A stretch of 64,000 nucleotides of DNA, from NCBI RefSeq assembly GCF_030698175.1, contig NZ_JAUYNT010000025.1, forward strand, positions 105,712 to 169,711. The letters are read 5' to 3'. The position numbers were made by a program, and so were the translations under genes. The notes beneath the pieces were generated by a model. The model was not told the origin of the DNA, did no database searches, and worked only from the letters and a program-made list of their open reading frames with translations. Source of the DNA: Pseudomonas sp. (lineage in GTDB: Bacteria > Pseudomonadota > Gammaproteobacteria > Pseudomonadales > Pseudomonadaceae). Shown piece by piece: positions 1 to 64,000 of this stretch; within the stretch, counting starts at the first letter, position 1, and the number at the start of each line of letters is the position of its first letter.

Positions 1-330
1 CAGCCAGCCGGCCAGCGGCCATTGGCGCACTTCGGCCTTGGATAAAAAACTTAACGGCTGCAGCGCGCCGAGCAGGGCAATGTCGACCCAGGACACATGG
101 TTGCTAACCCACAGCGCCGTCTGCTGTGGCAGCTGGCCGTGCACCTGCACCTGCACGGGTAAGCAGCTGCGCAGCAGGCGAAAACACGTCTGGCTCAGCT
201 GCTGGCGCAGGCCCGGCAGTTCACGTCTGCTGCAGTACTCGGCCAGGCGCAGGCTGCCGGCCAGCAGCACACTGCTCAGTCCCCAGAGCACTAACAACAG
301 GCTGCGCCAGCCGAGTCGCAGCGCCGGCAT
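1..330 (-). CDS. olsA: lysophospholipid/lyso-ornithine-lipid O-acyltransferase, OlsA/PlsC-like (partial)
   Basis: I translated this gene from the minus strand; the ORF track misses it because it runs off the left edge. It opens [10 protein letters not shown] with one N-terminal hydrophobic segment and reaches NHVSWVDI, the PlsC acyltransferase motif I (H-X4-D), followed by LSFLSKAEV, typical of motif II surroundings. About 110 residues are visible and the C-terminal part lies outside the window. Its ATG overlaps the stop codon of olsB by one base (TAATG), so the two are translationally coupled. In the ornithine-lipid pathway OlsA would add the second, ester-linked acyl chain to the lyso-lipid made by OlsB at the inner membrane. 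A plain PlsC-family enzyme of other specificity cannot be excluded. Confidence 0.85.
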   Translation of the reverse strand, partial: MPALRLGWRSLLLVLWGLSSVLLAGSLRLAEYCSRRELPGLRQQLSQTCFRLLRSCLPVQVQVHGQLPQQTALWVSNHVSWVDIALLGALQPLSFLSKAEVRQWPLAGWL

Positions 331-1085
331 TACATCGCCGCCTTGAAGTGGCGGGCGTAACGCGGGCAGAGTTCATCGCGCTTGAGCAGGATAAACACGT
401 CGGCTACTTGGAAATCCTGGTCCCAGCAAGGTTCGCCGCAAATCTTCGCGCCCAGGCGCATATAGGCCTTGAGCAGCGGGGGCATTTCGGCGATTACGTT
501 GCTGGGTAAATCCAGGCTTGGCAGCGGGTGTTTCGGCTCGGCGCGCAGGTTTTCCTGGCACAGATAACGTTCGCGCAGGCGCTGCATAATTGCCTGGGCT
601 TGCACGCCGCCGTCCTGCATGGGGATGCTGGCGCAGCCCATCAGGTAGCGATAAGCGCCCTCATTCAGCACCTCGGCCAACTCGCCCCAGAGCACGGCGA
701 TGGTGCCACCGTTGCGGTAAGCCGGATCGACGCAGGTGCGACCGATTTCCAGTATCGGCCCTTGCAACTTGGCCAGGCCGTGCAGGCTGAATTCTTCTTC
801 ACTGTAAAAACTGCCCAGGGTCGCGGCGGCCTGATGGTCGAGTAGCCGGGTGGTGGCGACCAGGCGCCCACTGTTTAAATCCCGTACGCCGATGTGCGCG
901 CAGTGTGGGTCGTAGTCGTCCATGTCCAGGCCCAGTTCGGCGCCTTTCAGCTTGGCCGAAAACTCGCGGCTAAACACCTGATAGCGCAGCGCTTGTGCCT
1001 CGCGCAAAGCGCTGGCGCCGATTAACCGTTCGGCTTGCAGACGACGCTCCGTGCTGGCAACGCGGGTGAGGGCGATTGTATTCAT
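330..1085 (-). CDS. olsB: L-ornithine N(alpha)-acyltransferase OlsB
   Basis: This 251-residue protein has the GNAT-like hemolysin/OlsB fold. The N-terminal [15 protein letters not shown] stretch is the family hallmark, and [18 protein letters not shown] is the central acyl-donor segment. The family transfers a 3-hydroxyacyl group from acyl-ACP to ornithine, the first step of ornithine-lipid synthesis. These lipids replace phospholipids when phosphate is scarce. The length is normal for Pseudomonas. The start is supported by GGAGG nine bases upstream of the ATG. It is followed directly by olsA (1-base overlap), a two-gene operon. No PHO-box was recognised upstream, so phosphate regulation is only presumed from the family. 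Confidence 0.9.
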
Positions 1086-1230
1086 TATGTAGCCTCCATG
1101 AAGCAGCCGGATGGGGTTGCGGTCTGTAGACTTTCTTGTGCCAGCTCAGACTAAGTAACCCCGGTGTCATTGCCGTGACGGAGTGGTGATGCTTGTATGA
1201 CAGCCCACATTAGGTTTTTTGGAGTTTTGC

Positions 1231-2121
1231 ATGCCTTGGCAATCGCTACTTGAACGCACCGAACGACTGCCGGCGCAGCCGCTAGAAGACTGGTTTGCCG
1301 CTGTGCAGTTGCAACTGGGCGAGGTTGCTCCACTGCACTTGGCGCTGCTCGGCGGGCGTTTGGCGGCGACTCCAGGGCTGGCGTTTTTGGCTGGTTATCA
1401 AGCGGCGTTACGGGTGCTCTGGCCCTCGGCGCCGGCCGGGCTGGGCGCCCTGTGCGTGACCGAGAACAAGAGCACCCGCCCGGCCGATATGCACACTCGC
1501 CTGAGTGGGCTGGCGCTGACGGGTCGCAAGGATTTTGTCACCGCAGCCGAAGCGGCCGACTGGTTGTTGGTGGCGGCCCGCGATGAGCCGGCAGGGGCGC
1601 CGGTGCATTTGTCGCTGGCGGTGGTCTATCGCGGCGCGCCGGGCGTGCGCATCGAACCGCTGCCGAGCTTGCCGCTGATGCCGGACATCGGCCACGCCCG
1701 TTTGCACCTGGAGCAAGCCAGTTGCGAGCTGCTGGCCGGCGATGGCTGGGACGCTTACGTGAAACCGTTTCGCAGCATCGAAGACCTGCATGTGCTGGCC
1801 GCCCTCGGCGCCTGGCTGTACGGCGTCGGGCAAGACGGCGCCTGGCCGCAGATCCTGCAACTGCGCTTGTTGGCCTTGCTGACCGGCTGCGCCGAACTGA
1901 CTCGGCAATGCCCGAACGCGGCCACCAGTCATCTGCTGTTGGCCGCCTTGTTCACGCAGTTTGCCGCCTTGCGCCCCGAGGTGGACGCCGCCATGGCTGC
2001 CGGCCCGCCCACCTGGGCGCAATTGTGGCAGCGTGATCAGAACCTGCTGAACATCGCCGCCAGCGCACGGGCCAAGCGGCTGGAAAAGGCCTTGAGTAGC
2101 TTGGGGATGAGCTCCCAATAG
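1231..2121 (+). CDS. acyl-CoA dehydrogenase-like protein
   Basis: About 296 residues. The ORF track starts at a TTG (1219), but GGAG at 1221-1224 places the likely start at the ATG at 1231 (MPWQSLLERTE). The protein resembles the short acyl-CoA dehydrogenase-like proteins of pseudomonads. The segment ENKSTRPADMHTRLSGLALTGRKDFVTAAEAADWLLVAAR looks like the central beta domain where flavin and substrate bind. The C-terminal third is alpha-helical. At about 300 residues it is shorter than true acyl-CoA dehydrogenases (about 380), and I could not identify a catalytic glutamate, so activity is uncertain. It is divergent from olsBA, which raises but does not prove a lipid-related role. Confidence 0.6.
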   Translation: MPWQSLLERTERLPAQPLEDWFAAVQLQLGEVAPLHLALLGGRLAATPGLAFLAGYQAALRVLWPSAPAGLGALCVTENKSTRPADMHTRLSGLALTGRKDFVTAAEAADWLLVAARDEPAGAPVHLSLAVVYRGAPGVRIEPLPSLPLMPDIGHARLHLEQASCELLAGDGWDAYVKPFRSIEDLHVLAALGAWLYGVGQDGAWPQILQLRLLALLTGCAELTRQCPNAATSHLLLAALFTQFAALRPEVDAAMAAGPPTWAQLWQRDQNLLNIAASARAKRLEKALSSLGMSSQ

Positions 2122-2194
2122 CGCGCGTTCATCCTTCAAACGGTCACTGGGTGCGTGCTAGGGTGCAGCCTCAAATAACACATGAGGCGGTCTT

Positions 2195-3304
2195 ATGCCC
2201 ACTGTATTCTTCCGTCGTCTGTGTCTGGCGACTGGCCTGTGCGCCGTTGCCACGCTGGCGAGCGCCGAAACCTGGCCGAGCGCCGATTGGGCCACGGCAA
2301 TAACGCCTAGCAGTGCTGCCATTGCGGCGCTGGAAGCCTATGCGTTTGCGCCGCGTGATGATGAGAGTCGTAAAGGCGTGCGCACCGATGCGCTGCTGGT
2401 GATTCGCGACGGCCAGATCATCTATGAACGCTACGCCGGGCCGACCAAGGCCAGCACCCCGCACTTGGCTTGGTCGATGAGCAAAAGCTTGCTGGCCGCG
2501 ACCCTGGGCGTGGCCTATGGCGAGGGGCGCTTCAAGCTCAGCGATAGCGCGGCGCAGTACTACCCGGCGTTTGCCGCGCACCCGCAAATCAAACTGGGTC
2601 ACCTGTTCAATTGGGCCTCGGGGCTCGACTACGAAGAAAGCTACGAGCTGGCGCCACTGAAGTCCTCGGTGGTGGCCATGCTCTACACCCGTGGCCGCCA
2701 CGATATGCCGGCCTTTGTCGCCAGCCATCAGGTGGCGGTCGCGCCTGGCACGCGCTTTCTCTACTCCAGTGGCGACACTAATGTGCTGTCGGCGGCGCTG
2801 CGCGGCATGCTCGGCGACGCGGCTTACGCCAACTATCCGTGGACGGCGCTGTTCGAGCCGCTAGGGATCAGTTCTGCAACCTGGGAAACCGACGCCCGCG
2901 GCAATTTTGTCGCTTCCTCCTATGCCTACCTGACCGCCCGCGATCTGGCCCGCGTCGGCCTGTTGATGCAGCGTGACGGTCGTTGGGGCGAGCGCCAGTT
3001 GCTGCCCAAGGCTTGGGTTGAGTTCAATCGCACCCCGTTCGCCGCGTATCAGCCAATTGCCGGAGAGGCGGTGCCGGGCGGTCAGTGGTGGCTGAATCTG
3101 CCGGTGGCAGGCTCCGCCAAACCTTGGCCGGCGGCACCGGCTGAGACCTTTGCCGCCCTCGGTCATTGGGGCCAGGCGCTGTACGTGTTGCCCGCCGAGA
3201 AGCTGGTGATAGTGCGTTACGCCGATGACCGCGACCACAGCTATCAGCACAACGCCTTACTGCAATTGGCCCTCGCGGCCTTCGCTCCCGAGGTGGCGCA
3301 ATGA
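2195..3304 (+). CDS. serine hydrolase of the beta-lactamase/esterase (S12, class C-like) family
   Basis: 369 residues with a signal peptide ending near LASA-ETW, so the protein is probably periplasmic. The SxxK nucleophile motif is Ser94-Met-Ser-Lys97 in LAWSMSKSLL. The second motif is Y190-S-S in RFLYSSGDTN, replacing the canonical YxN. GHWGQ near the C-terminus is in the place of the KTG/HxG box. This arrangement fits family VIII carboxylesterases or penicillin-binding-protein-like hydrolases rather than an AmpC beta-lactamase. The substrate is unknown. The last bases overlap the start of the following small gene (ATGA), so the two are co-translated. Confidence 0.85.
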   Translation: MPTVFFRRLCLATGLCAVATLASAETWPSADWATAITPSSAAIAALEAYAFAPRDDESRKGVRTDALLVIRDGQIIYERYAGPTKASTPHLAWSMSKSLLAATLGVAYGEGRFKLSDSAAQYYPAFAAHPQIKLGHLFNWASGLDYEESYELAPLKSSVVAMLYTRGRHDMPAFVASHQVAVAPGTRFLYSSGDTNVLSAALRGMLGDAAYANYPWTALFEPLGISSATWETDARGNFVASSYAYLTARDLARVGLLMQRDGRWGERQLLPKAWVEFNRTPFAAYQPIAGEAVPGGQWWLNLPVAGSAKPWPAAPAETFAALGHWGQALYVLPAEKLVIVRYADDRDHSYQHNALLQLALAAFAPEVAQ

Positions 3305-3654
3305 GCCCGATTAAGTTGATCAAAACCCGCCCGTTTAGCAGCCTGTTGCTGCTGGCAATACTGCTGTCGGGCGCCTGGGCCTGGGCTAACCGCACTTACT
3401 TACAGGTCTTCCCGGACATCGTCAGTGCCTACACCGCCAAGGAGTATTGCTCCTGCCGCTATGTGATGGACAACCCCGCCGACTACTGCGCGAGCTACGT
3501 GAAATTGAGCCTGCCGGTCAGCGATTTCTTCGATGACGTCGCCCACAAACAGGTCACCGCCACTGGCCTGGGCCGCAGCCACAGCGCCGTTTGGCTAAGC
3601 CCACGGCAAGGTTGCCAGTTATTACCCCAGGCGCTGGCACTGCCGAGCCGCTAG
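3301..3654 (+). CDS. small membrane-anchored hypothetical protein, partner of the serine hydrolase
   Basis: 117 residues. The start ATG overlaps the hydrolase stop by four bases. An N-terminal hydrophobic segment (SLLLLAILLSGAWAWA) is an uncleaved anchor or a signal peptide. The rest is a soluble domain of about 85 residues with four cysteines, three of them in EYCSCRYVMDNPADYC, suggesting disulfides or a metal site in the periplasm. Homologues are sometimes labelled amidase, but I see no amidase signature. Function is unknown; the overlap implies a job linked to the upstream hydrolase. Confidence 0.75.
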   Translation: MSPIKLIKTRPFSSLLLLAILLSGAWAWANRTYLQVFPDIVSAYTAKEYCSCRYVMDNPADYCASYVKLSLPVSDFFDDVAHKQVTATGLGRSHSAVWLSPRQGCQLLPQALALPSR

Positions 3655-3719
3655 GGAGGCTTTGCAAGCCGGCTGGTGGCGGCTATGGTGGCGGCTGAAT
3701 TGCTTTAGTGAGCCTTGTT

Positions 3720-4301
3720 ATGCCGAGCGTTAAACTGTTGCCCTGCCTGCTTGCCGCCTTGCTCAGCTTGCCTGCACAGGCTGCCTGGCAGTTGGACAAA
3801 GAGTCCTCGCGGTTGTCGTATACCACCACCAAGCAGACTGACGTGGCGGAAGTGAATCGTTTTCGCAGTCTCGCCGGCAGCGTTGACGATGCCGGCAAGG
3901 TGCAAGTGTTGGTGCGCATGGAGTCGGTCGACAGCGGCATTCCGTTGCGCGATGAGCGTCTGCGCAAGCAGTTGTTTGACGTCGAGCAGTTTGCCCTGGC
4001 GCAAATCGACGCGCAGCTCGATATTGCCCCGCTCCTGACCCTGGCTGCCGGCGCGCAGCTGGAGTTGCGTTTGCCGCTGACGGTCAATCTGCATGGTCAC
4101 AGCCACAGCTATAACAGTGAGTTGCTGGTCACTCGCCTGGATGATCGGCGCTTTCAAGTCGTCTCCTTGGCGCCGCTGGTATTGAGTGCCGCCGATTTTG
4201 GCCTGACGCCGGGGGTTGAGACGCTGCGCAAGCTGGCCGGATTGAAATCCATCAGCTTGGCGGTTCCGGTCAGTGCGGTGCTGATCTTCACCGCCGGTTA
4301 A
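3720..4301 (+). CDS. YceI-family periplasmic lipid-binding-like protein
   Basis: About 193 residues from the ATG at 3720; a GTG at 3708 is possible and neither has a strong Shine-Dalgarno. A cleavable signal peptide (LLPCLLAALLSLPAQA-AW) precedes a YceI-type beta-barrel. Supporting features are WQLDKESSRLSYTTTKQ at the N-terminus, RMESVDSGIPLRDERLRK in the middle and the PLTVNLHGHSH strand. YceI proteins are extended lipocalin-like folds that bind isoprenoid or amide lipids in the periplasm; the ligand here is unknown. It lies nine bases before the PLD-family gene and may share its transcript. Confidence 0.85.
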   Translation: MPSVKLLPCLLAALLSLPAQAAWQLDKESSRLSYTTTKQTDVAEVNRFRSLAGSVDDAGKVQVLVRMESVDSGIPLRDERLRKQLFDVEQFALAQIDAQLDIAPLLTLAAGAQLELRLPLTVNLHGHSHSYNSELLVTRLDDRRFQVVSLAPLVLSAADFGLTPGVETLRKLAGLKSISLAVPVSAVLIFTAG

Positions 4302-4310
4302 GTCGCGCCG

Positions 4311-5459
4311 ATGATCTTTCCTTGGCACGCCGGCAATCAGTTTGAGTTGCTGCTCGATGGCCCGCAGTTTTTCCCGCGCATGCTCGCCGCCATTGCTGCC
4401 GCCGAGCAGCAGGTGGAGCTGGAGCTGTACCTGGTCGCCAGCGGCGCTTGCACCGATCTGTTGGTCGCGGCCCTCTGCGGGGCGGCGCAACGGGGCGTGC
4501 TGGTGCGTTGCCTGTTGGATGCTTTTGGCAGTCTGGGTTTGCCGGCCGCGCAACGCCGTGAACTGCTGGCCGCCGGTGTCGAGCTGCGCTTTTACAACCC
4601 GCTGAGTTGGCGGCGCGGCGTGCGCAACCTGTACCGCGATCACCGTAAATTGTTGTTGGTCGATGGCCGCCTGGGGTTTGTCGGCGGTACCGGCGCCACC
4701 GATCAGTTCTGGCAGCCCAGTGATAACAGCCACGCCTGGCACGAGGTGATGGTGGAAATTAGTGGCCCCTTGCTGGGCGACTGGCAGCAGTTGTTTGCGC
4801 GTCAGTGGCAGGCGGTGCCGGCTCGTTTGGCCTGGCGCCCGGCGCCGGTTCGGGGCTTGGCGCGGCTGCCGAGCACTCCGACGGCGGGGGCCGGTTTCGG
4901 CCGAGTCGCCTATGCCGATGGTCGTCAGCACCGGGATATTCTGCAATCACTGCTGCGCGCGCTGCTGCAAAGCCGGCAACGCATCTGGCTGGCGACGCCG
5001 TATTTCTTGCCCACCTGGAAGATCCGTCGGGCGTTACGCAAAGCCGCGCTGCGCGGCGTCGATGTGCGTTTGTTGCTGACCGCGCGCAATACCGATCAGC
5101 CGCCGGTGCGCTTCGCCGGCCAGCGTTATTACCCCAAATTGCTCAAGGCCGGGGTGCGGATTTTCGAGTACCAACCGCAGTTTTTGCACCTGAAAATGCT
5201 GCTGGTGGACGACTGGGTCAGCGTCGGCTCATGCAACTTCGACCATTGGAATTTGCGTTTCAATTTGGACGCCAACCTTGAAGCCATCGACCCGCACCTG
5301 AGTGCCCAAGTCGCCGCCAGCTTTAACGCCGACTTTGCTCAAAGCCTGGAAATCGACCTGCAACAATGGCAGGCCAAACCCTGGTGGCAGCGCTTGCGCC
5401 GCCGGGTGTGGGGTTTGCTCGACCGGCTGTTGGTGAATCTGCTTGATCGCCGTCGCTAA
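4311..5459 (+). CDS. phospholipase D-family cardiolipin synthase-like protein (ClsB type)
   Basis: 382 residues with two HKD motifs: H111-R-K-L-L-L-V-D in YRDHRKLLLVDGRLGFVGG, and H293-L-K-M-L-L-V-D in FLHLKMLLVDDWVSVGSCNF. Both are complete, so phosphatidyl transfer is plausible. It has no N-terminal membrane pair, which matches the ClsB/YbhO type more than ClsA. The basic C-terminal tail (RLRRRVWGLLDRLLVNLLDRRR) is likely a peripheral membrane anchor. The likely reaction is cardiolipin or other anionic-lipid synthesis from phosphatidylglycerol with a phosphatidyl donor. It follows the YceI gene closely. Confidence 0.85.
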   Translation: MIFPWHAGNQFELLLDGPQFFPRMLAAIAAAEQQVELELYLVASGACTDLLVAALCGAAQRGVLVRCLLDAFGSLGLPAAQRRELLAAGVELRFYNPLSWRRGVRNLYRDHRKLLLVDGRLGFVGGTGATDQFWQPSDNSHAWHEVMVEISGPLLGDWQQLFARQWQAVPARLAWRPAPVRGLARLPSTPTAGAGFGRVAYADGRQHRDILQSLLRALLQSRQRIWLATPYFLPTWKIRRALRKAALRGVDVRLLLTARNTDQPPVRFAGQRYYPKLLKAGVRIFEYQPQFLHLKMLLVDDWVSVGSCNFDHWNLRFNLDANLEAIDPHLSAQVAASFNADFAQSLEIDLQQWQAKPWWQRLRRRVWGLLDRLLVNLLDRRR

Positions 5460-5575
5460 CCGGCCGTGAACAACTGCTACGTTCGGCCATGCGGCGTTGA
5501 GCCCAGACTTTTGTCGGGTGTCAGACGCTGGCCGGCTGGGTATGCTCGGGGCAAATAACTGCCAAGGAGGCGCGC

Positions 5576-6187
5576 ATGCGCCGCTACCCGCTGTTTGTAT
5601 TGTTGTTGGCCAGTCTGCTCGGTGGCTGCTCGAGCCCTGGCGCGTTTTTTGGTGACAGTGATGGGCCGCTGTTCAAGGCTCGCAGCCTCAGCGATGAGAA
5701 CCATGTCCTGGTCTACCTCTACCGGCCGCAGAGTGCTTGGGCGGATCAAGAGCTGGAAGCCCCCGGCCTGTTTATTAATAACCAACTGACTGGCAGCCTA
5801 CCGAGTAACGGCTACCTGGCCGTGGAGTTTGAGGTGGCCAGTTATCAGCTGGAAATGCGTCGGCCCTTGCTGGGCAGCTACTGGACGCTGATGGCGGAAA
5901 GCCCGATGGACTTTACCCGCATCGCCAGCTTCGCCCTGGACGCCGAGGCCGGCGCCACCTACTACCTGCGCTATGACGAGAGCAACCCGCCGCCCCACGA
6001 TGAGAGCTTGTCGGCCAGTGGCGACGGACCCTTGCAGCTGGTCTCGGCTAAGGTCGCCCTGCCGGAGCTGGCCGCCACCCACCGGGTGCAGCCGTTCGCC
6101 AGGATCGACGCCAACGGCGAGCATATTCGCGCCCAACGCGGCTTCTGGCGCTCGGTTGGGCGGGCGCTGGATAGTATCGGTATCTAA
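5576..6187 (+). CDS. DUF2846 lipoprotein
   Basis: 203 residues with a lipoprotein signal (LLLASLLGG-C-SSPG). The domain VLVYLYRPQSAWADQ... GLFINNQLTGSLPSNGYLAVEF is the DUF2846 pattern seen in many proteobacterial lipoproteins. A well-placed AAGGAGG lies seven bases before the ATG. Function is unknown; it is probably anchored to the periplasmic face of a membrane. It is a single gene, followed by a REPIN. Confidence 0.85.
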   Translation: MRRYPLFVLLLASLLGGCSSPGAFFGDSDGPLFKARSLSDENHVLVYLYRPQSAWADQELEAPGLFINNQLTGSLPSNGYLAVEFEVASYQLEMRRPLLGSYWTLMAESPMDFTRIASFALDAEAGATYYLRYDESNPPPHDESLSASGDGPLQLVSAKVALPELAATHRVQPFARIDANGEHIRAQRGFWRSVGRALDSIGI

Positions 6188-6215
6188 GGCGCTGCTCACC
6201 TGATGCAGCGCTTTT

Positions 6216-6314
6216 GTAGGAGCGGATTTATCCGCGATGGGGCCCCGGAACGCGACACAAGGCTGGGGATTGGCGCCGGACTGGCGTTCTGATCGCGGCT
6301 AAAGCCGCTCCTAC
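6216..6314. repeat. REPIN (GTAGGAGCGG type)
   Basis: GTAGGAGCGGATTTATCCGC at the left and GCGGCTAAAGCCGCTCCTAC at the right form an inverted pair about 99 bp long. This is the common Pseudomonas REP doublet. It sits between the convergent DUF2846 gene and cmoB and could act as a transcription barrier. It lacks the GGCTATGTACC ends seen on other copies in the window. Confidence 0.9.
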
Positions 6315-6326
6315 AGGGGGGGACGG

Positions 6327-7286
6327 TTAAGGTTTGCGCCCCACCAGTACCGCGCGGGTGGGGGCCGGCAGGCCTTCGGCGGTGCGGCTCGGGTCGTTAG
6401 GGTCGAGAAAATCGCCCAGGGATTGATAGCGCATCCAGTCGGTGGAGCGCTGTTCTTCCAGGCTGGTGACGCTGACATCGACGCAGCGCACATCGACAAA
6501 GCCGGCGCGTCTTAGCCACAGCTCCAGCGCCGACACCGAGGGCAGGAACCAGACGTTGCGCATCTGCGCGTAACGGTCTTCCGGCACCAGCACTTGTTGG
6601 GCATCACCGGCCACCACCAGGGTTTCCAGCACCAGTTCGCCGCCTTTTTTCAGGCAGTCTTTTAGCGCCAGCAAGTGGTCGATGGGCGAGCGACGGTGAT
6701 AGAGCACGCCCATGGAAAATACCGTGTCGAAGCCTTCCAGCTGCTCGGGCAAGTCTTCCAACGCAAAGGGCAGATGCCAGGCGGGGAGGTCGGGCAGGTA
6801 GCGCTGCATGGCCTGGAACTGGCAGAAGAACAGCCAGTTGGGATCGATGCCAATCACGCTTTCGGCGCCGGCACCGAGCATCCGCCACTGGTAATAACCG
6901 TTGCCACAGCCGACATCCAGCACCCGCTTGCCACGCAGGTCCAGGTGCGGGGCGACCCTGTCCCACTTCCAGTCCGAGCGCCATTCGGTGTCGACATGCA
7001 CGCCAAACAGGTTGAACGGTCCCTTGCGCCACGGCGACAAGCCGAACAGCGCGTCGCGCACCTGTTGGCGGGTGGCAGCGTCGCAGTCGTTGTCGAGGCT
7101 GAAGCTGTTCACTAAGTCGATTTGGCTCGGTTGCATCACCGGCAGGGCATCCAGCGCGGCTTGCCAGCGGCCTAAGTCGCCGTGACCGACGGCCATTTTG
7201 GCGTCGAGTTGCTGTTGCAAGTCGTCCGCCCAGTTTTCCAGGGGCGAGCCTTTGAGGCGTTGAATCAGGGGGCTTAAATCAATCAT
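6327..7286 (-). CDS. cmoB: tRNA U34 carboxymethyltransferase CmoB
   Basis: The ORF track starts upstream at 7328, but the family N-terminus [11 protein letters not shown] and the ATGA overlap with cmoA fix the start at 7286 (319 residues). The SAM-dependent fold shows the motif [21 protein letters not shown], then [17 protein letters not shown] and the C-terminal [19 protein letters not shown]. CmoB transfers a carboxymethyl group from carboxy-SAM to 5-hydroxyuridine at tRNA position 34, giving cmo5U and wider wobble decoding. It is the second gene of the cmoA-cmoB operon. Confidence 0.95.
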
Positions 7287-8026
7287 GGCAGGGCGATCAA
7301 GGAAGCAAAATTCAGGCACTGAAACCACACCACGACTTGGCTGAAGCCGGCGGCCAGCAAACGCTCACGGTGCTCCTCTAAGCTGTCGGGGAGCATGACG
7401 TTTTCCAGGGCGCTGCGCTTCTGGGCGATTTCCAGCTCGCTGTAACCGTTGGCGCGTTTGAAGGCAATATGCAGCTCGGTGAGCAGCGCGTGTTCGGCCG
7501 GATCATTGAAGCGCAGCTTCTCCGAGAGAATCAGCGCGCCACCCGGCAGCAGCGCCTGATGGATGCGTTGCAGCAAACCGAGGCGTTGCTCGGGCTGAAT
7601 AAATTGCAGGGTGAAGTTCAGTGCCACCAGGGATGCCGGCTCAAACGCCAGGCTGAGAATATCCGCCTCGCGCACCTCCACCGGCAGTAACTCCTGAAAC
7701 ATCGAGTCCTGGGCGTGCAGGTATTCGCGGCAGCGCTCGACCATGGCTGCCGAGTTGTCCACGGCAATCACCCGGCAGTCGGCAATCTGCACATGCCGGC
7801 GCAACGCCTGGGTCACGGCGCCCAGGGAGCTGCCCAGGTCGTAGAGTACGCTGTGCGGCTGGGCGAACTGCGCCGCCAGCACGCCGAGGTTTTCGACTAT
7901 GGTCGGGTAGCCCGGCACCGAGCGTTTGATCATGTCCGGGAACACCCGCACCACGTCCTCGTTAAAGGCGAAGTCGGCGACTTGCGCGTGCGGCGTGGCG
8001 AAGATGCGGTCGGGTGTGTGGTTCAC
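7283..8026 (-). CDS. cmoA: carboxy-S-adenosylmethionine synthase CmoA
   Basis: 247 residues, GTG start. The N-terminus [33 protein letters not shown] and the SAM-binding [19 protein letters not shown] are characteristic. The later segments [13 protein letters not shown] and ILSEKLRF also match. CmoA makes carboxy-SAM from SAM and prephenate; this is then used by CmoB. The stop TGA overlaps the cmoB ATG by four bases, so the genes are coupled and the substrate is made next to its consumer. Confidence 0.95.
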
Positions 8027-8091
8027 GGGGCAGTTCCGGGCGGGCGAAAGGCCGGCATTTTAGCCAACTAACGGCCGCAGCCCAACCGCCA

Positions 8092-8190
8092 TTATTTCAA
8101 CTGGTCGGAAAAGAATTGGCTGGCACTGGATGCACTGAGCATTCCAGCTCCCGATGACCGATCACGTCACTTCACGATCACATCACTTCA
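8092..8190 (-). repeat. duplicated 3' tail of the adjacent lipoprotein gene plus 16-bp tandem repeat
   Basis: Downstream of the lipoprotein gene, 8092-8142 on the minus strand reads ATG...SQFFSDQLK-stop, nearly the same as that gene's own terminus GEFFSDQLK-stop. Next to it, CGATCACGTCACTTCA (8159-8174) and CGATCACATCACTTCA (8175-8190) are tandem 16-bp copies; the second contains the gene's stop codon. This is a local tandem duplication, with the outer tail copy left as a 16-codon remnant. Confidence 0.8.
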
Positions 8191-8752
8191 ACTGATCGGA
8201 AAAAAACTCACCGGCGCCCTGTAGCGGCCCCAGTGGGTTGCGCTTGACCTCGTAGCGGCGGATGTTCGGCTCGCCGCTGCTGACCTTGTGCACCAGCAGA
8301 TCATCGACCAGCACGAACACGGCGCGGAAGGCCCAGCCATGCACCTCACGGTGCTTGCGAAAGTTGAAGGCGTCGGCCCAGAAGCTGCCGACCCGCTGGG
8401 TATCGGTTTTGTTGAAGTCGAAGGCGTAGCCGGTGCAACGCTCCTTGGCCTCCAGGCACTGCACCAGACCGGCGGGCAGGTAGTCGATGGGGATGTTGGG
8501 CTGGACGAATAACAGGCGTACATCGAGGAACGACAACATCCGCCCGTTGCCTTCGATCAGTGGGTCGAAACCCAAGGAAAACAGCTGCGCCCGGCGGGTT
8601 TTGCCAGGCGTTGCCTGAGCATAACGAGCCTCGGCATCGAGGTAGTCGCCGAAGGGCGAAAGCAGCTCCGCCCGTTCACTGGGTAGCAGGCTGCTGCAGC
8701 CGGCGAGCAAGAACAACAGGCATAAAAGACCAGTACAACATTTACGGCCCAT
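8183..8752 (-). CDS. hypothetical lipoprotein
   Basis: 189 residues starting MGRKCCTGLLCLLFLLAG-C-SSLL, a clear lipobox, with AGGAGA upstream of the ATG. The mature part holds motifs I do not recognise: LFVQPNIPIDYLPAGLVQCLEAKERC, YAFDFNKTDTQRVGSFWADAFNF and HGWAFRAVFVLVDDLLVHKVSSGEP. It is probably a conserved outer-membrane lipoprotein. The C-terminus FFSDQLK is duplicated just downstream, so the stop may have been set by a recent tandem duplication. Function is unknown. Confidence 0.85.
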   Translation of the reverse strand: MGRKCCTGLLCLLFLLAGCSSLLPSERAELLSPFGDYLDAEARYAQATPGKTRRAQLFSLGFDPLIEGNGRMLSFLDVRLLFVQPNIPIDYLPAGLVQCLEAKERCTGYAFDFNKTDTQRVGSFWADAFNFRKHREVHGWAFRAVFVLVDDLLVHKVSSGEPNIRRYEVKRNPLGPLQGAGEFFSDQLK

Positions 8753-8881
8753 GGTCTTCTCCTGTCTCAGTACTGCCTCTCTATATGACGGCGCATTAGG
8801 GGCGCTCCGCCTCAGGAATCAGACCGGTGGCAGGGGCTTCAGACGACTGGTTGGCGGCGGCGCTGTGGGGGGTATTTAGTC

Positions 8882-9412
8882 CTAAAGTTGCGCGGCTTGG
8901 CGCAACGATTCATAGGCCGGTGCGGCGGGAATGCCGACTGCCACGCAGAGCTCCATCACCCGTGGCAGGTCGCAGCCGTAGATCAGCACCGCTTGTAATT
9001 CGTCATCCAGCGGCTCGCTGAAATTGAGCAGCACATAGCCGCCCATTTCCTTGTTCATGCTGCTCAATTGCACCTGAATGCTATTGAGCGCCGCCAGCGG
9101 TTTGGCCTTGAGCAATTGCTTGGGTTTGATATTGAACGGCACATCGCTGCTGAATGAAGCGATGATCTGTGCCAGCAAATCGGCATAGCTGTCGGCCTGA
9201 AACAGCACGTTGTCCGGCAGATTACCGACCACCACCCATTCCCCCAGCGGGATTGGATAAGTGTCGTCGTAATTGACGTCGGGGTTGGCTGCCAGAAAGG
9301 CCTCTGGGTCTTCGTAGGCCGCAGCGGCCTCGTTGGCAATGCGCAAAATCTCGTCTTCGGGCAAGCCGCCGGAACTGATTTTGCCGACTAATTCAACCAG
9401 TAGGTCTTGCAT
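8882..9412 (-). CDS. conserved hypothetical protein
   Basis: 176 residues from the ATG at 9412 (MQDLLVELVGKISSGG). GTGGAG lies about nine bases upstream, so the longer track start is rejected. No signal peptide or membrane segment is visible; the protein is acidic and probably cytoplasmic. The segment EDPEAFLAANPDVNYDDTYPIPLGEWVVVGNLPDN is distinctive but I cannot assign a family. It begins five bases after the stop of the I42-inhibitor lipoprotein, so the two are co-transcribed and might act together. Confidence 0.75.
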   Translation of the reverse strand: MQDLLVELVGKISSGGLPEDEILRIANEAAAAYEDPEAFLAANPDVNYDDTYPIPLGEWVVVGNLPDNVLFQADSYADLLAQIIASFSSDVPFNIKPKQLLKAKPLAALNSIQVQLSSMNKEMGGYVLLNFSEPLDDELQAVLIYGCDLPRVMELCVAVGIPAAPAYESLRQAAQL

Positions 9413-9417
9413 CTGGG

Positions 9418-9822
9418 TTACTCCACTGTAATCGGGCAAACAAAGTTTTGTGCTGGCGCCACGTCCGCTTCCCAGGGCCTGCGGTAGACCATCAACAGAT
9501 GGCCGTTGCCGGGCTTGTCGGCTTTGTAACGCCAGGTGGACTGACCGGCGCTACCCACCAAATCGAGGTCTTCGGGGTTGCTGTACACCTCCGGGCCGAG
9601 GCTTTTAAGCACACCACTGGCGGCATCTTTAACTTCCCAGCGAAAGCCGGTGCTGGGATTGCTGCGCAGGCTCAGCATTAGCTCTTGGCCGCGATAGATG
9701 GTCAGCGGGCAATGGCTTTGCGCATCTTCGTCGAGGCTAACGCTGCTGGGCGTCTGCGTGCAGGCGGCAAGCAGGCTTAGGCTGGCGGGCAAAAGCCAGC
9801 GAACGAACGGGGCTGAGTGCAT
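9418..9822 (-). CDS. chagasin-like (I42) peptidase inhibitor lipoprotein
   Basis: About 134 residues from the ATG at 9822, which has AGGATG upstream; the track start at 9858 adds an unlikely leader. A lipobox (SLSLLAA-C-TQ) predicts membrane anchoring. The mature domain carries the chagasin/I42 loops: SNPSTGFRW (the NPTTG loop), GSAGQSTWRYKA (the GxxG-type loop) and YRRPWE (the RPW loop). These three loops wedge into cysteine peptidase active sites. A bacterial lipoprotein of this kind may protect the periplasm from foreign or endogenous papain-like peptidases. The actual target is unknown. Confidence 0.85.
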   Translation of the reverse strand: MHSAPFVRWLLPASLSLLAACTQTPSSVSLDEDAQSHCPLTIYRGQELMLSLRSNPSTGFRWEVKDAASGVLKSLGPEVYSNPEDLDLVGSAGQSTWRYKADKPGNGHLLMVYRRPWEADVAPAQNFVCPITVE

Positions 9823-9971
9823 GGTCAAACATCCTGGGCAAATACAGGTTGCCAGCATAACGACAAGCTGGGCGTCAGCCTACCGTCACACCGCGTTGAT
9901 AAATTCAGGCCCGGCATTCGACGGCGCACGGCCGGTTAATTGCGGTGGTGTTTATACAAACAGAGGCATTT

Positions 9972-10242
9972 ATGTCACTGAAGTTTTCGCTGTTGCCGTT
10001 ACCGGCTTTGTCGCTGCTAGCATTGGCGTGCCTACGACCGCTAGGCGGGGGGCCTGGCGCCTCGGCACTGGCGTCACCTATGCACTGGAGCAAAGTGCCG
10101 ACCTCAATCTAAGCTGGGACTTGGTGTGGATGGGCGACCTGCCGGTCGAACAACGTAAATCCGTGTCCGGCGCGGTCTTTCCGGCCAGTACGGCAATGCC
10201 TGGCTTCACACCGTTACCGGCAACCTGACGTGGCCTTGCTAA
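9972..10242 (+). pseudogene. remnant of a FadL/OmpP1-type outer-membrane protein
   Basis: Three pieces lie in three reading frames. First comes a start with AGAGG upstream and a signal-like MSLKFSLLPLPALSLLALAC (frame of 9972). Then comes RLGTGVTYALEQSADLNLSWDLVWMGDLPVEQ in the frame of 9698, the penultimate strands of a FadL-type barrel. Last is RGLSGQYGNAWLHTVTGNLTW-P-C-stop in the frame ending at 10242, a typical barrel C-terminus. Most of the barrel is missing, so this is an internal deletion plus at least one frameshift. It accounts for the otherwise empty 465-base gap. Confidence 0.7.
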
Positions 10243-10287
10243 AACTGTTTAACAAGCAGCATCTTTCCACCATGGAGTAACACGTAG

Positions 10288-10962
10288 ATGAACATGACTC
10301 GTAACGTATTTGCTGGTGTGGTTTTCAGCAGCCTGTTATTGGCTGGTTGTGTGTCGAAGGTGACTGAGCAAAGCCAGTATTCCGGCTTTTTGCCCAGCTA
10401 CGCCGGCTTGCAGGAAGTCACCACGCCGAGCGGCGCGAAAGTGTTGCGTTGGATGGCGCCGAGCTTTACTCCGGGGGCGTATAACACCGTGGTATTCAAG
10501 CAGCTGGAGCTGTACCCGGCGCCCGCGCCGAGCGATAGGGTCGACCTGAAAACCCTGCAAGAGCTACAGAGCTACACCAGCCTCGGCGCTAGAAATGTTC
10601 TCGCGCAAAAATTCCTCGTGGTGCCGGATCTCAAAGCCGCTCCGGCCGGTTCACGCAGCTTGATCATGCGTGTGGCGATCACCGGCGTCAGCGCCTCGAA
10701 CGAGGGCATGAAGTGGTATGAGGTAGTGCCGGTGGCCGCCGTTATTGGTGGCGTTTCTGCCGCCACGGGCCAGCGTGACCAAAATACCGAGCTGTATCTG
10801 GAGGCCGACGTTATTGACGCCAGTTCAGGCCAGCCGGTGGTGAAAGTGGTGCGTAAGGTGTTCGGCGGAGTGCTTAAAAACGCCAGCCAGGTGATTACCG
10901 TTAATGACTTTAAAGTGGCCCTCAAGGGGGTTACCGACGACATGAACGTGCTGCTTAAATAA
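10288..10962 (+). CDS. DUF3313 lipoprotein
   Basis: 224 residues with a lipoprotein signal (VVFSSLLLAG-C-VSK) and ATGGAG upstream. The N-terminal YSGFLPSYAGLQEVTTPSGAKVLRW and the region FLVVPDLKAAPAGSRSLIMRVAITGV are typical of DUF3313 proteins. The segment VVPVAAVIGGVSAATGQRDQNTELYLEADVIDASSGQPVVKVVRK follows. Its role is unknown; it is probably an outer-membrane lipoprotein. A strong hairpin follows the stop codon. Confidence 0.85.
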   Translation: MNMTRNVFAGVVFSSLLLAGCVSKVTEQSQYSGFLPSYAGLQEVTTPSGAKVLRWMAPSFTPGAYNTVVFKQLELYPAPAPSDRVDLKTLQELQSYTSLGARNVLAQKFLVVPDLKAAPAGSRSLIMRVAITGVSASNEGMKWYEVVPVAAVIGGVSAATGQRDQNTELYLEADVIDASSGQPVVKVVRKVFGGVLKNASQVITVNDFKVALKGVTDDMNVLLK

Positions 10963-10970
10963 GCCGGCAG

Positions 10971-11002
10971 CTGTCGCCAGCCAGCCAGCCGGCTGGCGAC
11001 AG
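10971..11002 (+). terminator. hairpin after the DUF3313 gene
   Basis: CTGTCGCCAGCC pairs perfectly with GGCTGGCGACAG over 12 bp with an 8-base loop, nine bases after the stop codon. There is no long T-run (TCTTAATG follows), so termination efficiency is uncertain. Confidence 0.6.
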
Positions 11003-11196
11003 TCTTAATGTCTGCCGCAATAGACCAGCACGATGCGGCGAGCTCCATTCGCAATACCATTCGAGGTCGCCAGAGCCTTTGGCTGTTGAGCACCTACTGA
11101 ATGTCATTGATCGGCGCGGCATCCATCGGTCGCTGGTTTTGCCGGTTGGCCGGCCGCAGGCGTAAGCTTTGCGCTTTCCCACCTGGCTGCTTTGTC

Positions 11197-11949
11197 ATGC
11201 TCAATGCCCGCTTGCTGCGTCTGGACGATCAGGCCCATGAACACGCCCACGACTATCACCAGTTGATTCTGTCGCTGGCCGGGCGGGCCGAGTTTGAGGT
11301 TAACGGTCGCGGTGGCGAGGTCTGCCGGATGCGCGCCTGTTTGGTGCCAGGGGACGCTGAGCATCAGTTCGCCGGGGTCGGCGACAATCGCATGCTGATC
11401 CTCGACCTCAACGAGCAAGACACGCCCGAGGCGGATCTGGCGCTGCTTGCCGAGCTGTTCGAAACCCCGCGCTATCCGGCGCTGGACGCCGATTTTCAAC
11501 ACCTGCTGAGTTACGCCGGCGCCGAACTGGCGCGCTTTGGCAGTGACCCGCATTTGTCCCGCGCCCTCGGTGGCGTGTTGCTGCGCGCCCTGCACCTGCG
11601 CCTGTTCGGCGTGCAGAGCCGAAGCCTGACCGGCGCTGTGGATATTGAACGACTGGATGCTTACATCCTCCAGCACCTGGCGCGGCGTATCAGCGTGGCC
11701 GAACTGGCCAATGTCGCCTGCCTGAGCCCCAGTCACTTCCACGCCCAGTTCAAAGACAGCGTTGGCTTAACCCCCCATCAATACCTGCTCAAAGCCCGCC
11801 TCGACCGCGCCAGCCGCCTGCTGCAAAACAGCCCGTTGCCACTGGTGCGCATCGCCGAAGAGTGCGGCTTCTCCAGCCAGAGCGCCCTGACCACGGCGCT
11901 GCGTCGTTATCTGGGGCTAACCCCCAAGCGGCTGCGTAATCATTCGTAG
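11197..11949 (+). CDS. pruR: AraC/XylS-family transcriptional activator PruR (proline utilisation)
   Basis: About 250 residues from the ATG at 11197 (MLNARLLRLDDQAHEHAHDYHQLIL); the track start at 11101 adds an unlikely basic leader. The N-terminal half is a cupin-like sensor (HEHAHDYHQLILSLAGRAEFEV). The C-terminal 100 residues are two helix-turn-helix units, RISVAELANVACLSPSHFHAQFKDSVGLTPHQYL and LVRIAEECGFSSQSALTTALRRYLGLTPKRLR. In P. aeruginosa the same-type regulator PruR lies beside putA and activates putA/putP in response to proline. Because this PutA lacks its own DNA-binding domain, a separate regulator is needed. The assignment rests on position and family. Confidence 0.8.
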   Translation: MLNARLLRLDDQAHEHAHDYHQLILSLAGRAEFEVNGRGGEVCRMRACLVPGDAEHQFAGVGDNRMLILDLNEQDTPEADLALLAELFETPRYPALDADFQHLLSYAGAELARFGSDPHLSRALGGVLLRALHLRLFGVQSRSLTGAVDIERLDAYILQHLARRISVAELANVACLSPSHFHAQFKDSVGLTPHQYLLKARLDRASRLLQNSPLPLVRIAEECGFSSQSALTTALRRYLGLTPKRLRNHS

Positions 11950-11957
11950 GCAGCATC

Positions 11958-12121
11958 GTAGGGTGGGTTAGCGGCGCGGGCAGTGATTGTTTGCAGCGCC
12001 GCGCCAGTCGAGCGCCGCGTAACCCACCATTGCTGTTTGCCGATAGACCGCATGGTGGGTTACGGCGCGGTCGGGCTTGGTGGTGTTGGTGTGACCCTGG
12101 TTCGCACCTAACCCACCCTAC
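11958..12121. repeat. REPIN-like element (GTAGGGTGGGTTAGC type)
   Basis: Starts GTAGGGTGGGTTAGCGGCGC and ends in the inverted CTAACCCACCCTAC. Internal inverted copies are CGCCGCGTAACCCACCAT and CATGGTGGGTTACGGCGCGG. The same layout recurs at 37.8 kb and inside the elements at 21.9, 32.6 and 44.7 kb. It fills the first half of the 387-base pruR-putA gap; the second half holds the putA control region. Confidence 0.9.
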
Positions 12122-12172
12122 AGCGCGCCAACGGCAGCCCTCAAACAAGCGTTTAGCGAAAGTTCCCGCTAT

Positions 12173-12206
12173 CAGAGTTTTTGGCAAAAACTCCAGAGTT
12201 TTGCGC
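12173..12206 (+). promoter_or_regulatory. candidate PruR operator upstream of putA
   Basis: Two direct repeats, CAGAGTTTTTGGC (12173) and CAGAGTTTTGCGC (12194), are spaced 21 bp apart, two helical turns, as expected for an AraC-family dimer. The first half also forms a palindrome, GAGTTTTTGGCAAAAACTC. It lies about 140 bases before putA. This is inference from spacing only; I do not know a published PruR consensus to compare with. Confidence 0.35.
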
Positions 12207-12336
12207 AAGAAGCGGTCATGGCTCTGTCACTAAAGTCCGTCATCCCGCTACGCCGCGTGCATAGAACCAAGAGTTCTTGCGTTGTCGTGGCCATGGGCTA
12301 GACCAACAACAATGACTCCATAAGAGGAAAGGCGTG

Positions 12337-15300
12337 ATGTTTATAGCCAGCCACGTCTTGCAGGGCGACGTTCTCACAAAGACTGCCGCCGAGTTCTTCC
12401 CCGTCATCAGCGCTAATTACAGCGTCGACGAGGCAGCTTATCTAACCGAGCTGTTACAGCTCGCCGACCCCGGTGACACCGGTATTGCCGCTATCCGCAG
12501 CAGTGCCCGCACGCTGATTGAAGATGTGCGCAGCCGGGACAATGCCGTCGATACCCTCGACGCACTCTTACGTCAGTACAGCCTCGACACCCAGGAAGGG
12601 CTGATGCTCATGTGCCTGGCCGAGGCTTTGCTGCGGGTGCCGGACGCCGCCACCGCCGATGCGCTGATTCGCGACAAGCTCAGCGCCGCCGAGTGGGAGC
12701 GTCACCTGGGCCAGAGCGACAGCGTGCTGGTGAATTTCGCCGCCTGGGGCCTGGTGCTGACCGGCAAGGTGGTCGACCCGCAAACCGCCGATGGCCGGCC
12801 GAAGAACGTACTCGGCAAACTGATCAAACGCTCCGGCGAGCCGGTGATTCGCGCCGCGATGAACCAGGCGATGAAGCTGATGGGCAAGCAGTTCGTGCTC
12901 GGTCGCAATATCGCCGAGGCGCTGAAGAACGGCCGGCCGTGCCGCGAACAGGGCTACAGCTATTCCTTCGATATGCTCGGTGAGGCGGCCTTAACTGCCG
13001 CTGACGCCGAGAAGTACATGGCCGATTACCGCAAGGCCATCGACACCGTCGGCGCCGAGCCACAGGTCGGTCCAGGCCCGAAGCCGTCGATTTCGATCAA
13101 GCTCTCGGCCCTGCACCCACGCTATGAAGTGGCGCAGCGCGAGCGGGTGCTCACCGAGCTGTTTGCCAACGTGCGTGAGCTGGCCATCCGCGCCCGCGCC
13201 CTGAACGTTGGCATCGCCATGGACGCCGAAGAGGCCGACCGCCTCGAACTGTCGCTGGAGCTGTACGAGAAGCTGCTGCGCGACCCGGCGATTGCCGGCT
13301 GGGGCGAGATCGGCCTGGTGGTGCAGGCCTATTCCAAGCGCTGCCTGCCGGTGCTGGTGTGGCTGACGTTGCTGGGCAAGGAACTCGGCGCCAAGATGCC
13401 GCTGCGCCTGGTCAAGGGCGCCTACTGGGACAGCGAGATCAAGTATTCGCAGCAGCAAGGGCTGGACAGCTACCCGGTATTTACTCGCAAGGAAGGCACC
13501 GACACCTCGTACCTGGCCTGCGCCCGTTACCTGTTGAGTGAGCACTGCCGTGGGGTGATTTACCCGCAGTTCGCCAGCCACAACGCCCACACCGTCAGCT
13601 GCATTCTGGCGCTGGCCGAGGCGGCCAAGGCCGAGTCGGGCGAGGCGCGCGAGTTCGAGTTCCAGCGCCTGCACGGCATGGGCGATGCGCTCTACGACAC
13701 AGTGCTGGAGCGACACGGCAAGAATGTGCGCATCTATGCCCCGGTCGGCGCCCACAAGGATTTGCTGCCGTACCTGGTGCGACGCTTGCTGGAAAACGGC
13801 GCCAACTCCTCCTTCGTGCATCAATTGGTCGACCCAAGCATCGCGGTTGAGTCCCTGATTGATCACCCAGTGACGCAACTGCGCAAGTTCGCCAGCCTCG
13901 CCAATGACAAAATCCCCCTGCCGCCGGCGCTGTTTGGCCCGGCTCGGCAAAACTCCCAAGGTCTGAACATGAATATTGCCAATGCCTGGCAGGCACTCGA
14001 ACTCGCCTATCAGCCGCACCTCAATCGTCAGTGGCATGCCGCGCCGGTCATCAACGGCCAGAAACTCAGTGGCTACAACCAGGAAGTGCGCTGCCCGTAT
14101 CAGCTGGACAAGGTGCTCGGCACCGCTCAATTTGCCAGCGCCGCCCATGCCAGCCAAGCCCTGGATGCCCTAGCGGCAGCTTGGCCGCGTTGGAATGCCA
14201 CGCCGGTGGAGGCGCGTGCGGCGATCTTCGAACGCCTGGCGGCCTTGCTCGAAACCAACCGAGCCGAGCTGATGGCGCTCTGCACCCTGGAAGCCGGCAA
14301 GACCCTGCAAGACGGTATCGATGAGGTGCGCGAAGCGGTGGATTTTTGCCGCTACTACGCCCAGCAGGCGCGTTTGCGTCTGGGCCGTGAAGAGCTGCAA
14401 GGCCCGACCGGCGAGCGCAACGAGTTGTTCCATGAAGGCCGGGGGATCTTTGCCTGCGTCAGCCCGTGGAACTTCCCGCTGGCGATTTATCTGGGGCAGA
14501 TCAGCGCCGCGCTGTTGGCCGGTAACTGCGTGTTGGCCAAACCGGCCGAGCAAACCAGCCTGATCGCCGCCCGCACCCTGGAGCTGATGTTCGAAGCCGG
14601 TTTGCCGACCGAGGTGATCGCCTTTTTGCCCGGCGACGGCGCCACCCTGGGTGGCGTGTTCTGCCGCGATGCCCGGCTGGCCGGGGTGTGCTTCACCGGT
14701 TCGACCGACACCGCGCGGATCATCAATCGCCAGCTGGCCGACAAGCCCGGCCCGATTGCCGTGCTGATCGCCGAAACCGGCGGCCAGAACGCCATGATCG
14801 TCGACTCCACCGCGCTGCCCGAACAAGTGGTCAAGGACGCCGTGCAATCGGCCTTCACCAGCGCCGGCCAGCGTTGCTCGGCCCTGCGCGTGCTCTATGT
14901 GCAGAGCGACATCGCCGAGCGAGTCATCGAGCTGCTCAAGGGCGCCATGGCCGAGCTGAAAGTCGGCCCGCCCAACCTGCGTGAAAACGACATAGGTCCG
15001 GTGATCGACGCCGAGGCCAAGGCTGGTCTGCAGGCGCATATCGCCACGCTCAAGGGCGCCGGCAAGCTGATTGCCGAAACCCAGTTGCCGATCGGGCTGG
15101 ACGGTTACTTCGTCGCCCCGGTGGCCTTTGAGATCGGCGCCATCGGCGAGCTGGAGAAGGAGCACTTCGGGCCGATCCTGCACCTGGTGCGCTTTGCCGC
15201 CAGCGAGCTGGATGCCGTAGTCGGCGCCATCAATGGCACCGGCTATGGCCTGACCTTGGGCGTACACAGCCGCAACGAGCAAACCGCCCAGCGCATCGAG

Positions 15301-15513
15301 CAACTGGCGCGGGTCGGCAACCTGTACATCAACCGTAACCAGATCGGCGCGGTGGTCGGCGTGCAACCCTTCGGCGGTTGTGGCCTGTCCGGCACCGGCC
15401 CGAAAGCCGGTGGCCCGAGCTACCTGCTGCGCTTTGCTAACGAACGCACCACCTCGGTCAACACCACGGCGGTGGGCGGCAACGCCTCGCTGCTGTCGTT
15501 GGGCGATGCTTGA
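12337..15513 (+). CDS. putA: bifunctional proline dehydrogenase / L-glutamate gamma-semialdehyde dehydrogenase PutA
   Basis: About 1058 residues. The track starts at a GTG (12334), but AGAGGAAAGG favours the ATG at 12337. The FAD-dependent proline dehydrogenase barrel (about residues 150-480) contains RLVKGAYWDSEIKY and the conserved RRLLENGANSSFV. The NAD-dependent aldehyde dehydrogenase (about 530-1040) has the catalytic Glu813 in AETGGQNAM and Cys847 in SAGQRCS. It converts proline to glutamate with channelled pyrroline-5-carboxylate. It lacks the N-terminal ribbon-helix-helix domain of longer PutA proteins (about 1300 residues), so it cannot autorepress. This fits control by PruR. putP follows after 301 bases of repeats. 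Confidence 0.97.
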   Translation: MFIASHVLQGDVLTKTAAEFFPVISANYSVDEAAYLTELLQLADPGDTGIAAIRSSARTLIEDVRSRDNAVDTLDALLRQYSLDTQEGLMLMCLAEALLRVPDAATADALIRDKLSAAEWERHLGQSDSVLVNFAAWGLVLTGKVVDPQTADGRPKNVLGKLIKRSGEPVIRAAMNQAMKLMGKQFVLGRNIAEALKNGRPCREQGYSYSFDMLGEAALTAADAEKYMADYRKAIDTVGAEPQVGPGPKPSISIKLSALHPRYEVAQRERVLTELFANVRELAIRARALNVGIAMDAEEADRLELSLELYEKLLRDPAIAGWGEIGLVVQAYSKRCLPVLVWLTLLGKELGAKMPLRLVKGAYWDSEIKYSQQQGLDSYPVFTRKEGTDTSYLACARYLLSEHCRGVIYPQFASHNAHTVSCILALAEAAKAESGEAREFEFQRLHGMGDALYDTVLERHGKNVRIYAPVGAHKDLLPYLVRRLLENGANSSFVHQLVDPSIAVESLIDHPVTQLRKFASLANDKIPLPPALFGPARQNSQGLNMNIANAWQALELAYQPHLNRQWHAAPVINGQKLSGYNQEVRCPYQLDKVLGTAQFASAAHASQALDALAAAWPRWNATPVEARAAIFERLAALLETNRAELMALCTLEAGKTLQDGIDEVREAVDFCRYYAQQARLRLGREELQGPTGERNELFHEGRGIFACVSPWNFPLAIYLGQISAALLAGNCVLAKPAEQTSLIAARTLELMFEAGLPTEVIAFLPGDGATLGGVFCRDARLAGVCFTGSTDTARIINRQLADKPGPIAVLIAETGGQNAMIVDSTALPEQVVKDAVQSAFTSAGQRCSALRVLYVQSDIAERVIELLKGAMAELKVGPPNLRENDIGPVIDAEAKAGLQAHIATLKGAGKLIAETQLPIGLDGYFVAPVAFEIGAIGELEKEHFGPILHLVRFAASELDAVVGAINGTGYGLTLGVHSRNEQTAQRIEQLARVGNLYINRNQIGAVVGVQPFGGCGLSGTGPKAGGPSYLLRFANERTTSVNTTAVGGNASLLSLGDA

Positions 15514-15522
15514 TTGAGACGC

Positions 15523-15548
15523 GTAGGGTGGGCTAAAGCCCACCCTAC
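15523..15548. repeat. 26-bp perfect palindrome after putA
   Basis: GTAGGGTGGGCTA is followed by its exact inverse ending in CCACCCTAC. It begins nine bases after the putA stop and could serve as a terminator-like hairpin, though no T-run follows. It is a single REP-type unit. Confidence 0.85.
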
Positions 15549-15602
15549 GAGATGTGTAATACCGGTAAAAAGCTGCACCGTTTGACTAAACGCCCGTCAT
15601 AA

Positions 15603-15742
15603 CAGGCTGTGTGAAAACGTAACGAGCGAAGGTTAGGCAAGGCAAAAACAGGCGAGGACGCGGAGTTTACGAGTTGTAAATGAGCAGTCCGAGCCTGTTT
15701 TTAACACCGCATAACCGAGCGCAGTAGTTTTCACACAGTCTG
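15603..15742. mobile_element. 140-bp MITE-like element
   Basis: The left end CAGGCTGTGTGAAAAC is mirrored by the right end GTTTTCACACAGTCTG, 15 of 16 bases matching. The interior (GGACGCGGAGTTTACGAGTT...) has no ORF. I recall closely similar sequences as a dispersed repeat in pseudomonads. No clear target duplication is visible. It lies between putA and putP, completing the 301-base gap. It is unrelated to the GGCTATGTACC-ended elements. Confidence 0.75.
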
Positions 15743-15814
15743 ACAAGCGGGTGCATTAAATGCCGCGGGTAACCCGCTGCGGCACCATAAAAACAATCGA
15801 GAGGGTATCGCCCG

Positions 15815-17308
15815 ATGACCGCTAGTACTCCCATGCTGATCACCTTTGTGGTGTACATCTCAGCCATGGTGCTGATTGGCTTGTTTGCCTATATGCGCAC
15901 CAAAAACCTGTCTGACTACATTCTCGGCGGCCGCAGTCTCGGCAGCTTCGTCACCGCGCTGTCGGCTGGCGCCTCGGACATGAGCGGCTGGCTGCTGATG
16001 GGCTTGCCGGGCGCGGTGTACCTGTCCGGCCTGTCGGAAAGCTGGATCGCCATCGGCCTGATTGTCGGCGCCTACCTCAACTGGCTGTTTGTCGCCGGTC
16101 GCCTGCGGGTGCAGACCGAGCACAACGGCAATGCCCTGACCTTGCCGGACTACTTCACCAACCGCTTTGAGGACAACAGCAAAGTGCTGCGAATCTTCTC
16201 GGCCTTGGTGATTTTAGTGTTCTTCACCATCTACTGTGCCTCTGGTGTAGTGGCGGGTGCGCGGCTGTTTGAAAGCACCTTCGGCCTGTCCTACAGCACC
16301 GCCTTGTGGGCCGGTGCGGCGGCAACCATCGCCTACACCTTTGTCGGTGGTTTTCTGGCCGTCAGCTGGACTGACACCGTGCAGGCCAGCCTGATGATCT
16401 TCGCGCTGATCCTCACACCAATCGTGGTAATGCTGGCCACCGGCGGCGTGGATGCCAGCTTCCTGGCAATCGAGACGGCGGATGCCAGCAACTTCGACAT
16501 GCTCAAGGGCGCCAGCTTCGTTGGGGTAATCTCGCTGATGGCCTGGGGCCTGGGCTACTTCGGTCAGCCGCATATCCTGGCGCGTTTTATGGCCGTGGAC
16601 TCGGTGAAGTCGATCCCCAAAGCCCGGCGCATCGGTATGACCTGGATGATCCTTTGTCTGGGTGGCGCGGTGGCGGCGGGTTTCTTCGGCATCGCCTACT
16701 TTGCCGCGCACCCGGAAGTCGGTGGCGCCGTGGCAGAAAACCCGGAGCGGGTGTTTATCGAACTGGCCAAGATCCTGTTCAACCCTTGGGTCGCCGGTGT
16801 GTTGTTGTCGGCCATTTTGGCGGCGGTGATGAGCACCCTGAGCTGTCAGTTGCTGGTCTGCTCCAGCGCCCTGACCGAAGACTTCTACAAGTCCTTCCTG
16901 CGCAAGAACGCCAGCCAGCTCGAACTGGTCTGGGTCGGCCGTGGCATGGTGTTGTTGGTGGCCTTGGTCGCCATCTGGCTGGCGTCCGACCCGGAAAACC
17001 GCGTGCTCGGTCTGGTGTCCTACGCCTGGGCCGGTTTCGGCGCGGCCTTCGGTCCGGTGGTGATCTTCTCCCTGCTGTGGAAGAACATGACCCGCAACGG
17101 CGCCCTGGCCGGCATGTTGCTCGGCGCGCTGACGGTGATTCTGTGGAAGAACTTCTTCGCCTGGACCGGCCTGTACGAAATCATTCCGGGCTTTATTCTC
17201 GCTAGCCTCGGCATCCTGATCTTCAGCCGCATCGGCGCCGGCCCATCCGCCGCCATGCATAAGCGCTATGCCGAAGCTGAGTTGGAATATCAGCAAGCGC
17301 AAAGCTAA
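15815..17308 (+). CDS. putP: sodium/proline symporter PutP
   Basis: 497 residues with about 13 hydrophobic segments, the normal size for the SSS family. Signature segments are LSDYILGGRSLGSFVTALSAGASDMSGWLLMGLPGAVY near the N-terminus (TM2, containing Na+/proline ligands), GWRFLAVSWTD-like VGGFLAVSWTDTVQASLM, and AVMSTLSCQLLVCSSALTEDFY. It imports proline with Na+ across the inner membrane to feed PutA. It is downstream of putA in the same direction, and the intervening repeats may let the two be regulated separately. A good intrinsic terminator follows. Confidence 0.97.
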   Translation: MTASTPMLITFVVYISAMVLIGLFAYMRTKNLSDYILGGRSLGSFVTALSAGASDMSGWLLMGLPGAVYLSGLSESWIAIGLIVGAYLNWLFVAGRLRVQTEHNGNALTLPDYFTNRFEDNSKVLRIFSALVILVFFTIYCASGVVAGARLFESTFGLSYSTALWAGAAATIAYTFVGGFLAVSWTDTVQASLMIFALILTPIVVMLATGGVDASFLAIETADASNFDMLKGASFVGVISLMAWGLGYFGQPHILARFMAVDSVKSIPKARRIGMTWMILCLGGAVAAGFFGIAYFAAHPEVGGAVAENPERVFIELAKILFNPWVAGVLLSAILAAVMSTLSCQLLVCSSALTEDFYKSFLRKNASQLELVWVGRGMVLLVALVAIWLASDPENRVLGLVSYAWAGFGAAFGPVVIFSLLWKNMTRNGALAGMLLGALTVILWKNFFAWTGLYEIIPGFILASLGILIFSRIGAGPSAAMHKRYAEAELEYQQAQS

Positions 17309-17325
17309 AACTTAGGCCGCTGACC

Positions 17326-17367
17326 ACGGGGTCGTCTTGCTATAAGCAAGGCGGCCCCGTTTTGTTT
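17326..17367 (+). terminator. intrinsic terminator of putP
   Basis: ACGGGGTCGTCTTGC pairs with GCAAGGCGGCCCCGT (15 bp with two G-U pairs, loop TATAA), followed by TTTTGTTT. It is 18 bases past the putP stop. Confidence 0.85.
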
Positions 17368-17374
17368 GTGTCGT

Positions 17375-17394
17375 GCAATAAGACCTTATATTGC
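17375..17394. promoter_or_regulatory. imperfect palindrome upstream of the cupredoxin operon
   Basis: GCAATAAGACCTTATATTGC is a near-palindrome 146 bases before the cupredoxin start, just after the putP terminator. It could be a regulator site for the four-gene operon. There is no consensus I can match, so it is a weak call. Confidence 0.3.
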
Positions 17395-17539
17395 GCTGAA
17401 GCAGCCATGGCTCAGGCTAAAAGATCTTATGGTGAGCTGGCTTCGTGCGTGAACTTATGGTCTGGGGCGACTAACCTGCCTGTGGGGACTCTTTGCCACA
17501 CATCCACCGTCGGTCATTTTCATCCGCCAGGTAATTGCT

Positions 17540-18232
17540 ATGTCTGAACGCTGGTTGCTGCTGCGCAATATCGCTTTGGTCTGTGGGCTGCTGTGCAGCC
17601 GTGGGGCCTGGGCGGTCGAGGTACAGATCCAGATGCAGGACCTGCAGGGGCAGCCGCTGGCCGATGCGGTGGTTACTTTGCAGGGGCCGTTGGGGGTGGC
17701 CATAAGCCCGGCGCCGGCGGTGATGGATCAGGTGCAGAAACAATTTCTGCCCAGAGTCCTGGCGGTGCGCAGCGGCACCCGGGTGAGTTTTCCGAACCGC
17801 GACGACATTCGTCATCAGGTGTATTCCTTCTCGCCGGCCAAGCGTTTTGAACTGCGCCTGTACAAGGGCACGCCGTCCGAGCCGGTGCTGTTCGACAAGC
17901 CGGGGCTGGTGGTGCTCGGCTGCAATATCCACGACTGGATGCTCGGTTATATCTACGTCACAGACGACCCCTGGTTTGCGGTCAGTGATGCCACCGGTCA
18001 GCTCGACTTCAAGCAGTTGCCGCCCGGTCATTACCGCGTGACGGTGTGGCACCCGCAGCTGGCCGATGGATTGGCGCAAAGCAGTGCCGATATCGAGGTG
18101 CCAGCTGCTGGGCTGCAACTCAAGTTGCCGCTGGCCGTGACTGCCGCGTCCGGCCCCGCCAGCGTGACACCGGCCGCCCCGACGGGCTTTTCTGAAGCGT
18201 TCAAAAAGGCCGCCAATGAAGATCAGCCATAG
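17540..18232 (+). CDS. periplasmic cupredoxin-like protein (methylamine-utilisation-like)
   Basis: 230 residues with a signal peptide ending near RGAWA-VEV. The N-terminal part is Ig/peptidase-regulatory-like (DLQGQPLADAVVTLQGP), then a plastocyanin-type fold. Candidate type-1 copper ligands are His92 (IRHQVYSF), Cys128, His131 and Met134 in GCNIHDWMLGY, which is the classic H...C-x2-H-x2-M layout. The family is often labelled methylamine utilisation protein without evidence. The stop overlaps the start of the EAL gene by 17 bases, so the product is made together with a membrane c-di-GMP enzyme. It may donate electrons or report copper/redox state in the periplasm; that role is inferred. Confidence 0.8.
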   Translation: MSERWLLLRNIALVCGLLCSRGAWAVEVQIQMQDLQGQPLADAVVTLQGPLGVAISPAPAVMDQVQKQFLPRVLAVRSGTRVSFPNRDDIRHQVYSFSPAKRFELRLYKGTPSEPVLFDKPGLVVLGCNIHDWMLGYIYVTDDPWFAVSDATGQLDFKQLPPGHYRVTVWHPQLADGLAQSSADIEVPAAGLQLKLPLAVTAASGPASVTPAAPTGFSEAFKKAANEDQP

Positions 18233-20561
18233 CTTTCAAACCCGCATTGCCACGGTGCTGATCCTGCTGCTGTTGGTGGTGGTCGGGGCGCTGTACTTTG
18301 CCGTGCAGGTGGCCACCGCGGCGGCGGTCAAACAGCAGGCCGTGGCCCAGTTAGGGGTGGGTGTGCGGGTCTTTGAGCGGCTGCTGGATAACCGTGGGCG
18401 GCAGCTGCGCGATGCCTTGCAGGTGTTGTCGGCGGATTTTGGTTTCAAGGATGCGGTGGCCAGTAATGACGCCGCCACTATTCGCTCGGTGCTGGCCAAC
18501 CATGGCGCGCGCATCAGTGCCAGCGAAGTGCTGTTGTTGGGCCTGGATGGTCAGGTGCTGGCTTCCAGTGTCGACAGCTTCGCCGCCGGCAGTCCGTTCC
18601 GTTACAGCCAGCAGTTGCTGCAGGCGCGGCAGTTGGGGCAGTCGAAGCTGATTGTGGCCCTGAACGGTGAGGCTCATCTGTTGGTGGAGGCTCCCGTGCT
18701 GGCGCCGTTGCCGATTGCCCGGGTGGTGATGGGTTTTCGCATGGATCAGGCATTCGCCCGTGAGCTGCGTGAACTGACCAATCTGGAGGTGTCCTTTGTC
18801 GCCTTCGATCAGGGCCGCCAGGGGCCGTTGGTCAGCACCCTGAACGCCGAGCAGGGCGCCGACATGTTGGCGCTGAACCCTTCGCCCACGCCGGCGCACC
18901 TGAGCGATCTGGATTTTGCCGGCCAGCATTACCTGACCGAGCAGTTGTCCTTGGCACAGGCCGCGGACTATCAAGTACAGGCGTTTTTGCACAGTTCGCT
19001 GGACCGGGCGATGGGCGCCTTTGCGAGCCTAGACCGAAACATTTTTCTGATCGCCCTCGCGGCCCTATTTGCCTCTTTGGTCGGCGCCTTGCTGCTGGCG
19101 CGCAGCGTGTCGCAGCCGGTGCGTGAGCTGGCGCGGGTGGCCGAACGGGTCGGCCGTGGTGATTACCTGACGCCACCGGCCTTACAGCGCCGCGATGAAC
19201 TGGGGGTGTTGGCCCAGGCGATCACCCTGATGCAGGCCGGGATCGCCGAGCGCGAGCGCCAGCTGGCACACAACGCCCTGCATGACGGCCTCACCGGGTT
19301 GCCCAATCGCACCCTGTTGCTGGAGCGCCTCGGCAGCGCCATCGCCGCCGGCCGGCCGGTGGCGTTGCTGTATCTGGGCATTGGCAATTTTCGCAGCGTT
19401 AACGAGAACTACGGTTCGGCTACCGGTGACCAGGTATTGCAGCAACTTAGCCAGCGTCTGCAGGCCAGTTTGCGCCCCGGTGATAGCCTGGCGCGACTGC
19501 TGGCTGACGAGTTTTTGTTGTTGCTGGAGCAGGCCGACAGCGACAGCGCGGTAGCCATTGCCGACCGCTTGCAGCAACTGCTGGTACAACCGCTGCGGAT
19601 CGTCAATGTCGAGATGCAGCTGGACTGCCGAATCGGTATTGCCGCCTATCCGCTGGACGCCGAAACCGCCGAAGAGCTGGTCCGTCGCGCCGGCATTGCC
19701 ATGCACGATGCCGCCCAGCAGCCGGGGCATTTGCAGGTCTATCAGCAGGGCCGCGATGATGCTCATCAGCGGCAGATCAACCTGATTCGCGACCTGCGCC
19801 GCGCGCCGGCGAATGCCGAGCTGCAACTGCATTACCAACCCAAGTTGAGCCTGACCAGCGGCCGGGTGGAGCAGGCCGAGGCCTTGTTGCGTTGGCAGCA
19901 TCCCACCTACGGCACGGTCTCGCCGGCTGAGTTCATTCCCTTGGCCGAGCGTACCGGCAGTATCCAGCTGCTCACGGCCTGGGTGATGGGCGAGGCGTTA
20001 CGCCAGCTGCGGGAGTGGGCCACTGCGGGCCTCTATCTGCAGCTGTCGGTGAATGTCTCGGCGGATGACCTGCATGACCAGCAGCTGGCCGATAAAGTCA
20101 GCCGCCTGCTGGCGCAGTATCAGGTACCGGCCACTCAACTGATTTTTGAAATCACCGAAAGTGCGGTGATGCAAAACCCAGAGCAGGCGCTGCTGATCTT
20201 GCAGCAACTGCGGGCTCTGGGCATCAGCCTGTCGGTGGATGATTTTGGCACCGGTTATTCGTCCTTGTCGCAGCTCAAGCGCATGCCGGTGCAGGAGCTG
20301 AAGATCGATCAGTCATTTATCCGCGATCTGGATGAAACCAGCGAAGACGCGGTGATCGTTCGCTCCACCATTCAGATGAGCCACAGCCTGGGCCTCAAGG
20401 TGGTGGCCGAGGGCGTCGAATACGAGCGCAGCCTGCGCCTGCTGGAGCGCTGGGGCTGTGATACCGCGCAAGGTTATCTGATCAGCCGGCCACTGCCGGC
20501 GCAAGCCTTTGCGGCCTGGCTGGAGCAACCGCTCAAGCCGATGTTGTTGCGCGAGGCATAA
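18216..20561 (+). CDS. membrane GGDEF(degenerate)-EAL cyclic-di-GMP phosphodiesterase
   Basis: 781 residues. There is a TM helix at about 12-32, a periplasmic sensor at about 35-265, a second TM near 270-292 (FLIALAALFASLVGALLL), and a HAMP domain (SVSQPVRELARVAERVGRGDY). A GGDEF domain at about 350-510 follows, in which the signature is LADEF (429-433), so cyclase activity is very unlikely. The EAL domain at about 525-775 is complete: EAL at 555, SVNVSA, EITES, DDFGTGYSS at 675, ELKIDQSF and VVAEGVE. It should therefore hydrolyse c-di-GMP, perhaps with GTP regulation through the degenerate GGDEF. It overlaps the cupredoxin gene and is followed by DUF3034 after four bases. Confidence 0.9.
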   Translation: MKISHSFQTRIATVLILLLLVVVGALYFAVQVATAAAVKQQAVAQLGVGVRVFERLLDNRGRQLRDALQVLSADFGFKDAVASNDAATIRSVLANHGARISASEVLLLGLDGQVLASSVDSFAAGSPFRYSQQLLQARQLGQSKLIVALNGEAHLLVEAPVLAPLPIARVVMGFRMDQAFARELRELTNLEVSFVAFDQGRQGPLVSTLNAEQGADMLALNPSPTPAHLSDLDFAGQHYLTEQLSLAQAADYQVQAFLHSSLDRAMGAFASLDRNIFLIALAALFASLVGALLLARSVSQPVRELARVAERVGRGDYLTPPALQRRDELGVLAQAITLMQAGIAERERQLAHNALHDGLTGLPNRTLLLERLGSAIAAGRPVALLYLGIGNFRSVNENYGSATGDQVLQQLSQRLQASLRPGDSLARLLADEFLLLLEQADSDSAVAIADRLQQLLVQPLRIVNVEMQLDCRIGIAAYPLDAETAEELVRRAGIAMHDAAQQPGHLQVYQQGRDDAHQRQINLIRDLRRAPANAELQLHYQPKLSLTSGRVEQAEALLRWQHPTYGTVSPAEFIPLAERTGSIQLLTAWVMGEALRQLREWATAGLYLQLSVNVSADDLHDQQLADKVSRLLAQYQVPATQLIFEITESAVMQNPEQALLILQQLRALGISLSVDDFGTGYSSLSQLKRMPVQELKIDQSFIRDLDETSEDAVIVRSTIQMSHSLGLKVVAEGVEYERSLRLLERWGCDTAQGYLISRPLPAQAFAAWLEQPLKPMLLREA

Positions 20562-20565
20562 GCCG

Positions 20566-21408
20566 ATGCGAGCTGCACTGCTGGCTATTTTACTCTGTGG
20601 CCTGCCGGCCCTGACGCTGGCCGATAACGGCCGCTTACTGGCCACCGGCGGTGCCAGCAGCCTGGAAGGTGCCGCCGGTGGCGGGATTACCCCCTGGGCA
20701 GTGCTGGCCGGTTATGGCGAAGCCGGAGAGTGGGGCGCCACAGCTTTTGCCACTCGGGTCAACAGCCAGGATTATCACCTGGATGTAAGCGGCGCCGCGC
20801 TGGCCTGGGACAATCGTGTGGAGCTGTCTTTCGCCCGGCAGCGCCTGGATATCAGCAGCTTGAACCTGCCTGATAGCAGCCTCAATCAGGATATTTTCGG
20901 GCTCAAGCTGCGGCTGTTCGGCGACCTGTTGTATGACCAGCTGCCGCAGGTTTCCCTCGGTGTGCAGCATAAGCAGCAACAGAACTTTCTGATCCTCGAA
21001 CTGGTCGGCGCCCGCCGCGACGCAGACACCGAGGGCTATGTGCAAGCCAGTCGATTGTTGCTTGGCGGCGCCTTTGGCTACAACCTGATGGTCAATGGCG
21101 GGCTGCGTTACAGCCGGGCCAATCAGCTGGGCTTGCTAGGCTTTGGTGGCGATGCCAACGATCGGCGTGAAGTGCTGGCGGAAGGCTCGTTGGCGGTGCT
21201 GTTCAACCCGCGCTGGATGCTGGGCGTGGAGTACCGGCAGAAACCGGACAACCTGTCGTTTGCCAAGGAGAATGACTGGTCCGACCTGTTTGTCGGCTAC
21301 TTCCCCAGCAAGCATCTGGCGCTGGTGCTGGCTTGGACGCAGCTGGGCGATATCGCCGGACAGAGCAACCAGAATGGCCCGTATTTATCCGTACAGGGGA
21401 GTTTTTAA
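20566..21408 (+). CDS. DUF3034 outer-membrane beta-barrel-like protein
   Basis: About 280 residues from the ATG at 20566 (MRAALLAILLCGLPALTLA-DNG), a cleavable signal; the longer track start is rejected. The mature part begins GRLLATGGASSLEGAAGGGITPWAVLAGYG, the DUF3034 pattern, and continues with alternating beta strands ending in GPYLSVQGSF with a terminal Phe, as in outer-membrane barrels. Function is unknown. It is the third gene in the operon, four bases after the EAL gene and two bases before the hemoglobin gene. Confidence 0.8.
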   Translation: MRAALLAILLCGLPALTLADNGRLLATGGASSLEGAAGGGITPWAVLAGYGEAGEWGATAFATRVNSQDYHLDVSGAALAWDNRVELSFARQRLDISSLNLPDSSLNQDIFGLKLRLFGDLLYDQLPQVSLGVQHKQQQNFLILELVGARRDADTEGYVQASRLLLGGAFGYNLMVNGGLRYSRANQLGLLGFGGDANDRREVLAEGSLAVLFNPRWMLGVEYRQKPDNLSFAKENDWSDLFVGYFPSKHLALVLAWTQLGDIAGQSNQNGPYLSVQGSF

Positions 21409-21410
21409 GC

Positions 21411-21827
21411 ATGCGTGTCTGGCTGTTGATCGGCCTGTTGCTCAGCGCCTGCGCGCAAACGCCGCAGCGCCCGGACAGCCTCTATCAAGCCTTGGGCGAG
21501 CAGGCCGGGCTGACGCGGATTGTCGAAGGCATGTTGCTGAATATCGCCAAGGACCCGCGCATCGTCGGTCATTTTGCCAACGTCGATATCACCCTGTTGC
21601 GTGACAAGCTGGTGCAGCAGTTCTGCGTCGAAACCGGCGGCCCCTGCCAGCCCAGTGGCGACAGCATGGAGGAGGTGCACAAGGGCCTGCACCTGACCCG
21701 CAGCGACTTCAATGCCCTGCTGGAAGACCTGATTGCCGCCATGGAGGCCCAGGGCGTGCCGGTGCCGACCCAGAACCGCCTGCTGGCGCGCCTGGCGCCG
21801 ATGCGTGGGCAGATTATCGAGCGTTGA
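21411..21827 (+). CDS. lipoprotein group-1 truncated hemoglobin
   Basis: 138 residues from the ATG at 21411. A lipobox (LLIGLLLSA-C14-AQ) makes it a membrane-anchored, periplasmic globin, unusual for truncated hemoglobins, which are mostly cytosolic. The two-over-two fold is seen in SLYQALGEQAGLTRIVEGMLLNIAKDPRIVGHF, with the proximal histidine at His90 in EEVHKGLHLTRSDF. It probably binds O2, NO or CO near the membrane. As last gene of the cupredoxin-EAL-DUF3034 operon it could supply a gas or redox signal. The first 21 codons are absent from the usual globin core and are the lipoprotein signal. Confidence 0.85.
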   Translation: MRVWLLIGLLLSACAQTPQRPDSLYQALGEQAGLTRIVEGMLLNIAKDPRIVGHFANVDITLLRDKLVQQFCVETGGPCQPSGDSMEEVHKGLHLTRSDFNALLEDLIAAMEAQGVPVPTQNRLLARLAPMRGQIIER

Positions 21828-21926
21828 GGGTGCAGTGACATTCCCTGAGTGGAGTTCAATCGGCTGGGTTAGGCCACGCCCGCTCCCGGCGGGCTTGCGG
21901 CATTCACCCCATCCATGGGGATTGCG

Positions 21927-22138
21927 CGAACCATGGCCTGCCAACAACGCAAAACCCGACCGCGCCGTAACCCACCATGGCGCTCGACCGGCAAACCGCA
22001 TGGTGGGTTACGCGGCGCCCGGCTTGCGCGGTGATGCAAACAACCACCGTCCGCGCCGCTAACCCACCCTACGAATTACCGCGTACCAGGCATCGCCTAA
22101 CCGCCCCGCACGCTTCAACACACAACTGGTACATAGCC
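21927..22138 (-). mobile_element. truncated MITE, family A (minus orientation)
   Basis: Its right edge ends AACTGGTACATAGCC, the inverse of GGCTATGTACCAGTT. Internally it carries GTAGGGTGGGTTAGC-type palindromes. Its reverse complement matches the element at 44.68 kb over about 200 bp, including a GCGTGCGG...GGTTAGGCGA leader. The left end is lost at about 21927. It is followed by seven T residues. Bases 21828-21926 hold nothing I recognise. Confidence 0.75.
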
Positions 22139-22145
22139 TTTTTTT

Positions 22146-22410
22146 GGCGCGGCACTAGTTACCTGCTGCAAAGGGTCTGACCTTTCGAGGGGTTAGCCTT
22201 GATACTTGTGCTGCCTGCACCGGCCAATCGCGGATAAATCCGCTCCTACGGGGTTAGCCGGCCGATGAAATTGTTGTGGGTGCCGAGCTTGTGTAGGAGC
22301 GGATTCATCCGCGAAGCGAGCGCGAGCACACTGGCAATCCTGCAGGGCCACAACCGCTCTTTGTCCCACCTTCATCTGGGTCACAAACCAGAGACTACGA
22401 GACTTGCGCA
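22146..22410 (+). mobile_element. MITE, family B, right end replaced
   Basis: A degraded left end (GGCACTAGTTACCTGCTGCA) is followed by about 250 bp homologous to the complete element at 50.9 kb. Shared segments include CACCGGCCAATCGCGGATAA, GTAGGAGCGGATTCATCCGC, AATCCTGCAGGGCC and CATCTGGGTCACAAACCAGA. The homology stops near 22410, where another repeat begins. Confidence 0.75.
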
Positions 22411-22519
22411 GGCTACAGCTTTTGTAGGAGGGACTTTAGCCGCGATGGCTGTGCGTTGGTCGCGGCTAAAGCCCCTCCTACGAAGTGTGTGGCATCCAAC
22501 AGGTAACTGGTACAGAGCC
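22411..22519. mobile_element. short element with GTAGGAGGGACTTTAGCC REPIN
   Basis: Contains GTAGGAGGGACTTTAGCCGC and its inverse GCGGCTAAAGCCCCTCCTAC (22424-22481). It ends in CAACAGGTAACTGGTACAGAGCC-type right terminus, followed by eight T residues. The left part is truncated against the preceding element. Confidence 0.65.
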
Positions 22520-22537
22520 TTTTTTTTGCGCTGAACC

Positions 22538-22645
22538 TGTAGGTCGATTTTGTGGTGGGCTTTAGTCCACCAGCGCCGGGTAAGAGCCTTGGTGGGCTAA
22601 AGCCCACAAAAAAAGCTGCGTGCAACACGTAACTGGTACATAGCC
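22538..22645. mobile_element. short element with TGGTGGGCTTTAGTCCACC repeat
   Basis: Holds TGGTGGGCTTTAGTCCACCA and TTGGTGGGCTAAAGCCCAC. It ends with the shared right terminus AACTGGTACATAGCC at 22645, followed by eight A residues belonging to the oprN terminator. The segment CCCACAAAAAAAGCTG just before the end is shared with the element at 44.9 kb. Confidence 0.65.
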
Positions 22646-22684
22646 AAAAAAAAGCCCCACGGCAAGGAGCAAGAGCCGTGGGGC
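22646..22684 (-). terminator. intrinsic terminator of mexEF-oprN
   Basis: On the minus strand GCCCCACGGC pairs with GCCGTGGGGC (10 bp, 11-base loop), followed by eight T residues. It lies 38 bases beyond the oprN stop. A MITE end abuts the T-tract. Confidence 0.9.
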
Positions 22685-22722
22685 GATAGTGGTCGCAAGA
22701 ATTCGACCCAGTAGGAGTTGCT

Positions 22723-24111
22723 TTAACTCTGCAGTTGCCAGCCACCGCCGAGGGCTTTGTAGATGGCGACTATGCCGCGGTACAGCTCGACTTCGGCCTG
22801 GGCTTGGGCGTCTTCGGCGGCCAGGCGCTCACGTTCGGCGTCCAGCAGCACCAGGAAATCCACCGTGCCTTCGCGATAGCGCACTGCGGCTTGTTCGGCT
22901 GCCGCGCGGCTGGCGTCGGACTGGCGCACCAGGGCCAACAAGCGTTGCTGGCGTTTGGCGTAATCGTTGAAGGCGTTCTCGGCTTCTTCCAGCGCCAGCA
23001 GCACTTGCTGCTCGTAACTGGCCAGGGCGCCATCGGCGTTGGCATCGGCGGCTCGCAGGCGGGCTCGCACGCTGCCCAAGTCCAGCGCCGGCCAACTGAT
23101 GCTCGGCGCTACCGCCCAGGCCCGCGCGGCGGAGGAACCGAGCTGCGAACCACGGCCGGCGGTGAAGCCGAGAAAGCCGCTCAAGCTCACCCGTGGGAAC
23201 AGGTCGGCGGTGGCCACCCCAACATTGGCGGTGGCGGCGGCCAGCTGACGTTCCGCCGCCTGAATATCCGGGCGGCGACGCAGCAACTCGCTCGGCTCGC
23301 CAATCGGCAAGGCCTTGGCAATCACTGGCAGCGGCCGGGGCGACAGATCCACCGTCAACTGCTCAGGCCGCTGGCCGAGCAGGGTGGCGATGCGGGTTCG
23401 GGCACGGGCCGCCTCGGCTTGCAGTTGCGGCAGGGTCGCGTCGGTGGCGGCCAGGCGGGCATCGGCGCGCAACACGTCGAGCTGACTGCCGACTCCTGCA
23501 TCCCGCAGCTGTACGGTCAGGTCGCGGGACTGCTGTTGGTTGTGCAGGTTGCTGCGGGCGATCTGCTCGCGCAGTTGGGCGCCGCGCAAGTTACCGTAGG
23601 CATCGACCAGTTCGGCCAGCAGGCTGACTTGCAGCTGGTTCAGCTCGGCTTCCAGCACCTCGGCCTCGGCGTCGCTGGCGTCCAGCTGATGCTGAATGCG
23701 GCCGAACAAATCCAGCTCCCAGAGCATGTCCAGGCCCAGGTCATAGCGTTCGGTGCTGGTGCGCTGCTCGGTCTGGCCGGGCAACTGGCCTTTACCACCC
23801 TCGGCGCTGGCGCGGCTGGTGATAGTCGGCAGCTGTTTGAAGGCCACCTCATCACGCAGGGCGCGGGCCGCCCGCACCCGTGCATAAGCGACGCGCAGGT
23901 CGCGGTTTTCCGCCAGGGCTTTAACGACCAGCTGGTTAAGGGTCGGGTCGTCGAACTGCTGCCACCAGAGCGATTCGAAGTGGCTGCGGTCATAGGCAGC
24001 GACCGTGGCGCTGGCGACCGTCGCAGGCGCCGTGACCGGGCTTTGATAGTTTGGGCCGACGCTGCAAGCGCTCAGCGCCAAGGCCAATAGAGCCGGACTA
24101 AAGTGCTTCAT
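22723..24111 (-). CDS. oprN: outer-membrane efflux channel OprN
   Basis: 462 residues with a lipoprotein signal (LALALSA-C-SVGPNYQSP); the SVGPNY start is typical of OprM/OprN/TolC-like channels. The two repeated OEP domains show LRRRPDIQAAERQLAAATANVGVA and LALEEAENAFNDYAKRQQRL. It forms the trimeric exit duct for MexEF. Its ATG overlaps the mexF stop (ATGA), as in the P. aeruginosa operon. In that species the pump exports quinolones, chloramphenicol, trimethoprim and quorum-sensing precursors; the same is likely here. Confidence 0.93.
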   Translation of the reverse strand: MKHFSPALLALALSACSVGPNYQSPVTAPATVASATVAAYDRSHFESLWWQQFDDPTLNQLVVKALAENRDLRVAYARVRAARALRDEVAFKQLPTITSRASAEGGKGQLPGQTEQRTSTERYDLGLDMLWELDLFGRIQHQLDASDAEAEVLEAELNQLQVSLLAELVDAYGNLRGAQLREQIARSNLHNQQQSRDLTVQLRDAGVGSQLDVLRADARLAATDATLPQLQAEAARARTRIATLLGQRPEQLTVDLSPRPLPVIAKALPIGEPSELLRRRPDIQAAERQLAAATANVGVATADLFPRVSLSGFLGFTAGRGSQLGSSAARAWAVAPSISWPALDLGSVRARLRAADANADGALASYEQQVLLALEEAENAFNDYAKRQQRLLALVRQSDASRAAAEQAAVRYREGTVDFLVLLDAERERLAAEDAQAQAEVELYRGIVAIYKALGGGWQLQS

Positions 24112-27100
24112 GGCTGCACCTCAGCTTCAGCCTGGGCTTGCTGTTTGGCTTGCCGAGCCTCGACAAAACCGCGAATCAGCACGTAGAACACCGGCGTCAG
24201 CAGCAGGCCGAAGAAGGTCACCCCGAGCATCCCGCTGAACACCGCCACGCCCATGGCATGGCGCATTTCCGCGCCGGCGCCGCTGGACAGCACCAAGGGC
24301 ACCACGCCCATGATAAAGGCGAAACTGGTCATCAGAATCGGCCGCAGACGCAGGCGGCAAGCCTGCAGCACAGCGGCGAAGCGGTCCTGGCCTTGCTCCT
24401 GTTGCTCCTTGGCAAATTCGACTATCAGGATGGCGTTTTTGCAGGCCAGGCCCACCAGCACGATCAGGCCGATCTGGGTGAAGATGTTGTTGTCGCCCCC
24501 GGACAGAATCACCCCGGTAATCGCCGACAGCAGCGTCATGGGCACAATCAGAATCACCGCCAGCGGCAGGCTCCAGCTTTCGTACTGAGCGGCCAGCACC
24601 AAAAAGGCCAGCAGCACGCAGAGCGGGAACACCAGCATGGCGCTGTTGCCGGACAAAATCTTCTGGTAGGTCAGCTCGGTCCACTCGTAACTCATGCCGT
24701 TGGGCAGCTCGTCTTTGAGCAGTTTCTCCATCGCCGCCTCGGCTTGCCCGGAGCTGTAACCGGGAGCCGCCGCACCGTTGATTTCGGCGGTAATAAAGCC
24801 GTTGTAATGCATCACCCGATCCGGGCCGGCACTGTCAGAGACCTTGACGAAAGTCGACAAGGGCACCATTTCGCCACTGTTGTTGCGCACCTTGAGTTGG
24901 CCGATTTGCTCGGGCTCCAGGCGGAACTGCTGATCGGCCTGGACGTTGACCTGATAGGTGCGGCCGAAGCGGTTGAAGTCGTTGGCATACAGCGAGCCGA
25001 GGTACACCTGCAGGGTGTTGAAGATCTCGTCGATGGCCACGCCGTGGCTCTTGGCTTTGTCGCGGTCGATGTCGGCATCCACTTGCGGCACGTTGACCTG
25101 ATAGCTGCTGAACAGCCCGGCCAGTTCCGGCACGTTGCGGCTCTTGGCGATCACGTTCTGCACCTGTTGATACAGCTCCTCATAACCCAGGCCGCCACGG
25201 TCTTCGACTTGCACGCGAAAGCCGCCGATGGTGCCCAGGCCTTGCACCGGCGGTGGCGGGAAGATGGCGATATAGGCGTCTTGGATTTCGGCGAACTGTG
25301 CATTCAAATCGGCGGCAATGGCGCTGGCGCTCATGGACGGATCGCTGCGCTGATCGAAGGGTTTCAGCGGGGTGAAGACGATGCCGCTGTTGGGGCTGTT
25401 GGTGAAGCCATTGATCGACAGGCCCGGGAAGGCCACGGTGTTTTCCACCCCCGGATGCTGGCCGGCGATGGCCGACATGCGTTGAATCACCGCCTCGGTG
25501 CGGTCCAGGCTGGCGGCGTCGGGCAGTTGGGCGAAGGCGACCAGATACTGCTTGTCCTGCGGTGGCACAAAGCCGGTTGGCGTGGTGCTAAAGCCCAGCA
25601 CGGTCAGGCCGAGCAGGCCGGCATACACCAGCAGCGCCACGGCGCTGCCGCGCAACACACGTTTGACGCTGCGCACATAGCCTGAGCTGGCGCGCTCGAA
25701 GAAGCGGTTGAACGGGCGGAACAACCAACCACCGAACAAGCGGTCGAGCAGTTTGGAAAAACCATCCTTGGGCGCGTCGTGGCTTTTCAGCAGCACCGCG
25801 GCCAAGGCCGGCGACAGGGTCAGGGAGTTGAAGGCCGAGATCACCGTGGAGATGGCGATGGTCAGCGCGAACTGCTGATAAAACTGGCCGCTGAGGCCGG
25901 AGATAAAGGCGGTCGGCACGAACACCGCGCAGAGCACCAGGGCGGTGGCGACAATCGGCCCGGTGACCTCGCGCATGGCCTTCTGGGTGGCTTGCACCGG
26001 GCTCAGGCCCAGGCCGATATTACGCTCGACGTTCTCCACCACGACTATGGCGTCGTCCACCACAATGCCGATGGCCAGCACCAGGCCGAATAACGACAGG
26101 GCATTCAGCGAGAAGCCCAGCAGGTGCATGACCGCGAAGGTGCCGATCAAGGACACCGGCACCGCCACCAGCGGAATGATCGAGGCGCGCCAGGTCTGCA
26201 AGAACAAAATCACCACCAGCACCACCAGCACCAGGGCTTCCAGCAATGTGTGGACTACCGCCTCGATGGAGCCGCGAACGAAAATGGTCGGGTCGTAAAC
26301 GATGGAATAGTCGACGCCTTCGGGGAAGCTCTGCTTGAGTTCGGCCATCCGTGCCCGTACCGCATCGGAAATCTCGATGGCGTTGGAACCTGGGCGTTGG
26401 AACACCGGCATGGCCACCGCCGGCTGGCCGTTGAGCAGCGAGCGCAGGGCGTATTGGCTGGAGCCCAACTCGATGCGGGCGATGTCTTTTAAGCGGGTGA
26501 TCTGCCCGTCACTGCCAGCGCGGACGATGATGTTGGCAAACTCCTCCTCAGTCACCAAACGGCCCTGGGTGTTGATCGACAACTGAAAACTGTTGTCGGC
26601 CGCCGCCGGTGGCGCGCCCAGCGAACCGGCCGCGACCTGGCGGTTTTGCTCGCGAATGGCGCTGACCACATCTGAGGCGGTGAGGCCGCGCGAAGCCACC
26701 TTGTTGGGGTCGAGCCAGACCCGCAGCGAATAGTTGCCCAGGCCGAACAGCCCGACATCGCCAACGCCATTTAACTTGGCCAGTTCGTCCTTGATACTCA
26801 GGCTGGCGTAGTTGGACAGATAGAGCATGTCGTAACGGTTATCCGGCGAGGTCAGGTGCACCACCATGGTCAGGTCGGGGGAGGCTTTGTCGACGGTCAC
26901 CCCAAGACGCTGCACCTCAATCGGCAGGGTCGGCATGGTGCGGGTCACGCGGTTCTGCACCTGCACCTGAGCGGTGTCGAGGTTGGTGCCCAGGGCGAAG
27001 GTAACGGTCAGGCTGAGCTTGCCGTCGGCGGTGGATTGCGACGACATATAGAGCATCTGCTCGACGCCGGTGATCGCCTGCTCCAAAGGCGCGGCGACGG

Positions 27101-27287
27101 TTTCACCGATGACCTTGGGGTTGGCGCCGGGGAAGGCCGCATGCACCACCACGGTCGGTGGCACCACTTCCGGGTATTCACTGATCGGCAGTTGAAACAG
27201 CGAGATGCCGCCGGCGATCAAGATGATCAGCGACAACACGGCGGCGAAAATCGGCCGCTGGATAAAAAATTGCGAGAAGTTCATCAA
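24108..27287 (-). CDS. mexF: RND efflux transporter MexF
   Basis: 1059 residues, close to MexF of P. aeruginosa. The N-terminus NFSQFFIQRPIFAAVLSLIILIAGGISLFQLPISEYPEV is classic hydrophobe/amphiphile RND. The proton relay aspartates are in GIVVDDAIVVVENVER. The porter and docking domains are full length and no frameshift is seen. It is an inner-membrane proton antiporter that extrudes drugs through MexE and OprN. It is 94 bases downstream of mexE in the same operon. Confidence 0.95.
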   Translation of the reverse strand: MMNFSQFFIQRPIFAAVLSLIILIAGGISLFQLPISEYPEVVPPTVVVHAAFPGANPKVIGETVAAPLEQAITGVEQMLYMSSQSTADGKLSLTVTFALGTNLDTAQVQVQNRVTRTMPTLPIEVQRLGVTVDKASPDLTMVVHLTSPDNRYDMLYLSNYASLSIKDELAKLNGVGDVGLFGLGNYSLRVWLDPNKVASRGLTASDVVSAIREQNRQVAAGSLGAPPAAADNSFQLSINTQGRLVTEEEFANIIVRAGSDGQITRLKDIARIELGSSQYALRSLLNGQPAVAMPVFQRPGSNAIEISDAVRARMAELKQSFPEGVDYSIVYDPTIFVRGSIEAVVHTLLEALVLVVLVVILFLQTWRASIIPLVAVPVSLIGTFAVMHLLGFSLNALSLFGLVLAIGIVVDDAIVVVENVERNIGLGLSPVQATQKAMREVTGPIVATALVLCAVFVPTAFISGLSGQFYQQFALTIAISTVISAFNSLTLSPALAAVLLKSHDAPKDGFSKLLDRLFGGWLFRPFNRFFERASSGYVRSVKRVLRGSAVALLVYAGLLGLTVLGFSTTPTGFVPPQDKQYLVAFAQLPDAASLDRTEAVIQRMSAIAGQHPGVENTVAFPGLSINGFTNSPNSGIVFTPLKPFDQRSDPSMSASAIAADLNAQFAEIQDAYIAIFPPPPVQGLGTIGGFRVQVEDRGGLGYEELYQQVQNVIAKSRNVPELAGLFSSYQVNVPQVDADIDRDKAKSHGVAIDEIFNTLQVYLGSLYANDFNRFGRTYQVNVQADQQFRLEPEQIGQLKVRNNSGEMVPLSTFVKVSDSAGPDRVMHYNGFITAEINGAAAPGYSSGQAEAAMEKLLKDELPNGMSYEWTELTYQKILSGNSAMLVFPLCVLLAFLVLAAQYESWSLPLAVILIVPMTLLSAITGVILSGGDNNIFTQIGLIVLVGLACKNAILIVEFAKEQQEQGQDRFAAVLQACRLRLRPILMTSFAFIMGVVPLVLSSGAGAEMRHAMGVAVFSGMLGVTFFGLLLTPVFYVLIRGFVEARQAKQQAQAEAEVQP

Positions 27288-27381
27288 GGCATTCCTGGCT
27301 GGAAAGCGGGGCAGCCGCCACGGCGCGGTGATGCGGCGTGGGGGCTGATTGCAGAGATTGTTGTTAAGTTAGCTGGCTGAG

Positions 27382-28617
27382 TTAGCTGCGCGGCTTGCCG
27401 GGCGGGTTTTGCAGGGCCAGGCGCGGGGCGTTGTTGGCGGCCAGTTCGTCGCGTTCGCGGGCCAGGGCAGTCAGGGTGCTGGCATCGGCCATCTCGACCG
27501 CCTGGGGTTCTACCGGCATACCGGGGCGGGCATGTTGCAGGCCATTGACGACGATCTGCTCGCCAGCCTTGAGGCCGCTGCGCACGATGCGCAGCCCAGC
27601 CAGTTTCGGCCCCAGCTCCACCGCGCGGTAACTGACCTTGGCGTCGCCATCCAGTACCAGCACGAACTTCTTGCCCAGGTCGGTGCCGACCGCCAGGTCC
27701 TTGATCAGCACCGCATCGTAGGTGCCGCTGCCGACCAGTTTCAGCCGCGCATAGAGGCCCGGCGTGAAGCGCCCGTCCTGGTTGGCGAAGACGGCCCGGG
27801 CGCGGATGGTGCCGGTTTTCGGGTCCAGCTGATTGTCGACAAAGTCCATCCGACCCCGATGCGGGTAACCCTCTTCGTCGGCCAGGCCGAGGTACACCGG
27901 GCTGCTGTCGCCCCGTGCACCCTGGCGGGCCAACTCGGTGTATTTGAGGAACACCCGCTCATCGGCATCGAAGTAGGCATACAGCTGCTCGGTGGACACC
28001 AGAGTGGTCAGCAGGCTGTCGCCGGCATTCACCAGGTTGCCGGCGGTAATCAGCGCACGGCTGACGCGGCCATCGATGGGCGCGCGCACCTGGGTGAAGC
28101 TCAGGTTCAGCCGCGCCGCTTGCAGCTGCGCCTGGGCGGCAGCGAGCATGGCTTTGGCTTCCAGTTCGGCGCTGCTGCGGGCATCGGCCAGCTCCGCCGA
28201 GATCGCATTGCTGGCCCGCAGCCGTTCGCCACGGCGCGCCTCATTATTGCTGCGCTGCAGGCTGGCACGGGTTTGCGCCACTAAGGCTTCGAGGTGATTG
28301 ACCTCGGCCTCGAAGGGGCGCGGGTCGATCTGGAATAACAAATCGCCTTTTTTAACCAGCGCCCCTTCGTGGAAGGCCACCTGGTCGATATAGCCCGAGA
28401 CCCGTGGCCGGATCTGCACCGATTCCGGCGCTTCGAGGCGGCCGGTCAGCTCGTCCCACTCGTTCACCGGTTGCTGCAGCACCTGGGCGACACTGACTTT
28501 TGGCGCGGGAGGCGCGGCGGCGGGAGCGCTTTTGCCGCAGGCGCTGAGCAGCAGCAAGGCGGCGAAGGTCAGGGCGTAGCGATAGTCGGCTGACTGTGGG
28601 TTGGATAATCCGTGCAT
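27382..28617 (-). CDS. mexE: RND periplasmic adaptor MexE
   Basis: About 411 residues from the ATG at 28617, which has GGAG eight bases upstream; the track start at 28704 is rejected. A lipobox (AALLLLSA-C-GKS) precedes the adaptor core: NEWDELTGRLEAPESVQIRPRVSGYIDQVAFHEGALVKKGDLLFQIDPRPFEAEV (lipoyl half), the coiled coil with RGERLRASNAISAELADARS, and the beta-barrel AYFDADERVFLKYTELARQG. Identity to P. aeruginosa MexE is obvious over long stretches. It bridges MexF and OprN. A candidate MexT box lies about 80 bases upstream. Confidence 0.95.
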   Translation of the reverse strand: MHGLSNPQSADYRYALTFAALLLLSACGKSAPAAAPPAPKVSVAQVLQQPVNEWDELTGRLEAPESVQIRPRVSGYIDQVAFHEGALVKKGDLLFQIDPRPFEAEVNHLEALVAQTRASLQRSNNEARRGERLRASNAISAELADARSSAELEAKAMLAAAQAQLQAARLNLSFTQVRAPIDGRVSRALITAGNLVNAGDSLLTTLVSTEQLYAYFDADERVFLKYTELARQGARGDSSPVYLGLADEEGYPHRGRMDFVDNQLDPKTGTIRARAVFANQDGRFTPGLYARLKLVGSGTYDAVLIKDLAVGTDLGKKFVLVLDGDAKVSYRAVELGPKLAGLRIVRSGLKAGEQIVVNGLQHARPGMPVEPQAVEMADASTLTALARERDELAANNAPRLALQNPPGKPRS

Positions 28618-28696
28618 GGTGCGCTCCAGCAGTTGGCAGTTTCTGATGCTGCGCAGTCTGCTGCTGGCCCAGGCGGGGGGCGAATCGAACGCCGTA

Positions 28697-28720
28697 AAGG
28701 TCACTATCAGTGAAAATGAT
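28697..28720 (-). promoter_or_regulatory. candidate MexT box upstream of mexE
   Basis: The minus strand reads ATCA-N5-ACTGAT-N4-ACCTT, 24 bp. The MexT consensus as I recall it is ATCA-N5-GTCGAT-N4-ACYAT. The outer half matches fully, the centre at three of six bases and the tail at four of five. It sits 80-103 bases before mexE. Confidence 0.6.
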
Positions 28721-28757
28721 GGGCAGCCGAGTTTCCTTGATACTGGCTGTGGCCGCT

Positions 28758-29675
28758 CTAGGTCAGGCTGTCTGGGTCGCCGACAAACATCTGGATGCGC
28801 GCCCGTAGCCAGCGTTCGGCGGGGTCGTTGTCTTGGGCGCCGCGCCAGGCCATCGACAGTTCATAGGTGTGGCTTGATATGGGTACGTCTTCGGCGCGTA
28901 AACCTCCGGCGGCGGTCAGGGCGGCGGCGGTGTAGTCCGGCACTATGGCCAGCAGATCGGTGCCGGCCAGCAGGGTGCCCAGGCCATTGAACTGCGGCAC
29001 GGCCAGCACCACTTTGCGGGTGCGGCTGATTTTGGCCAGTTCGTCATCGATAAAACCATTCAGGTCGCCGGCGAACGACACCAGGGCATGGGGCCTGGCG
29101 CAAAAGTCATCCAGGCTCAGGCGACCGGGCACTGTGTCGGCGCGCAGCAGCTTGGCCTGGCTGCGCCGCAGGGTCTTGCGCTTGGCATTGGCGGGCAGCT
29201 CTTCGGTGTAACAGACGCCGACCGAGATTTCCCCGGAGGCCAGCAAGCTGGGAATCAACAGGTAGTTGGCGCGGCGCACCACCAGCACCACGTGCGGCGC
29301 CTCGGCGCGCAAGCGGCGCAGTAAATGCGGCAGCAGGGCGAACTCGACGTCATCGGACAAACCGATGCGAAACACCGTGGTGCTGGTGGCCGGATTGAAC
29401 TCGGCGGCGCGGCTGATGGCGGTGGAGATCGAGTCCAGCGCCGGGGTTAGCAGGGCGAAGATTTCCAGCGCCCTTGGGGTCGGCTCCATGCTGCGCCCGG
29501 TACGCACGAACAGTGGATCATCAAATAACGCGCGCAAACGGGCCAAGGCGGCGCTGATCGCCGGCTGGCCGAGAAACAGTTTCTCGGCCGCGCGGGTGAC
29601 GCTGCGTTCATGGATCAGGGTTTCGAAGACGATCAGTAAATTCAGATCGACCCGGCGCAAATCGTTGCGGTTCAT
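28758..29675 (-). CDS. mexT: LysR-type regulator MexT
   Basis: 305 residues. The N-terminal HTH reads MNRNDLRRVDLNLLIVFETLIHERSVTRAAEKLFLGQPAISAALARLR, nearly the MexT sequence. The effector domain contains FRIGLSDDVEFALLPHLLRRL and FNGLGTLLAGTDLLAIVPDY. MexT activates mexEF-oprN and mexS and responds to redox or electrophile stress. The reading frame is intact, with no sign of the 8-bp insertion that inactivates mexT in some P. aeruginosa strains. AAGGA lies upstream of the ATG. It is transcribed toward mexE and divergently from mexS. Confidence 0.95.
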   Translation of the reverse strand: MNRNDLRRVDLNLLIVFETLIHERSVTRAAEKLFLGQPAISAALARLRALFDDPLFVRTGRSMEPTPRALEIFALLTPALDSISTAISRAAEFNPATSTTVFRIGLSDDVEFALLPHLLRRLRAEAPHVVLVVRRANYLLIPSLLASGEISVGVCYTEELPANAKRKTLRRSQAKLLRADTVPGRLSLDDFCARPHALVSFAGDLNGFIDDELAKISRTRKVVLAVPQFNGLGTLLAGTDLLAIVPDYTAAALTAAGGLRAEDVPISSHTYELSMAWRGAQDNDPAERWLRARIQMFVGDPDSLT

Positions 29676-29754
29676 GGAGATCCTTCTGCGAGACAGCTTG
29701 CTAGGCTGCCGACCGCCAAGGCGCGCGTCAAGCCAGGCTTATCCAAGTCGACGT

Positions 29755-29778
29755 ATCATTGTGATTTATACGGACTAT
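29755..29778 (+). promoter_or_regulatory. candidate MexT box upstream of mexS
   Basis: ATCA-N5-ATTTAT-N4-ACTAT, 24 bp, with both outer elements matching the recalled MexT consensus perfectly and three of six central bases. It is 78 bases before the mexS ATG in the mexT-mexS divergent region. The same spacing is found at the mexE site. Confidence 0.65.
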
Positions 29779-29855
29779 CGATGCGCGCGGGTGGTGTTGC
29801 CGGGCAAGCCTCGATAAAGTCCCAACCATACGCAATCAACCGAGTGAGGCTGGTG

Positions 29856-30875
29856 ATGTCCCGTGTGATTCGCTTTCACCAATTTGGCGCCGCCGAGGTG
29901 CTGTGCTGCGAACAAGTGCCGACCCCAGAACCTGGGCCCGGTGAAGTGCTGGTGCGCGTGCAAGCGGTCGGGGTCAGTTGGAAAGACGTGCTCTGGCGGC
30001 AAAACCTGGCGCCCGAACAGGCGCAGTTACCGGCCGGTATCGGCTGGGAACTGGCCGGCGAAGTGCTCGCCGCCGGCGCCGATATGGCCGAGTTTGCCAT
30101 CGGCAGCAAGGTCGCCAGCTTCCCGGCACACACCCCCAATAGGTATCCGACCTATGGCGATTTAGTGCTGATGCCGCGTGCGGCCTTGACCCTGTACCCG
30201 GATAACCTCAGTGCCATCGAAGCCAGCGTGCATTACACGCCGCTGCTGATCGCCTACTTCGCGCTGGTCAGTTTGGGCCGTTTAAAGCCTGGCCAGCATG
30301 TGCTGATCACCGAGGCCAGCCACTGCTTTGCGCCGCAAATCGTCCAGCTGGCCAAGGCCCTGGGCGCGCACGTGATTGTCTCGACCAGTTCGGCTGAACA
30401 CCGGGAGTTTTTGCGCAGCCTGGGCGCCGATCAGGTGGTGGTCACCGAAGAGCAAGACCTGGTGCTGGCAATTGAAAAGTACACGCAAGGTAAAGGCGCC
30501 GAGATTGTTCTGGATGCCTGTGGCGGCCAGCAGATGAGCCTGCTGGGCGATCTGGCGGCAACCCGCGGCAAGCTGATTCTGTACGGCCTGAATGGCGGCA
30601 ACGAGACGGCCTTCCCGGCCTGTGCCGCGTTCAAGAAACACCTGCAGTTCTATCGCCATTGTCTGTTGGACTTTACCGGTCACCCGGAAATGGGCATCGA
30701 GGCCGACCCGCAAGCGGTGCAACAAGCCTTGCAGGAAATCAATCGGCTGACCCGCGAGGGGCTGCTGAAGCCGCCGATTGACCGGGTGTTTGAGTTCGAC
30801 CAGGTGGTGGCGGCGCACCAGTACATGGAAACCTGCCCGGCGCGCGGGCGGGTGGTGTTGCGGGTGGCGGATTAA
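29856..30875 (+). CDS. mexS: zinc-independent MDR oxidoreductase MexS
   Basis: 339 residues from the ATG at 29856 (MSRVIRFHQFGAAEVL); the 25 extra residues in the track start are unlikely. It is a medium-chain quinone-oxidoreductase-type enzyme with GEVLVRVQAVGVSWKDVLWRQNLAP, PAGIGWELAGEVLAAGA and the nucleotide-binding domain LGAHVIVSTSSAEHREFLRSLGAD. The C-terminus HQYMETCPARGRVVLRV matches MexS. Loss of MexS in P. aeruginosa raises MexT activity, which suggests it removes an inducing electrophile. It is divergent from mexT with a shared control region. Confidence 0.93.
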   Translation: MSRVIRFHQFGAAEVLCCEQVPTPEPGPGEVLVRVQAVGVSWKDVLWRQNLAPEQAQLPAGIGWELAGEVLAAGADMAEFAIGSKVASFPAHTPNRYPTYGDLVLMPRAALTLYPDNLSAIEASVHYTPLLIAYFALVSLGRLKPGQHVLITEASHCFAPQIVQLAKALGAHVIVSTSSAEHREFLRSLGADQVVVTEEQDLVLAIEKYTQGKGAEIVLDACGGQQMSLLGDLAATRGKLILYGLNGGNETAFPACAAFKKHLQFYRHCLLDFTGHPEMGIEADPQAVQQALQEINRLTREGLLKPPIDRVFEFDQVVAAHQYMETCPARGRVVLRVAD

Positions 30876-30893
30876 GCACGGCGAACCGCGGGT

Positions 30894-31721
30894 TTAAGGC
30901 ACCAGCGGCAATTCGCGCTTGTGTTGGCTGTTGTCGTAGGTGCGCACGATGATGGCGTAGGCCTCTGCGCCGACATCCTGGCCATGCAAGAAGGCGTCGA
31001 TCTGCGCGTAGCTGACTCCGTGGGATTCTTCGTCGGGCTTGCCGGGGCGCAGCTCTTCCAGGTCCGCCGTCGGTACCTTGAACACCAGAGTCTCGGGCGC
31101 GCCTAGCTGCTGGGCTATGGCCCGCACTTGGCCTTTGACCAAACCGCTCAGCGGCGCCAGGTCGCAGGCGCCGTCACCGAACTTGGTAAAGAAGCCCATC
31201 ACCGCCTCGGCGGCGTGGTCGGTGCCGATCACCAGGCCATTGTTGGCGTTGGCGATGGTGAACTGCGCCACCATGCGAATCCGCGCCTTGATATTACCCA
31301 CCACAAAATCGCGGCGTGCGGCGCTCAACGACTCTAGGTCGCTGACGGCGCTGGTCATGCCGAGCACGCTGGCGGCGATATTCACCGTGTCTTCAAGATC
31401 GGCGTGGATGAACTGCAGGGAGGCCTGGGCGTCGTCCTCGTCGTGCTGAGTGTTATGGGGCAGGCGCACGGCGATAAAGCGGTAGTCCGCATCGCCGGTC
31501 TCGGCGCGTAACTCTTCGACGCTCAGTTGCGCCAGGCGTCCGGCAGTCAGCGAGTCGACCCCGCCGCTGATGCCCAGCACCAGCACTTTCAGCCCGGCAT
31601 TACGCAGGCAGTTTTTGATAAAGCTTTTGCGGCGCTGGATTTCTGCCAGTACGGCGGCCTCGTCGGCGAAGGGCGGCACTACGCTCAGGGCAGCGGCGAT
31701 TTCGGCTTGGCGATTGGTCAT
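30894..31721 (-). CDS. nadE: ammonia-dependent NAD+ synthetase NadE
   Basis: 275 residues, the standard size of the NH3-dependent type, with no glutaminase domain. The ATP pyrophosphatase loop is [17 protein letters not shown]. Further matches are [59 protein letters not shown] and the C-terminal [20 protein letters not shown]. It converts nicotinate adenine dinucleotide to NAD+. GAGGA precedes the ATG. It is convergent with mexS and appears monocistronic. Confidence 0.96.
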
Positions 31722-31910
31722 GGCGGAGTCCTCAGTTGGCGGCGTGGTCGAGAAATAGGACGGGCGGTGGATAATTGCCGGTGGTAGGCGCTAAAGCTTA
31801 CGTTGAACTGCCGCATAACTGCTAGAACTGCGCCGGGCCTTTTCCGCCGTTGGCCACTGCTCTAAGCTGGCGGGCCGTTTGATCTGTTTATTTATCGACA
31901 AGGTTGGCCT

Positions 31911-32141
31911 GTGAACGCAAAAAATCCACTGCATGGGGTCACCCTCGAAGGGCTGCTGAAAGAATTGGTGGCGCATTACGGTTGGGAAGACTTGGGCCAG
32001 CGCATCGATATCCGCTGCTTCAATCACGACCCCAATATCAAATCGAGCCTGATCTTCTTGCGCAAAACCCCGTGGGCCCGGGATCGTGTCGAGGCGTTGT
32101 TTGTGCAGATGCGTAAAGCTCAGGCCAACAAGTCGCAATAG
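31911..32141 (+). CDS. VF530-family (DUF2132) DNA-binding-like small protein
   Basis: 76 residues with a GTG start and AAGG upstream. The sequence [60 protein letters not shown] is the VF530 pattern, a small helical domain described as DNA-binding. Its biological role is unknown. It precedes a GNAT gene in the same direction by 47 bases. Confidence 0.85.
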
Positions 32142-32188
32142 ACCAGCCCGGCGCAGCAAGGGCGTTGCAGTAACAGCAAGGAGGTAGC

Positions 32189-32596
32189 ATGCAGGTCGCA
32201 ATATCCATGCAGGACCAGCTCGACACGGCAGAAGTGCTGGCGCTTTATCAGGCCAACGCTTGGTCGTCAGCCGAGAAGCCGAATGAGCTACTGGCGGCTT
32301 TGCGTAACTCGCACAGCCTGGTGACCGCGCGTATGGACGGCAAACTGGTCGGTTTGGGCAACGCTATTTCGGATGGCCATCTGGTGGTCTATTTCCCGCA
32401 TATGCTGGTGCACCCGAGCGCGCAAGGCCAAGGCATCGGCCGGCAGATGATGGCCGCGCTGCTGCAGCGTTATGCAGGGTTTCATCAGCAAATGCTGACT
32501 GCCGATGGTCAGGCCATTGAGTTTTATCAGGCGCTGGGCTTTGTGCGCGCGGGGCAAACGGCGCCGATGTGGATCTACGCCGGCACCGAGCATTGA
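32189..32596 (+). CDS. GNAT-family N-acetyltransferase
   Basis: 135 residues, with AAGGAGG before the ATG. The acetyl-CoA pocket is seen in VVYFPHMLVHPSAQGQGIGRQMMAALLQRY (Q-x-x-G-x-G/A type loop) and the C-terminal IEFYQALGFVRAGQTAPMWIY. This small type often acetylates polyamines, amino acids or drug-like amines; the substrate here is unknown. It is probably co-transcribed with the VF530 gene. A truncated MITE lies 18 bases after the stop. Confidence 0.85.
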   Translation: MQVAISMQDQLDTAEVLALYQANAWSSAEKPNELLAALRNSHSLVTARMDGKLVGLGNAISDGHLVVYFPHMLVHPSAQGQGIGRQMMAALLQRYAGFHQQMLTADGQAIEFYQALGFVRAGQTAPMWIYAGTEH

Positions 32597-32614
32597 TCCA
32601 GCAGCATTTATTTA

Positions 32615-32735
32615 GGCTATGTACCAGTTACGTGTTGCACACAGCTTTTGCATGGTGGGTTACGCTGCGCCCGGCTTGCGCGGTGATGCAAACAACCACC
32701 GTCCGCGCCGCTAACCCACCCTACGAATTACCGTG
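32615..32735 (+). mobile_element. truncated MITE, family A
   Basis: Left terminus GGCTATGTACCAGTTACGTG is followed by TTGCACACAGCTTTTGCATG and then CATGGTGGGTTACGC...CTAACCCACCCTACGAATTACCG, homologous to the copy near 22.0 kb. The right inverted terminus is missing. Left flank is TTTATTTA. It ends against the DUF1272 gene stop. Confidence 0.75.
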
Positions 32736-32742
32736 CTGCGCC

Positions 32743-33048
32743 TCAGCGTTGCTCGGCTGGTAGCTGTTGCAGCGCAGCGGCAAACAAGGCATGAGCGGTC
32801 AGATCCACCGGCCGATATTTGACCTGGCTACTGGCAGGATACTGGCCGAGGTAATTGTCGCCCCTGTGGTTGTGCGCCGGGCGGATCGGTCGTGGGGCAA
32901 AGCCGCCGCCACAGTTGGGGCAAACATTGCTCAGTAGCTCAACGCAGGTCGCGCAAAAGGTGCATTCGAAGGAGCAGATGCGCGCCTCCAGCGACTGGGC
33001 GGGCAGGGCGGTGTTGCAGTGCTCGCATGAGGGGCGAAGTTCCAGCAT
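32743..33048 (-). CDS. DUF1272 zinc-ribbon-like protein
   Basis: 101 residues, with AGGAGAG upstream. MLELRPSCEHCNTALPAQSLEARICSFECTFCATCVE...CPNCGGGF is the DUF1272 signature, with cysteine pairs spaced for one or two zinc sites. The C-terminal 45 residues (AHNHRGDNYLGQYPASSQVKYRPVDLTAH) are less conserved. Function is unknown. Its 3' end borders a truncated mobile element, and the final residues may derive from changed sequence. Confidence 0.85.
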   Translation of the reverse strand: MLELRPSCEHCNTALPAQSLEARICSFECTFCATCVELLSNVCPNCGGGFAPRPIRPAHNHRGDNYLGQYPASSQVKYRPVDLTAHALFAAALQQLPAEQR

Positions 33049-33077
33049 GGCGACTCTCCTAGTTAAGTGTTCAATAA

Positions 33078-33779
33078 CTATTCAGGGCTGAATAGCTCGC
33101 GGGCTTTGCTGGTCAGCACGGCAACGCCGGCATCGATAAGCGGCCCCATCAGCTCGGCGGCTTTGCTCATCAATGCCTCGCCACTGTCGGCCGCCAGCTT
33201 GTGGGCGAGCTTTTTCAGGGTGGCTTTCAGCACGCCGTTGAAGGAGGTGTCGGGCGCGCCGGCGGCGATCAGCGCGGCCTTGACCTGGCGGATCTCATCG
33301 GCGCTAAGCAGCGCCTCGATCAGCGCGCAAATGGCCTCGAGCCCGAGCTTGATCAAACTCGGTGAAAACGAGCCGTCGGAGACGTAACCAAGTTGTTGCA
33401 CCTTGGCGCGCAGGTGTTCGGCCACCAGCGGGTTATCCACCTCCAGCACAAACAGTTCGCCGTCTTTCTGTAGCAACGGGCGCTTGAGCAGGGTCTTCAC
33501 CTTGAGGTCGAGATCGGCGCTGGACGACTGGCGCAGCTCACGGTTGTAGATCAGGCCACGGGCCTTGGCGCGGCTCACGCGCAGCTTGGAGACCAGCTCA
33601 TAGACCTGAGGTTCGGCGTTGATGGCACCCAGTTGGCCGAGGGCATTGAGCATCATCAGCTCCACCTCGGTTTTCGGCAGCGCGCCGAAAGCCGGGTTCA
33701 GGTACTGGCTGAGCAGTTGCGCCAGGACGGTTTTTACCTGGGTTTCAGTGGCGTCATTAACGATCTGGGTGATATCCAT
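33078..33779 (-). CDS. conserved hypothetical protein
   Basis: 233 residues, mostly alpha-helical and cytoplasmic, with no signal or TM segment. The N-terminal half (LPKTEVELMMLNALGQLGAINAEPQVYELVSKLRVSRAKARGLIYNRELRQ) looks like a helical, possibly winged-helix, domain. The C-terminal half has a leucine/alanine-rich helical segment (LIKLGLEAICALIEALLSADEIRQVKAALIAAGAPDTSFNGVLK). I recognise no family. The start overlaps the end of the YdjM-like gene by 23 bases, so expression is coupled. Confidence 0.7.
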   Translation of the reverse strand: MDITQIVNDATETQVKTVLAQLLSQYLNPAFGALPKTEVELMMLNALGQLGAINAEPQVYELVSKLRVSRAKARGLIYNRELRQSSSADLDLKVKTLLKRPLLQKDGELFVLEVDNPLVAEHLRAKVQQLGYVSDGSFSPSLIKLGLEAICALIEALLSADEIRQVKAALIAAGAPDTSFNGVLKATLKKLAHKLAADSGEALMSKAAELMGPLIDAGVAVLTSKARELFSPE

Positions 33780-34335
33780 TGCCGCTCGTCCCTGTGGATT
33801 GATGGCCCATGCTGCCGATTTTGCGCAGCATCAGCAAGGCGCAAGTCAGCGCCAGAGCCGGCTGCCAGACCCAGAATAATTCCGACTGCAGCACCGCCAC
33901 GCCCCGTGGGCTAAGCAGCCGTTGCAAGGTCAGGGGCGATACCTCAATCACCTGCCAGGGCATAAACAATCGCTCGCCCGACCAGGGCCACCACAGCGCT
34001 ACACCCAAGCCACCGTTGGTGAACATATCGAGCAAACCATGGGAGGCGCCGGCCAGGCTGATAAAGGCCAACGCTAGCCAGCGCGAACTGCGCAACTGCG
34101 GCGCCGCGAGCAGCGCCAACAAGCCTACTGCCAGGGCAAACAACAGCGAGTGGCTGATGCCGCGATGACCAAAATCATCCGCATAGGGGATGTGCAGCAA
34201 AAAGGCGATAACGTCCAGATCCGGCAGCATCGCCGCCAGCACCCCGGCTAACAGCAAGCGCGGCGGCAGCAGACGGCTGCCCAAGCCAAGGCCTAGGGCC
34301 AGCGGAACGGCGGCGTGAGTGAGTATGGTGGGCAT
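33757..34335 (-). CDS. YdjM-family membrane-bound metal-dependent hydrolase
   Basis: 192 residues from the ATG at 34335 (MPTILTHAAVPLALGLGLG); the long track start is rejected. The motifs THAAVPLALGL, MLPDLDVIAFLL, HRGISHSLLFAL and ASHGLLDMFTNGG carry the histidines and aspartates of the YdjM/LexA-induced hydrolase family (PF04307), with four or five TM segments. The physiological substrate is unknown; some members are damage-inducible. Its 3' end overlaps the next gene. Confidence 0.85.
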   Translation of the reverse strand: MPTILTHAAVPLALGLGLGSRLLPPRLLLAGVLAAMLPDLDVIAFLLHIPYADDFGHRGISHSLLFALAVGLLALLAAPQLRSSRWLALAFISLAGASHGLLDMFTNGGLGVALWWPWSGERLFMPWQVIEVSPLTLQRLLSPRGVAVLQSELFWVWQPALALTCALLMLRKIGSMGHQSTGTSGNGYHPDR

Positions 34336-34346
34336 TGGGATTAGCT

Positions 34347-34793
34347 CTAAGGTTGGGCGTGGCCGGTGGTTACTTGATTGATAAAGTTTTGCCACACCGG
34401 ATTGGGGCTCCACACCTCGCGCATCGGCAGGCTGGCAGCGTCCTCGGTCTCGCTCAAGATCAGCTTGCGATAGAGGTAAACAAACGCCGAGGCGCGCATA
34501 TTTTTCGCGCAATGCAGCCACAGCTTGCGCCCGGCGAAGGCCTGCAGCACGCCGACAAACTGCATAAATTGCGCGGGGTCGGGCTGCAACCAGTCCACCG
34601 GGATTTGCACATAAGCCAGGCCCTGGGCGGCGACCAATTCCGCCTCGCCGGGCAAGGCATTGGAGGAGTTCGGTGGCGCCAGATTGATCACCGCGCTAAT
34701 CCCCAGCGCCGGCAGTTGCTGGATGTCGGCCGGCGACAGTTGCCCTGACGACCAGAGCCATTCGAATACTTGATGGGTGTTTTCCGCGTCCAT
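34347..34793 (-). CDS. protein tyrosine phosphatase-like protein with atypical P-loop
   Basis: 148 residues. The N-terminus QVFEWLWSSGQLSPADIQQLPALGISAVINLAPPN matches the DUF442/phosphatase-like fold. The loop reads LHCAKNMRASAFVYLYR with Cys95 and Arg100, so the spacing is C-X4-R rather than the C-X5-R of active tyrosine phosphatases. Similar CAxNxR loops occur in a family commonly annotated as phosphatase. Catalysis is therefore uncertain. It sits 11 bases upstream of the YdjM-like gene in the same operon. Confidence 0.7.
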   Translation of the reverse strand: MDAENTHQVFEWLWSSGQLSPADIQQLPALGISAVINLAPPNSSNALPGEAELVAAQGLAYVQIPVDWLQPDPAQFMQFVGVLQAFAGRKLWLHCAKNMRASAFVYLYRKLILSETEDAASLPMREVWSPNPVWQNFINQVTTGHAQP

Positions 34794-34833
34794 ATTCTCT
34801 CTGCCAATAAGTTGAGGATAAACGAGGTGATTT

Positions 34834-35160
34834 TTATTCCTGGGTGATCATGTGTTCTTGCTGCCACTGATGCAGCTCTTCGGCAATAAAGTGCTTCACC
34901 AAGTCGCTGTAAAGTTTTTCAATAACATCGGGATTTAATTGTTCCTCGGCGGCCCATTCGCGGCGTTGTTGCAGCATGGCGGTAAAACGCTCGGGGGCGC
35001 GCACGGCGGTTGCCGAGGTCTTAAATTTTGCGGCGGCTTGCACGTATTTAAAGCGTTGTCCGAGCAAGGCAATCACAGCGCGATCGAGACGGTCGATTTC
35101 GGCGCGAATCTCGCTCATGTCGCTGCAGTCGCCGGGTTTTTTGTGCTGTTCAATGTCCAT
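34834..35160 (-). CDS. PchB-like isochorismate pyruvate-lyase / chorismate mutase (AroQ fold)
   Basis: 108 residues. HKKPGDCSDMSEIRAEIDRLDRAVIALLGQRFKYVQAAAKFK and APERFTAMLQQRREWAAEEQLNPDVIEKLYSDLVKHFIAEELHQW align by eye along the full length of PchB of P. aeruginosa, which makes salicylate from isochorismate. No isochorismate synthase (pchA) or other siderophore genes are near, so either isochorismate comes from elsewhere or the main activity is chorismate mutase. It heads the minus-strand run through DUF1272. Confidence 0.8.
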   Translation of the reverse strand: MDIEQHKKPGDCSDMSEIRAEIDRLDRAVIALLGQRFKYVQAAAKFKTSATAVRAPERFTAMLQQRREWAAEEQLNPDVIEKLYSDLVKHFIAEELHQWQQEHMITQE

Positions 35161-35355
35161 TTGCAGTTCCTTTAGCTCCAGGGGTAAAGCCTTGCTGGCG
35201 ATGGCTCAGGCGGCGACGCAGCAAGTCCGGCGAAACTACGCAGTTGCGTTTAGCCTGTCCAGCCGTCGGCCTAGGCCTGTGCGCTGGCAATGGTTAGGCT
35301 GTGTAGATGACGCATCCGGCGTGCTGATCAGGAGTGACTATGTATAGGCGTGTGT

Positions 35356-35775
35356 ATGTATATCGGTGAAGTGGCCAAGCTGGCAGGCGCATCGGTCAAG
35401 GCGATTCGTCATTATGAGGCGCTGGGGTTGCTCGGACAGGTGCAGCGGGCGGGGGCGTATCGGGTCTATGGGGCGGATGAACTGTTGTTGATTCAGCTGA
35501 TCAAGCAGGCGCAAGGCTTGGGATTTCGCCTGGCGGAGCTTTGCGCGGTATTGGCCGGGCGCGGCGCTGAACCGGACTGGCTGGCGCTGGCCGCAGCGAT
35601 TGCCGACAAGCGCCTCAGCGTCCGGGCCGAGATAGCCCGACTGCAAGCATTGGACCTGCGTCTGGGCCAGGTCGAGGTTGAAATTCGCAGTTGTTTAGCC
35701 GGCGCCGAGCTGCCGGCAACAGACTTTGTGCCCTGCGAGCTGGCGCCTGACAATCGACTAGCAAGGCTTGCTTGA
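35356..35775 (+). CDS. MerR-family transcriptional regulator
   Basis: About 139 residues from the ATG at 35356 (MYIGEVAKLAGASVKAIRHYEALGLL); a GTG two codons earlier is less likely. The winged HTH is intact. A dimerisation helix (LAAAIADKRLSVRAEIARLQALDLRL) leads to a short effector end with only two cysteines, in RSCLAGAELPATDFVPCEL, so a metal-thiol or redox effector is possible but not established. The downstream reductase promoter has the classical 19-bp MerR spacer and overlaps this gene's stop codon. Confidence 0.85.
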   Translation: MYIGEVAKLAGASVKAIRHYEALGLLGQVQRAGAYRVYGADELLLIQLIKQAQGLGFRLAELCAVLAGRGAEPDWLALAAAIADKRLSVRAEIARLQALDLRLGQVEVEIRSCLAGAELPATDFVPCELAPDNRLARLA

Positions 35776-35803
35776 CTCTGCCACTAAGGGCAGACCTTAA
35801 GCT
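35772..35803 (+). promoter_or_regulatory. MerR-type promoter with elongated spacer
   Basis: TTGACT at 35772 and TTAAGC at 35797 are separated by 19 bp (20 bp if TAAGCT is the -10). The spacer contains CTGCCACTAAGGGCAG, an inverted repeat. This is the geometry used by MerR, SoxR and CueR, where the regulator untwists the DNA. It lies 28 bases before the reductase ATG. Confidence 0.65.
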
Positions 35804-35830
35804 GCGCACTTCGGTTCTGGAGTGGGCAAC

Positions 35831-36409
35831 ATGGCTAAGCGAATTTTGGTGATTTTGGCGCATCCGGCGAGCGCCAGTTATTGCGGTGCGCTCAGCGCGG
35901 CCTATGTCGCAGCCGCCAGCGCGGCCGGCCATGAGGTGCGCTTGCTGCGTTTAGGCGAGCTGGCATTCGACCCGGTTTTGCACGCGGGTTATCAGCGCAT
36001 TCAGGCCCTGGAACCGGACTTGCTGGCGGCGCAGGCGGCAATCAGTTGGGCCGAGCATCTGTGCTTGGTGTTCCCGATTTGGTGGGGCGGGGTGCCGGCA
36101 CTCTTAAAAGGCTTTCTCGATCGGCTGTTTTTGCCCGGCTTTGCCTTTAAGTACCGCGCCGGTGCGGCCTTCCCGGACCAACTGCTAAGTGGGCGCACCG
36201 CCCATCTGTTGGTGCCGATGGACACCCCGCCTTGGTATTTCAAATGGGTCTACCGCATGCCAGCGATCCATCAGCTGGAAAAAACTACCCTGGCCTTTTG
36301 CGGCATCAAACCGCTAAAGACGCTAATGTTTGGCCCGCTGATCAGCTCCAGCCTGGCGCAACGCCAGGCCTGGTTGAGCAAGGCCGGCGCCCTGGCGGCG
36401 CGGGTCTAA
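35831..36409 (+). CDS. flavodoxin-fold NAD(P)H dehydrogenase (quinone)/reductase
   Basis: 192 residues from the ATG at 35831, with GGAG upstream; the GTG at 35822 is rejected. The FMN-binding segment is RILVILAHPASASYCGALSAAYVAAASAAGHEV, followed by HLCLVFPIWWGGVPALLKGFLDRLFLPGFAFKY, the signature of the NQO/KefF/MdaB family. It likely reduces quinones or electrophiles by two electrons. The MerR gene immediately upstream and the MerR-type promoter suggest induction by an electrophile or redox-active compound. Confidence 0.85.
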   Translation: MAKRILVILAHPASASYCGALSAAYVAAASAAGHEVRLLRLGELAFDPVLHAGYQRIQALEPDLLAAQAAISWAEHLCLVFPIWWGGVPALLKGFLDRLFLPGFAFKYRAGAAFPDQLLSGRTAHLLVPMDTPPWYFKWVYRMPAIHQLEKTTLAFCGIKPLKTLMFGPLISSSLAQRQAWLSKAGALAARV

Positions 36410-36688
36410 ACCAAATCGCGAGTTGGCCCTTGGCTGCTGAACGGTTAAGCGGCAGTTTGTCGCACCGTCGTGGCAATAAATCGTTACGCAGCCAATGCCT
36501 GTCGCGGTGCCGTCGGGCCGTCGGCTTTGGCTTGTAAGCTAAAGCTGCCACTGCTTGGGATTGCCATCGCCGGCCTTGGCGGTCTCGGCCCTTGTTGCGC
36601 GACCGCTGCTCGGCTGTGATGGAGCGATAGTGACTTGGCACCTGGCATCTGCAGGCGGCCGGACTTGGGCTCAACATCAGGGGGCAGG

Positions 36689-37783
36689 ATGAACAATATG
36701 ACGGCAATCGACACACACAATCCCATCGGTACCGACGGCTTCGAGTTCGTCGAATACACCGCGCCAACCCCGGCCGGCATTGAACAGTTGCGCCAGTTGT
36801 TCCGGGCCATGGGCTTTACCGAAACCGCCAAACACCGCTCCAAGGAAGTGTTTTTATTCCAGCAAAACGACATCAATTTCGTCCTGAATGGCAGCCCCAC
36901 CGGGCATGTGCGCGAGTTTGCCGAGCAGCACGGGCCGAGTGCCTGCGCCATGGCGTTTCGGGTTGCCAATGCAGCCAAGGCTGCGGCCTATGTGGCGGCC
37001 CACGGCGGCAATCTGGTCGGCAGCCACGCCAACTTTGGCGAGTTGAATATCCCCTGCGTCGAGGGTATCGGCGGCTCCTTGCTGTATCTGGTCGACCGTT
37101 ACCCCCACGACGGCTGCGACAACAGCATCTACGACGTGGACTTTGACTACATTCCCGGTCGCACGCCGCAGGATCATGCAGTGGGCCTGTTGGAGATGGA
37201 TCACCTGACCCACAACGTCAAACGTGGGCAGATGGATGTCTGGTCGGGTTTTTATGCGCGCATCGCCAACTTTCGCGAGATTCGCTATTTCGACATCGAG
37301 GGCAAACTCAGCGGCCTGCTGTCACGGGCCATGACCGCGCCCTGCGGCAAGATCCGTATCCCGATCAATGAGTCAGCGGACGATAAGTCGCAGATCGAAG
37401 AATTTATCCGCGAGTACCACGGCGAAGGAATCCAGCATATCGCCCTCAGTAGCGACGATATCTACGCCAGCGTGCGCCAGTTGCGCGCCAACGGCGTGGA
37501 TTTTCTGAGTACCCCGGACAGCTATTACGCCAAGCTCGACCAACGCGTCGCCGGCCATGGCGAGCCCACCGAAGCGTTGCGCGAGCTGGGGATTTTGCTC
37601 GACGGTGCGCCGGCCGATGACGGTATCTTGCTGCAGATTTTCACCAAGACGGTGATCGGCCCGATTTTCTTCGAGATCATCCAGCGCAAAGGCAATCAGG
37701 GCTTTGGCGAGGGTAACTTCAAGGCCTTGTTCGAGTCGATCGAGGAGGATCAGATCCAGCGCGGCACGCTCAAAGCGGAGTGA
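36689..37783 (+). CDS. hpd: 4-hydroxyphenylpyruvate dioxygenase
   Basis: 364 residues from the ATG at 36689; the next ATG, nine bases on, is also possible. The two vicinal-oxygen-chelate halves provide the iron triad: His in MDHLTHNVKRGQ, His in EGIQHIALSSDDIY and Glu in GPIFFEIIQRKGNQGFGEGNF. The reaction converts 4-hydroxyphenylpyruvate and O2 to homogentisate and CO2. It heads hpd-hmgA-fahA-maiA, although a 165-bp REPIN separates it from hmgA. The upstream 279 bases contain no clear PhhR box. Confidence 0.96.
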   Translation: MNNMTAIDTHNPIGTDGFEFVEYTAPTPAGIEQLRQLFRAMGFTETAKHRSKEVFLFQQNDINFVLNGSPTGHVREFAEQHGPSACAMAFRVANAAKAAAYVAAHGGNLVGSHANFGELNIPCVEGIGGSLLYLVDRYPHDGCDNSIYDVDFDYIPGRTPQDHAVGLLEMDHLTHNVKRGQMDVWSGFYARIANFREIRYFDIEGKLSGLLSRAMTAPCGKIRIPINESADDKSQIEEFIREYHGEGIQHIALSSDDIYASVRQLRANGVDFLSTPDSYYAKLDQRVAGHGEPTEALRELGILLDGAPADDGILLQIFTKTVIGPIFFEIIQRKGNQGFGEGNFKALFESIEEDQIQRGTLKAE

Positions 37784-37805
37784 TCGGGTGGGGCGCATCC
37801 AAAAC

Positions 37806-37970
37806 CGTAGGGTGGGTTAGCGGCGCATAACCCCGCAGGTTCGAACACTGCAATGCATGGGCGCCGCGTAACCCACCACGCGCTACAACGGTAGAGCACC
37901 ATGGTGGGTTACGGCGCAACCGGGTTCGGCGGTGTCTGGGCCACCCTGTTGTGCGCCTAACCCACCCTAC
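37806..37970. repeat. REPIN-like element between hpd and hmgA
   Basis: Begins GTAGGGTGGGTTAGCGGCGC and ends CTAACCCACCCTAC, with internal inverted CGCGTAACCCACCACG and CATGGTGGGTTACGGCGC. It has the same organisation as the copy before putA. It may attenuate or stabilise the operon mRNA. Confidence 0.9.
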
Positions 37971-38007
37971 GCAAAGACAAAGCAAGGCGTTACATCGAGG
38001 AGGTGTT

Positions 38008-39150
38008 ATGAGCAGTAAATGGATCAATTTTCCCCTGCGTGAAGGCGATTGTTCGCGCCAAGCCCATTGCGATTTTCCCGCCGGCACCTATGAGCGGGAG
38101 ATGGGCCGTGAGGGCTTTTTTGGCCCGGTCACTCATCTGCACCACAAGCATCCACCGACCGCCTGGATCGACTGGGAAGGGCCGCTGCGTCCGCATGCCT
38201 TCAACTTCAATACGATTGCCAGTGAGCGCGATTGTCCGCTGCTGGCCCCCGTCACGTTGCATAACAGCGACCTGCAACTGCGGGTGTGGAAGACCCACGG
38301 CGCAATGCGCCACCTGGTGCGCAACAGCGACGGCGACGACCTGTTGTTCGTGCATGAGGGGGCCGGGGATTTGTATTGCGACTTCGGTCATCTGCCGTTT
38401 CGCGATGGCGATTACCTGCTGGTGCCGCGCGGCACCGCCTGGCGTATCGAGACCGCAGAACCCTGCTTTATCTTGCTGATCGAAAGCACCGATGGCGCTT
38501 ACCAACTGCCGGACAGAGGCCTGGTAGGCCCCCATGCACTGTTCGATCCGGCGGTGCTTGAGCACCCGCATCTGAACGAGGCGTTCAAGGCTCAGCAGGA
38601 CGAGAACACCTGGCAGATCCGGATCAAGCGGCATAACCAGCTCAGTACCGTCACCTATCCGTTTAACCCGCTGGACGCGGTCGGCTGGCATGGTGACAAC
38701 ACGGTGGTGCGCCTGAATTGGCGCGATATTCGCCCGCTGATGAGCCATCGCTACCATTTGCCGCCCTCGGCTCACAGCACCTTTATGGCGAAGAATTTCG
38801 TCATCAGCACCTTTTGCCCGCGCCCGGTGGAAAGCGATCCGGGGGCGTTGAAGGTGCCGTTCTTCCACAGCAACGAGGAGTACGACGAAGCGATTTTCTA
38901 CCACAGCGGCAATTTCTTCAGCCGCGACAATATCGAGGCCGGGATGGTTACGTTGCATCCCAGCGGCTTCCCCCACGGCCCGCACCCCAAAGCGTTGGCG
39001 AAGAGCCAGGACGATCCGGCCAGCTTCGTCGATGAGGTGGCGCTGATGATCGACAGCCGCCGCGCCCTGGAAATCGGTGCGGCCGCCGCGTTGGTGGATG
39101 TACCCGAATACGTCAACTCCTGGAAAGCCCCAGGCAAGGAACTCGGATGA
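38008..39150 (+). CDS. hmgA: homogentisate 1,2-dioxygenase (short type)
   Basis: 380 residues from the ATG at 38008 with GAGGAGG just upstream; the track start is too early. Iron-ligand segments are FFHSNEEYDEAIFYHSGNF and TLHPSGFPHGPHP. It opens the ring of homogentisate to maleylacetoacetate. The well-known Pseudomonas HmgA is about 430 residues with a different N-terminus; this shorter form resembles, from memory, those of other marine gammaproteobacteria. Its stop overlaps the fahA start by four bases. Confidence 0.9.
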   Translation: MSSKWINFPLREGDCSRQAHCDFPAGTYEREMGREGFFGPVTHLHHKHPPTAWIDWEGPLRPHAFNFNTIASERDCPLLAPVTLHNSDLQLRVWKTHGAMRHLVRNSDGDDLLFVHEGAGDLYCDFGHLPFRDGDYLLVPRGTAWRIETAEPCFILLIESTDGAYQLPDRGLVGPHALFDPAVLEHPHLNEAFKAQQDENTWQIRIKRHNQLSTVTYPFNPLDAVGWHGDNTVVRLNWRDIRPLMSHRYHLPPSAHSTFMAKNFVISTFCPRPVESDPGALKVPFFHSNEEYDEAIFYHSGNFFSRDNIEAGMVTLHPSGFPHGPHPKALAKSQDDPASFVDEVALMIDSRRALEIGAAAALVDVPEYVNSWKAPGKELG

Positions 39151-40130
39151 AACTCGCCTCCTTAAATCAAGGCCGTGACGGCGTGCTGCTGGTGGTGTCG
39201 CGCGACCTGCGCCACGCCGTGGCGGTGCCCGGCATCGCCGCTACCTTGCAGGCCGCCCTGGATGACTGGGCCGATCTGCAGGCGCCGTTGCAGGCCGTCT
39301 ATCAGCGGCTAAATGCGGGCCTTGTGGCCGAGGCGTTTGCCTTCGAACAGAGCGCCTGCGCCAGCCCGTTGCCGCGCGCCTACCACTGGGCCGATGGCAG
39401 TGCCTACGTCAATCACATCGAACTGGTGCGCAAGGCCCGTGGCGCCGAGATGCCGGAATCGTTTTGGACTGAGCCGCTAATCTACCAGGGTGGTTCCGAC
39501 AGTTTTAGCCCACCGCACGGGCCGATTTTGGCGGCCGATGAGGCCTGGGGCATCGACCTGGAAGCGGAAGTGGCGGTGATCACCGACGACGTGCCCATGG
39601 GCGTTTCGCCGAGCGACGCCGCCGCCCATATCCAGCTGCTGCTGCTGGTCAATGACGTGTCGTTGCGTAATTTGATTCCCGCTGAACTGGCCAAGGGCTT
39701 TGGCTTTTACCAGAGCAAACCTTCGTCGAGTTTCTCCCCTGTAGCGGTCACGCCGGACGAGCTGGGCGCCAGCTGGGCGGACGGCAAAGTGCAGCTGCCA
39801 CTGGTGTCGCAGATCAATGGCCGGCTGTTTGGCCAGCCGAATGCCGGGGTCGACATGACCTTCAATTTCCCGACCCTGCTGGCTCACGCTGCCAAGACCC
39901 GGGTGTTGGGCGCCGGCAGCATCATCGGCTCGGGCACCGTGTCGAACTACGACCGCAGCGCCGGCTCCAGCTGCCTGGCCGAGACGCGCATGCTGGAAAC
40001 TATCGAGCACGGCAAGGCGACCACGCCGTTCCTCAAATTCGGTGATCGGGTGCGCATCGAGATGTTCGACGCCGAGGGGCAAAGCATTTTCGGCGCCATT
40101 GATCAGCGGGTGGAACGCTATGAGCCTTGA
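39147..40130 (+). CDS. fahA: fumarylacetoacetase (short bacterial FAH-family form)
   Basis: 327 residues. The FAH fold shows DLEAEVAVITDDVPMGVSPSDA (metal site), LLVNDVSLRNLIPAELAKGFGFYQSKPSSSFSPVAVTPDEL and GSIIGSGTVSN. It splits fumarylacetoacetate into fumarate and acetoacetate. It is about 100 residues shorter than the FahA known from P. putida or P. aeruginosa, consistent with the short HmgA beside it. ATGA overlap with hmgA indicates coupling. Its 3' end is partly duplicated downstream. Confidence 0.9.
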   Translation: MKLASLNQGRDGVLLVVSRDLRHAVAVPGIAATLQAALDDWADLQAPLQAVYQRLNAGLVAEAFAFEQSACASPLPRAYHWADGSAYVNHIELVRKARGAEMPESFWTEPLIYQGGSDSFSPPHGPILAADEAWGIDLEAEVAVITDDVPMGVSPSDAAAHIQLLLLVNDVSLRNLIPAELAKGFGFYQSKPSSSFSPVAVTPDELGASWADGKVQLPLVSQINGRLFGQPNAGVDMTFNFPTLLAHAAKTRVLGAGSIIGSGTVSNYDRSAGSSCLAETRMLETIEHGKATTPFLKFGDRVRIEMFDAEGQSIFGAIDQRVERYEP

Positions 40131-40209
40131 GGTGCTCTATTCGCGCTCCAACGCGGCAGAGCGTCTTCGGGAATCATCGCGATCAGGTGGTGGAGCGTTA
40201 TGAGGGCTG
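40101..40209 (+). repeat. degenerate tandem duplication at the fahA-maiA junction
   Basis: GATCAGCGGGTGGAACGCTA at 40101 is repeated as GATCAGGTGGTGGAGCGTTA at 40181, each followed by TGAG and a TGA stop. Inside the first copy ATG-AGC-CTT-GAG reads MSLEVLYSRSNAAERLR, a decayed version of the MaiA N-terminus (LVLYSYWRSSAAYRVRI). It appears that maiA once overlapped fahA and its start was duplicated and displaced 126 bases downstream. Confidence 0.65.
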
Positions 40210-40245
40210 AGCTGCTTGCGGCTGGCTCCTACAGGGTGAAGCCTT

Positions 40246-40896
40246 ATGGATACTGAATTGGTGCTCTATTCCTACTGGCGCTCCAGCGCCGCCTATCGGG
40301 TGCGCATCGCGCTGAATCTCAAGGGCCTGAGTTATCGGCAGGTGCCGGTGCACTTGCTTAAAGACGGTGGTCAGCAGCATTCACCGGACTACCTGGCGCT
40401 CAATCCCCAGGGCTTGCTGCCGTTGTTGGTGGATGGGTCGACGACGATTGCCCAGTCCTTGGCGATTCTTGAGTACCTGGACGAGGTATTCCCGCTGCCG
40501 GCCCTGTTGCCGAGCGAGCCGGCTCAACGTGCCCAGGTGCGGGCGCTGGCACTGCATATCGCTTGTGATATTCACCCGCTGAACAACTTGCGGGTGCTGC
40601 AGTATTTGTCGGTCGAACTGGGGGTGAGCGATGAGGCGAAAGATGCCTGGCTCCGGCATTGGTTGGCGCTTGGTTTGGCGGCGGTGGAGCAGGGGCTGGC
40701 GGCGTTTGGCGGGCGATTGTCGCTGGGCGAGCGGCCGGGTTATCTGGAGGCCTGCCTGATCCCGCAGGTCTACAACGCCCGACGGTTTAACTGTGAGCTG
40801 CAGGCCTACCCGCGCATTCTCGACCTCTGCGCCCGCTGTGAAGCGTTGGCCGCCTTCAAGCAGGCCGCGCCCGAGCAGCAGCCGGATGCGCAGTAG
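40246..40896 (+). CDS. maiA: maleylacetoacetate isomerase
   Basis: 216 residues, zeta-class glutathione S-transferase. The active-site segment is LYSYWRSSAAYRVRIALNLKGL, followed by YLALNPQGLLPLLVDG and TIAQSLAILEYLDE, with the C-terminal helical domain. It isomerises maleylacetoacetate to fumarylacetoacetate with glutathione, the step before FahA. It is the last gene of the homogentisate operon. An unusually long 115-base gap with a duplication remnant separates it from fahA. Confidence 0.93.
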   Translation: MDTELVLYSYWRSSAAYRVRIALNLKGLSYRQVPVHLLKDGGQQHSPDYLALNPQGLLPLLVDGSTTIAQSLAILEYLDEVFPLPALLPSEPAQRAQVRALALHIACDIHPLNNLRVLQYLSVELGVSDEAKDAWLRHWLALGLAAVEQGLAAFGGRLSLGERPGYLEACLIPQVYNARRFNCELQAYPRILDLCARCEALAAFKQAAPEQQPDAQ

Positions 40897-40905
40897 CCGC
40901 TTTTT

Positions 40906-41051
40906 GTAGGATGGGTTGAGCTTGGCGATACCCATCAATCATTCAGAGACGCTCAGTTCACCTATCTCCGCTCGCCAAAACCGGCGCCGCCAATGCGCAC
41001 CTTGCAGTGACCTTGGTAGCGATGGGTATCGCTGCGCTCAACCCATCCTAC
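40906..41051. repeat. REPIN copy 1, GTAGGATGGGTTGAGC type
   Basis: GTAGGATGGGTTGAGCTTGG...ACCCATCA and the inverted TGATGGGTATCGCTGCGC-like GCGATGGGTATCGCTGCGCT...CAACCCATCCTAC bound a 146-bp element between the convergent maiA and phhB. A second copy of the same family is at 42333. The internal spacer differs between the two. Confidence 0.9.
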
Positions 41052-41064
41052 GGCTACATGGCGT

Positions 41065-41424
41065 TTATTTACGCCCCTCGGCGCTGGCCGCCAGCTGGTC
41101 GGTGCGCGCCGCCATGATGAAGTCGTTGCGGTGCAGGCCCTGGATCGAGTGGCTCCACCAGGTCACTGTGACTTTGCCCCATTCGGTCAGCAGGGCCGGG
41201 TGATGGCCCTCGGCCTCGGCGAGCGCGCCCACGCTGTTGGTAAAGGCCAGCGCCTGTTTGAAGTTCTTGAATTGGAAGAGTCGCTCCAGCTGCATCACGC
41301 TCGCACGGGTTTCGATATTCCAGTCGGCAATTTGCCCCATCAGCTCGGGCAATTCGCCCTCGCTGACCTGTGGCGCGCCGGCTTGACAGGCTTCGCAGTG
41401 GGCTTGGCTCAGGGGTAAGGTCAT
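41065..41424 (-). CDS. phhB: pterin-4a-carbinolamine dehydratase PhhB
   Basis: 119 residues. [70 protein letters not shown] is the PCD fold with the catalytic histidines in EGHHP and WWSHS. It dehydrates the 4a-carbinolamine formed by PhhA, so the pterin cofactor can be recycled. It is 22 bases downstream of phhA in the same operon, and GGAG precedes its ATG. Confidence 0.96.
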
Positions 41425-41446
41425 GGGGTTCTCCAGAGTGATGGGC

Positions 41447-42229
41447 TTAGGCCGCTTTCGGCGGAAATTTGGCTGGGTGCAGCCCCAGTTGCATGGCCAT
41501 GGGAATCAGCGCCATCAGGTCTTCATGGGCCAGCTCGAACAGTCGCTTAAGATCCGGCAGGACGAAGTACAAGGGCTGCAGTATGTCGATGCGATAGGGC
41601 GTGCGCATCGCCTCAATGGGGTCGAAGGGCAGATGTTCAGGCAGCGCCGATAAACAGTAGAGGCTTTCCTTTTGCGAGGAGAGGATGCCGCCGCCATAGA
41701 TTCTGCGCCCCTGGGGTGTGTCGACCAGGCCGAACTCGATGGTCATCCAGTACAGGCGGGCGAGGTAGACGCGCTGCTCTTTGCTGGCCTGCAGGCCGAG
41801 CTTGCCATAGGCCTGGGTGAACTCGGCGAACCAGGGGTTGGTCAGCAGCGGGCAGTGGCCGAAAATCTCGTGGAAAATGTCCGGCTCTTGCAGGTAATCG
41901 AGTTCCTCGGGCGTGCGGATAAAAGTCGCCACCGGGAAGCGCTTGCTGGCCAGTAGCTCGAAAAATGTCTGAAACGGAATCAGCGCCGGCACTCGCGCCA
42001 CTTGCCAGCCGGTGGTGGCGCCCAGCACCCGGTTGATCTCGGCCAGTTGCGGAATGCGCTCATGGGGCAGGCCGAGCTGCTCGATACCGTCCAGATACTC
42101 CTGACAGGCGCGGCCCTCGATCAGCTGCAGCTGGCGGCTGATCAGCTGGTGCCAGACCTGATGCTCGCTGTCCGGGTAGTCGATAAAACCTTGCGCGTCG
42201 GGCTGGCGGGCCACGTATTGGGTGCTCAT
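41447..42229 (-). CDS. phhA: phenylalanine 4-monooxygenase PhhA
   Basis: 260 residues, the usual bacterial size (catalytic domain only). Iron ligands are the two histidines of [15 protein letters not shown] and the glutamate of [11 protein letters not shown]. It hydroxylates phenylalanine to tyrosine with tetrahydropterin and O2. AGGAG precedes the ATG. With phhB it forms an operon divergent from phhR, the usual pseudomonad arrangement. Three 18-bp tandem repeats lie in its leader region. Confidence 0.97.
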
Positions 42230-42252
42230 GGCGACTCCTGTTGGCTCTTTTG

Positions 42253-42306
42253 TTCGGCTATGACTGCATCATTGGCTATGCCTGCGGCACTGGCTATGCC
42301 TACGAC
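42253..42306. repeat. three 18-bp tandem repeats upstream of phhA
   Basis: TTCGGCTATGACTGCATC, ATTGGCTATGCCTGCGGC and ACTGGCTATGCCTACGAC follow each other with no gap, starting 24 bases before the phhA ATG. They share the GGCTATG core. They are probably in the phhA 5' untranslated region. Confidence 0.75.
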
Positions 42307-42332
42307 ATTGCTTGAGTCGGTCGCAGCCTTTT

Positions 42333-42468
42333 GTAGGATGGGTTGAGCTTGGCGATACCCATCAACCATCACGCAGCGATCAATCCAGTCATACACACTG
42401 GCCAGGCCGGTGCTTTTCAGCGTTTAGCCCTGGCAGTGATGGGTATCGCTGCGCTCAACCCATCCTAC
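42333..42468. repeat. REPIN copy 2, GTAGGATGGGTTGAGC type
   Basis: Same bounding arms as the 40.9-kb copy (GTAGGATGGGTTGAGCTTGG and the inverted CGCTCAACCCATCCTAC), 136 bp, between phhA and phhR. The two copies flank phhA-phhB on both sides. Confidence 0.9.
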
Positions 42469-42503
42469 GATCTCGGTGCCCTAGCAATAGCGCAGTGCGT
42501 TGC

Positions 42504-42534
42504 CCGACGCAGCCCTCTGGCGGGGGTGCGTCGG
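42504..42534. terminator. hairpin in the phhA-phhR intergenic region
   Basis: CCGACGCA and TGCGTCGG form a perfect 8-bp stem around a 15-base GC-rich loop that can extend the pairing (GCCC/GGGG). No T-run is seen on either side. It may isolate the repeat region from the phhR promoter. Confidence 0.4.
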
Positions 42535-42553
42535 CAGCTCAAGGCTAGTATTT

Positions 42554-42571
42554 TGTAACGATATAGTTACG
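42554..42571. promoter_or_regulatory. candidate PhhR/TyrR box
   Basis: TGTAAC-GATATA-GTTACG is an imperfect palindrome matching the TyrR-family box TGTAAA-N6-TTTACA in spacing, with 5 of 6 and 4 of 6 bases in the arms. It lies in the phhA-phhR divergent region, 128 bases before the phhR ATG. Confidence 0.55.
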
Positions 42572-42627
42572 CTTATTGTCAGTCGGCAGAATTGCTCCAT
42601 GCTGCAGTGGTTGTCTGGAAGGTTTTC

Positions 42628-42656
42628 TTGACGATAATTTGTCCGTGGTTTAGAAA
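42628..42656 (+). promoter_or_regulatory. sigma70-type promoter of phhR
   Basis: TTGACG and TAGAAA are separated by exactly 17 bp, 43 bases before the phhR ATG. The -35 is five of six and the -10 four of six to consensus. Confidence 0.55.
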
Positions 42657-42699
42657 ATATTCCCCTTAACTCGCCACCAACACCCCCAGGGCCTTTGCG

Positions 42700-44265
42700 A
42701 TGAGAATCAAAGTTCACTGCCAGAACCGCGTCGGCATCCTGCGCGACATCCTCAATCTGTTGGTGGAGTACGGCGTCAATGTGGCTCGTGGCGAGGTGGG
42801 GGGCGAGCAGGGTAATGCCATCTATCTGCATTGCCCGAACCTGATCAATCTGCAGTTCCAGTCGTTGCGCGCCCAGTTCGAGGCGTTGCCTGGGGTGTTC
42901 GGGGTCAAGCGGGTCGGCCTGATGCCCAGCGAGCGCCGCCACCTGGAGTTGAATGCCTTGCTCGGCGCGCTGGAGTTTCCGGTGTTGTCGATCGACATGG
43001 GCGGCGCGATAGTCGCGGCCAACCGTGCGGCGGCGCAGTTGTTGGGCGTGCGGGTGGACGAGGTGCCGGGGCTGGCGTTGGCACACTACGTCGAAGACTT
43101 TGATTTGCCGACACTGGTGCGCGCCAACCCGTCGCGGATCAATGGCCTGCGGGTCAAGGTCAAGGGCGATGTGTTTCTGGCTGATATCGCTCCGCTGCAA
43201 ACCGCCCACGATGACAGTGAAGCCCTGGCCGGCGCGGTCTTGACCCTACACCGCGCCGACCGCGTCGGCGAGCGGATTTATCAGGTGCGCAAGCAGGAGT
43301 TGCGCGGCTTCGACAGCATCTTTCAAAGCTCAAAAATCATGGCTGCGGTGGTCCGTGAGGCTCGACGGATGGCGCCGCTGGATGCGCCCTTACTGATCGA
43401 GGGCGAAACCGGTACCGGCAAGGAGTTGCTGGCGCGCGCCTGCCATCTGGCCAGTCCGCGCGGCCAGGCACCGTTTATGGCGCTGAATTGCGCCGGGATG
43501 CCGGAGTCGATGGCCGAGACCGAGCTGTTCGGCTACGGTCCCGGCGCCTTCGCTGGCGCGCGGCCGGAGGGCAAACTTGGCCTGCTGGAATTGACCGCCG
43601 GTGGCGTGCTGTTTCTCGACGGGGTCGGCGAGATGAGCCCGCGGATGCAGGCCAAGCTGCTGCGCTTCTTGCAGGATGGCGGCTTTCGCCGGGTCGGCAG
43701 CGACGAGGAGGTGTACCTGGATGTGCGGGTGATCTGCGCCACCCAGGTGGATCTCTCGGCGCTGTGCGCCAGGGGCGAGTTCCGCCAGGATCTCTATCAC
43801 CGCTTGAATGTGCTCAGCCTGCATATCCCGCCGCTGCGCGAATGCCTGGATGGGCTGGCACCGCTGGCGGCGCACTTTCTTGATCAGGCCAGCCGGCAGA
43901 TCGGCTGTCCGTTGCCGACGTTATCCGCGCAGGCTTTCGAGCGGCTGCAGCACTACCATTGGCCGGGCAATGTGCGGCAGCTGGAAAACGTGTTGTTTCA
44001 GGCGGTGTCGCTCTGTGAGGCGGGCACCATCAAGGCCGGACATATTCGCCTGCCGGACTATGGCGCGCCGCAGCCCCTGGGGGATTTCTCCCTGGAGGGT
44101 GGGTTGGAGGCGATTCTGGCGCGCTTCGAAAAAGCCGTGCTGGAGCGCCTCTACGGCCAGCACCCGAGCAGTCGGCAACTGGCCAAGCGGCTTGGCGTAT
44201 CGCACACCACCATCGCCAATAAACTGCGCCAGTATGGCCTGGGCAAAGAGGCGGTCATTGAGTAG
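42700..44265 (+). CDS. phhR: TyrR-family aromatic amino acid regulator PhhR
   Basis: 521 residues: ACT domain (about 1-75, MRIKVHCQNRVGILRDIL), PAS (about 80-190), AAA+ domain with Walker A GETGTGKE (235-242) and Walker B LFLDGVGEM, and a C-terminal HTH (RQLAKRLGVSHTTIANKLRQYG). The sigma54-contact loop reads GAFAGA (282-287) instead of GAFTGA, so direct sigma54 activation is doubtful; this departure is known for TyrR/PhhR proteins. It binds phenylalanine or tyrosine and controls phhAB and homogentisate genes. It is divergent from phhA. Confidence 0.95.
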   Translation: MRIKVHCQNRVGILRDILNLLVEYGVNVARGEVGGEQGNAIYLHCPNLINLQFQSLRAQFEALPGVFGVKRVGLMPSERRHLELNALLGALEFPVLSIDMGGAIVAANRAAAQLLGVRVDEVPGLALAHYVEDFDLPTLVRANPSRINGLRVKVKGDVFLADIAPLQTAHDDSEALAGAVLTLHRADRVGERIYQVRKQELRGFDSIFQSSKIMAAVVREARRMAPLDAPLLIEGETGTGKELLARACHLASPRGQAPFMALNCAGMPESMAETELFGYGPGAFAGARPEGKLGLLELTAGGVLFLDGVGEMSPRMQAKLLRFLQDGGFRRVGSDEEVYLDVRVICATQVDLSALCARGEFRQDLYHRLNVLSLHIPPLRECLDGLAPLAAHFLDQASRQIGCPLPTLSAQAFERLQHYHWPGNVRQLENVLFQAVSLCEAGTIKAGHIRLPDYGAPQPLGDFSLEGGLEAILARFEKAVLERLYGQHPSSRQLAKRLGVSHTTIANKLRQYGLGKEAVIE

Positions 44266-44362
44266 CAGCTTCTCGGGCGCGGGGCCTGCTAATTCAGTTT
44301 CAGTTAAGCCGGGTGGATTACCTTGGTCCTCGTTGAAAGCCAATCACCCCAGGAGATACACC

Positions 44363-44671
44363 ATGAACGCATTTAGCAAACTGTTTACCGTTGCCGCCCT
44401 CAGCGCCGTTGCCGCCCTGGCCCAAGCCCGCGATTTAGGCGCCGACGAGACGCAGAAGCTGATCGCTGCCGGTACTATTCAATCGGTGGAAAAACTCAAT
44501 GCGGCGGCGATTTTCAAGCACCCTGGCGCGACCATTGAAGAGACTGACCTGGAGCAGGAAAACGGCCAGTACATCTATGAAGTCGACCTGCACGACGCCC
44601 AAGGCCTGCAGTGGGACCTGGAGTTGGACGCCACTAATGGCAAAGTGCTTAAAGATCATCAAGACACCTAA
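44363..44671 (+). CDS. PepSY-domain periplasmic protein (copy 1)
   Basis: 102 residues from the ATG at 44363, with AGGAG upstream; the track ORF from 43808 reads through phhR in another frame. A signal peptide (FTVAALSAVAALAQA-RDL) precedes one PepSY unit: ADETQKLIAAGTIQSVEKLNAAAIFKHPGATIEETDLEQENGQYIYEVDLHDAQGLQWDLELDATNGKVLKDHQD. It is a paralogue of the next gene. PepSY domains are thought to inhibit peptidases or sense periplasmic metal or signal. A MITE separates the two paralogues. Confidence 0.88.
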   Translation: MNAFSKLFTVAALSAVAALAQARDLGADETQKLIAAGTIQSVEKLNAAAIFKHPGATIEETDLEQENGQYIYEVDLHDAQGLQWDLELDATNGKVLKDHQDT

Positions 44672-44676
44672 TGAGT

Positions 44677-44938
44677 GGCTCTGTAGCCGTTACGTGTTGA
44701 AGCGTGCGGGTCGGTTAGGCGACGCCTGGTGCGCGGTAATTCGTAGGGTGGGTTAGCGGCGCGGGCGGTGGTTGTTCGCATCACTGCGTAAGCCAAGCGC
44801 CGCGTAACCCACCATGCGGTTTGCCGGTCGAACGCCATGGTGGGTTACGGCGCGGTCGGGTTTTGCGTTGTTGGCAATCCATGGTTCGCGCCTAACCCAC
44901 AAAAAAAGCTGTGTGCAACATGTAACTAGGACATCGCC
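44677..44938 (+). mobile_element. complete 262-bp MITE, family A, with probable 8-bp target duplication
   Basis: Left end GGCTCTGTAGCCGTTACGTG and right end ATGTAACTAGGACATCGCC are inverted versions of the shared terminus. The flanks are TAATGAGT (44669) and TAATGAAA (44939), matching at six of eight bases. The interior carries four GTAGGGTGGGTTAGC/TAACCCACC palindromes and is homologous to the copy at 21.9-22.1 kb. It has no ORF of its own. Confidence 0.8.
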
Positions 44939-44940
44939 TA

Positions 44941-45276
44941 ATGAAATGGTTCGCCCGCTACAGCGCCATGCTCATTCTGGTCTTGGCTGTCCTGGCGCTT
45001 AGCGTCGGGGCGCAGGCCCGCGACCTGGATCAGGATGAGGCCCTGCGCTTGCGCCAGGCCGGGGTTATTTTGGCGCTTGAGCAAATCATGCAGCCGGCCC
45101 TGGAGCGTTACCCTGGGGCAACCTTGCTGGAGGCGGAGCTGGAGGAGAACCCGTCGGCTGAACTGGCGGGCCGCTATATCTATGAGATTGAGTTGCTGAC
45201 CGCCGCTGGCGTGGTCCGCGAGCTGGAGTTGGATGCCCGCGATGGGCGGATTTTGCAGGATGAGGAAGACGACTGA
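44941..45276 (+). CDS. PepSY-domain periplasmic protein (copy 2)
   Basis: 111 residues with a signal peptide ([17 protein letters not shown]) and a PepSY unit like its neighbour ([42 protein letters not shown]...[33 protein letters not shown]). Its ATG follows a mobile element by two bases, so upstream signals may have changed; I see no good ribosome binding site (GGACATCGCCTA precedes it). The stop overlaps the response regulator start (TGATG). The protein may be a periplasmic input for the two-component system. Confidence 0.85.
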
Positions 45277-45944
45277 TGCGCCTGCTGCTGGTGGAAGACC
45301 ATGTGCCCCTGGCCGACGAGTTACTGGTTGGCCTCACGCGTCAGGGCTATGCCGTGGACTGGTTGGCCGATGGCCGCGATGCGCTTCAGCAGGGCGCCAG
45401 CGAGCCCTATGACCTGATCATTCTGGACCTTGGCCTGCCCGGTAAATCGGGTCTGGAGGTGCTGCGCGAATGGCGCGCCGGCGGGCTGGTCACGCCGGTC
45501 TTGGTGCTCACCGCGCGCAGTTCTTGGGCGGAGCGGATCGAGGGGCTGAAAACCGGCGCCGATGATTATCTGGCCAAACCCTTTCACCCCGAAGAGTTGC
45601 AACTGCGCATTCAAGCGCTGCTACGCCGCGCCCATGGCCTGGCCAATCAGCCGCACTTGCAGGTTGCCGGTTGGCAGCTGGACGAACGCCGCCAGTGTGT
45701 CAGCCGCAACGGCGTCGAGGTGGAGCTGACCGCCGCCGAGTTCGCGCTGCTGCGTTATTTCATGCTGCACCCGCAGCAATTGCTGTCGAAAAGCCAGCTG
45801 GCCGAACACCTCTATGACGGCGAGACCGAGCGCGATTCCAATGTGCTGGAGGTGCACGTCAACCGCCTGCGCGGCAAGCTCGGGCGTGAGGTGATCGAAA
45901 CCCGTCGCGGTCAGGGCTACCGCTTTACCGGCGCGCTCACTTGA
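45276..45944 (+). CDS. OmpR/PhoB-family response regulator
   Basis: 222 residues. The receiver domain has the acidic pair VEDH, the phospho-acceptor Asp in [13 protein letters not shown], the Thr in VLTAR and the Lys in [10 protein letters not shown]. The C-terminal winged helix ([53 protein letters not shown]) binds DNA. It is closest in feel to the QseB/PmrA type. It overlaps the PepSY gene upstream and the kinase gene downstream. Confidence 0.93.
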
Positions 45945-47293
45945 GGTCGATCCAGCGGCGTTTGAGCCTGGGCTTGCTGGCGGTGCTGCTGGTGGTGGGC
46001 CTGCTATTGGCGCAAAGCAGCCTGTGGTTGTTTGATCTGGGCCTGCGCAGTTACCTGGAAGCCGGTTTGCGCAATCAGGCCGAGACCTTGCTCAGCTCCT
46101 TGGTGCGTGGCCCAGAGGGCGTACAACTGGATCAGCAACGCTTGGCGCCGAGTTATCAGCGGCCGCTTTCCGGCAGTTATTTTCGCATCGAGGCGAGCAC
46201 TCAGCTGTGGCGTTCTCGCTCCTTGTGGGATCGCGAACTGCCGGGGGGCGCGGCGCCGGGCTTGCAGGCGGAGCTGGGCGATGGCCCCCAGGGCCAGCTA
46301 TTGCTGGTCTACCGCGCCGATTACCAGCGTTTTGGCCAGCCCTTGTCGATCACCGTGGCGAAGGATTACAGCCCTGTGCTGGCAAGCTTTAGGCGCCTGC
46401 AGTACTTGGGGTTGGCGCTGGGGTTGGGCGCACTGCTGCTGATTTTTCTGCTGCAACGCCTGACCATCCGCCGCGCGCTGCGCCCGTTGGAGCAGGCCCG
46501 CCAGCAATTGCTGCAGTTGCAACAAGGCCAGCGCGGTCAGCTCGATACCCAGGTGCCCCAGGAGCTGGAGCCGCTGGTGGGACAAATCAATCACCTGCTG
46601 GCCCATACCGCCGAGAGCCTGACGCGCTCGCGGCATGCCCTGGGTAATCTTGGCCATGCGCTGAAAACCCCGCTGGCGGTGCTGCTTAGTTTGGCGGCCC
46701 GTGCCGAACTGAATGCCCACCCGGAGTTGCAGGCCACCCTGCGCGAACAACTGGCGCAGATTGAACAACGCCTCAGCCGCGAATTGGCGCGGGCGCGCTT
46801 GGCCGGCGAGGCTTTGCCCGGTGCGCAGTTTGTCTGCGCCGAGGAGCTGCCGGGGCTGTGCGCCACCCTGGAGATGATCCATCCGCGCGGATTGCAGCTG
46901 AGCTGGCAAGCGCCGACGGATTTGCGCCTGCCCTGGGAGCGTGATGATCTGCTGGAACTGCTCGGCAATCTGCTAGATAACGCCTGCAAATGGGCGCAAA
47001 GCCAGGTGCGGCTGACTATAGCCAGGCAAGCCGCAGGCTTTGTGCTGATGGTTGATGACGACGGCCCAGGGATTGCCCTGGCCAGCCGCGCGGCGGTGCT
47101 GGAACGCGGCACCCGGCTCGACGAGCAGGTTGCCGGCCATGGCCTGGGGCTGGGGGTGGTGCGCGATATAGTCCAAGCCTGGGACGGGCGCCTGCAATTG
47201 CTGGACAGCCCGCTGGGGGGCTTGCGCGTCAGTATCGAACTGAGCCGCGCGGTGGGTGTGCCCGCAGGGTTAGCGCCGGCGCCAGCGCCCTAG
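45941..47293 (+). CDS. sensor histidine kinase (QseC/PhoQ-like)
   Basis: 450 residues, TTG start overlapping the regulator stop (TTGA). There is an N-terminal TM ([20 protein letters not shown]), a periplasmic domain of about 130 residues and a second TM ([17 protein letters not shown]). These are followed by HAMP, the H-box [18 protein letters not shown], the N-box [16 protein letters not shown] and the ATP lid [19 protein letters not shown]. It phosphorylates the upstream regulator. The gene order PepSY-PepSY-RR-HK suggests the PepSY proteins modulate it from the periplasm. Confidence 0.92.
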
Positions 47294-47326
47294 GGTTAAA
47301 CCCACGGCTCTCTGCCTGGGTTGAAA

Positions 47327-47623
47327 CTACTGCTGACGCTTGCTTTCCACCGAGCTCAAACGACCGCCTTCGAAACGCAGAAAATACAGCGCGCCATTGG
47401 CCGGGCCGTAGACCCACTCTTCAATTTGCACGCCGCCAATGCCGTTGATGACTTGGGTGTAGCCGACAAAATTACTGCTGTTGGGCTGGCCGCATTTGTT
47501 GGCCACCTCAATGGTGCGGTCGCCGCTACTGGCCAGCTTGGTGCCGCATCGGTAGGTCGCCGCCGAGGCATCAGCCGCCAGCATTAACAGGGGCAGGGCG
47601 AGGCTTACAACGATGGTTTTCAT
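47327..47623 (-). CDS. DUF2845 small periplasmic protein
   Basis: 98 residues, signal peptide (LPLLMLAADASA-ATYRCGTKL). TYRCGTKLASSGDRTIEVANKCGQPN...EEWVYGPANGALYFLRFEGGRLSSVES is the DUF2845 pattern with a conserved disulfide pair (C26/C44). Function is unknown. It is convergent with the kinase gene, 33 bases apart. Confidence 0.88.
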   Translation of the reverse strand: MKTIVVSLALPLLMLAADASAATYRCGTKLASSGDRTIEVANKCGQPNSSNFVGYTQVINGIGGVQIEEWVYGPANGALYFLRFEGGRLSSVESKRQQ

Positions 47624-47837
47624 GGGAGTCCTTTCAAATTTCAGGGGGATTGCCGAGCCGCATTTGCGGGCTCTGACGCCGGCACTCTAGACCTTTGGCG
47701 TGGCAATAAATAGCGCCGCGAATTAACTCTGTTTGCCACTCTGGAATGCTTAATTCTCATGTTGTTTTAGCGGCTGACTGCGCGCTGTTATGCCGGCAGA
47801 CTGCTAGGGTTAAAGCAGTGTTTGAGGGCCCGGCGTT

Positions 47838-48710
47838 ATGTGGCGAGTCGGTTTGCTGGCGCTGTTATTGCTGCTGTCGCTGCGGGCGCTGGCGGTTGAG
47901 TCTTTGACGTGGGCGCTGATGCCCATTCCGGGCGCGATAAATGTGCGCGACGATCAACCGCAAGACGGCATTATTTTCGAGCTTTTGCAGCAGCTGGATG
48001 CGCAGTTGAGCGATGTTGCAGTGCAGTATCAAATAATCAATGCGCCGCGCATCCTGCACTATATGGCCCGTGGCCGTAATCTGTGCAGTGCGCCTTACCA
48101 GCGTAGCCCTGAGCGCGACCAGATTGGCTATTTTGTGCCCTTGTTGCTTAGCCAGCCCATACAGGTAGTAGTGCGCGCCACCGATGCGCAGCGCCTGCCG
48201 CTGATTAATGGGCAGTTGTGGCTGGATGAATTGTTGGCCTCGGATCTGCGCGGTGGTTTTTTTATGCAGCGGGTTTATCCGCCCAAACTGCAGGCGCGCT
48301 TAAGTGAGGGGCTGCAGCAGAAACAGTTGATTGGGGTCAATGAGGCGACCAATAGTGATCGGCTGTTACTGATGCTCGGGCACAGTCGTTTCGATTACAC
48401 CTTCGAATTTCCGATTTCGGTGGTCGGTTTTGCCCGCGCTAATCCACAAGCTGCCCCGTTACGCACGGTGCCGCTGGCGGACTTGGAGCAAATGCCGGTA
48501 TTCGGCAGCTACTGCACACGTAACGCCTGGGGACGGGAGATGGCGGCACGCATCGATAACGCGGTCCGCGCTTTGTTGGCCGATCCGCAGCAGGTACAGG
48601 CGTTGTATCAACGCTGGTTGCCAGTCGAGAGCTATCAAACCTATCAGCCTGAAATACAGGAATTTTTACGCCAGCGTGCGCAACAATCGCTGAGCTTTCC
48701 TGCGCCCTAA
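47838..48710 (+). CDS. periplasmic solute-binding-like protein (TIGR02285-like)
   Basis: 290 residues with a signal peptide (LLALLLLLSLRALA-VES). The fold resembles family 3 solute-binding proteins: LTWALMPIPGAINVRDDQPQDGIIFELLQQL, FVPLLLSQPIQVVVRATDAQRLP and FGSYCTRNAWGREMAARIDNAVRALLADPQQVQALYQRWLP. No permease genes adjoin. It may be a receptor that presents a ligand to the chemoreceptor encoded 193 bases downstream. The ligand is unknown. Confidence 0.75.
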   Translation: MWRVGLLALLLLLSLRALAVESLTWALMPIPGAINVRDDQPQDGIIFELLQQLDAQLSDVAVQYQIINAPRILHYMARGRNLCSAPYQRSPERDQIGYFVPLLLSQPIQVVVRATDAQRLPLINGQLWLDELLASDLRGGFFMQRVYPPKLQARLSEGLQQKQLIGVNEATNSDRLLLMLGHSRFDYTFEFPISVVGFARANPQAAPLRTVPLADLEQMPVFGSYCTRNAWGREMAARIDNAVRALLADPQQVQALYQRWLPVESYQTYQPEIQEFLRQRAQQSLSFPAP

Positions 48711-48903
48711 ATGACCTGTGGCTCGCGCCTTGGTGTTGCACCGCTTTGGCTGGGGTGCTCATTTTGTTGGCGCAGTTGGCGGCAAACGTTCTGAAAACGA
48801 CCTCGGTATAGCCATGGCCACCACTGCGGCCCGCCGGGCTTGTGTCGGGGGTGGCGGCCGGCAACTCTGCAGCCTTGTTGATTCAGTCGGCGGATGGAAC
48901 GGA

Positions 48904-50874
48904 ATGATTGCGGCCTGGCAGCGTGGTTTAGCCAATATCGGCATGGCGAAGAAACTGGGCCTGGGTTTTGGCCTGGTGTTGCTGCTCACCTGCGTGGTGG
49001 CGGCGACCGGGTTGATGGCGTTGCAGGCCATCAGCCAGCGCTTCGATGGCCTCAAGCAGATGTCGGCGATCAATACTGCGGTGTTGCGCTTGCGCATGCA
49101 GGAACAGACCTTTGCCCTGAGCAGCGATCCGCAGGCGGCGCAGCAGTGGCAACAGGAGGCCGAGGCGCTTGGCGTGCTGGTCGCGGCGCTGCAAAACCAA
49201 GCGCCTGCCAGTCAAGCGGCGCTGGCGTCGGTGACGCAGTCGTTGGCTGCCTATCAGAGCGCTTTTAGCCAGTTTGTGACGCTGGCGCAGTCCAAGGATT
49301 TAGCGCTGGAGCAGGCCAGTTGGTCGGTGGCCAGCGCTGCTAATAACCTCAACCTGTTGCAGGACGGTTTGGCTGACGACGGCACCTATGAGCTGAAGGA
49401 GTCCCAAGGCCTGCGCGGCGCCGAATTTGTGCGCCAGGCGGCGCAGGTCAGCCAGGTTTCGCGGCTGATGCTACAAGCGCTGAATGAGGCCCATGTGCGC
49501 CTCAACAACAGCCGCAAGGGCGTCACTGCTGATGCTGCGGCAAGCAGCAAAATTGCCCAGGCCGACGAGGCCTTGCAACTGGCCGAGCAGCTCAAGACCG
49601 AGGTCAGCGACGCCGGCTATCGCACCGTGCTCGGCGAGGTGGGCATCCATATCAGTAACTTCAACAGCAAGCTGGCCGAGTATCTGCAGCTGCTCAAGCG
49701 TGAGCAGCAGATCCACGGGCAGATGCGCGAGCAGGCTGAGCAAGTGGTGCTGCGGGTCGACCAGGCCTATGCCGAACAGGACGGCGCCATGCAGGCCGAA
49801 CTCAAGGCCAATTCGGCGTTGATTCTTGGCGCCTCGGTGTTGGCGCTGCTGGCCGGCCTGGCCGCTGCGTTACTGATTACCCGGCTGATAGTGGCGCCGT
49901 TGCAGGCGGTGATCCGCGTCGCCCAGCGGATTGCCGAGGGCGATTTGAGCGCCCAGGTACAGGTGCGTGGCAGTGATGAAATTGGCCAGCTGATGAGCGC
50001 CATGCAGCAGATGTCCGGCGGCCTGAGCCACATCGTCAGCGGCTTGCAGGTCGGCATCGATCAGCTGGCTGGCTCGGCGCGCAGCTTGTCGACCGTCACC
50101 GAGCAGACCAGCGCCGAGGTCAGTAAACAGAAGGAGGAAACCGAGCAGGTGGCCACCGCGATGAACCAGATGACCGCCACCGTGCATGATGTCGCGCGTA
50201 ACGCCGAAGAGGCCGCGCTGGCGGCGCAAACCGCCGATGGCAAGGTTGCCAATGGCCAGGCGGTGGTGCGCCAGACCCTGACGCGGATCGAGCAGTTGGC
50301 GCTGTCCTCCGGTTCGGCTAGCGCCAGTATTCAGAGCTTGAGCCTGGAAATCCAGAACATCGGCAGCGTGCTCGGGGTGATCAAAAGTGTCGCCGAGCAA
50401 ACCAACTTGTTGGCGCTGAACGCCGCCATCGAGGCGGCGCGGGCCGGTGAACAGGGCCGCGGGTTTGCCGTGGTGGCCGATGAGGTGCGGGCCTTGGCCA
50501 AGCGCACCCAGCAGGCCACCGCAGAAATTGAACGCCTGGTGGTTGCCCTGCAGCAGGGCGCCCAGAGTTCGGTGGCGCAGATTCACAGCAGCGGCGAGTT
50601 GGTGCAACAGACCGTCAGCGATGCCCTGCAAACCGAGAGCGCGCTGGGCAGCATCGCCGCCGCGGTGTCGGTGATCCAGCAGATGAACCAACAAATCGCC
50701 GCGGCCGCCGAGCAGCAAACATCGGTGGCCGAGGAGATTAATCGCAGCGTCAGCACCATCCGCAACAGCGCCGATCAGTCCTCCCTGGCGATGACCGGCA
50801 GCGCCGCCAACAGCGTTGAGTTGGCGACCCTGGGCCAGCAGTTGCAAGCGATGGTCGGCCACTTCAAGTTGTAG
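48904..50874 (+). CDS. methyl-accepting chemotaxis protein with long helical sensor
   Basis: About 656 residues from the ATG at 48904 ([29 protein letters not shown]), with GGAACGGA upstream; the track start at 48718 is rejected. After TM1 comes a periplasmic helical domain of about 260 residues, the size of the HBM type that senses organic acids. TM2 ([20 protein letters not shown]), HAMP and the signalling hairpin [35 protein letters not shown] follow. There is no C-terminal CheR-tethering pentapeptide. The ligand is not predictable from sequence alone. Confidence 0.92.
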
Positions 50875-50897
50875 TGCGTCGCTGCGGGCTTTAGTTA

Positions 50898-51188
50898 GGC
50901 TATGTACCCGTTAAGTGTTGCAAGGGTCGTAACCTTTCGTAAGAGGGAATTAGCCTGATACTTGTATTGTTTGCACCGGCCAATCGCGGATAAATCCGCT
51001 CCTACAGGGGTGGCCAGCCAATGTAATTGTTGCAGGTGCCGGGCTTGTGTAGGAGCGGATTTATCCGCGAAGCAAGCGCGGCACCTGCAATCCTGCAGGG
51101 CCGCAACCGTTCCTTTCCCCATACTCATCTGGGTCACAAACCAGATGCTACGGGACCTGCGCTTTGCAACAGCTAACGGGACATCGCC
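50898..51188 (+). mobile_element. complete 291-bp MITE, family B
   Basis: Left end GGCTATGTACCCGTTAAGTG and right end CAGCTAACGGGACATCGCC are inverted. Flanks TTTAGTTA and CTCAGTTG match at five of eight bases. The interior holds the pair TCGCGGATAAATCCGCTCCT and GTAGGAGCGGATTTATCCGC and is homologous to 22.15-22.41 kb. It fills the 315-base gap and ends one base before the metR stop codon. Confidence 0.8.
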
Positions 51189-51189
51189 C

Positions 51190-52110
51190 TCAGTTGCGCG
51201 CCACGCTGACGCCTTCGAGGTTGGCAAATGAAGTGTCTTTGGCGGTGAGCAAAAAATCGCGCATAAAAGGCGCATCCAACATATCGGTGCGCACGCCGGC
51301 GAACAGGGTGGCGAATAGCCCCTTGTCGCCCAGCCGTTTGGCCGTCACATAACCCCGTGAGCTGTATTCGTGCAGCGCCCAGTTGGGCAGGCCGCAGACG
51401 CCACGGCCGCTGGCCACCAACTGCATCATCATCACCGTCAGCTCGGAGGTGCGCACCTGGGCCGGCTCCACATCGGCGGGCTCCAGGAAACGGGTGAAGA
51501 TATCCAGTCGATCGCGCTCCACCGGGTAGGTGATCAGGGTTTCGCTGGCCAGGTCTTCGGCGTGGATAAAGGCCTTGCTGGCCAGCGGATGCTGGTTGGC
51601 CACCGCCAGCAACGCCTCGTAGGTGAACAGCGGCACATAGGTGATGCCGGCCATTTCGAGCGGGTCAGAGGTCACCACCAGGTCCAGGTCGCCGCGAGCC
51701 AGGGCCGGCAGCGGCGCGAAGGAAAACCCCGAAGCCAGGTCCAGCTCCACCTCCGGCCAGGCATCGCGGAACTGGTCGATGGTCGGCATCAGCCACTGAA
51801 AGCAACTGTGGCATTCGATCGCCATGTGCAGCCGGCCGGCGGTGCCACCGGCCAGGCGCGCCAGATCGCGGGCGGCGCCGCGCAGTTGCGGCAACACCGC
51901 GTCGGCCAGTTGCAACAAGCGCAGGCCGGCGCTGGTGAAGCGCACCGGCTTGGTTTTGCGCATAAACAGCGACAAGCCGAGGCGCTCCTCCAGCTCTTTG
52001 AACTGGTGCGACAGGGCCGATTGAGTCAGGTGCAGGCGCTCGGCGGCGTCCACCAGACTGTCGGCTTCGCGCAGGGCGTGGAGGGTTTTCAGGTGGCGAA
52101 TTTCCAGCAT
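51190..52110 (-). CDS. metR: LysR-type regulator MetR
   Basis: 306 residues. The HTH is IRHLKTLHALREADSLVDAAERLHLTQSALSHQFKELEERLG, with ECHSCFQWLMPTIDQFRDAWPEVELDLASGF in the effector domain; both match MetR. It binds homocysteine and activates metE and related genes. GAGG precedes the ATG. It is downstream of a small secreted protein gene and both are divergent from metE. A MITE abuts its 3' end, but the reading frame is complete. Confidence 0.92.
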   Translation of the reverse strand: MLEIRHLKTLHALREADSLVDAAERLHLTQSALSHQFKELEERLGLSLFMRKTKPVRFTSAGLRLLQLADAVLPQLRGAARDLARLAGGTAGRLHMAIECHSCFQWLMPTIDQFRDAWPEVELDLASGFSFAPLPALARGDLDLVVTSDPLEMAGITYVPLFTYEALLAVANQHPLASKAFIHAEDLASETLITYPVERDRLDIFTRFLEPADVEPAQVRTSELTVMMMQLVASGRGVCGLPNWALHEYSSRGYVTAKRLGDKGLFATLFAGVRTDMLDAPFMRDFLLTAKDTSFANLEGVSVARN

Positions 52111-52123
52111 ACAAACCTCGGGT

Positions 52124-52732
52124 TCAGGGCTGTTTGGGGGTCAGGCAGGGGCCAAGCACCTGGCGAATGCCAGCCGTATCCTGCGGCAGTTGAAACTCGG
52201 CGCTGAGCCCTGGCAGCCCGGCTTGCGGGGTCTCCAGGCTCAGTTTAATGAGTTGGCCGCGGCCGGCGTCGGAGGCCCAATAGGCCATTTCCTGCGGCTC
52301 GGGTGTCAGCAGAAACTCAAAAATAGTGCCCACTTGAAAGCTGCCAGCATCCCGATAAGCGCCGCTCACCAGGTATGGCTGACTCGGCCGGCTGCCGCTA
52401 CTCAGACGCAAAGGGCCGTTGGCGGTGGCATCCGGGCCCTCGAAAGGATCGACGGCAAAACCCAGTTTCTCGGCGGAAATCTGCAAGCCCAGGCTGATGC
52501 CGGGGTAGTTCGGGTGGCAGCTGAGCATCAAGGTGGCGTTACTGCGAAAGGCCGCCACCTGGGCGCTGCCAGCCAAGCGGGCGGTCAGCAATGGGTTGCT
52601 CGGATAGGGTTGCTCGACCAGCCACAGCGGGTTTTGGCTTGAGGCGACCGGCACCTCGGCAAAGCCTGCCAGCGGCAACCAGAGCAATCCGAGCAGCGCG
52701 GCGGCCATGGACAGTGGGTGATTAGCGAACAT
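52124..52732 (-). CDS. secreted hypothetical protein upstream of metR
   Basis: 202 residues from the ATG at 52732 (GAGG upstream), shorter than the track ORF. A signal peptide (AAALLGLLWLPLAGFA-EVP) suggests a periplasmic protein. The segments SNATLMLSCHPNYPGISLGLQISAEKLGFAVDPFEGPDATANGPL and FEFLLTPEPQEMAYWASDAGRGQLIKLSLE are distinctive but I know no family. It ends 13 bases before metR, so it is in the same transcript, divergent from metE. Function is unknown. Confidence 0.75.
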   Translation of the reverse strand: MFANHPLSMAAALLGLLWLPLAGFAEVPVASSQNPLWLVEQPYPSNPLLTARLAGSAQVAAFRSNATLMLSCHPNYPGISLGLQISAEKLGFAVDPFEGPDATANGPLRLSSGSRPSQPYLVSGAYRDAGSFQVGTIFEFLLTPEPQEMAYWASDAGRGQLIKLSLETPQAGLPGLSAEFQLPQDTAGIRQVLGPCLTPKQP

Positions 52733-52847
52733 TCCAGTGCGACCTCTGTATGAATTAAACTTGTGCTTATCAAGAATAGGTTGAGTTTGCCTCATGGTGC
52801 TGCCGCTGTCGACAATGCTCGCCATCCACAGTTAAGGAGATGGGCAA

Positions 52848-55148
52848 ATGGCATTGGCACACAATCTGGGTTTCCCGCGCATCGGCGCCGACCGCGAACT
52901 GAAAAAAGCCCTCGAGGCCCATTGGCACGGCGAGTTGGACGAGGCCGGCCTGCGCGCCGTTGGCCGTGAGCTGCGCGCCACCCATTGGCAACTGCAACAA
53001 GAGGCCGGCATCGAGTTGCTGCCGGTCGGCGACTTCGCCTGGTATGACCAGGTGCTGACTCACTCGCTGATGTTTGGGGTGATTCCCCAGCGTTTTCGCC
53101 CCCAGCATGGCGCGCCGAGCCTGGACACCCTGTTCAGCATGGCCCGCGGCACGGCTGCGGACCGCTGCTGTGGCGGCGCCCATGCCCAAGAGATGACCAA
53201 GTGGTTCGATAGCAACTACCACTACCTGGTGCCGGAGTTCAGCGTCGATCAGCAGTTCCAGCTGAGCTGGCCGCAGTTGTTTGAGGAGGTCGATGAGGCG
53301 TTGGCCCTCGGTCACCAGATCAAGCCGGTGATCATCGGTCCGCTGACTTACCTGTGGCTGGGCAAGGTCAAGGGCGCCGGCGCCGAGGCGTTCGACAAGC
53401 TGGAGCTGCTGGAGCGGCTGCTGCCGGTGTATGGCGAAATCCTCCAGCGCCTGGCCGAGCAAGGCGTGCAATGGCTGCAAATTGACGAGCCGATTCTCGC
53501 CCTGGATCTGCCGCAAGCCTGGAAAAGCGCCTTCGAACGGGCCTACAACCTGTTGCAGTGGTCGCCGCTGAAGAAGCTGCTGACCACCTACTTTGCCGGC
53601 CTGGAAGACAACCTCGGGCTGGCGGCCGGCTTGCCGGTGGACGGCCTGCATATCGACCTGGTGCGCGCGCCCGAGCAGTACCCGCAAATACTCGACCGCC
53701 TGCCGGCCTATAAGGTGCTGTCGCTCGGCGTGGTGGACGGGCGCAACATTTGGCGCAGCGATCTCGATCAGCTGTTGCCGCTGCTGCAAGATGCCCAGCA
53801 GCGGCTCGGTGAGCGACTCTGGCTGGCGCCTTCCTGCTCGCTGCTGCATTGCCCGGTGGATTTGGCCCGCGAGCCGCAACTGGACACCGAGCTGCGCAGT
53901 TGGCTGGCCTTTGCCGTGCAAAAATGCGCCGAGGTGGCGTTGCTGGCGACGGCGCTGAAGCAGCCGCAGGATGCCGATGTGCAGACCGCATTGGCCGCCA
54001 GCCGGGCCGCACGGCTCAGTCGCAGGCTTTCGCCGCGTATCCATAAACCCCAGGTGCAGGCACGTTTGGCCGCCATCAGCGCCCGGGACACACAGCGCCA
54101 GTCGCCGTTCGCGCAGCGCATCGTCCAGCAACGGGCGCTGCTCCAGTTGCCGCCGTTGCCGACCACCAGCATCGGCTCCTTCCCGCAGACCGCCGCCATT
54201 CGCCAGGCACGCCAGGCTTTTAAGCAGGGCAAATTATCCGCCGCGGAGTATGCCGAGGCGATGCAGGGGCAAATCCGCCATGCCGTACAGGTGCAGGAGC
54301 GCCTCGGTCTGGACGTGTTGGTGCACGGCGAGGCCGAGCGCAATGACATGGTCGAATACTTTGCCGAGCAACTGGATGGCTATGCCTTCACCCGCTTTGG
54401 CTGGGTGCAGAGCTACGGCTCGCGCTGCGTCAAACCGGCGATCATCTATGGCGACATCAGCCGGCCCAAGGCCATGACGCTGGAGTGGATTACGTTCGCC
54501 CAGAGTTGCACCGACAAAATCATCAAGGGCATGCTCACCGGCCCGGTGACCATGCTGATGTGGTCCTTTGCCCGCGACGATATTTCCCGCGAACAACAGG
54601 CGCAGCAGTTGGCGCTGGCAATCCGCGACGAGGTGCTGGAGCTGGAGGCTGCCGGGATCAAAATCATCCAGATCGACGAGGCGGCGTTTCGCGAAGGCAT
54701 GCCGTTGCGCCACGCCCAGCAGTCGGCCTATCTGGCCTGGGCCAGTGCGGCGTTCCGCCTGTGTGCCAGTGGCGTGGGCGATGCCACGCAGATCCATACC
54801 CATATGTGCTACAGCGAATTCAACGCGGTGCTCGACTCGATCGCGGCCATGGATGCCGACGTGATCACCATCGAAACCTCGCGCTCGGACATGCAATTGC
54901 TCAAGGCTTTTGAGGCCTTTGACTACCCCAACGATATCGGCCCTGGAGTCTATGACATCCACTCGCCACGGGTGCCGGACAGCGCCGAGATGCTCAAACT
55001 GCTGCGTAAAGCCGTGCAGCTGATTCCGGCCGAGCGTTTGTGGGTCAACCCGGACTGCGGCCTGAAAACCCGTGGCTGGCCGGAAACCGAGGCGGCGTTG
55101 TTGAATATGGTCGCGGCGGCCAAGCAATTGCGCGCTGAGTTGGCTTAA
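52848..55148 (+). CDS. metE: cobalamin-independent methionine synthase MetE
   Basis: 766 residues with both barrels: the N-terminal [25 protein letters not shown] and the catalytic C-terminal domain starting [17 protein letters not shown]. Zinc ligands are in [10 protein letters not shown] (His and Cys) and [14 protein letters not shown] (Cys). It transfers a methyl group from polyglutamyl 5-methyl-tetrahydrofolate to homocysteine. AAGGAG precedes the ATG. The promoter region is shared with the divergent metR transcript, and no cobalamin riboswitch fits in the 115-base gap. Confidence 0.97.
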
Positions 55149-55328
55149 GGGCTTGGCAGGGTGGCGGGAACGTTTTCGTCTCGCCTGGCAGGCCTGATAT
55201 AGAGCAGCCGGCGGCGAGTCACTACCGTTCGGCGGGGTTCATCAAATTGTCACCGAACTGTGGCAGCTAGCACGGAAAAACATCCGCAAACTGCGCGCTT
55301 GATGAGTCGTGGTGTGTAGGTGTGCAGG

Positions 55329-56354
55329 ATGCGTATTTGGTTATTGTTGCTGGTTCTGGGTGCCGGCCTGCCGTGCTTGGCGGCGACTCATTGCGATGTG
55401 CGGGCGCCGACCGAAATCGTCGAGTTGGGCACTGTACGCCTGGCTTACCAAAGCATTGGTCGCAGCACGGACCCGGCGGTGCTGCTGGTGATGGGAGTGG
55501 GCGGGCAGTTAATCGACTGGCCCAATTCGGTGCTGACCAGTCTCTGCCAACAGGGTTTGCGGGTGATACGTTTCGATAACCGCGATGTGGGGCTGTCGGC
55601 CTGGATCGGGCCGGTGCCGAGCAGCAACCTGACCCTCGGCGCGTTGCGCTACAGGCTCGGCTTGCCAGTGAGCGCGCCCTACCATTTGCGCGACATGGCG
55701 GTGGATGCTTTGCAGTTGATGGATGCCTTGCAGATTGAGCGTTTTCACCTGTTGGGCGCCAGCATGGGCGGCATGATCGCCCAGCATATGGCGGACTTGG
55801 CGCCACAGCGCATCCAAAGCCTGACCCTGTTGATGAGCAGTTCTGGCTCCCTCGGCTTGCCGGCGCCGCGCCAGGCGGTGCTGGAGTTGCTGGCGCGCCG
55901 TGAGGCGCCCAATCGGGCGGTGGCGTTGGAGCAACAAGCGGATTTGCTCGCCGCCTTAGGCAGCCCACAGGTAGCGGATGATCGCGGCCAATTGCTGCAG
56001 TCGGCGGCGCGCAGTTACGACCGGGCGTTCAATCCGCCGGGGGTTGAACGTCAGTTGCTGGCTATTCTGGCCGAGCCGAGTCGGGTTGATCTGCTCAAAC
56101 GTCTGCAGGTGCCGACCCTGGTGATCCACGGCACCGCCGACCCGCTGCTGCCAGTGATGCACGGCGTGCACCTGGCCGCGCAAATCCATGGCAGCCAACT
56201 GGTGCTGGTGCGCGGGCTGGCCCATCGTTTTCAAGAGCGCTTCAAGGCGCCGTTGCTGGCGGCGGTGCTGCCGCATCTGGCGGCCCATCAGCTAGCCCCG
56301 GAGGGACCACAGTTGGCGCTGGTGCCGGTAAAAACGGCAGAGTACCTGCGCTAA
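55329..56354 (+). CDS. secreted alpha/beta hydrolase
   Basis: 341 residues from the ATG at 55329, with TAGG upstream; the GTG at 55320 is less likely. A signal peptide (LLLVLGAGLPCLA-ATH) is followed by the hydrolase fold: VLLVMGVGGQLIDWP (oxyanion region), FDNRDVGLS, the nucleophile elbow HLLGASMGGMIAQ and the acid/base in VIHGTADPLLPV and GLAHRF. It resembles esterase/aclacinomycin-methylesterase-type enzymes. The substrate is unknown. The gap 55149-55328 before it holds only a weak hairpin after metE. Confidence 0.88.
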   Translation: MRIWLLLLVLGAGLPCLAATHCDVRAPTEIVELGTVRLAYQSIGRSTDPAVLLVMGVGGQLIDWPNSVLTSLCQQGLRVIRFDNRDVGLSAWIGPVPSSNLTLGALRYRLGLPVSAPYHLRDMAVDALQLMDALQIERFHLLGASMGGMIAQHMADLAPQRIQSLTLLMSSSGSLGLPAPRQAVLELLARREAPNRAVALEQQADLLAALGSPQVADDRGQLLQSAARSYDRAFNPPGVERQLLAILAEPSRVDLLKRLQVPTLVIHGTADPLLPVMHGVHLAAQIHGSQLVLVRGLAHRFQERFKAPLLAAVLPHLAAHQLAPEGPQLALVPVKTAEYLR

Positions 56355-56370
56355 TAAAACGGCCGCTCAA

Positions 56371-58104
56371 TCAACCGTTGGCCACGACATTCGGAGCCAC
56401 ACGGGGTAGCACTAGGGTAAAGGTGCAGCCCTGGCCAGGCACGCTGGCAACTTCAATACTGCCGCCGAGCGGGCCAGTCACCAGGTTGTAGCTGATATGC
56501 ATTCCCAGTCCACTGCCGCCGGTGCCCATGCGGGTGGTAAAAAAAGGGGCGAAAATTTGCCGTTGCACTTCGTTGGACATACCGCAGCCATCGTCGCTGT
56601 AGATCATGCGAATGCTGTCACCCTCGACGTTTGCCGTCAGTCGCATGAGGCCGTGATCGCGTCCGGCGAAGCCGTGTAACACCGAGTTGTTGACCAGATT
56701 GGAAACGACTTGCTCGATCGGTCCGGGATAGCTGTCCATGTTCAGTCCATCCGGGATTTCGAGTTCAAGGCGGTAGGGAGTTCTGCGTAAACTGCTGTTG
56801 AGCAGCGCCGCCACACCGCGGATAACCTCATTGAGGTAGAACGAACGCCGTGCTGAGCTGGTTTGATCAACCGCCAGCTGCTTGAATGTCAGCACAAACT
56901 CCGCCGCGCGTTGCAAGCCGCGGAGCAACAGTTCCAACGCGTCGTTGGTGACCTGCAAATAGCTGTCGAGCTCCGAGCGACGCAGTTGCTGCGCCGCGAT
57001 TAAGCGTTCGAACTCGACCGTTTTGTCGCGCATGGTGCTGGCGACCATCAGGCAATTGCCGAGCGGGGTATTGAGCTCGTGGGCCACCCCGGCAACCACC
57101 GAGCCTAACGCTGCGAGCGTTTCCGACTGCACCAGGTGGTCCTGGGTCCGGCTTAGTGTGCGGATTGCCTCCTGTAGCTGGGCAGTCGATGCCTGCAGCG
57201 CCTGGGTACGTTCCTGCACCCGCTGTTCAAGTTGCAGGTTGAGATTGATCAGCTTGTTTTCCGCTTCCAGCTGCGCGCTGATATTGCGGGCGATGCCGAG
57301 AAAACCGCTGACGCGGCCATCCTCGTCGTGCACCGCACTGATGGCCAGCGACACGTGCAGAGTGCCGCCATCCTTACGCACATAGACCCAATTGTGCGGG
57401 CCGCATAAGCCATTGCGGGCCTGTACCGCGAAGGTCTCAAAAGCGCTTATCGGCCGCTTCCACAACTCCGTCAGGAGCCGGGCATGCAGGCGAACTTCGG
57501 CGTCACGATGGAATATCAGCGGTAGCTGGCCGCACACCTCGTTTTCAGTGTAACCAAGCATCAGCTCGGCACCATGGTTGAACAGGGTAATGCGCCCCTG
57601 CGGATCCATCGAGATAATCGCCACTTCCACCGCGGCGTCAAACAGCGCTTGCAAATGAGCTGTACGTTCGCGGACTTTGACCTCCAATGAATGGCGCTCG
57701 AACTCCAGCTCCCGGTTGCGCTCATGCAAGTGTTGGTAAAGGCGGACCCGGCTGAGCATCAGGTTGTCGTCAATCGGTTTGGCCAGATAATCGACGGCAC
57801 CAATCTCAAAGCCATGGGCAATAAACTCGCTGGCCTTGAATACGGCGGTGACAAAAATAATCGGAATATGCCGAGTGCGCGCGGTCATCTGCAGATGTTC
57901 GGCCGTTTCGAAGCCATCCATGCCGGGCATTTGCACGTCGAGGAGAATTAGATGGATATCCCGCTCCACCGTACAGCGCAACGTCGCCTCACCGGAATCA
58001 GCTTCCACTATCTCGCAGTCGGGCAGTCGCGACAGTAAGGCGCGCAAGGTAAAGCGGTTGTTGGCGATGTCGTCGACAATCAAGACGCTGAATTTTTCAG
58101 TCAT
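56371..58104 (-). CDS. response regulator-PAS-histidine kinase
   Basis: 577 residues from the ATG at 58104 (MTEKFSVLIVDDIANNRF). Receiver at about 1-125 (phospho-acceptor in LILLDVQMPGMDG, KP in LAKPID), a coiled coil, PAS at about 160-290 (VEVAIISMDPQGRITLFNHGAELMLGYTENEV), and the kinase core with H-box VAGVAHELNTPLGNC, N-box EQVVSNLVNNSVLHGF and GTGGSGLGMHI. No membrane segment. It overlaps the CheB-CheR gene by eight bases. It is last in the operon and may pass the phosphoryl group between its own receiver and kinase. Confidence 0.92.
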   Translation of the reverse strand: MTEKFSVLIVDDIANNRFTLRALLSRLPDCEIVEADSGEATLRCTVERDIHLILLDVQMPGMDGFETAEHLQMTARTRHIPIIFVTAVFKASEFIAHGFEIGAVDYLAKPIDDNLMLSRVRLYQHLHERNRELEFERHSLEVKVRERTAHLQALFDAAVEVAIISMDPQGRITLFNHGAELMLGYTENEVCGQLPLIFHRDAEVRLHARLLTELWKRPISAFETFAVQARNGLCGPHNWVYVRKDGGTLHVSLAISAVHDEDGRVSGFLGIARNISAQLEAENKLINLNLQLEQRVQERTQALQASTAQLQEAIRTLSRTQDHLVQSETLAALGSVVAGVAHELNTPLGNCLMVASTMRDKTVEFERLIAAQQLRRSELDSYLQVTNDALELLLRGLQRAAEFVLTFKQLAVDQTSSARRSFYLNEVIRGVAALLNSSLRRTPYRLELEIPDGLNMDSYPGPIEQVVSNLVNNSVLHGFAGRDHGLMRLTANVEGDSIRMIYSDDGCGMSNEVQRQIFAPFFTTRMGTGGSGLGMHISYNLVTGPLGGSIEVASVPGQGCTFTLVLPRVAPNVVANG

Positions 58105-59812
58105 GACTTCGCTTCCCCGGGCGCCGATAAATAAAACTGCCGGGTTGGTAGGGCACAAAGCCCTGTTCCTCGGCGACCAGGTTCAACCCGTCTTGCGGCC
58201 CGAGCACCAGAAATCCGTCCGCATGCAGGGAGCGTAGAAAACGTTGCAGCACCTGCCGTTGCAACTCGATATTGAAATAGATCATTACGTTGCGGCAAAT
58301 AATCAGCTGAAACTCGTTGAAGATGCCCTCCTCGGCGAGCGAGTGGCGATGAAACATAACGCGCTGGTGCAAGCGCTCTTCGACCTTGAGAAAGCGCCCG
58401 GTCGAGGCCACATGGCTATCGAAGCCTCGGGAACCGCCACTGGCGAGGTAGTTGCTGCGATTGCTGGCCAGCGGCCCGGCCGGGAATAGCCCGCTCTTGG
58501 CCAGCTCCAGCAGGTAATGATTGATATCGGTGGCAAACAGGTGGCTGCGCTCCAGCAGGCCCAGCTCGTCCAATAGCACCGCCAGCGAATAGGCTTCCTC
58601 GCCCGTCGAGCAACCGGCGGACCACAGCTTGACGATGGGAAAACTGGCCAGATAGGGCAGGATTTTTTCGCGGATCTCGCGAAACTGCTCGGGGTGGCGG
58701 AAAAAACTGGTAACCCCGACCGACAGTTCGGCGCAAAGGCGCTCAAACAGGGCCGCATCCGAGAGCACGGCACTCTGGAACTCGGGAAAGCTGCCCAGAT
58801 CGAAATGCACCATCAGGTTCCTGATGCGCCGCTCCAGGCTGTCACGTTGGTAGCCGCGAAAATCGTAGCCATACTGCTTGAGCAAGGCCTCCAGGAATAA
58901 CTCCAGCAGCGTCCCGCTCGGGCTGGCGGTCGCGCCGGCAACGGTGGCCGCCGCGACGCTGGTAATGGCGGCAGAACGCAGCACGTAATCGTAGAAGCCG
59001 GCCTCCCGCGCCGCGTCCGGCATGACCCGTGCTGGTTCGCACTCATCGCCATCTTCAACAATCACGCTGGAACCCACGGCCCGCAGTGCGCCGCAACCGG
59101 CAACGCCATCTTGGCCATAGCCGCACAGCAGCACCGCCAGCACCGCATCGCCATACTCGCTGGCCAGCGACTCGAACAGCGCATCAATAGAGGGTCGGGC
59201 GAACTGGATTTTGCGGTCGGCCGTTAGATAGACCAGGCCGTGCGCCACCTTCATGTGATAGCCCGGCGGTGCGACATAAAGGGTGCCGGGCTGCACTGGG
59301 ATTAAATGCTGCGGCATCACTACGGCATATTCAGTGCGGGTCTTGAGCAATTGGTCGAGCAGATTGGGTTGGTCCTCCTGAACGTGCTGGGCGACAAAGA
59401 TGGCCATCTCAGACAGCGGCAGTTGCGCGACAATGTGCAGTATTTTGTCCAGGCTTTGCGCTGAACCGGCCAGTGCCAAGGCGCGGCAGCGCCCCCGCGG
59501 GGAGCGCTTAACCTGGTTCGATACCTGCCGCACCGGCAGGTCAAGACGCATCAAGCTGTGGGCGAGTAGGGCGTGGTAGGCCACGATTTTTAGGCCGCCC
59601 GCGCGGTCCAGTCGCTGCGCTATAGTTTCGATGATTTCTGCCGGCAGGGTATCGGCGTCGTAGAAGGTCAGCTCAAGGGCGCTGCCAGCGCTGGCAGTCG
59701 GGAGCTGTTCTTGCAGTGCGGACTTGAGCGTTTCGCGCTCCTCAGTCGTGTCCAGATGACCGAGAATAACTGCCCGGCACAGGTTACCCATGGGCTGAAA
59801 AGTAATGCTCAT
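58097..59812 (-). CDS. CheB-CheR fusion protein (methylesterase plus methyltransferase)
   Basis: 571 residues from the ATG at 59812, which overlaps the kinase stop (ATGA). The CheB part (about 105-290) keeps its triad: Ser in ALAGSAQSLD, His in FVAQHVQED and Asp in LLCGYGQDGVAG. The CheR part (about 310-570) has TSFFRHPEQF, the SAM pocket LWSAGCSTGEEAYSLA and LIICRNVMIYF. The N-terminal 100 residues are not a recognised receiver. It has no chemotaxis neighbours, so it probably modifies or scaffolds the adjacent kinases rather than serving flagellar chemotaxis. Confidence 0.92.
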   Translation of the reverse strand: MSITFQPMGNLCRAVILGHLDTTEERETLKSALQEQLPTASAGSALELTFYDADTLPAEIIETIAQRLDRAGGLKIVAYHALLAHSLMRLDLPVRQVSNQVKRSPRGRCRALALAGSAQSLDKILHIVAQLPLSEMAIFVAQHVQEDQPNLLDQLLKTRTEYAVVMPQHLIPVQPGTLYVAPPGYHMKVAHGLVYLTADRKIQFARPSIDALFESLASEYGDAVLAVLLCGYGQDGVAGCGALRAVGSSVIVEDGDECEPARVMPDAAREAGFYDYVLRSAAITSVAAATVAGATASPSGTLLELFLEALLKQYGYDFRGYQRDSLERRIRNLMVHFDLGSFPEFQSAVLSDAALFERLCAELSVGVTSFFRHPEQFREIREKILPYLASFPIVKLWSAGCSTGEEAYSLAVLLDELGLLERSHLFATDINHYLLELAKSGLFPAGPLASNRSNYLASGGSRGFDSHVASTGRFLKVEERLHQRVMFHRHSLAEEGIFNEFQLIICRNVMIYFNIELQRQVLQRFLRSLHADGFLVLGPQDGLNLVAEEQGFVPYQPGSFIYRRPGKRSHD

Positions 59813-62800
59813 AGGTGCCTGCCCGCAGACCATTTGACCGCTTTGGCGAGCAGCTCGGCGTAGTCCACCGGTTTGGACAGGTAATCGTCGGCACCGGCGG
59901 CCAGCACCTTGTCGCGATCACCGGGCAAAGCCTTGGCGGTGATGGCCAAGACCGGAATAGCCGCCAAAGCCGGATTCTGGCGGATCGCCGTGATCGTCTG
60001 GTAACCGTCCATCTGCGGCATCATGATGTCCATGATCACCAGGTCAACGCGCTGCTGTTCGAGAAACTCCAGGGCCCGCCGACCGTTGATGGCATTGCTG
60101 GTTTTTGCCCCGTGTCGTTCGAGCGCCGCCGACATGACAAACAGATTGCGCGGGTCGTCGTCGGTCACCAGGATGTGTTTGCCGGCCAGCTGCTTGCTGT
60201 GGCTTGCGGGGCTAAGCGGCAGCTGCGCAGCCGCGCGCTCGCGCGGTACTTCATGCAGAAAACGTTCGACATTCTCCAGCAGGCGCTGCTCGGCCTGCGG
60301 GGTCTTGATGATCATGCTGTCCGAATAGCGGTGCAAGCTGGCGTTGTCCTCATCACTGAGGGCCGTGCTGCCATAAAACACCAAGGCTATTTCTGGGTTG
60401 CCGGCCCTGAGCGCCGCAGCAATGTCCAGACCTTGTTGCACTGCGGCCGCGCCCAAGTCGATGATTGCCAAGCGGCAGCCGTATTGCTGTAGCACCTCAA
60501 CCCACACGGCATTGGGCGCCACGCCGACCACTGAGTCACTCGCTGGGCCGACGATGCGGGCCACGTCAGCGGCGCTGATGTTGCCATTCTCGACCACCAG
60601 AATAGGGCTGCCGCTGGCCTGTACGACCGCGCCGAGCAGGGCGACCTCGACATCGGCGAGGCGCTTCTCGTCGACCGGTTTTTGCAGGAAACCGCTGGCG
60701 CCTTGGCGCATAAAGGCTTCATCACGATCACGCGCCGAGACTATATAGACGGGGGTGGCCGCTAATTCGCGGTTGCTCTTGAGCTCGTGCAGTACGTCGG
60801 CACCATCCATGTCGGGCAGGCCGAGGTCGAGCAAAATACCCTGCGGGCGATGACTGTGTGCCAAGGCCAAACCCTCGAAACCGGTGCGTGCGAGCAAGGT
60901 CTTGTAACCCAGGCGGCGGTTAATCAGCATCAGGGTTTGGCCCAGCACCGGGTCATCATCGATCATTAAAATAATCTGATCGTTGGCCGCCAGATTGTTG
61001 CGATCATCGTCCGTGGCTTCTGCCGGGACTGGCACGCTACCAAGGGCGGGGGCTAGCCGGGTGGCCGCCGGCGGCAGCTGGGGTATCTGGGCGGTTCTGG
61101 TTGCGGGTGCGGTATCGGGCAGCAGCAGGGAGAACTCGCTACCCTGGCCCGGCACGCTCTGCAGCTCAATGGTGCCCCCCAGCAGTTCGGCAAAACGCAG
61201 ACTGATGGTAAGCCCCAAACCAGTGCCGCCATATTCCCGTGAGGTTGAACCATCGGCCTGCTGGAATGCTTCGAAAATCAGGGCCTTTTGTTCTTGCGCA
61301 ATACCGATGCCGGTATCGCGCACGCTGAGACAGATCGGTAGAGGGCTGTTCGCACGGCGACTGAGGGTGAAGGTAACCCCCCCCTGCTTGGTAAATTTGA
61401 AGGCGTTGGACAGTAAGTTGCGAAGAATCTGCGACAGTTTTCCGCGGTCGGAGATGAATTCGCCCTGCAATCTGTCCTCAACCACCAGGGTCAGCCCCTT
61501 GTCGCGCGCTAGGTGCTCGAATACTTCTTGAAATTCGGCGCGCAAGGATTCGCTGGAGACCTTCACCCGCTCCAGGTCCATGCGACCGGCTTCTACTTTT
61601 GACAGGTCCAGCACGTCATTGATCAGGCGCAGCAGATCTTCGCCCGAGCGGTGAATGATCTCGGCCCATTTGACCGTCTCGTCCTCGCTCGCGCCCCGTT
61701 CATTGCTGGTCATCATTTTTGACAGCAGAATGATGGAGTTCAGCGGGGTACGCAGTTCGTGCGACATGTTGGCCAAAAACTCCGACTTATACTGGCTCGC
61801 CTGCTCCAGCTGTCGCGCTTTGGCGTCCATCAGATGACGGGATTCGCGCAAATCCTGGTTTTGCTGTTGCAGTTGTTGTTGTTGCTCCTCCATCTGTGCA
61901 TTGGTCTGCTGCAGCTCTTCGCTTTGTTGCTGCAACTGCTGCTGCTGTTCCTCCATCTGCGCATTGGTCTGCTGCAGTTCTTCGCTTTGTTGCTGTAACT
62001 GCTGTTGTTGCTCCTCCATGTGCAGGTTGACTTGCTGCAGGTGCTCGCTGTGCAAGCGCGCTTCTTTTTCTGCGGTTTCCGCAATGGTCAGCAGCTCACG
62101 GATATTTTCCCGCTGTTGCGCCACGTAGAGAAAAGAGGCGATCACCTCGGTCTCGCCGCTGAGAAACTCCTGCTTGAGTTCGTCGAAGCGCTCGAAGCTG
62201 GCGAGTTCCACCACCCCCAGCAAGCAGTCTTCGCGCAGCAGTGGGTAGGTATAGGTGTAGAGCGGCAGGGCGCTGCTGGTGCCGGTGACTATGGGCGCGG
62301 CGTCGGCGGCGATGGTGGTCAAGATGATCGGTTTTTTCTCCAGCGCCACCTGGCCTACAGCCCCCTGGCCGAGCTGGAAACGACTGCCCAGATTGGCCCG
62401 CTCGGTGTACATGTAACTGCCCAGCAGATCCAGGCTCGCTTCGGCCGCATGAAACAGGTAGAGCACCCCGCGCCCCGCGCCGAGATGGCGGCCGAGAACG
62501 CCGATAGCCGTATTGGCCAGCTGTTGCAGGGAGAAGTCGCCGGTCAGGGCGGTAGACAGCCGGCTATTGCCGTCTTTGAGCCAATTGCGCCGTTCGTCGT
62601 CGGTTTTGGCCGTGCGCAGCAGAGTATTCATGGTGCGGATCGCGTGACCGAGTCTGTCGTGCTGGGATAACAGCGAAATTTCCTGGGAAAAATCGCCGCG
62701 ACCGATGGCGTCGGCTTGCGTCGCCAAGCGCTCCATGTTTTCCATCAGCAGCTTGATGTTAGCCAGCAGACTGCCTTGGTCCCAAGGCTGAAGCTCGATC

Positions 62801-63627
62801 TGGGTGTCGAGGTTGCCACTGGCAATTTGTTTCACCAGTTCTTCGGCCATGGCCGGTTCAGCCCCAAGCCGGCGCAAAATCAAACGGTAAGCGACCCATA
62901 GGGTGATGATCAGCACCAGAATAGACACGGCCAGCAGGCTGTAGATTATGTATTCGCGACTATTGGCCTGCTGCGCTGCGCTATGGGTGGCGTCGAGGGT
63001 GCGCTGGTTGAGCAGGCCGAAGAAGTCATCCACCGGCGTCATGATTCGCACTTTATAGTCGTGGTAGGCGCGGTCGTGCATCATCGCAATAGCTTCGGCG
63101 ACCGTCGGTTGATCGGCCCGCCGCTTGCCCTCTTGGGTTGCGAGAACCGCGTCCATGGCCACGGTTTCGGTATGCACCAAGCCGTCCGAGTTAGCCTTGG
63201 CCTCTTCCAGCTTGGCCATTTCCGCCGCCGAGAAGCCCGCCTGCTTCATCAGTCCGGTCAAGGCTGCCGCCTCGCCATTGGGGCGCGGCGGCGTATCACT
63301 GGCGGCCAGGTAATCCCAATAGATGCGTTCGGGCGCTTGCGGTCGCGGTTTTTTGCCGTCGCGAATAGCCAGAATCGCAAAGTATTGCTGTTTGAAGCGA
63401 GGGTCGCCGGTGACTACATAGGTTCGGGCCAGCCGGGTCAGGTCGTCCGAACTCTGGCGCAGCTCGTCGGCCAGCAGGTAGGACTGATAGCGCGCCTGTA
63501 AGGCCCCGCTTAGTTCGCCGTAGGATGAGGTCAGGGACAGGGTGGCGGCGATGATCAAGGTCATCAGCAGGGTGATCACGGCCCCCAACAGCAAAAACAA
63601 TTGCTTAACGCTGAAGTGCTTAGTCAT
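59809..63627 (-). CDS. large membrane hybrid histidine kinase with GAF and three receiver-like domains
   Basis: 1272 residues. TM1 (LFLLLGAVITLLMTLIIAATL), a periplasmic helical sensor of about 200 residues, TM2 (YIIYSLLAVSILVLIITLWVAY), HAMP-like region, GAF at about 375-520, then a glutamine-rich coiled coil with 21-residue repeats. The kinase core has SHELRTPLNSI, NLLSNAFKF and GGTGLGLTISL. Then come a receiver (LLDLGLPDMDG), a pseudo-receiver lacking clear key residues (AIIDLGAAAVQQ), and a final receiver (VIMDIMMPQMDG, LSKPVDYAEL). It heads the operon with CheB-CheR and the RR-kinase. The signal is unknown. Confidence 0.93.
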   Translation of the reverse strand: MTKHFSVKQLFLLLGAVITLLMTLIIAATLSLTSSYGELSGALQARYQSYLLADELRQSSDDLTRLARTYVVTGDPRFKQQYFAILAIRDGKKPRPQAPERIYWDYLAASDTPPRPNGEAAALTGLMKQAGFSAAEMAKLEEAKANSDGLVHTETVAMDAVLATQEGKRRADQPTVAEAIAMMHDRAYHDYKVRIMTPVDDFFGLLNQRTLDATHSAAQQANSREYIIYSLLAVSILVLIITLWVAYRLILRRLGAEPAMAEELVKQIASGNLDTQIELQPWDQGSLLANIKLLMENMERLATQADAIGRGDFSQEISLLSQHDRLGHAIRTMNTLLRTAKTDDERRNWLKDGNSRLSTALTGDFSLQQLANTAIGVLGRHLGAGRGVLYLFHAAEASLDLLGSYMYTERANLGSRFQLGQGAVGQVALEKKPIILTTIAADAAPIVTGTSSALPLYTYTYPLLREDCLLGVVELASFERFDELKQEFLSGETEVIASFLYVAQQRENIRELLTIAETAEKEARLHSEHLQQVNLHMEEQQQQLQQQSEELQQTNAQMEEQQQQLQQQSEELQQTNAQMEEQQQQLQQQNQDLRESRHLMDAKARQLEQASQYKSEFLANMSHELRTPLNSIILLSKMMTSNERGASEDETVKWAEIIHRSGEDLLRLINDVLDLSKVEAGRMDLERVKVSSESLRAEFQEVFEHLARDKGLTLVVEDRLQGEFISDRGKLSQILRNLLSNAFKFTKQGGVTFTLSRRANSPLPICLSVRDTGIGIAQEQKALIFEAFQQADGSTSREYGGTGLGLTISLRFAELLGGTIELQSVPGQGSEFSLLLPDTAPATRTAQIPQLPPAATRLAPALGSVPVPAEATDDDRNNLAANDQIILMIDDDPVLGQTLMLINRRLGYKTLLARTGFEGLALAHSHRPQGILLDLGLPDMDGADVLHELKSNRELAATPVYIVSARDRDEAFMRQGASGFLQKPVDEKRLADVEVALLGAVVQASGSPILVVENGNISAADVARIVGPASDSVVGVAPNAVWVEVLQQYGCRLAIIDLGAAAVQQGLDIAAALRAGNPEIALVFYGSTALSDEDNASLHRYSDSMIIKTPQAEQRLLENVERFLHEVPRERAAAQLPLSPASHSKQLAGKHILVTDDDPRNLFVMSAALERHGAKTSNAINGRRALEFLEQQRVDLVIMDIMMPQMDGYQTITAIRQNPALAAIPVLAITAKALPGDRDKVLAAGADDYLSKPVDYAELLAKAVKWSAGRHL
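61831..62019 (-). repeat. 63-bp tandem repeats inside the hybrid kinase gene
   Basis: Three in-frame units of 63 bp start at 62019, 61956 and 61893. Two encode the same 21 residues beginning MEEQQQQLQQQSEELQQ and the third diverges after MEEQQQQLQQQ. Together with the preceding HMEEQ segment they form the coiled coil between GAF and kinase. The copy number could vary by slippage. Confidence 0.9.
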
Positions 63628-63862
63628 GGCTTGCCGCCCCTGTTGATCGACAATCTCGCCTAGTCCAGTGGAGTCACTGCAATGCCGTTGAACGCCACCC
63701 GCACCCTGGGTGCGTTCGCCTTAGGCTCAGTAGCCTAGGTGCAATCCAGTTTAGCAGCCGCTCCAAACTGTGCTTGGTGGCGACTGATCGCACTGGTCGC
63801 GCTGACCCGCCGGTACGGCTGCTGATGCGATTGGCGCAGCATGTTCAAGGTGTGTTTAAAAA

Positions 63863-64000
63863 GGCTCTGTACCCGTTAACTGTTGCAAGGTCTAAACTCA
63901 AGACGCGTGCTCATCAAGGAGTACCGTTATGGATGCCCAATCCTTTCAACACCTGCTGGTTCGGCTTGATCTGCTCACGATCAAACAGAAATCCATCGTT
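63863..64000 (+). mobile_element. left end of a putative insertion sequence (partial)
   Basis: GGCTCTGTACCCGTTAACTG followed by TTGCAAGG matches the MITE terminus seen at seven other places in the window. An ORF starts 66 bases inside. The AT-rich left flank is TTTAAAAA. The right part is beyond the window. Bases 63628-63862 between the kinase and this end show no gene. Confidence 0.6.
63929..64000 (+). CDS. putative transposase (partial, IS1595-like N-terminus)
   Basis: Only 24 codons are visible: MDAQSFQHLLVRLDLLTIKQ plus KSIV, with AAGGAG seven bases before the ATG. The pattern FxxLLxxLxxLTxxQ resembles the start of IS1595-family transposases that continue into a zinc ribbon, but the diagnostic parts are outside the window. 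The call rests mainly on the inverted-repeat-like terminus just upstream. Confidence 0.45.
   Translation, partial: MDAQSFQHLLVRLDLLTIKQKSIV

Follow-up and report, generated by a model that had tools for sequence, protein, structure and literature searches.

A conserved operon predicted to encode a cupredoxin, a membrane c-di-GMP phosphodiesterase, a DUF3034 barrel and an exported globin: a candidate envelope sensing assembly of pseudomonads

Introduction

There are a few bacterial systems in which proteins of the envelope are tied to the level of c-di-GMP. In NspS-MbaA, described in Vibrio cholerae and Sinorhizobium meliloti, a periplasmic polyamine-binding protein (NspS) and a membrane GGDEF-EAL protein (MbaA) set c-di-GMP together; MbaA keeps both activities (motifs SGDEF and EVL), and we know of no barrel or globin that is part of this system. 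YfiBNR of Pseudomonas aeruginosa and HmsCDE are built in three layers acting on c-di-GMP, i.e., an outer-membrane lipoprotein, a periplasmic regulator, and an inner-membrane enzyme. In the former, YfiN makes c-di-GMP. In the globin-coupled sensors and DosP-type enzymes, enzyme and haem domain are fused in one cytoplasmic protein.

The operon presented here lies in a window of 64,000 nucleotides, the whole stretch of DNA that was analysed, from a Pseudomonas-type genome of 4.55 Mb. It consists of four genes, hereafter CUP, PDE, DUF3034, and GLB, and its layout may be compared to that of NspS-MbaA or YfiBNR, built of other proteins. As in NspS-MbaA, a periplasmic protein accompanies a membrane GGDEF-EAL protein. 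However, the partner here is a cupredoxin, which places the locus outside that system, and the GGDEF domain, unlike that of MbaA, is degenerate. As in YfiBNR and HmsCDE, three layers can be recognized, and with HmsCDE there is the additional parallel that HmsC responds to the redox environment. In contrast to YfiBNR, the enzyme is predicted to degrade c-di-GMP, the lipoprotein is a globin, and the set further includes a barrel and a cupredoxin; the operon contains no YfiR-type domain, and the DgcN/YfiN model scores far below its cut-off, so the locus is not of the YfiBNR type. Lastly, a haem protein is linked to a c-di-GMP enzyme as in the globin-coupled sensors, but GLB is not fused to anything; it is a protein of its own, exported to the opposite side of the membrane.

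That no named system has this composition, as the original prediction put it, agrees with the open-access literature, where no description of the four-gene set was found. Searches of that literature for a cupredoxin with an EAL protein, a methylamine utilization protein with GGDEF, or an exported truncated globin with c-di-GMP returned nothing relevant. DUF3034 is named in two open-access papers, and the title of neither has it as its subject.

The Operon and Its Products

The features of the locus are the following:

17326..17360, + strand: terminator-like stem-loop between putP and the operon (16-pair stem, 3-base loop, then a T-rich tail)
17450..17477, + strand: conserved promoter-like element TGAACTT-N14-CTAANCT, about 60 bases 5' of the first gene
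17540..18232, + strand: CUP, exported cupredoxin with a CarboxypepD_reg-like segment (fold match and copper ligands)
18216..20561, + strand: PDE, inner-membrane dCache_3-HAMP-GGDEF(LADEF)-EAL protein (Pfam)
18333..18962, + strand: dCache_3 periplasmic sensor domain of PDE, residues 40-249 (PF14827, E 2.8e-15)
19788..20492, + strand: EAL domain of PDE, residues 525-759 (PF00563, E 3.3e-77)
20566..21408, + strand: DUF3034, predicted 12-strand outer-membrane beta barrel with a C-terminal Phe (PF11231, 359 bits)
21411..21827, + strand: GLB, exported lipoprotein group-1 truncated globin (Bac_globin, 43 bits)

The four genes follow each other on the + strand from 17540 to 21827 in the order CUP-PDE-DUF3034-GLB. 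The tight packing originally described, with overlaps or gaps of 2-4 bases, is confirmed by the coordinates of the open reading frames: CUP and PDE overlap by 17 bases, and gaps of 4 and 2 bases precede DUF3034 and GLB, respectively. Pfam matches, fold matches, and metal ligands likewise support the composition first proposed, a cupredoxin, an EAL phosphodiesterase, a DUF3034 barrel, and a lipoprotein globin, and the locations given to the four products hold as predictions, with signal peptides judged by eye or by pattern. Two refinements are needed: the GGDEF domain is degenerate (LADEF), and while pseudomonads have the globin as a lipoprotein, in several other lineages it is only Sec-exported.

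The stem-loop at 17326-17360 would separate the operon from the upstream putP; the assignment is based on its 16-pair stem, and over the whole stem-loop scan such sites were no more numerous than in shuffled sequences. With regard to the promoter-like element, the form GAACTT-N14-CTAA, at fixed spacing, was found in 11 of 138 stretches upstream of CUP, vs 0.2 in shuffled sets. The same letters could be read as a sigma-70 promoter, GTGAAC-N17-TAACCT. Use of the element as a regulon marker was set aside, its exact form being present once in the genome. No clear enrichment of Fnr/Anr, CueR, Fur, FleQ, RpoN, NarL, or PhoB motifs was seen in the 26 sequences upstream of CUP that were searched. Downstream of the operon, the intergenic region 21880-22560 holds repeated TAGGAGCGG and CTGGTACA-AGCC motifs, REP-like by eye.

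CUP has no match to a cupredoxin family in Pfam, where it only hits CarboxypepD_reg, below threshold. Its identity comes from the AF2 model (pLDDT 84), whose matching folds in the PDB are amicyanin, pseudoazurin, and plastocyanin, and from the His, Cys, His, and Met that characterize a type-1 copper site on a cupredoxin fold, all present in sequence and model: H92, C128, H131, and M134, with a C-x2-H-x2-M loop as in amicyanin. The last three are kept in 118 of 119 aligned rows and H92 in 117, the remainder being gaps. Judging from sequence and model, CUP is an exported amicyanin-like cupredoxin and a predicted copper binder. It shares with amicyanin and pseudoazurin the fold and the ligand loop, and differs from them by the CarboxypepD_reg-like segment, by a C-terminal helix, and by gene neighbours that are signalling receptors instead of amine dehydrogenases.

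The EAL domain of PDE retains its catalytic residues: E, L, N, E, E, D-D, K, E, and Q are identical in all 132 aligned rows, the A of the EAL motif is kept in 120, and E735 in 131 (one E to D). PDE is thus predicted to degrade c-di-GMP. The GGDEF domain lacks an intact GG(D/E)EF active site, reading LADEF in the window; over the aligned set, only 16 rows keep the first G and 63 the second. This degenerate domain would be regulatory, not a cyclase. A search of PDB sequences with the sensor of PDE returned only chance-level matches. In several loci, including L024, L025, and L026, an extra PDE paralogue, about 58% identical, adjoins the operon.

DUF3034 matches PF11231 over its full length (positions 1-255 of 255) with 359 bits against a cut-off of 25. 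PDB sequences gave matches at chance level only; the AF2 model shows 12 strands at moderate confidence (pLDDT 69, pTM 0.72), and Foldseek relates it to the porin-like proteins NanC/KdgM, FapF, OmpG, and PcoB. Together with an N-terminal hydrophobic stretch and a final Phe, both read from the sequence, DUF3034 is predicted to be a 12-strand outer-membrane barrel.

The last product, GLB, carries a lipobox (LSAC) and finds its best PDB match in trHbN of M. tuberculosis. The residues expected of a group I truncated haemoglobin, His F8 (His90) and Phe CD1 (Phe55), occur in 128 of 128 globins, and Cys72 and Cys79 in 127 each. The distal pocket is different from that of O2 or NO enzymes, which have Tyr at B10 and polar residues at E7/E11. 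GLB carries Leu at B10, E7, E11, and G8. Across the 128 globins, Tyr B10 never occurs, E7 is L, F, V, I, or A, E11 is L or F, and all four positions are apolar in 125. In clade N, low O2 affinity goes with Leu at E7, E11, and G8 as its signature, and globins of low affinity have been described as NO, CO, or redox sensors (PMC4720485). Since its pocket has no residue to stabilize O2, GLB is predicted to have a low affinity for this gas. Compared to mycobacterial trHbN, GLB belongs by profile to the same family and retains His F8 and Phe CD1, but it has lost Tyr B10 and Gln E11, is exported, and has the conserved pair Cys72/Cys79. Of 127 globins, 103 have the lipobox pattern of a lipoprotein; the others have a looser lipobox or a Sec-type signal only.

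Conservation across Genomes

The original prediction was to be abandoned if the gene set did not occur outside this strain, and it clearly does: 39 of the 399 genomes sampled from the phylum have DUF3034, the samples being rich in Pseudomonas. The conservation of gene order, which it proposed to check, is also found. All 11 other DUF3034-bearing genomes of the same genus in the sample of relatives have CUP-PDE-DUF3034-GLB, as do most other DUF3034 loci. Another scan kept the best 80 DUF3034 loci, nearly all from Pseudomonas, Stutzerimonas, or Halopseudomonas. Across Proteobacteria, the identity of the set is roughly 35-70%.

The partners follow DUF3034 closely. The GLB subfamily (E <= 1e-33) is found in 39 of 39 genomes with DUF3034 vs 2 of 360 without, and a CUP homologue in 38 of 39 vs 32 of 360; Fisher tests that ignore phylogeny give p values of about 4e-52 for DUF3034-GLB and about 1e-32 for DUF3034-CUP. 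CUP adjoins PDE in 113 of 117 cases where it is linked to DUF3034, and the trees of the two proteins share their main groupings, including the paralogous pair of the window genome, with a distance correlation of 0.83.

The order varies. CUP-PDE and DUF3034-GLB are transcribed divergently in six loci (L161-L166) from more distant genomes, and in L150 the order is DUF3034-GLB-CUP-PDE. DUF3034-GLB exists without CUP and PDE (L016, L143, L151, L153, and L160), and CUP-PDE exists without DUF3034-GLB, also in the window genome (L174). By sequence comparison, CUP and its receptor emerge as a conserved pair with broadly agreeing gene trees, and DUF3034 and the exported globin as a near-obligate one; most lineages have both pairs in a single operon, and others transcribe them divergently.

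The window genome has a second copy of each pair. L016 (G000:C2, 6179-11663) carries DUF3034-GLB without CUP or PDE, preceded by a 607-residue protein of no Pfam family and followed by an ECF sigma factor, an RskA-type anti-sigma factor, and a fasciclin protein. L174 (G000:C19, 6859-9878) carries CUP-PDE without DUF3034 or globin.

CUP beyond the DUF3034 Loci

What does CUP do where DUF3034 is absent? Among 29 homologues away from DUF3034, 14 adjoin a GGDEF-EAL protein and 13 adjoin a second barrel-like family of about 410 residues, with a weak Porin_4 match in one member. This second barrel stands beside CUP, with or without PDE, in L175-L177, L179-L183, L188, and L190-L193, and the order CUP-PDE-barrel recurs with it in eight of the 29 loci. 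Elsewhere, the output changes: CUP lies beside a dCache_3-HAMP-Ser/Thr kinase in L194, a dCache_3-HAMP-class III cyclase in L198, and hybrid histidine kinases in L196 and L197. For the latter two, Pfam finds HAMP and no dCache in L196 and neither in L197, so that the case for a shared sensor there relies on their matching the PDE profile in part. Weak CUP matches (L203-L208) were left out; of these, L206 was checked and is an ordinary Copper-bind protein.

CUP has a C-terminal tail that varies with the type of barrel. In many DUF3034 loci this tail ends in FGDAF-x-KA or LQ-x-RFR, and in many loci of the second barrel it is acidic, with Tyr as the last residue.

In these genomes, CUP, a membrane receptor, and a barrel recur, with output and barrel type varying. 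This suggests that CUP serves a membrane receptor as its partner in the periplasm, working with an outer-membrane barrel, and that the globin belongs to DUF3034. Given such a pattern, a sensing assembly is more probable than a simple redox pathway.

Possible Mechanism and Alternatives

The reading that we prefer, and to which we give an even chance, is that the products of the four genes work as a single signalling assembly across the envelope, a redox or gas sensor that sets c-di-GMP. The barrel and the globin would be located at the outer membrane. There, NO, CO, or another redox-active small molecule, possibly admitted by the barrel, might be bound by the globin. By way of the redox state of its copper, its occupancy, or docking, the periplasmic cupredoxin could relay the resulting state to the dCache domain of PDE; coupling by HAMP would then alter the hydrolysis of c-di-GMP by the intact EAL domain, and hence attachment or motility. 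In favour of this assembly are the kept gene order, the co-occurrence of GLB with DUF3034, the pairing of CUP with receptors of several outputs and with a different barrel, the broadly agreeing trees, the conserved functional residues, and the apolar distal pocket. On the other side, the dCache domain may bind a small molecule of its own without CUP, and each pair occurs without the other, so neither strictly needs the other. The original idea of envelope redox or gas sensing has gained from the association of CUP with barrels and with sensor-HAMP receptors of multiple outputs and from a globin pocket predicted to be of low O2 affinity.

Could the locus be a redox or detoxification chain instead? 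CUP and the exported globin would form an electron-transfer pair acting on peroxide, NO, or another oxidant, the barrel would admit the substrate, and PDE would simply be co-expressed. Type-1 copper sites are normally electron carriers, and in L195-L197 CUP lies near genes that, by eye, are di-heme peroxidase-like and would fit an enzymatic chain as well as they fit the sensing assembly. However, the most constant neighbour of CUP is a membrane receptor, often with overlapping reading frames, CUP-receptor pairs are found with no adjoining redox enzyme, and globins acting as O2 or NO enzymes usually need polar distal residues, of which there are none here; we hold this chain to be unlikely. Rather unlikely, too, is the uptake and sensing of copper or a metallophore, where copper would enter through the barrel and be accepted in the periplasm by CUP, and PDE would report the copper status. 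The conserved type-1 site would suit this role, and so would the fact that, even where it lacks a receptor, CUP adjoins barrels, which belong to at least two families (L175, L177, and L191-L193). PcoB is among the structural matches of the barrel, but the barrel resembles many porins equally, with NanC, KdgM, OmpG, and FapF ranking above PcoB; moreover, the globin is left without a role, and the 26 sequences upstream of CUP revealed no copper-regulator motif.

One of the best structural matches, FapF, is the barrel through which Pseudomonas secretes amyloid, and this brings to mind a role in envelope structure or secretion: barrel and globin would be an outer-membrane complex exporting a polymer or a peptide, with the globin as a structural cap and PDE setting the surface state. 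This is quite improbable, because the invariance of His F8 and Phe CD1 argues for bound haem, and the operon has no amyloid or polymer genes. As for a chance packing of genes with no common function, it has only the general compactness of bacterial genomes to commend it, and it is scarcely credible given the conservation across Proteobacteria and the rearranged orders that still keep the set together.

Returning to the sensing assembly, a broader proposal can be put forward tentatively, as something possible rather than probable. CUP, a sensor-HAMP receptor, and a barrel may together be the heart of a class of envelope-spanning receptors that has so far gone undescribed, with a blue-copper protein as periplasmic signalling partner. 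The barrel would be swapped among its members, and so would the output (phosphodiesterase, Ser/Thr kinase, nucleotide cyclase, or hybrid histidine kinase); in the DUF3034 branch, the exported globin would add a haem-based gas or redox input.

Concluding Remarks

About one in ten of the genomes sampled from the phylum has DUF3034, and nearly all of these have the partners described above as well. If the sensing assembly is real, c-di-GMP would receive reports from beyond the cell membrane, through a copper protein and a haemoglobin, and plant-associated and environmental pseudomonads would have a testable route from the redox chemistry of the envelope to decisions about biofilm.

Follow-up and report, generated by a model that had tools for sequence, protein, structure and literature searches.

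REPIN-type interiors in short elements with IS1595-type ends in a Pseudomonas genome

The window, the whole stretch of 64,000 nucleotides of Pseudomonas sp. DNA that was analysed, runs at its right edge into an IS, and contains short elements (MITEs) with the ends of this IS as well as bare REP-type units. The features are as follows.

63863..64000, plus strand: initial 138 bp of an IS1595-family IS that starts with the left end GGCTCTGTACCCGTTAACTGTTGCA and is truncated where contig C40 stops
63855..63862, unstranded: left copy of the 8-bp target duplication TTTAAAAA, whose right copy follows the right end of the IS on contig C15
63929..64000, plus strand: codons 1-24 of the gene for the IS1595 transposase, which has 321 aa in the copy that is assembled
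50898..51188, plus strand: family A MITE, 291 bp; its two type-A REPs start at 87 and 152 of the element, and the flanks, TTTAGTTA/CTCAGTTG, agree at only 5/8
44677..44938, minus strand: family B MITE of 262 bp that separates two PepSY-like genes and is flanked by TAATGAGT/TAATGAAA; three relatives have an empty site
22146..22519, plus strand: hybrid MITE, 374 bp, family A body and family D right part; flanks CTTTTTTT/TTTTTTTT
21862..22138, plus strand: remnant of a family B MITE that has lost its left end and keeps the right one (22138); identity to another copy 98%
22554..22645, plus strand: REP-type palindrome and a single IS-type right end at 22645, with no recognisable left end
32615..32736, plus strand: family B MITE relic, right end lost; left end 32615-32649 joined to B core 32650-32736
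40893..41053, unstranded: bare type-C REPIN unit without IS-type ends; homology from GTAGG to CCTAC
42312..42473, unstranded: bare type-C REPIN unit without IS-type ends
11956..12122, unstranded: bare type-B REP unit without IS-type ends
37806..37965, unstranded: bare type-B REP unit without IS-type ends

The minus strand at 59809-63627 also encodes a protein of 1272 aa that resembles hybrid sensor kinases and has a glutamine-rich coiled stretch with strong repetition (QQQLQQQSEELQQTNAQMEE).

The 138 bp at the window edge matched, at 100% identity, the beginning of an element in the same genome (G000:C40:47331-48379; IS size 1.03 kb) that codes for a 321-aa protein, and the window stops at 64000 because contig C40 breaks inside the IS repeat. 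The ATG at 63929 starts a frame (MDAQSFQHLLVRLDLLTIKQKSIV...) that leaves the window and is identical to residues 1-24 of this protein; the transposase-like N-terminus proposed for it in an earlier sequence-only reading was thereby borne out, and the alternative that this ORF is no transposase failed. In profile searches, the 321-aa protein scored 188.6 bits against NF033547 (cut-off 75), which places it in the IS1595 family, and 44.2 against PF12762 (cut-off 27), and its N-terminal zinc-binding domain, of the kind common to IS1 and IS1595, matched NF050000 with 29 bits (cut-off 28). Across 11 relatives, C47, C50 and C71 of the zinc domain were invariant and C74 nearly so; D148, D225 and N263, the putative DDE/DDN catalytic triad, were invariant as well. 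The inverted ends of the IS are imperfect and both start with GG (GGCTCTGTACCCGTTAACTGTTGCA and GGCTATGTACCCGTTAACTGTTGAA, 23/25 identical). Transposase relatives at 50-70% identity occurred across many proteobacteria (88% for one partial match), the closest sampled being that partial protein from Pseudomonas sp. CC6-YY-74 (88%) and those of Aromatoleum and Polaromonas (69-70%), and a single IS1595 transposase was found in the whole genome. The window-edge element is an ordinary member of the IS1595 family, a family reportedly treated by Siguier, Gagnevin and Chandler in 2009.

Five contigs stop ~135-140 bp into the IS left end and four inside the right end, and IS copies were counted by matching the 8 bp that adjoin each of these contig-end termini. 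The TTTAAAAA of the window copy paired with contig C15, which holds the IS right end, so that the right terminus sought downstream in the sequence-only reading was found with the same duplication; two further flank pairs were C20/C33 (TTTTTTAT) and C41/C1 (TTTTTATT). The sole fully assembled copy (G000:C40:47339-48371; L009 493-1525) has unmatched flanks and no duplication, and its two flanks have their partners on other contigs, TTAACTAA on C39 and TAAAAAAA on C32, which makes it either an assembler join or a recombinant of two IS copies; an old insertion was rejected as its explanation, as each flank matches a different contig end. No partner was found for the left end on C16 (ATAAAAAA). From these pairings we infer ~6 IS copies in the genome, five of them with exact 8-bp duplications paired across contig ends, and the copies sampled were 99-100% identical at their ends. 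Two copies (C32 and C16) lie one 8-bp step from a MITE end, and siting beside an existing element (2/6 IS copies, together with tandem MITE arrays) was weakly significant at p ~0.03 with a rough site count. Three copies (flanks on G000:C20, C41 and C40:47338) lie downstream of a GC-rich hairpin plus T-tract, likely terminators, such a hairpin preceding the element in 3/5 IS flanks. Insertion into terminator T-tracts was considered as a rule for the MITEs and dropped, with 4/22 MITEs vs 10/124 controls and no clear excess.

A 16-mer of the IS terminus, allowing ≤3 mismatches, matched the window at 22138, 22519, 22645, 32615, 44677, 50898, 63863 and 5806, that is, 8 matches vs 0.14 expected, and 0/100 shuffles reached 8; the match at 5806, which has 3 mismatches and no flanking element, was taken as a chance match. 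A weight matrix added the partner ends 44938 and 22146, the latter being the degenerate left partner of 22519, and the end at 51188 is real, with a 1-base deletion. All termini that had been listed from the sequence were therefore recovered by these searches, with the correction that 44677 reads TGTTGAA and not the TGTTGCA ascribed to it. The ends at 22138, 22645 and 32615 are lone survivors of truncated elements. Genome-wide, the 25-bp end (≤3 mismatches) occurred 139 times, compared with 0 in the reversed control. These 139 termini, the ~6 IS copies and the ~40 paired short elements support the earlier proposal of a single autonomous IS and several families of short non-autonomous elements that use its ends.

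The ~40 short elements, paired by weight matrix within the genome stretches examined rather than in the whole genome, are 127-374 bp long and, being so short, have no transposase gene. Their 8-bp flanks were identical in 11/39 pairs and agreed at 7/8 positions in 6 more, and were mostly A/T-rich; since both the IS and the short elements leave such duplications, the AT-rich 8-bp targets suggested earlier also hold. Further exact 8-bp duplications surround IS1595-ended elements in other genomes. One locus, 44677-44938, was compared with relatives 70-86% identical, and its site is empty in G013, G001 and G012, where the PepSY-like genes abut (ACTGATGAAACTGG in G013). The MITE at this locus splits genes whose stop and start abut in the relatives, and may change their coupling. 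In one tandem array the same 8 bp are reused, in the order TTTTTATT, 265 bp, TTTTTATT, 297 bp and TTTTTATT, which, like other arrays, suggests insertion beside existing copies. A shared or reused 8-bp duplication, or a spacing of 7-8 bp, was seen in the arrays L230, L217, L281, L308, L323 and window 22138-22645. The MITEs have diverged, and many are decayed or hybrid, so that much of their spread is old; in the hybrids (22146-22519, L229 and L215) ends and bodies have recombined.

Alignment of the interiors of the short elements, which had no place in the sequence-only reading, gave four families, A to D, and hybrids, all built of GTAG-headed inverted palindromes (GTAGG...CCTAC), the structure of REPs and REPINs (PMC3116915, PMC3733652). 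Family A contains two REPs GTAGGAGCGGATTTATCCGCGA, family B GTAGGGTGGGTTAG...CTAACCCACCCTAC, family C GTAGGATGGGTTGAGC...CGCATCCTAC and family D GTAGGAGGGGCTTTAGCCGCGA. The genome has two RAYT-type genes, of which RAYT1 (C14) has type-A REPs on both sides, matching MITE family A, and RAYT2 (C34) type-C REPs on both sides, matching family C; for the type-B and type-D REPs, no matching RAYT was found in the genome. At L313 1238-1445 (G000:C14), half a family A MITE lies beside a RAYT gene; its homology starts precisely with the REP and finishes with a degenerate IS-type terminus. When the four bare units of the window were aligned with MITE-borne units, the homology ran from GTAGG to CCTAC. Among 100 listed type-A/D REPs, 23 had a listed IS-type end no more than 330 bp away, and several more lay in weaker-ended elements.

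GTAG or GTGG palindromes, differing in type, were also found inside IS1595-ended elements of other genomes. Over 20 genomes, a REPIN palindrome was present in 63/78 elements, compared with 7/252 flank windows and 3/1560 dinucleotide shuffles; the 63/78 are not independent, as elements within a genome are mutual copies, and clustering of the interiors gave 14 groups, of which 9 are REPIN-positive. A clear or full REPIN was lacking in several elements of other genomes. The 149-bp elements of P. taiwanensis (G416), which have exact duplications, contain the genome's own REP. The REP types vary from genome to genome and are abundant in P. taiwanensis (293 copies), G070 (91) and G274 (62). In G256, the sole genome match (≤1 mismatch) to the REP GTAGGAGCCGGCTTGCTGGCGA lies inside an IS1595-ended element (C1:1976302-1976461; L290), and this REP possibly arrived horizontally, a hint from a single case with a degenerate right end.

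A link between transposase and termini was apparent across 120 same-genus genomes, with transposase relatives counted at ≥49% identity: IS-type ends occurred in 9/9 genomes with a transposase vs 2/111 without (G065 and G094; Fisher p = 5e-12, ignoring relatedness). Such ends were present in 40/400 genomes. We infer that the short elements are moved in trans by the resident IS1595 transposase or by one closely related to it. This enzyme would recognise the 25-bp ends and insert at 8-bp A/T-rich sites, duplicating the 8 bp. The short elements, as their ends, duplications and empty site show, are non-autonomous partners that retain only the ends. As most interiors of the short elements are REPINs, they are composites, with a DDE-transposon shell around a RAYT-type hairpin. 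IS1595-ended MITEs thus repeatedly carry RAYT-type REPINs, and we consider, with a probability of about 0.8, a transposase-spread shell with REPIN cargo to be the best explanation.

Which transposase spread the shell can be read in another way, namely that a related IS1595-type enzyme, now lost here, did so and that the resident IS is a later arrival sharing its end sequences. Most MITE ends indeed belong to a sister subtype (GGCTATGTCCCAGTTA...) reading GGCTATGTCCCAGTTAYGTGTTGCA vs GGCTMTGTACCCGTTAACTGTTGMA in the IS, the near identity of the sampled IS ends contrasts with the divergence of the MITEs, and G065 and G094 have ends with no transposase detected. The ends of the MITEs at C18:58233 and C30:248997, however, closely match the IS end, two IS copies are separated from a MITE end by precisely one 8-bp duplication, and the genome yields one IS1595 transposase only; we thus lean somewhat against a lost enzyme, while taking it seriously. 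Palindromic interiors are frequent in MITEs, and the palindromes might be ordinary hairpins (terminators, or folding aids joining the two ends) unrelated to RAYT, with which the lack of a matched RAYT for types B and D in this genome would agree. We consider this very improbable, because the REPs that flank RAYT1 and RAYT2 are precisely those of types A and C, the same units are found bare and ending in GTAG/CTAC, in each of the three genomes measured the palindromes are of the REP type abundant in that genome, and the GTAG head is the signature that TnpA-REP requires for cleavage (PMC8266576).

The REPINs would have come into the shell by way of RAYT action or chance trapping. Most likely, RAYT-driven REPINs would have repeatedly landed between, or been trapped by, IS1595-type ends, and the shell would then have spread them as cargo. 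In families B, C and D, related left arms (...CAGCTTTT, containing CT) stand before REPs of different types, and TnpA-REP cleaves at CT beside the REP (PMC8266576), so that these arms are compatible with RAYT insertion, though suggestive only. The MITEs could instead have been newly made from IS copies or stray ends beside REPs, the commonest intergenic repeat, with no role for RAYT. The abundance and intergenic position of REPs fit such an origin, as do the recombined ends and bodies of the three hybrids and the existence of free REP units without ends; set against it are the appearance of the REPIN as a unit bounded by GTAG/CTAC between both arms and, suggestively, the related CAGCTTTT arms before different REP types. 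Formation without RAYT thus appears a plausible but not a probable course, and the shell with a REPIN cargo introduced by RAYT or by trapping is the reading that we retain.

The IS is of a familiar kind, and trans-mobilised MITEs are known already. For MITEs with a REPIN body, no account was found in a literature search limited to openly licensed PubMed Central papers, so that they may have been described before in other sources. It is held that only a vertically inherited RAYT copies REPINs, and that these undergo no significant horizontal transfer (PMC8049555). We tentatively propose, as a possibility that we rate below an even chance, that IS1595-type MITEs may serve as REPIN vehicles, by which RAYT-type repeats would be carried by a DDE transposase to new sites in a genome and from one genome to another, with the G256 case as a hint; if so, REPIN populations would be neither moved by RAYT alone nor strictly vertical. 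A DDE shell that regularly carried REPINs would add a second copying route and a possible entry to new genomes, and would alter the reading of REP copy numbers as RAYT activity.

Compared with known systems, the resident IS shows no important difference from the IS1595 family, for example ISApl4 (PMC12561309), with which it shares the transposase profile, the 8-bp A/T-rich target duplications documented for this family, GG-starting inverted ends, a length of ~1 kb and the lack of a passenger gene. Like the trans-mobilised bacterial MITEs MITEPsy1, with ISPsy2 (PMC3189936), and MITEAba12 (PMC6382973), the short elements are ORF-free, have the ends of a co-resident IS and show target duplications; known MITEs are usually described as internal-deletion derivatives of an IS, whereas those described here have a REPIN, a second mobile repeat, as their body. 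An association of IS and REP is also shared with IS1397 and ISPpu9, ISs that target REPs (Tobes and Pareja 2006, as cited in PMC3116915); there the IS inserts into the REP, whereas here the REP unit lies within the transposon ends. With known REPINs and GTAG-REPs with RAYT (PMC3116915, PMC3733652, PMC8266576, PMC8049555), the repeats have in common the paired inverted GTAG palindromes, a cognate RAYT flanked by the same REPs and genome-wide bare copies; descriptions of those REPINs have them moved by RAYT alone and inherited vertically, whereas many copies here lie inside DDE-transposon ends with 8-bp duplications.
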